The notes below the pieces were generated by a model. The model was not told the origin of the DNA and made no database searches. It was given only the letters and a program-made list of their open reading frames with translations. The position numbers and the translations under genes are program-made. A DNA stretch of 14,879 nucleotides from Clostridiales bacterium (GTDB lineage: Bacteria > Bacillota > Clostridia > Tissierellales > Sedimentibacteraceae): positions 1 through 14,879 of the forward strand of contig DMWH01000260.1 of the NCBI GenBank assembly GCA_003483345.1, written 5' to 3'. Below, one piece after another: positions 1 to 14,879 of the stretch; position 1 is the first letter of the stretch; the number at the start of each line of letters is the position of its first letter.

Positions 1-28
1 TTTATAAGTTTTCTGTAACGGTAGGGAT

Positions 29-59
29 AAAAAAAAGAAACCTATGGTTTCTTTTTTTT
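29..59 (-). terminator. Rho-independent terminator after the DUF2325-like gene, probably two-way
   Basis: GAAACC (37-42) pairs with GGTTTC (46-51) around a three-base loop, flanked by eight A (29-36) and eight T (52-59). On the minus strand the hairpin lies 17 bases past the stop codon at 77 and is followed by a T-run. Because A- and T-runs lie on both sides it could also stop transcripts from the left. Confidence 0.85.
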
Positions 60-76
60 AAGCAAATTTATATAAA

Positions 77-1753
77 TTAGGAACTTTTAGTTAATTTTAA
101 CTTTTCTATTTCTTTTACAACAACTTCCCATAAAAACTTTATATTATAGTTATTTAAATGACCTTTTGGAAGCCCTAAATTTGAAGCATAATTATCAACT
201 CTTTCCCATGCACAATGACTGGTCCAGATATTTACATAAATAATCATACAAGCTTTATCAAGAGGTTTAAGAGATGGAGTACCTACCGCTTCAATCATAT
301 GAAGCTGAGGGTATTTTTTCTTTACTTTTGCCTGCCACGTTGGAATGCCTCCGTAAATACAGATATTGTATTTATTTATTATATCAAGGAATTCTTCTTC
401 GGTTACTTCCCTTTCCGCCTCTTTTTCAATAACAATTTCAGCTTTCAGCTCTTCAGCCTCTTCAGGTTCTTTATTTTTTGATTCCAATTCCCTAATTTTT
501 TTGTTTAATTCATAAATGATTTTTTCCTGTTCCTTTGCCCTTCTTTTATATTCGGTAACATCGCTGGTCGCTTTTTCTTCTGCCTTTGAAAGCGACTGTT
601 TTAAAGAAGCTATCTCGTCTTTTTTTTCTTTCAGCATTTTTAAAAACTTTTTATCATCACTATTTACATTGTTGGATTTGATTTTACCGTATACATCCTT
701 GTAGTCGTTAAGGAGAAATTCTCTTTCCTTGTTTTGAGCTAAAACAACAAGATTAAGCACTACCAGCCAGCTTAATTCATATTCATATTCCCTTATATTA
801 ACTTCATCTCTTAACAAAAGTAAGTACACAGAATCTCTGACTATTTTTCTTATGTCATTTCTTCCTAATATCCTTTTCTGTAAAAATTCAAAAATGCTTT
901 TGTCTTTTGAAAAAGTCAGGGAATGATATACGAAGAAATTATATTCCAGATGGTCCCGGAAGCTTAATTCTTTTCCTTTGTTTAGACCATTTAATTCCTT
1001 GGGGAGATTAAATTCAGTTTTTCTAAAAGAAGGTGCCTTAAATAACTTCATAAAATCCTTTGTTTTTTCCTGCATCAGCATGAATTTTATATATTCAGGC
1101 TCCATTAAATCTGCTAAGTCTTTGTTTTTAAAATTCAATTTAACAAAAACATCATACACTGCTTTTTCGTATTGTAAGAAAGTTTCATTAATTATATATT
1201 CATTTACCCATTCCGTGAAAAGATCCACAGCTTTCAGGTTTTCTATGTATGCTTCCTCCCAACAACCCACATTTTTCTTCCTCATTTCAATATCTATATC
1301 TTGCTCTGCTTTTTCATCCCTTGTAGGGAGAGAAAAATAAAGCCAGTTATAGTAATACTTTAAGTATCCGTCAAGGTTGCTTTTTGCGGAGGTTACATCA
1401 TTTACCATAACATATTCTTTATCAAAAGACGACCTATAAGAAGAAAATTTATCAAGCAGTTCCCACCGCAGGTTTTCATCATGTTCCGCTTTAATTAAAA
1501 GATTTAATATCATTCCCATTTCTTTGAGATCGTAAACACCATAATGGCAGAACTCTTTAATGTCGTATCCGTGAAGGGGCGGATTGCTTTCGTCAACTAA
1601 ATACTTCTTATATTTCTTTATAAAATATGAAGTTAGTGAGGGTACATACAAAACAGCTTCGCAAACTCTTGGCAATAGGCAGCGATGTTGATTTACATCG
1701 GAAATACCTTGTTCCCACATTTGTAGTGTTTCTTTTTTTATGCGTTTTTTCAT
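77..1753 (-). CDS. Coiled-coil protein with C-terminal DUF2325-like domain
   Basis: Function unknown. From the ATG at 1753 it is 558 residues. The first ~360 residues are mostly helical with no motif I recognise. A charged, Lys/Glu-rich coiled coil follows (about 367-447), then a C-terminal alpha/beta segment (about 459-542). This starts with a strand and glycine pair (NICIYGGIP) and has a later hydrophobic strand followed by TSHCAWERV; the pattern resembles DUF2325, a family of unknown role. The assignment is by eye. No signal peptide or membrane segment is seen. A second ATG at 1762 overlaps the ribosome site AAAGG (1763-1767), so 1753, nine bases from it, is preferred. It looks monocistronic, with the shared promoter at 1782-1817 and a terminator at 29-59. 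Confidence 0.85.
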   Translation of the reverse strand: MKKRIKKETLQMWEQGISDVNQHRCLLPRVCEAVLYVPSLTSYFIKKYKKYLVDESNPPLHGYDIKEFCHYGVYDLKEMGMILNLLIKAEHDENLRWELLDKFSSYRSSFDKEYVMVNDVTSAKSNLDGYLKYYYNWLYFSLPTRDEKAEQDIDIEMRKKNVGCWEEAYIENLKAVDLFTEWVNEYIINETFLQYEKAVYDVFVKLNFKNKDLADLMEPEYIKFMLMQEKTKDFMKLFKAPSFRKTEFNLPKELNGLNKGKELSFRDHLEYNFFVYHSLTFSKDKSIFEFLQKRILGRNDIRKIVRDSVYLLLLRDEVNIREYEYELSWLVVLNLVVLAQNKEREFLLNDYKDVYGKIKSNNVNSDDKKFLKMLKEKKDEIASLKQSLSKAEEKATSDVTEYKRRAKEQEKIIYELNKKIRELESKNKEPEEAEELKAEIVIEKEAEREVTEEEFLDIINKYNICIYGGIPTWQAKVKKKYPQLHMIEAVGTPSLKPLDKACMIIYVNIWTSHCAWERVDNYASNLGLPKGHLNNYNIKFLWEVVVKEIEKLKLTKSS

Positions 1754-1781
1754 AATATACATCCTTTCTTAAAATGGTCTA

Positions 1782-1817
1782 TATTATATATTACGCATTT
1801 TATTTTTATAATATTCC
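1782..1817 (-). promoter_or_regulatory. Shared-regulon promoter A, for the DUF2325-like gene
   Basis: On the minus strand GGAATA (1817-1812), 16 bases ending in TG, then CGTAATATATAATA (1795-1782). The element lies about 30 bases before the ATG and is one of seven copies with the same spacing. It sits directly behind the preceding gene's terminator. The promoter role is inferred from recurrence, orientation and position. Confidence 0.75.
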
Positions 1818-1823
1818 ACGCAC

Positions 1824-1854
1824 AAAAAAAAGGAGCTGTCTTATTAACAGCCCC
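1824..1854 (-). terminator. Rho-independent terminator after the Ig-like gene
   Basis: On the minus strand GGGGCTGT (1854-1847), a seven-base loop, ACAGCTCC (1839-1832) with one G-T wobble, then eight T (1831-1824). It starts 13 bases past the stop codon at 1868 and separates the Ig-like gene from promoter A. Confidence 0.85.
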
Positions 1855-1867
1855 TTAATTTATTTTT

Positions 1868-2402
1868 TTATTCTATTGTAACTTCTTTTGTCGTGACATC
1901 CTTATTGCTGCTTGTTACTTTTACTGTATAAACTCCGGCACTATTTGCGGTATAGCTGTAGCTTGATTTATAGTTTACTTTCTTCAAGGAAGCACCGTCT
2001 TTTAAGACTTCTATGGTCTTTATTGAAGTTCCGGCTACAGGAGTTGCTGTAATGTCCATCTTCATTCCGTTGACAGTAACTTCTACTGCAGGTTCTTTGT
2101 TAAGCTCTGAAAATGCAGTAATCACTATGTTTGAAGTTATAACTGTATCATCTTTCTTAGCGGTAAATACATAGTTGCCGTCTTTATTTACAGTTACAAC
2201 TGCCGGACTTTCTAATAACGGAGTTTCACCAAAATAAAATTCGTCAAACTCTCCCTGTACGGTCGCCGTAATTTTTACAGTTCCCTTTGATGCGATTTTA
2301 GAATCATCTGCTTCAAGAGTAATGTAGAATTCTTCATTGATGCCTGAAATTTCAAGAGTTACACTCTTTTCATTTCCTTCGTTTAAATTTTTTCACATTC
2401 AT
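1868..2402 (-). pseudogene. Ig-like domain protein interrupted by a one-base frameshift
   Basis: Protein of two beta-rich, Ig-like segments of about 80 residues each; binding target unknown. Only codons from the GTG at 2125 form a standard ORF, yet the same frame is open without a stop back to 2393 and there encodes the first Ig-like segment (SVTLEISG and onward), with no ATG, GTG or TTG in it. The start that fits the ribosome site (AAAGGAG, 2416-2410) is the ATG at 2402, seven bases away, but it reads ten codons and stops. Removing one A from the six-A run (2391-2396 region) joins the two frames into an unbroken 177-residue protein. Neither signal peptide nor anchor is visible. It could be decay, phase variation, slippage or a sequencing error. 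Promoter at 2454-2489, terminator at 1824-1854. Confidence 0.8.
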
Positions 2403-2453
2403 ACACATTCTCCTTTATAATTTTTTCTTTACACAAAAACTTATATCTCTGCA

Positions 2454-2489
2454 TATTATATAATATGCAACTTTCATTAAAATTATTCC
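2454..2489 (-). promoter_or_regulatory. Shared-regulon promoter F, for the Ig-like gene
   Basis: On the minus strand GGAATA (2489-2484), 16 bases ending in TG, then CATATTATATAATA (2467-2454). With two more bases the second block is a perfect 16-base palindrome (CATATTATATAATATG, 2467-2452). A leader of roughly 45 bases follows before the ATG at 2402. Confidence 0.75.
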
Positions 2490-2518
2490 TGTAAAATTTT
2501 GAGCAATTGTTTGCCATA

Positions 2519-2546
2519 TAAAAAAGAGGTATAACGCCTCTTTTAT
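2519..2546 (-). terminator. Rho-independent terminator after the CpaB-like gene
   Basis: AAAAAGAGG (2521-2529) pairs with CCTCTTTT (2538-2544 region) around a short AT-rich loop. On the minus strand the hairpin ends in a T-run. It lies about 12 bases past the stop codon at 2557. Confidence 0.8.
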
Positions 2547-2556
2547 TTAACCTTCA

Positions 2557-3396
2557 TTACTCCAGATTTTCCAGTTCTATTTCGGGAAAATCTCCAGACT
2601 CAGGATCTTTATTGCCTGCAAATACATCTATACTGTCAAATATATTGTATCCTGTACTGTCAACATTTTCAGCTCCGGAGAACCTTCCTATAATCTGAAT
2701 ATCTCCGCTGTAGGACCTTGCTATTATTTCCTCTGCCTGTGGTCCTGTTACAACAACTGTAACTGAAGCCAAATCTCCGTCGCCGGAATTATCCATTGAA
2801 GTTACTTCTTCACCCTTGAAGGACTCAGTATTCAAGCTGAAATCATCTTCCGAAACATTGGATTTTTGTACATAGTCATATCCGTCTTCCGTATTAACTG
2901 ACCAAATAACCACATCTTTCATAAAGATTTTTGAATAAACAAACTGCTGCCCTGTGTCCGGGTTATCAACGGTTGCAATATATACCAAATCTACAACATC
3001 TCCACTTTTAATGTTCCCGGCCAAAGCCCTCTCCATTTCTACGGGGAAAGATACTTTTCTCATTTTGGACAAATCCATCAGCTTCATAGGGTTTAAATCT
3101 TCCTGAGAAGTAACAAAATCAGTCATAACAAACTGTCCTTTTGAAACCTCGGTGGTCACCACTTTGTTAAGAATCAAATCCTTATCCCTTAAGAAGTTTT
3201 TATCAATAGCCCTTGCAGGAATTTCGACAACAGCCAGCTTATCCTTAGTTATCACATCTCCTGTTTTCATAGGTTGATTGAAAACAAATACCTTTGTAGG
3301 ACCTATCTGAGAATTAGTATATGCGTATACCCCGTACAGTACTCCGATAAGCAAAACAAGTTCAATCACAATTATCATTATTCTCTTACGTTTCAT
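2557..3396 (-). CDS. CpaB/RcpC-like SAF-domain protein of a Tad/Flp pilus
   Basis: Probable Flp-pilus assembly factor. In Tad systems CpaB/RcpC is membrane-anchored, exposed outside the cytoplasm and carries a SAF domain. The 279-residue product has a basic N-terminus and one membrane helix (about 7-27). A SAF-like segment follows (about 33-95), containing the typical MKTGDVITKDKL and VSKGQFV turns. The next section (about 112-165) has the FPVE...GNIKSGDVVDLVYI pattern seen after SAF domains in CpaB. The C-terminus is acidic. The ATG at 3396 has AGGAGG nearby. Its own promoter (3420-3455) begins only five bases past the TadZ stop, with no terminator between, so it may also be read through from that operon. 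The family call is by motif only. Confidence 0.85.
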   Translation of the reverse strand: MKRKRIMIIVIELVLLIGVLYGVYAYTNSQIGPTKVFVFNQPMKTGDVITKDKLAVVEIPARAIDKNFLRDKDLILNKVVTTEVSKGQFVMTDFVTSQEDLNPMKLMDLSKMRKVSFPVEMERALAGNIKSGDVVDLVYIATVDNPDTGQQFVYSKIFMKDVVIWSVNTEDGYDYVQKSNVSEDDFSLNTESFKGEEVTSMDNSGDGDLASVTVVVTGPQAEEIIARSYSGDIQIIGRFSGAENVDSTGYNIFDSIDVFAGNKDPESGDFPEIELENLE

Positions 3397-3419
3397 TTAA
3401 ATTTACCTCCTAATATTCA

Positions 3420-3455
3420 TATTATATAATACGCATTTAATTTATTATTTATTCC
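3420..3455 (-). promoter_or_regulatory. Shared-regulon promoter B, for the CpaB-like gene
   Basis: On the minus strand GGAATA (3455-3450), 16 bases ending in TG, then CGTATTATATAATA (3433-3420), the best match to the consensus. It is squeezed between the TadZ stop (3461) and the CpaB-like ribosome site. Confidence 0.8.
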
Positions 3456-3460
3456 ATGCA

Positions 3461-5737
3461 TTATTTGAGGGCTAATATATTTGAAACAATGCTGGAAAAA
3501 ATATAACCTTTCCCTTTCTGCAGAGAGTAGAACATGCCGTCAATATTAAGATTCATAAGCATTGCATAATCCAAAGAAATAGTTATAAAGCTTTCCAATG
3601 GAGATTCAATCCATTCCGCTATATCCTTTAATTTCAGCTTACATTTATCATCATACCTGTTAATTACAAAATAAGCCTTTTCTTTATTAACTGCCTTCTT
3701 CTTAGAGAATGCACAGGCAACGCTGTGAATATCCTGAGTTAAGGTAATATAAAGAATATCGGAATACATATTTCCTTTCAAAAAGGATTCTGTCAAAGAA
3801 TTATTATCACTCTTTATGTCCATTACTATATAGTCATATTTGTTGTCAGCTTTTAAGTCCCTTATAAGAGCCTTTAATTCCTGAGTATTTATCGGTTCTG
3901 CATTTTCGTCAATCAGGTATGTACTTGAAACAGTTAAAAAGTCAAGAAGACCGTGGACATTCTCATTGGCGGATTTGACAATATTTTTGTAAATTCCTTC
4001 CGTATCTTCCGCTGCAGCTGATTTTAAGGCGAATTCAAGACCTTTGTTTACACTGTCAAGTTCATAAAGATAGCTTGAATAAGGATACTTGTCGTCGGTT
4101 TCTATATAAAGAACCTTATATTTTCCCGCTAAAACCGCTGCGGTGTTTAAGGCAATTGTAGTATTCCCTACACCCGATTTGCTTCCTAAGAACGAAATCA
4201 ACTGACACTTGTTGCTTGCCCTTTCGGAAATCTTAACCCTTACTTTTTTATCGTCAATAAAGTCATCCTCATCACTCTTATCCATATTTTCTCTAAAATT
4301 CTGAAGCTTGGTATCTGCACCCGCATCCAGAGAACTTATCTTCTTTGCTTCTTTTTGAAGATTCTCAAGAGTAATGGTGTCAGATTCAACTTTATTTAAG
4401 AGATTTTCATTATTTTTGGCAGCCCTTTCTATTTCAAAAGAAAGATTCAGGATATTCTTCTCTAATTTCATTTTTTCTGCCAGAAGTTCATCTCTCTTGT
4501 CGGCAAGATTGTCATACTCTTCATTCATGCTCTTAAGGTCCGAGCCTAACTTTTCGATTTCCTCTTTAATTTTCTCTATCTCTTCCCTTTTATTTTTGAA
4601 ATTAGAATCAAGTTCGTCTTTTTCCTTAATTTTAGCTTCAATAATTTTGTTAAGCTCATCTCTTACCTTTTCGAGACCTTCATCTACTTCTACCTCTTCG
4701 GAAAGCTTGCTTTCATATTCTCTCTTTAATTTCTCAAACTTTTTGGATTTCTCTTCAACGGCAACCTTTAATTCCTCTATTCCTTCAATCTTTTCTTTAA
4801 CTTCCTTTTCCAAGAAGTCTCTTTCGGCTTCGAGCTTTATTTTATCTTCTTCAGAGATGGAACTTTCCTTAAGCTCCTTTATTTTAAATTCAAGCTCTTC
4901 AACTTCCGCCCTTCTCTTAAGAAGCTCCTGTTCAAGCTCTACCTTCTTATCCTTGTTTGCAATATAGAGATTCCAGTAATTTGCCTTATCTTTCTCAAGC
5001 TTCTGGATTTCCTTTTCCAAAAACTCTTTCTTGGTCTTAAGGGAAACCACTTCATTTTCAAGGGAATTTTTAGTTGCTTCAAGGGTTGTTCCCTTGTCTT
5101 TCAACTCTTTTATTTTATTTTCTTTCTCCTTAATCAAATCCTTAAGCCTGTTAATTTCTTTTTCGGTATTAGCAAGAAGAATTTCCTTGTTTTGAGCTTC
5201 CTTCTCATAAGGTTCAACAGCAGTTTTTATAACCTTATCCTGAGACTTGTCTTTAAAAAGCCTCTTTAATAATCCCTTGCCTTCCTTCAATTCCTTTTCT
5301 TCCTCTTCTTCATTGGGACGATAGGTAAAAGGAAGGGTAGTTATATTAAACTTCCCGATATCCTTTAAGGTTCTCGGTGTTTTTATAATATTAACCATGG
5401 CGGCAAGCTTTAACTTTTTACCGGACAAAATATCATAAATACCATAGCTTACCAAAGTTGCAATCATATTGTTCCCGTCTTCTTCAGTCTCAGCGAAAAA
5501 GACAACCCTTACGGCAGGATACTGAGTTCTTATCTCGAAAATAATATCAAGGATATTTTCATTTCCAAGTATATTTTCTCTTATAACCACAACATCCGGC
5601 CTTGTCTCTTCAATTTTCTTTAAAATTCCGCTTTTGTAGGTAACGACTCCTACAACATTCAAGCCTTCGCTTTTTAAAGCATCCTGCAATATTTCTTCTG
5701 TCTTCTTGTGACCGATTGCAAACAAAACATTTTTCAT
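3461..5737 (-). CDS. TadZ/CpaE-like ATPase with a very long coiled coil
   Basis: Probable pilus-localising ATPase of the TadZ/CpaE branch of the ParA/MinD family. From the ATG at 5737 it is 758 residues. It begins with a receiver-like domain (about 1-115) starting MKNVLFAIG and a strand pattern like CpaE pseudo-receivers. An acidic/basic linker is followed by an unbroken Lys/Glu coiled coil (about 185-470), then a ParA-like domain. The P-loop (about 518-527) reads GSKSGVGNTT; the usual GK is GN, a change common in CpaE/TadZ. A Walker B-like strand reads DYIVMDIKSD. Most CpaE/TadZ proteins lack so long a coil. A TTG at 5770 gives a longer frame, but AGGAGG (5755-5750) favours 5737. It is translationally linked to the gene before it. 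Confidence 0.88.
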   Translation of the reverse strand: MKNVLFAIGHKKTEEILQDALKSEGLNVVGVVTYKSGILKKIEETRPDVVVIRENILGNENILDIIFEIRTQYPAVRVVFFAETEEDGNNMIATLVSYGIYDILSGKKLKLAAMVNIIKTPRTLKDIGKFNITTLPFTYRPNEEEEEKELKEGKGLLKRLFKDKSQDKVIKTAVEPYEKEAQNKEILLANTEKEINRLKDLIKEKENKIKELKDKGTTLEATKNSLENEVVSLKTKKEFLEKEIQKLEKDKANYWNLYIANKDKKVELEQELLKRRAEVEELEFKIKELKESSISEEDKIKLEAERDFLEKEVKEKIEGIEELKVAVEEKSKKFEKLKREYESKLSEEVEVDEGLEKVRDELNKIIEAKIKEKDELDSNFKNKREEIEKIKEEIEKLGSDLKSMNEEYDNLADKRDELLAEKMKLEKNILNLSFEIERAAKNNENLLNKVESDTITLENLQKEAKKISSLDAGADTKLQNFRENMDKSDEDDFIDDKKVRVKISERASNKCQLISFLGSKSGVGNTTIALNTAAVLAGKYKVLYIETDDKYPYSSYLYELDSVNKGLEFALKSAAAEDTEGIYKNIVKSANENVHGLLDFLTVSSTYLIDENAEPINTQELKALIRDLKADNKYDYIVMDIKSDNNSLTESFLKGNMYSDILYITLTQDIHSVACAFSKKKAVNKEKAYFVINRYDDKCKLKLKDIAEWIESPLESFITISLDYAMLMNLNIDGMFYSLQKGKGYIFSSIVSNILALK

Positions 5738-5753
5738 TTGTTTTTTTATCCTC

Positions 5754-7043
5754 CTAAATTGATCTTTCAAATACTCTTGATGTTAAAGAATAATCCGTAA
5801 AATGGAATATTGAGCCCAGAGAATCATACTGATACAGGGCTTCGTAGAACTGCATATTCATTATTCTTTTTCTGGTTGAGAAATATATATTGTCAGAAGG
5901 CACTATTCCGAATGCCTTTGATGCTTTATAGAACTCCGTTTCCTTATTCTCTTCCAAAATAATAATGTATTTTAGAGGTCTCTTGAATTTATTTTCAAAG
6001 AAAACGGAAGTCTGTTTTATGTAGGAAATCTTTTTAAACAAAGACAGGGGGCTTCCCACATTTATGTCAATGACAAATTCCTGAGGAGTCTTATCAACAA
6101 CCAAGATTTTCTTTAAGTTATTAAGCTTTCTTGCGTACAGGTCAAAGGCAACCCTGCCGAGCTCACTTGCAAGCCTGTCGCCGGAAGAAAGAATAAATCC
6201 GCAGGACCTCATCATCATACTTTTGAAATCAGGAATTATTTCTTTATTATACGGAGAATCAGGAATTAATTTTTTAAAGATTATGTCAAGAAGTTCATCC
6301 TGACCCGCTGCATAAAAGTCAAAATCCTTGTCTATTATGTCTCCCAGTTCGTTGTAAATTATTGTTTTTATCCTGTCTGCTTTTATCTCCGGATTTTTTA
6401 CATTACCGATTATAAACAGTATTTTAATGTCCTGTTCCCTCTGGAAGTATTCATCGGAATTATAGAACCTTCTGTAATTGGTCCATTTCCTGTTAAGCTG
6501 TCTTGTAGTTTCGGTTCCCATATCCATTTCCAAAAACAAATCATAGGAACCTATTCTTATCATTCCATCCGGTCTTATCATTGTGTATTTACTTAAATAC
6601 TTTTCGTCATAATAAGTCCACTGAAGATCCTTCTCTAAGGCTCTTTTTCTGAACTCAAGGACAAAGGTGTTCAAATAGATTTGATGCTTTATCAATTTTG
6701 CATCAAGCCGAAGGTCTTTATAATTGTATATGCCAAGGGCTGTTTTCTTGCCGGCTCTTAAATATGCTTCAACCGGAAGATTTAAATAATTTCTTAAAAG
6801 TCCTATGCCGTTTGTGGTTAAAAATATCGCCGGATATTCTTCTCCATATCCTACCTTTTCTATGATTTTGTACTTCATAAATTTTCTTACTCTTCTCATG
6901 ACATAATCCCTTGATTTGCCTTCCAAGGAATAAAACATTTCATACATTAAATTTTCATCTAAGCATCGTAAAAGATATATGGACCTTAAAACTTCCTTGT
7001 CTATAGCGGTTAAGGAATCAATAAAATCTACTTGAAAATACAT
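5754..7043 (-). CDS. Replication-relaxation-like winged-helix/PD-(D/E)XK-like protein
   Basis: Resembles the replication-relaxation family, found on plasmids and integrative elements; its biochemical role is poorly defined. The 429-residue product starts with a winged-helix-like region (about 8-90: LTAIDKEVLRSIYLLRCL, then a wing reaching IFLTTNGIGLLR). A nuclease-like core follows (about 110-195) with RPDG (D159), LEMDMGTE (E172, D174, E178) and K186 in NRKWTNYRRF, an arrangement resembling PD-(D/E)XK enzymes. The ATG at 7043 is seven bases from AAAGGAGG (7058-7051); the TTG at 7049 is one base away and unlikely. It is first in an operon with the TadZ-like gene: its stop lies within that gene's ribosome site. 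Whether it cuts DNA is unknown. Confidence 0.8.
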   Translation of the reverse strand: MYFQVDFIDSLTAIDKEVLRSIYLLRCLDENLMYEMFYSLEGKSRDYVMRRVRKFMKYKIIEKVGYGEEYPAIFLTTNGIGLLRNYLNLPVEAYLRAGKKTALGIYNYKDLRLDAKLIKHQIYLNTFVLEFRKRALEKDLQWTYYDEKYLSKYTMIRPDGMIRIGSYDLFLEMDMGTETTRQLNRKWTNYRRFYNSDEYFQREQDIKILFIIGNVKNPEIKADRIKTIIYNELGDIIDKDFDFYAAGQDELLDIIFKKLIPDSPYNKEIIPDFKSMMMRSCGFILSSGDRLASELGRVAFDLYARKLNNLKKILVVDKTPQEFVIDINVGSPLSLFKKISYIKQTSVFFENKFKRPLKYIIILEENKETEFYKASKAFGIVPSDNIYFSTRKRIMNMQFYEALYQYDSLGSIFHFTDYSLTSRVFERSI

Positions 7044-7057
7044 ACTCAAACCTCCTT

Positions 7058-7093
7058 TAATATATATTACGTATATTTTTTATATTATATTCC
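7058..7093 (-). promoter_or_regulatory. Shared-regulon promoter C-minus, for the replication-relaxation/TadZ operon
   Basis: On the minus strand GGAATA (7093-7088), 16 bases, then CGTAATATATATTA (7071-7058). This is the only copy without TG before the second block. The block runs straight into AAAGGAGG (7058-7051), so the leader RNA must be very short. Confidence 0.75.
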
Positions 7094-7107
7094 ATAAATT
7101 ATTTATT

Positions 7108-7143
7108 GGAATATTTTAATCACAATCTGCATATTATAGAATA
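7108..7143 (+). promoter_or_regulatory. Shared-regulon promoter C-plus, for the membrane protein/TadE-like operon
   Basis: GGAATA (7108-7113), 16 bases ending in TG, then CATATTATAGAATA (7130-7143). It points away from promoter C-minus, the two GGAATA blocks being 14 bases apart. The ribosome site AAAGGAGAG and the ATG at 7168 follow. Confidence 0.75.
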
Positions 7144-7167
7144 AGTACATAAGAAAGGAGAGTAATA

Positions 7168-7605
7168 ATGGATTTGACAAAGGAAGAAATCATCCGTTTA
7201 ATCAAAAAGGAAAAACTTTTAATCACAATCTTATTTTTTATATCGACATGCTTTGGCAGTGCTTTAATCTTTTTGTCCGACAATCAGATTTTTCTTCTCG
7301 TAGGGCTTTTCTGCTACATGCTTGCTGTTCTGTGTCTTCCTAAAATCAACGGTGCAAAACAGGACATACAAGATACAAAGAATAATATTTTTGATAATTT
7401 TTCCGGAAAAGTTGAAGATATTTTCCCTGAAAAAGAAAACAAAGAAACCGGCAGATGGATAGTTTTAATTCAGGACAATGAAGGCAAGAAAACTTACGAG
7501 TATTTATTAAGAAATAAGATTAATTTGGCTGAAGGCGAACAAATAAGCATTTATACAACAAAGTATACCAAGATACCTACAAAAATCGAAAGGGTTGTTG
7601 AATAA
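7168..7605 (+). CDS. Small two-helix membrane protein, function unknown
   Basis: The 145-residue product is not recognised. It has a charged N-terminus, two adjacent hydrophobic segments (about 17-36 and 40-58) that should form a membrane hairpin, then a hydrophilic C-terminal part (about 90-145) with alternating strands (GRWIVLIQDNEGKKTYEYLL, then GEQISIYTTKYTKIPTKI). The tail could be a small beta-barrel as in NfeD-like proteins, but this is only a shape resemblance. With the helices placed in the membrane, the tail would probably be cytoplasmic. The start ATG follows AAAGGAGAG at seven to eight bases. Its stop overlaps the start of the TadE-like gene by one base (TAATG), so the two are translationally coupled and may act together. 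Confidence 0.8.
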   Translation: MDLTKEEIIRLIKKEKLLITILFFISTCFGSALIFLSDNQIFLLVGLFCYMLAVLCLPKINGAKQDIQDTKNNIFDNFSGKVEDIFPEKENKETGRWIVLIQDNEGKKTYEYLLRNKINLAEGEQISIYTTKYTKIPTKIERVVE

Positions 7606-8102
7606 TGAAAAAATATTTATGGAAAAACAAAAGAGGTTATTCCGCCGTTAATGTAATAATGTGCGTTTTAGTTATACTGCTTACTTTCAGCCTTCTGATA
7701 GAAATAACTTTTTTAGGTAAAAGGTACAGTTATATGGCACAAACAACCACTTATGTATCAAGGATAATAGGTGAACAGGGCGGGATACAAACAAGTACAC
7801 CCAGCGGATACATGGACCCTTCACTTTATACTAAAAGCTCACGGCTATATTCCACTTTAAACAGCGGTTTCTCAAAGGCGGGATTTGATACTTGGGCAGT
7901 TTATATTGACGATGTAAAACTGAAAAGCAGCACAAGACTCAGCTTCCCTGAAAAAACCCTCATACCCATTAGAATAAGGGCGGGATTTTACCCGATATTT
8001 AAGTTTAACAGCCGGTCAAACAGACTCGTTTATATTGAAACGGAGAGGAACGTATACAGCAGCTTTACCCCAAGAACAAGCGATATTGATTTAATTAAGT
8101 AA
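7605..8102 (+). CDS. TadE-like/DUF4320-like pseudopilin
   Basis: Probable minor pilin or pseudopilin of the Tad-like system. The 165-residue product has a short basic leader ending in KNKRG, then YSAVNVIM and one long hydrophobic helix (about 16-38). A hydrophilic extracytoplasmic domain of about 125 residues follows. This is the layout of TadE/TadF and of DUF4320 proteins in Clostridia. Cleavage after G11 would be the prepilin-peptidase type site; the residue five places into the mature part is Asn, not the usual Glu. Only a weak AGGG lies upstream of the ATG, which overlaps the preceding stop by one base, so translation probably depends on the upstream gene. The exact family is uncertain; membrane anchoring and pilin-like topology are clearer. 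Confidence 0.75.
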   Translation: MKKYLWKNKRGYSAVNVIMCVLVILLTFSLLIEITFLGKRYSYMAQTTTYVSRIIGEQGGIQTSTPSGYMDPSLYTKSSRLYSTLNSGFSKAGFDTWAVYIDDVKLKSSTRLSFPEKTLIPIRIRAGFYPIFKFNSRSNRLVYIETERNVYSSFTPRTSDIDLIK

Positions 8103-8115
8103 AAGGAGAAATTCA

Positions 8116-8214
8116 ATAGGGTTAAATATTATAACAATTTTTAATCTAGGTATAATTTCCAGTAATAAAGCAGATAAATCTGACAATAAAAGCAAGAAAA
8201 CAGAAAAAGAATAA
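8116..8214 (+). other. Small ORF with good ribosome site but ATA in place of a start codon
   Basis: Possible 32-residue peptide gene that has lost its start. AAAAGGAG (8101-8108) lies seven bases before an ATA at 8116. From there the frame is open to the TAA at 8212-8214. It would encode a hydrophobic N-terminal stretch (GLNIITIFNLGIIS) and a Lys/Ser/Asn-rich tail ending KTEKE. No ATG, GTG or TTG is available in that frame after the previous in-frame stop at 8092. The overlapping +1 frame beyond 8205 also reads a Lys-rich tail, so the end may be shifted too. No homologue is recognised. It may be a decayed gene, a rare AUA start, or chance. Confidence 0.35.
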
Positions 8215-8241
8215 AAAGAATGAGAATTCTTCAAAGAAACC

Positions 8242-8276
8242 AAAAAAAACCCGCCATTATTAAAAGCGGGTTTTTT
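8242..8276. terminator. Two-way rho-independent terminator between convergent operons
   Basis: AAAAAACCCGC (ending 8254) pairs with GCGGGTTTTTT (8266-8276) around an 11-base AT-rich loop, with A-run and T-run on opposite sides. It serves both the plus-strand TadE-like operon and the minus-strand operon ending at 8288. Confidence 0.9.
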
Positions 8277-8287
8277 ATTGGTCTTTA

Positions 8288-9796
8288 TTATAAAATATAA
8301 ATATCGCTTATGTTAAGTTTTACCCTGTCTGTAAGTACTCCCTGAATGTCATATATATACAGGATTTCGTCATATGCCCCGTAAACACATTTGGCGTTAT
8401 AAACAGCCAGCTTCGGAATCGATACGTCCAGTGAAACTTCGTAGCTTAACCTGAAGTCTTTGTTTACATAAACAAGCTTATCCTTGTTGTCCCTGAAACT
8501 TTGCTTAAGCAAGAATTCCCCGTCTTTTTCGTAGACAATCTTAGTATCTTTTGCATAGTTTAATTCGGCCCAGCCATATGAAACCAAGTTTTTATCAAAC
8601 TTATGGAGAATAGACTTATTTACCGTTAAGCCAAATTTGTTTGCTATGTAGAGATAGTCTCCGATAATTTCTATATCGGTTGTTTTATCTCCTAAGTATA
8701 CATACATCTGCTCTTTTGTCTTAAGGTCTATCTTAAATATGGACTTATTAGCTGCATAATACAGAAAATTCCCGTCAACCGTCCAGTCTTCCAAGTCGTA
8801 ATCAACTGCTACCCTTTTATATCCTTCTCCGTCAAGAATATATATATTGGAATCATCCTTTACGGTAAAATAGAATATCCCGTTTTCAAACTGATAATCC
8901 TTAACCACAATATCCTTGTTGTCAGCTATAAAGGAAAGCTCAAGCTGATTGTCTTTTACAAAAATCTGATACAGCTTTGACCTTACATTGTCATATACAA
9001 AGAATCCCTTGTCGGTAAAGGAATAGTTATAATCGGGAATTAAAGAATCTTTAGCCGTTTCTATATCCCACGTAATATTTTCAATCAATGCTTGGTCAGA
9101 AATCTCTTCGGCTTCGGGAAGACCGCTTTCAGAAGTTCTTCCTCCAAAAATATTCCCCACCTCAGTTTTGGAGGTATTTTTTGAAAATGTTCCCTTTTTA
9201 GCTAAAAACAGCCTTACATCCCCTACATAAATAGGATGAAGCTCCTGTGGATCATTGATTTCCCTTCCCCACTTAAGAAGCTTAAACTCGGGAACATCGC
9301 TTATTAATTTTCTTTGAACCTTTATCCAGCAATCTCCTTTAATAATGTTTATAGCTACAATATCATAGCCTTCTTTTTCCCCAACCACTTCTACGCTTCT
9401 GTCGCTAAAAAACTTGCCGCCTGTATCCTTCACAACATCGTTGGCCTGATCCGGTTTGGTATCTTCAACCTTTCCCGGCTCTTCCTCAGCTTCCGGGCTT
9501 GATTTAATAATATTTAATTCTGCAGGTTCGTAGTCTTTTTCATATATTTTGTTTAAATTCAGTGAAAAGAGCTGTTTTCTGGACGCTATATTGACTATGG
9601 ACACAACTCCGTCCTGATTTCCCGCAAGCATATCGTTTTTCATGGAAAACTCCTTAACCGCTGCGGGTTCACTGCCTTTTGGCATTTTCTTTACGGCAAC
9701 AAAAACAACAATAAGAAATAATAATAAGACTGCCATAAAGATTTTTCTTTTAATTAATTTTTTGAAAATTTCTTTTACATTACTCAAATTACTCAC
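8288..9796 (-). CDS. Membrane-anchored protein with beta-propeller-like repeats
   Basis: Function unknown. The 502-residue product has a short basic N-terminus and one hydrophobic helix (about 19-36), so most of it should lie outside the cytoplasm. A charged linker (about 95-125) leads to a beta-rich region. From about 255 onward there are repeated units ending in Tyr-rich strands (GFFVYDNV, IFYFTVKD, FLYYAANK, DYLYIANK, EILYIYDI), like the blades of a propeller of the DUF5050 or WD/PQQ type. It could be a docking or sensing part of the surface machine. The GTG at 9796 overlaps the preceding stop by eight bases and lies one base from GGAG (9801-9798). A TTG at 9787, ten bases away, may be the true start. 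It is last in the operon starting at 11786. Confidence 0.8.
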   Translation of the reverse strand: MSNLSNVKEIFKKLIKRKIFMAVLLLFLIVVFVAVKKMPKGSEPAAVKEFSMKNDMLAGNQDGVVSIVNIASRKQLFSLNLNKIYEKDYEPAELNIIKSSPEAEEEPGKVEDTKPDQANDVVKDTGGKFFSDRSVEVVGEKEGYDIVAINIIKGDCWIKVQRKLISDVPEFKLLKWGREINDPQELHPIYVGDVRLFLAKKGTFSKNTSKTEVGNIFGGRTSESGLPEAEEISDQALIENITWDIETAKDSLIPDYNYSFTDKGFFVYDNVRSKLYQIFVKDNQLELSFIADNKDIVVKDYQFENGIFYFTVKDDSNIYILDGEGYKRVAVDYDLEDWTVDGNFLYYAANKSIFKIDLKTKEQMYVYLGDKTTDIEIIGDYLYIANKFGLTVNKSILHKFDKNLVSYGWAELNYAKDTKIVYEKDGEFLLKQSFRDNKDKLVYVNKDFRLSYEVSLDVSIPKLAVYNAKCVYGAYDEILYIYDIQGVLTDRVKLNISDIYIL

Positions 9797-10775
9797 TCTC
9801 CTCTAAATCATTAATTATTTTGGGCAAAAACAAAGATGATTTAACAATTATTAAAGTTTTTTTATTGGGATCATATTTCATAAAGCTCTTATCATCAAAC
9901 CCGTTTTTAATTCTAATGTCTGTTAAAAGCCTGAACTGAGTGCTGTTGGTGTTTCTGTAATATATATCTGCAACCTCAAGTGCCATTTTGTCGTTTTCGG
10001 CAAGCAGAATTACTACCGGATTTATGCTGAAATACTTTTCAATATATCCTTCCGACATAAGAACATTTAATTTCTCAGATTTCTTTTGAATACCGGAAGG
10101 AATATCGTACTTTCTCACAACCTCCAGTATGAAACCTCTCGGAGTGTGACCACTCATAATTTCAAATTTTGCATTTGTCTGAACATCCCTCTTCCCTATG
10201 TTGAAGTTTGCAAAGGATTCAAAATACCTTATATTTTCGGGAACGGAATTTAAAAGAGCCAGATAAAACTGAGTTGTTGTAAGATATTTGGTTATATATT
10301 CGACTCCCCTTACCGCATTTGTGGATGTCCAGCTTAACACGTCTTCGGTACCGTAATGACTTAAAATATACTTGCCGCCGAAATCAAGACTGTAACATTT
10401 CAACGCATCTTCCGGTATTTCATTCAGGGGATATTTTGAAATAATGAACATATTTATTATTCTTTGATGAAGAAACATTTCAAGGGTTTTGTCAATATCT
10501 TCCAAGGGGAACCCCTGAGAGCTTAAATATGACTTAATTTGATTTTCAGTAGCAAAGCAGACTTTCAGTATAAACTTTAATAAAGAAAGCTGCAGATCTG
10601 CATTCTTTTCATTTCTTCTGTCCATGAAGTTTTTTATGTAGACATGCTCGGGTTTTACTCCCTGCATATTAAACTTATGATGCCAAGTCTGTTTAAAGTC
10701 GTAGTTAAAACTAAAATTACCGTCTTCACTTTTTTTAATATATAGACTTAATTCTGCCATAATTTGTGTGTGCAA
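9789..10775 (-). CDS. Winged-helix protein, possible degenerate replication-relaxation relative
   Basis: The 328-residue product is not recognised with certainty. After an N-terminal extension, residues about 60-115 have the helix spacing of a winged helix (LQLSLLKFILKVCF, then ATENQIKSYLSSQ). The middle (about 200-240) reads KFEIMSG, GFILEVVRKYD and then KKSEKLNVLM, recalling the nuclease-like core of the protein at 5754-7043. There is no RPDG-type Asp, so it is probably inactive if related. The link is inference. The start is the TTG at 10775: an in-frame TAG lies just upstream and AAAGGAG (10794-10788) is 12 bases away; an ATG at 10760 is 27 bases away. It is middle in the operon, after the S1 protein and a hairpin at 10822-10842, and overlaps the next gene. 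Confidence 0.75.
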   Translation of the reverse strand: MHTQIMAELSLYIKKSEDGNFSFNYDFKQTWHHKFNMQGVKPEHVYIKNFMDRRNEKNADLQLSLLKFILKVCFATENQIKSYLSSQGFPLEDIDKTLEMFLHQRIINMFIISKYPLNEIPEDALKCYSLDFGGKYILSHYGTEDVLSWTSTNAVRGVEYITKYLTTTQFYLALLNSVPENIRYFESFANFNIGKRDVQTNAKFEIMSGHTPRGFILEVVRKYDIPSGIQKKSEKLNVLMSEGYIEKYFSINPVVILLAENDKMALEVADIYYRNTNSTQFRLLTDIRIKNGFDDKSFMKYDPNKKTLIIVKSSLFLPKIINDLEESE

Positions 10776-10821
10776 TTTAAATTGCTACTCCTTTCTATTT
10801 TTTATATATATATATACTGCA

Positions 10822-10842
10822 GGGGCTGTTCTTAACAGCCCC
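10822..10842 (-). other. Strong intercistronic hairpin without a T-run
   Basis: GGGGCTGTT (10822-10830) pairs perfectly with AACAGCCCC (10834-10842) around three bases. It lies 12 bases past the S1 gene's stop. On the minus strand it is followed by an alternating TATA tract, not a T-run, so it may be a leaky terminator, a processing site or an mRNA stabiliser. Its stem closely matches that of the terminator at 1824-1854. Confidence 0.6.
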
Positions 10843-10853
10843 GACAAGTCTAT

Positions 10854-11786
10854 TTAAAATGCCAAAAATTTAATCAACCTTCCCCTGATTCTTAAATTAC
10901 CCTTTTCATCAAATATCTGGGTAAGCTTAATTACGGCGTTGGAGCCTACGAAAACTTCTTCATCTCTCGGAAGAGGACATAAAGCATCAACTCCGGGCAG
11001 AAGCCTTACATAGAATCCCCAGTCCTTTACTGCGGTTACAGAACCTTTTATAACCTGATCCACTTCAAAATTGGACAGCTCGGACATTGAAGATTTCTTA
11101 AACATTTTAGGAACCTTAAATGCAAGCTTGCCGGTGTTGTTAACCCTAAGAAGCTTAACCTTTAAGGTATCTCCAACCTTAAATACATCTCCGACCGAAA
11201 TGTGATCATCAGAGAAATTTTCATTTTTAAGAATTCCCGCAACCCCGTGAATTTCCACATAAGCTCCAAAGTATGTAAGCTTTGAAACTTTAGCAACAAT
11301 TTCATCTTCCATTGAAAGAGTGGAAACTATCTTGCTTTTGATTATCCTTTGAGCTTCCTTACGAGAACAAATCAATCTGTCATTCTTCTCATCGTAACTT
11401 TTAATTACTATGGGTATTTCCCTGCCTATGAAGCTTATCAGAGATTTCCAGTGAATATCATCATCCGCTTCGTCAAGAGGCACCATACCATTTGTGTTGT
11501 TCAATGTAAACAGCATTACATCACCGTATTCTTCATCCCTTTTGGCTCCGGTTACTTCAACCTGAAATATTGTTTCTTCGGCGATATTTTTGTTATAAAT
11601 CTGAGCTTTTAAAAAGCCCTGCTTTTTAACCGGAGATGCGTTTTTTCTGTAGCCTTTCTTTTTCGGTTTATACTCCGGCTTAACCTCTTTGCCTTCGGCT
11701 TTTAAATCCTTAATTTCCTCTTTTATTTCTTCCATTATTTCTTCCTCTCCTATTTTTTCTTTGTTTTCAATCACGTTTTCTTGCAT
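10854..11786 (-). CDS. Triple S1-domain RNA-binding protein
   Basis: Likely binds single-stranded RNA through S1 (OB-fold) domains, as in ribosomal protein S1; the target is unknown. The 310-residue product starts with a Glu/Lys-rich tail (about 1-55). Three S1-like domains follow: about 70-142 (divergent), 160-225 (YFGAYVEIHGVAGIL, VGDTLKVKLLRVN) and 240-307 (WGFYVRLLPGVDALC). It has three domains, versus six in proteobacterial ribosomal S1. The ATG at 11786 lies seven bases from AAAGGAG. It leads an operon with the winged-helix and membrane-anchored genes and is driven by promoter 11839-11874. An accessory copy could adjust translation or RNA stability of the module; that is inference. Confidence 0.85.
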   Translation of the reverse strand: MQENVIENKEKIGEEEIMEEIKEEIKDLKAEGKEVKPEYKPKKKGYRKNASPVKKQGFLKAQIYNKNIAEETIFQVEVTGAKRDEEYGDVMLFTLNNTNGMVPLDEADDDIHWKSLISFIGREIPIVIKSYDEKNDRLICSRKEAQRIIKSKIVSTLSMEDEIVAKVSKLTYFGAYVEIHGVAGILKNENFSDDHISVGDVFKVGDTLKVKLLRVNNTGKLAFKVPKMFKKSSMSELSNFEVDQVIKGSVTAVKDWGFYVRLLPGVDALCPLPRDEEVFVGSNAVIKLTQIFDEKGNLRIRGRLIKFLAF

Positions 11787-11838
11787 TTCGCTTCTCCTTT
11801 CAAATTAGTTTTAAAAATGAACATAAACAGTCTATCTA

Positions 11839-11874
11839 TTATATATAATACGCAATTCATTAGTTATATATTCC
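11839..11874 (-). promoter_or_regulatory. Shared-regulon promoter D, for the S1/winged-helix/membrane operon
   Basis: On the minus strand GGAATA (11874-11869), 16 bases ending in TG, then CGTATTATATATAA (11852-11839). A leader of roughly 45 bases precedes the ATG at 11786. Confidence 0.75.
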
Positions 11875-11921
11875 AACATATTTTTGCATTTAAGACAAAG
11901 ACCGTTTCAGATTATTTTGAC

Positions 11922-11957
11922 AGAATATTTTTTTATGATATTGTGTATTATATAAGG
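11922..11957 (+). promoter_or_regulatory. Shared-regulon promoter E, for the Cys-rich/RecD2 operon
   Basis: AGAATA (11922-11927), 16 bases ending in TG, then TGTATTATATAAGG (11944-11957). It is the weakest copy, with one change in the first block. TTGACA overlaps it at 11917-11922, but no housekeeping -10 hexamer lies 16-18 bases downstream. It is divergent from promoter D. Confidence 0.65.
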
Positions 11958-11985
11958 AGAGGATTTTTATAAGGAGGAGAAAAAT

Positions 11986-12360
11986 ATGGATTTCATAAGT
12001 GAAGATAAGAGAACCATAAATCTGCCGGTCCCCTTGGGAACCACCGTTTACGGATATTTAACCGTGTGCTGTGATGCCTGTATGTTCCAGAAGGAAAAAT
12101 TTAAAGAAATTTTTGGTGATGTACCCGGCAGATGCGGTAAGGACAAACCTTGCCACACAAGGCTTACGGGAATTCAAACGATAGCCGTAAACCTAAAAAA
12201 CATTGATGCGGTGCTTGAAGGTTGGCATAAGGACATATTCGAAACCTTCAACGAAGCGGTGCAGGCTGGAATTAAATACACAACAGAAAACAGGAAAAAA
12301 CTGATAAAAGCAGGAATAAAGCTTGATGAAAGAGGCTATTCGATAATAGAAGAAAAATAA
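11986..12360 (+). CDS. Small Cys-rich protein, function unknown
   Basis: Not recognised. The 124-residue product has a strand-rich start (INLPVPLGTTVYGYLTV) and five cysteines with one histidine in two clusters: C28, C29, C32 and then C50, C56, H57 (CCDAC, and CGKDKPCHT). These could bind zinc or an iron-sulfur cluster. The second half is helical and charged. No membrane segment is seen. AAGGAGGAG lies at good distance before the ATG, and another AAGGAGAGG is further upstream. It is first in an operon with the RecD2 helicase (gap of 23 bases), which suggests a DNA-related role, but no motif proves it. Confidence 0.8.
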   Translation: MDFISEDKRTINLPVPLGTTVYGYLTVCCDACMFQKEKFKEIFGDVPGRCGKDKPCHTRLTGIQTIAVNLKNIDAVLEGWHKDIFETFNEAVQAGIKYTTENRKKLIKAGIKLDERGYSIIEEK

Positions 12361-12383
12361 GAGGAATTAAAGAGAAGGTCTTT

Positions 12384-14609
12384 ATGGAAAAATTAAATGT
12401 TATAATCAAGAAAATTAAATACTGCGATGAGAAAAACAAACTGTATATATTTGACGGCTTAACTTCGCTTAAGAAAAAGACTCCATCGGGGAAAACAAGA
12501 AAGGTTAAAACAAAGGTAACTTTCAAGGGTAATTTTATGTCCATTTATATTGAAGACGATATAAATGTCGTAGGCTACTGGATTGACAATGAAAAGTACG
12601 GCAGACAGTTCATAGTCGTATCCTACGAAAAAAATATCCCCCAGACAATTAAAGGGATTCAGACCTTCCTGAAACAAATTGTAAGAGGAATCGGAGAGAA
12701 AAGAGCAGAGGCAATAACAAATGCATACGGGGAAGATTCTTTAAATATTATCGCTAAAAACATTAATGCCCTTGATATAATACCCGGGATAACAAAAGAT
12801 CAAAAGGAAGAGATATGGCTTGCCATAGCCCAGAATATCGAATTTGAAAAGCTCCTTGCCTTCATGCAGTTAAATGACCTTGATTATACCTTGGCCATAA
12901 AAATATACAACAGGTTCAAAGAGGATTCCATCATAAGAATTAAAGATAATCCTTATGTCCTCTATATGGAAAATATAGTTCCCTTCTCTGTGTGCGACCA
13001 GATTGCATGTAACCTTAATGTAACAGCCAACTCTTTAACAAGACTCGTTGCAGCCCTTTATAGTTTTATACAGGGAGATGTTACTTCAAATGGGAACCTG
13101 TATACCACGGTAAGCTTCATCTATAAAAAGTTTAATAAGTATCTTGAGAAAAAAGGAAGATTTGCCGATTCTTACGAATTTTCCGAAGAAGAAATAGAAA
13201 AGGGCTTAAAATACCTTGAAAAAGACGAAAGAGTAGTATTCTGCGAAAATAAAAAGGGAAGAATTTTATATTTAAAAAATAACTTATATATTGAAAATAA
13301 AATTGTGGAGTTAATATCGAGGAAAATGAACTCCTCTATCCACAGATACGGGTACCCTGAAAAGGAAATAGAAAACTTCCTTGAAGGTTATGAAAAATCC
13401 TCCGGCATAAAAATGGCTCCGGAACAAAAGGAAGCTGTAATATCAGCTCTTAAGAATACTATCAGTATAATAACCGGAGGCCCCGGAACAGGGAAAACAA
13501 AAACTATGGCCGCCATAATTCACTGTATTAAAACCCTGTCGCCGGATGCAACAATTCACCTGTGCTCTCCTACAGGAAAAGCTGCAAAGAGAATGAACGA
13601 AATGTCCGGCATGGATGCAAGCACTATTCACAGGCTTGTCAAAATATTTAATGCCAACGATAGAATAGAAAGCAACATTATCAGTGGGGATTTTATAATC
13701 ATAGATGAGGCATCCATGATTGATGCTTATGTCTTTTACAGGTTATTGTCCTCTCTTGATGAAGATATAAGAATTGTCATAATAGGAGATTACAACCAGT
13801 TGCCGTCCGTAGGGGCAGGGCTTATTTTAAGAGATTTGATAGATTCCAATACAATAAAAACCACAAGGCTTAAGGAAATTTTCAGACAGGCAAAAAACAG
13901 TAAAATTGTTACTAACTCAAACATCATAATCAATACGGGACTGACAGCAGGCGTAACATTATCAAGGAAATGCTCCGGAGACTTTTTCTTTATTGAAGAG
14001 TCGTCTACACATGAGATACAAAGAAAAATTATCATGGTTATGAAAAAACTTATGACAAATATGAAAGTTCCCCTTTCGGATATTCAGGTTCTAAGTGCGG
14101 TTAAGGGAACATCTCTCGGGACGGAAGCATTAAACAGGCTTATACAGAATGAATTCAACAATAACACAGATTTTATAGAATCCGGGGAAATGCAGTTTAA
14201 CAGCAAAGATAAGGTGATTCATATTGTAAATAATTACGACCTTAATGTTTTTAACGGAGAAACAGGGGTTATAGGGACTTTAAATTACAACGAATCAAAT
14301 ATGCTTACTATTGATTATCCGGACAAAAGCATTGACTACCCGGCTTGGTCCCTTGAAGAACTTGAACTTGCCTATGCTATTACGGTCCATAAAAGTCAAG
14401 GAAGTGAGTTCCCTATTGTTATAATGCCCATTCACAGTATCGTATCAAGAGGATTATATAGAAACTTAATTTATACCGCAATAACAAGAGCAAAGTCTAA
14501 AATGATATTCATAGGCGATAAGGAAGTATTCAAGGAAACAGTTTTACTGGTTAAGGGGAATATTAGAAACTCAATGGTAAAAGAAAAGCTTATAAAAGAA
14601 TTTGAATAA
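12384..14609 (+). CDS. recD2: RecD2-type SF1B DNA helicase
   Basis: ATP-driven 5'-3' DNA helicase of the RecD2/TraA-like group, acting without RecBC in repair or element processing. The 741-residue product has an N-terminal OB-like region (about 1-90), then helix-hairpin-helix segments (about 98-140, with VRGIGEKRAEAI and IPGITKDQKEEI). Helicase motifs follow: P-loop GGPGTGKT (365-372), Ia CSPTGKAAKRM (394-404), II DEAS (441-444), III GDYNQLPSVGAG (468-479), an arginine-containing FRQA (500-503) and VI VHKSQGSEF (668-676), then YTAITRAK (697-704). All key residues are present. Length is in the usual RecD2 range (about 715-800). Its ribosome site (AGAAGG) is modest. Whether this replaces or adds to a chromosomal copy cannot be told here. 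Confidence 0.93.
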   Translation: MEKLNVIIKKIKYCDEKNKLYIFDGLTSLKKKTPSGKTRKVKTKVTFKGNFMSIYIEDDINVVGYWIDNEKYGRQFIVVSYEKNIPQTIKGIQTFLKQIVRGIGEKRAEAITNAYGEDSLNIIAKNINALDIIPGITKDQKEEIWLAIAQNIEFEKLLAFMQLNDLDYTLAIKIYNRFKEDSIIRIKDNPYVLYMENIVPFSVCDQIACNLNVTANSLTRLVAALYSFIQGDVTSNGNLYTTVSFIYKKFNKYLEKKGRFADSYEFSEEEIEKGLKYLEKDERVVFCENKKGRILYLKNNLYIENKIVELISRKMNSSIHRYGYPEKEIENFLEGYEKSSGIKMAPEQKEAVISALKNTISIITGGPGTGKTKTMAAIIHCIKTLSPDATIHLCSPTGKAAKRMNEMSGMDASTIHRLVKIFNANDRIESNIISGDFIIIDEASMIDAYVFYRLLSSLDEDIRIVIIGDYNQLPSVGAGLILRDLIDSNTIKTTRLKEIFRQAKNSKIVTNSNIIINTGLTAGVTLSRKCSGDFFFIEESSTHEIQRKIIMVMKKLMTNMKVPLSDIQVLSAVKGTSLGTEALNRLIQNEFNNNTDFIESGEMQFNSKDKVIHIVNNYDLNVFNGETGVIGTLNYNESNMLTIDYPDKSIDYPAWSLEELELAYAITVHKSQGSEFPIVIMPIHSIVSRGLYRNLIYTAITRAKSKMIFIGDKEVFKETVLLVKGNIRNSMVKEKLIKEFE

Positions 14610-14616
14610 GATATAC

Positions 14617-14643
14617 AAAAAGAGGTTTAACCTCTTTTTTTTT
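14617..14643 (+). terminator. Rho-independent terminator after recD2
   Basis: AAAAAGAGG (14617-14625) pairs with CCTCTTTTT (14631-14639) around a five-base loop, with the T-run continuing to 14643. It starts eight bases past the recD2 stop. The A-run on its left could let it work on the minus strand as well. Confidence 0.88.
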
Positions 14644-14656
14644 ATTTAGAAGCATT

Positions 14657-14686
14657 AATAAGGAGAGGATTTCTCCTCTCCTTATT
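14657..14686 (-). other. Thirteen-base-pair hairpin with GAAA loop after the prepilin gene
   Basis: AATAAGGAGAGGA (14657-14669) pairs perfectly with its inverse (14674-14686) around four bases. On the minus strand the loop is GAAA, a GNRA-type loop. It lies 11 bases past the prepilin stop; no T-run follows directly, so it may protect the mRNA end or act together with the hairpin at 14617-14643. Confidence 0.6.
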
Positions 14687-14697
14687 ATTGCTCTTTA

Positions 14698-14879
14698 TTA
14701 ATTTTCTCCAACTACGAAGCTATCATAAACCTCATTCACTGTACTACAATTAACACTGGCTGTCGTATCCCTAAGATCTCCTAAAACAGTTGTTAATGCT
14801 ATGAAGCCGGCTGCTATAACAAGAGCAGCTATAATCATGGTTTCTATTCCGATGTAACCTTCAGCTTTTCTCAATTTCA
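14698..14879 (-). CDS. Flp-like type IVb prepilin (start just outside the window)
   Basis: Probable major pilin of the Tad-like system. The visible frame ends at TAA (14698-14700) and runs to the right edge, where the last two bases fit the TG of a start codon whose first base is base 14880. The product would then be 60 residues. After KLRKAEG comes YIGIE and a hydrophobic helix (about 14-36) ending near TTVLGDLRD, then a short tail with one Cys and VVGEN. The Gly before the cut, with Glu five places into the mature part, is the type IV prepilin-peptidase signature; a mature length of about 52 is typical for Flp. Its promoter lies outside the window. It shares a pathway with the CpaB-, TadZ- and TadE-like proteins here. 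Confidence 0.85.
   Translation of the reverse strand, partial: KLRKAEGYIGIETMIIAALVIAAGFIALTTVLGDLRDTTASVNCSTVNEVYDSFVVGEN

Follow-up and report, generated by a model that had tools for sequence, protein, structure and literature searches.

Promoter-like sites in the window

What switches on the operons of this locus? The window (the whole stretch of 14,879 nucleotides analysed here, from an uncultured Clostridiales bacterium of the Sedimentibacteraceae) was described in an earlier note as carrying the same two-block site, with a fixed 16-base spacing, in seven start regions on both strands. The note proposed that one dedicated sigma factor or activator, perhaps of the ECF or sporulation sigma type, controls them all. 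The seven sites all match RGAATA-N16-YRTAWTATA exactly, and TG stands ahead of the second block in six of them, as the note had it.

1787..1817, minus strand: promoter-like site GGAATA-N16-CGTAATATA, upstream of a 561-aa ORF (77-1762); 33 nt to an RBS-backed ATG
2459..2489, minus strand: promoter-like site GGAATA-N16-CATATTATA, upstream of the gene of an Ig-like (by eye) protein (~1868-2400), the frame of which is disrupted in its start region
3425..3455, minus strand: promoter-like site upstream of a cpaB/rcpC-like gene; 28 nt to ATG
7063..7093, minus strand: promoter-like site upstream of the Replic_Relax and TadZ-like operon; 19 nt to ATG
7108..7138, plus strand: divergent promoter-like site upstream of 145-aa and 165-aa ORFs; 29 nt to ATG
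11844..11874, minus strand: promoter-like site upstream of an S1-domain gene; 57 nt to ATG
11922..11952, plus strand: divergent promoter-like site (AGAATA, TGTA) upstream of a 124-aa ORF and a RecD2 helicase gene; 33 nt to ATG

When spacings of 8-25 bases were scanned in the window, the exact pattern occurred seven times at N16, once at N23 and at none of the others. With up to two mismatches allowed, the window contains 10 matches against 1.5 expected, and none of 200 shuffles reached 10.

Confinement, geometry and placement of the motif

The genome bin of the window (G000) contains 40 exact copies of the motif (the reversed control gives 1), all on 9 of its 300 contigs. At up to two mismatches, 59 of 60 sites lie on these nine motif contigs (99 kb). 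A second bin, from the same genus and carrying the element too (G015), has 32 sites at this threshold, every one of them on element contigs. The genome-wide scan suggested in the earlier note thus restricts the motif to one contig set, instead of the random positions named there as the refuting outcome. Across 25 other genomes of the family, the first pattern matches 23 times in all (0-5 per genome) against 16 for the reversed control, which is background, and by eye none of the 23 has TG before CRTA. Dozens of copies thus lie on the motif contigs, and the host chromosome has hardly any.

The geometry of the site is rigid. On the nine contigs, GGAATA-gap-CRTAWTATA is found at N16 as 35 exact and 22 one-mismatch sites, and the other spacings from 10 to 23 yield no exact and 0-4 one-mismatch sites. 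First-order Markov versions of these contigs (40 runs) contain on average 0.025 sites and at most 1, against 59 real ones. A dyad count blind to the motif ranks GAAT-17-CGTA first (29 of 74 upstream regions); with other gene calls the same dyad is present in 36 of 68. Base counts were taken from the 59 sites of the two-mismatch set, itself also somewhat biased to the pattern: the T of the -35 ATA is kept in all 59, the second block begins with C in 58, and its second base is R in 59 and G in 52. The invariant columns of the exact-match set are dictated by the pattern itself and are not counted as evidence.

The placement suits promoters. Nearly all sites (57 of 59) are intergenic, i.e. outside ORFs of at least 90 aa, and 53 are followed within 400 nt by an RBS and a start, the median distance to the start codon being 51 nt. 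In co-directional gaps, 24 sites are oriented along the genes and 4 are opposed to them; five of the 59 lie between convergent ORFs, and none of 19 tight gaps inside operons has a site. The statement that every operon has a copy is correct for the seven start regions seen in the window. For the element at large it is too strong: rough ORF calls on the nine contigs give 27 of 53 likely operon starts with a site and 26 without.

The element and its genes

Five genes of the window were identified by their products:

2557..3396, minus strand: CpaB/RcpC-like Tad pilus protein (Pfam RcpC 34.7 bits, SAF 30.6 bits; NCBIfam pilus_cpaB 60.1 bits, under its cut-off of 71)
3461..5770, minus strand: TadZ/CpaE-like protein with a coiled coil and an AAA_31 domain (38.9 bits), named TadZ because its gene adjoins cpaB, as in plasmids
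5754..7034, minus strand: replication-relaxation family protein, a plasmid family marker (Pfam PF13814, 58.1 bits)
10854..11786, minus strand: protein with two S1 RNA-binding stretches (domain search)
12384..14609, plus strand: RecD2-like helicase (domain search)

Replic_Relax and Tad-type genes are found on contigs C79 and C164 of G000, and VirD4 and VirB4 are encoded on motif contigs of G015 (they were not found in the G000 bin); with the T4SS genes counted through G015, the three groups occur together on the element. The element, known here as contigs of incomplete bins, is probably a mobile, conjugative plasmid, since it has genes of the Tad pilus and the T4SS along with those for DNA polymerase III alpha and a primase-like protein. 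We infer that all motif contigs belong to this one element, C164 and C79 being joined via the motif and synteny and not by assembly. Phage structural genes were absent among the proteins scanned (Pfam; PHROGs on ten proteins only), and the element could still be a phage-plasmid.

A sigma factor on the element

The earlier note also suggested looking for a sigma gene on the element itself. One was located on C164, the contig with the most motif sites:

C164, 9442-10074, minus strand: sigma-70-family gene of the SigE/SigK kind

The other sigma matches in the G000 search are not on motif contigs. A 20-N assembly gap on C164 sits downstream of the gene. In G015, an incomplete bin, the sigma factor was not found at E<=1e-20, and the eight motif contigs of that bin have no counterpart of C164.

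The best NCBIfam matches of the element sigma are SigE (113.6 bits) and SigK (101.3 bits), and therefore, of the two types named in the earlier note, sporulation fits better than ECF. The scores are far from those of true equivalogs: 113.6 of 339 and 109.6 of 348.6 bits for the SigE models NF006158/TIGR02835, and 101.3 of 252 bits for SigK. An ECF identity is disfavoured, as the SigE and SigK models outscore TIGR02937 "sigma70-ECF", a broad superfamily model whose cut-off of 42.9 the protein nonetheless passes with 82.8 bits. Together with the confinement of the motif, the gene on its richest contig supports the idea of one dedicated regulator.

In a sigma factor tree, a branch with support of 100/98 splits nine element and plasmid sigmas from seven SigE and four SigK-like rows; the tree has long branches that meet, a midpoint root and 7 SigE rows of the 21 found. 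The element sigma does not group with chromosomal SigE in it. In the alignment, the element sigma and six plasmid sigmas have Gln at the place of SigE Gln217. This residue of SigE is reported to read T at position 4 of the -35 element, while SigK has Arg and C there (PMC517825; PMC3789822). The published SigK spacing of 15 +/- 1 between a five-base and a ten-base block can be fitted to the geometry of the element motif.

The sigma cluster itself has no motif site upstream on its strand at up to two mismatches. It is preceded by TTGACA-16-TATAAT, a 12/12 match that is not unusual alone: one turns up in 5 of 40 Markov runs on the 99 kb, a control that slightly lowers our confidence in the model, and the sigma region has no excess of promoter-like matches (6 vs 9.5 in shuffles).

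Related sigma factors on Bacilli megaplasmids

The Replic_Relax protein of the window is 31-37% identical to proteins of seven Bacilli plasmid records (six distinct plasmids by length), all of which carry a SigE/K-like sigma. In the tree, the grouping of these plasmid sigmas with the element sigma has support of 100/98, and that of the plasmid rows among themselves only 81/79. The records belong to Tad/T4SS megaplasmids of Bacilli, among them pSC2 of Paenibacillus polymyxa and pGspE55-1 of Geobacillus. The element shares with pSC2, the P. thiaminolyticus plasmid and the Geobacillus plasmid Replic_Relax, an AAA ATPase beside CpaB, T2SSE, VirD4, VirB4/DUF87, topoisomerase IA, RecD2, the S1 protein, the sigma factor and a thioredoxin-like gene near it; with the Geobacillus plasmid, it also has in common DNA polymerase III alpha, a CHC2 primase and a MoxR/VWA pair. 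Both the S1 gene and a RecD-like gene are annotated in four plasmid regions. These likenesses suggest that sigmas related to those of sporulation have long been carried by conjugative plasmids.

In the plasmid regions covered, the promoter class does not accompany the sigma factor. The GGAATA-N16 site (up to two mismatches) is absent from six Bacilli plasmid regions (covering 241 of 360 kb in the case of P. thiaminolyticus, all of the Geobacillus plasmid, and 40-48 kb in the four others), and relaxed two-block counts, dyads and a SigE-type pattern did not reveal the motif class there either. Four Bacilli plasmids have TTGACTAT in 21 of 115 upstream regions instead (control mean 0.7), and the Geobacillus plasmid shows no more than a weak TTTT-N12-TGTA class (13 of 93). 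The pairing of sigma factor and motif could therefore not be traced in a relative. A search for wider relatives in 391 genomes, sampled from the larger number in the class, returned only G000 and one weak match of 19.7 bits. Other contigs encode two sigmas with 64% and 57% identity to that of the element, and five Replic_Relax proteins with 47-66% identity.

Which factor reads the motif

The sigma factor encoded on C164 would be the reader of the GGAATA-N16 motif. That a sporulation sigma of the host, of SigE or SigG type, does so instead, with the element wired into the host sporulation programme, is unlikely. SigE promoters share the general plan (-35 ATA, -10 of CATA type), and a chromosomal SigE-like match (E<=1e-20) exists in 21 of the other 25 genomes of the family. 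Such a sigma factor would have to be reconciled with chromosomal sites at background level (the 23 matches of the family genomes, and a single one of the 60 sites off the G000 motif contigs) and with the G, not A, at the second -10 base of most sites; the G000 bin (82% complete) has no SigE-like gene besides that of the element at E<=1e-20. Similarly small is the chance that the housekeeping sigma reads a TATTAT or TAATAT -10 contained in the second block, with GGAATA as a half-site of an element-encoded activator. An activator would also suit the fixed spacing, and TTGACTAT, present upstream of genes on the four related plasmids, is a sigma-A-like -35 word. In a standard extended -10, TG stands one base before the hexamer. 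Here it is two bases ahead of TATTAT, and the site is therefore not of that kind; the nearly invariant C and R at the start of the second block are dispensable for sigma-A, and a sigma factor with the matching -35-reading residue is encoded on a motif contig.

We give very little credence to the motif being some other dispersed DNA site, for replication, partition or silencing, and no promoter at all. It is spread across all nine contigs, and the convergent and opposed copies fit such a role, but the two-block form, the prevailing orientation along genes, the narrow range of start-codon distances and the avoidance of tight intra-operon gaps speak against it. Most probably, then, judging by sequence, an element-encoded sigma factor of the SigE/SigK kind drives the element's own promoter class, which would cover about half of its operons. 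With this sigma, the RNA polymerase of the host would recognise GGAATA as the -35 and (TG)CGTAWTATA as the -10, 16 bases apart, and would transcribe targets that include cpaB, the Replic_Relax/TadZ-like operon, RecD2, DNA polymerase III alpha and ribonucleotide reductase. Expression of the element sigma may be started by the main sigma of the host, and the element sigma would then activate the rest; this order, the weakest step of the model, is suggested by the housekeeping-type promoter of the sigma cluster and its lack of a motif copy.

A broader scenario, about as likely as not, is that a branch of SigE/SigK became a property of conjugative megaplasmids before the Bacilli and Tissierellia plasmids split. 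The lineage of the window would have turned it into a private system, with the -10 changed to CGTA, that runs element replication, nucleotide supply and conjugation apart from host promoters, and the sigma factor may be tuned by a stand-alone region-2 paralog encoded upstream of its gene.

Comparison with known systems

To our knowledge, few mobile elements run much of their expression through one sigma factor of their own and one private promoter. By sequence, the sigma-promoter pair of the element looks orthogonal to the host, and the motif is clean enough to act as a sequence tag that picks 9 of 300 contigs from a metagenomic bin. Among the matches listed in a search of open-licence PMC titles and abstract starts, none concerns promoters of this class or places a SigE-like sigma on megaplasmids of this family.

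The element sigma also resembles phage sigma factors, matching PHROGs phrog_351 at 106.3 bits; among the matches listed (20 of 26 phage records), its phage relatives are at most 37% identical. Viral contigs contain no relatives of the Replic_Relax protein or of the sigma factor; five of them have one exact motif match each, taken as chance.

The likeness to SigE and SigK extends from the NCBIfam models to the CATA type of the -10 and, for SigE, to the ATA of the -35 and the Gln residue reading it. Unlike them, the element sigma lies far under the cut-offs and on a separate tree branch, and its -10 has mostly G as the second base.

A close parallel is SigN (ZpdN) of the Bacillus subtilis plasmid pBS32, a plasmid sigma with a consensus promoter repeated on the plasmid and a predominantly plasmid-restricted regulon; SigN is described as weakly ECF-homologous and autoactivating, and its gene as having SigA-type promoters (PMC6751061). 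The housekeeping-type promoter of the element's sigma cluster is in line with the latter. The element sigma differs in being nearest to SigE/SigK and in having no site of its own type upstream, and the element carries Tad and T4SS genes. Like pBS32, it combines a sigma gene with a repeated promoter that is rare on the chromosome.

Distribution of the motif

The promoter-like motif RGAATA-N16-YRTAWTATA is concentrated on a few contigs of bin G000 (2.26 Mb in 300 contigs, 82% complete), to which the window belongs as contig C79. All 40 exact copies in the bin lie on nine contigs (99,288 bases in total), and the reversed control pattern occurs exactly once.

Exact motif copies per contig of G000
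C164: 12
C79: 7
C266: 5
C284: 4
C135: 3
C196: 3
C273: 3
C274: 2
C3: 1

With up to two mismatches, the TG+CGTA pattern has 60 matches in G000, 59 of them on the nine contigs and the other on C127. All 32 matches in G015, a second bin of the same genus, fall on eight contigs. Exactly three mismatches bring 31 more matches in G000, three of them on the nine contigs; the reversed control also totals 31, so this level is background. Twenty-five further genomes of the family yield 23 matches to the first pattern (0–5 per genome) and 16 to the reversed control. Stretches common to the G000 and G015 elements are 98.8–99.8% identical, and G015 contig C190 is identical to JAAYPY010000018.1 ('Tissierellia bacterium isolate AS22ysBPME_296').

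The seven window sites listed in the earlier note are all exact and on the strands claimed, with TG ahead of the second block in six. Allowing two mismatches, the window holds 10 matches against 1.5 expected. Under the site at 2459–2489 lies the gene of a protein judged Ig-like by eye (1868–2400, minus strand), whose RBS-backed start meets a stop after about 12 codons and whose long body is in a different frame; the situation in G015 is identical. This could be a frameshift site, a non-standard start or a decayed gene. An inverted repeat noted by eye, GGGGCTGTTCTTAACAGCCCC (10822–10842), separates the S1 gene from a 328-aa ORF, in a gap that has no motif site.

Promoter-like geometry and placement

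The spacing, placement, orientation and RBS distance of the motif are those of a promoter. For GGAATA-gap-CRTAWTATA, the nine contigs carry 35 exact and 22 one-mismatch sites at N16, and no exact site at any other spacing from 10 to 23. First-order Markov sequences give 0.025 sites on average, against the 59 seen. Fifty-seven of these fall outside ORFs of at least 90 aa, and for 53 an RBS-backed start follows within 400 nt (median distance 51 nt). In co-directional gaps, 24 sites are oriented with the genes and four against; the others are in divergent gaps (21), convergent gaps (5) and at contig edges (5). A dyad count blind to the motif ranks it top in both bins (36/68 upstream regions in G000, 17/47 in G015). 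The idea that every operon has a site does not hold element-wide: 27 of 53 likely operon starts on the nine contigs have one, and none of 19 tight gaps does.

An element-encoded sigma factor

The earlier note suggested one dedicated sigma factor or activator and proposed to seek a sigma gene on the same element; a candidate is encoded on C164, together with a short relative:

C164, 9442–10074, minus strand: SigE/SigK-like sigma factor gene
C164, 10164–10451, minus strand: 95-aa ORF resembling sigma region 2 only, just upstream of the sigma gene

Among nine region-2 and eleven region-4 matches in G000, only this C164 pair is on a motif contig. The protein, 210 aa long, matches Sigma70_r2 (51.7 bits) and Sigma70_r4 (34.7 bits). 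Among NCBIfam models SigE and SigK score highest, both far below their cut-offs; the cut-off of the broad superfamily model 'sigma70-ECF' (42.9) is passed with 82.8 bits. It scores 106 bits against a phage sigma family and has weaker relatives in 26 phage records. The protein database holds near-identical copies (P0001, 12 member sequences; P0002, 45) and more distant relatives at 64% and 57% identity.

According to PMC517825 and PMC3789822, which deal with B. subtilis and C. difficile, Gln217 of SigE reads the T in the −35 ATA, where SigK pairs an Arg with C. At the aligned position the element sigma carries Gln, and the T is retained in 59 of 59 sites, a set that allows two mismatches yet was selected with the pattern itself; the sigma factor thus predicts the −35 observed. 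The −10 departs from CATA through a G in 52 of 59 sites, and the −10 recognition region reads CMRKQIL in place of the CIENEIL of SigE; the two changes may be linked. Overall, the element sigma probably pairs with the GGAATA-N16 promoter class, a confidence lowered slightly by the control on the housekeeping promoter of the sigma cluster.

That cluster includes a thioredoxin-like gene (Thioredoxin_2, 41.4 bits) and the 95-aa ORF, which is 45% identical to sigma region 2 over 77 residues, scores 16.4 bits with the Pfam region 2 model, under its cut-off, and finds two proteins, 99–100% identical. It may be a recent partial duplicate or a regulator. Upstream of the cluster there is no motif site; TTGACA-16-TATAAT is found there, the sole 12/12 match among 14 of at least 11 on the nine contigs. 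In 40 Markov runs, the mean number of matches of at least 11 is 5.1 (maximum 9), and five runs contain a 12/12. The match is thus only mildly unusual, and a cascade in which the host sigma switches on the element sigma is a suggestion. Shortly after the end of the sigma gene, a GGAATAT enters a 20-N gap that may hide a motif site for the next CpaB/T2SSE genes. C164 also encodes an M50 family peptidase (3452–4243, minus strand) preceded by two divergent motif sites; some sporulation sigmas are processed by M50 proteases.

Comparison with known plasmids

Modules of this kind are known to occur on Bacilli plasmids. Relatives of the Replic_Relax protein occur in seven plasmid records, two of equal length from P. 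polymyxa, and all seven have a SigE/K-like sigma (22 records match the sigma overall), which lies within a Tad/T4SS gene cluster in all six plasmid regions examined. In a 20-row tree, a split at 100/98 sets the nine sigmas of the element and the plasmids apart from the chromosomal SigE and SigK-like rows, though long branches meet and the join of element and plasmid sigmas should be taken with care. Absence of the GGAATA-N16 motif from the Bacilli plasmid regions examined counts against the sigma–promoter reading. In four Bacilli megaplasmids, 21 of 115 upstream regions contain TTGACTAT (controls average 0.7, with a maximum of 2); this word resembles a sigma-A −35 and is possibly the operator of a plasmid-wide regulator. 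A Geobacillus plasmid has a weak TTTT-N12-TGTA class (13 of 93 upstream regions), which may be the promoter class of that plasmid's sigma.

Like the element, on C135 and C164, the Geobacillus plasmid carries DNA polymerase III alpha, CHC2 primase and a MoxR/VWA pair. Element contigs encode DNA polymerase III alpha, a CHC2 primase-like protein, B12-type ribonucleotide reductase, thymidylate synthase, UvrD and PhoH, a gene content suggesting that replication is largely self-supplied. VirD4 and VirB4 relatives, 56% and 60% identical to P. thiaminolyticus proteins, are on G015 motif contigs and were not found in bin G000 (82% complete); the two bins therefore probably contain complementary parts of one conjugative element.

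The nearest known case is SigN of pBS32, described in PMC6751061 as a plasmid-borne sigma whose regulon is largely confined to the plasmid. The sigma family and the element are different; the arrangement of a plasmid-type sigma with a restricted regulon, read here from sequence, is alike.
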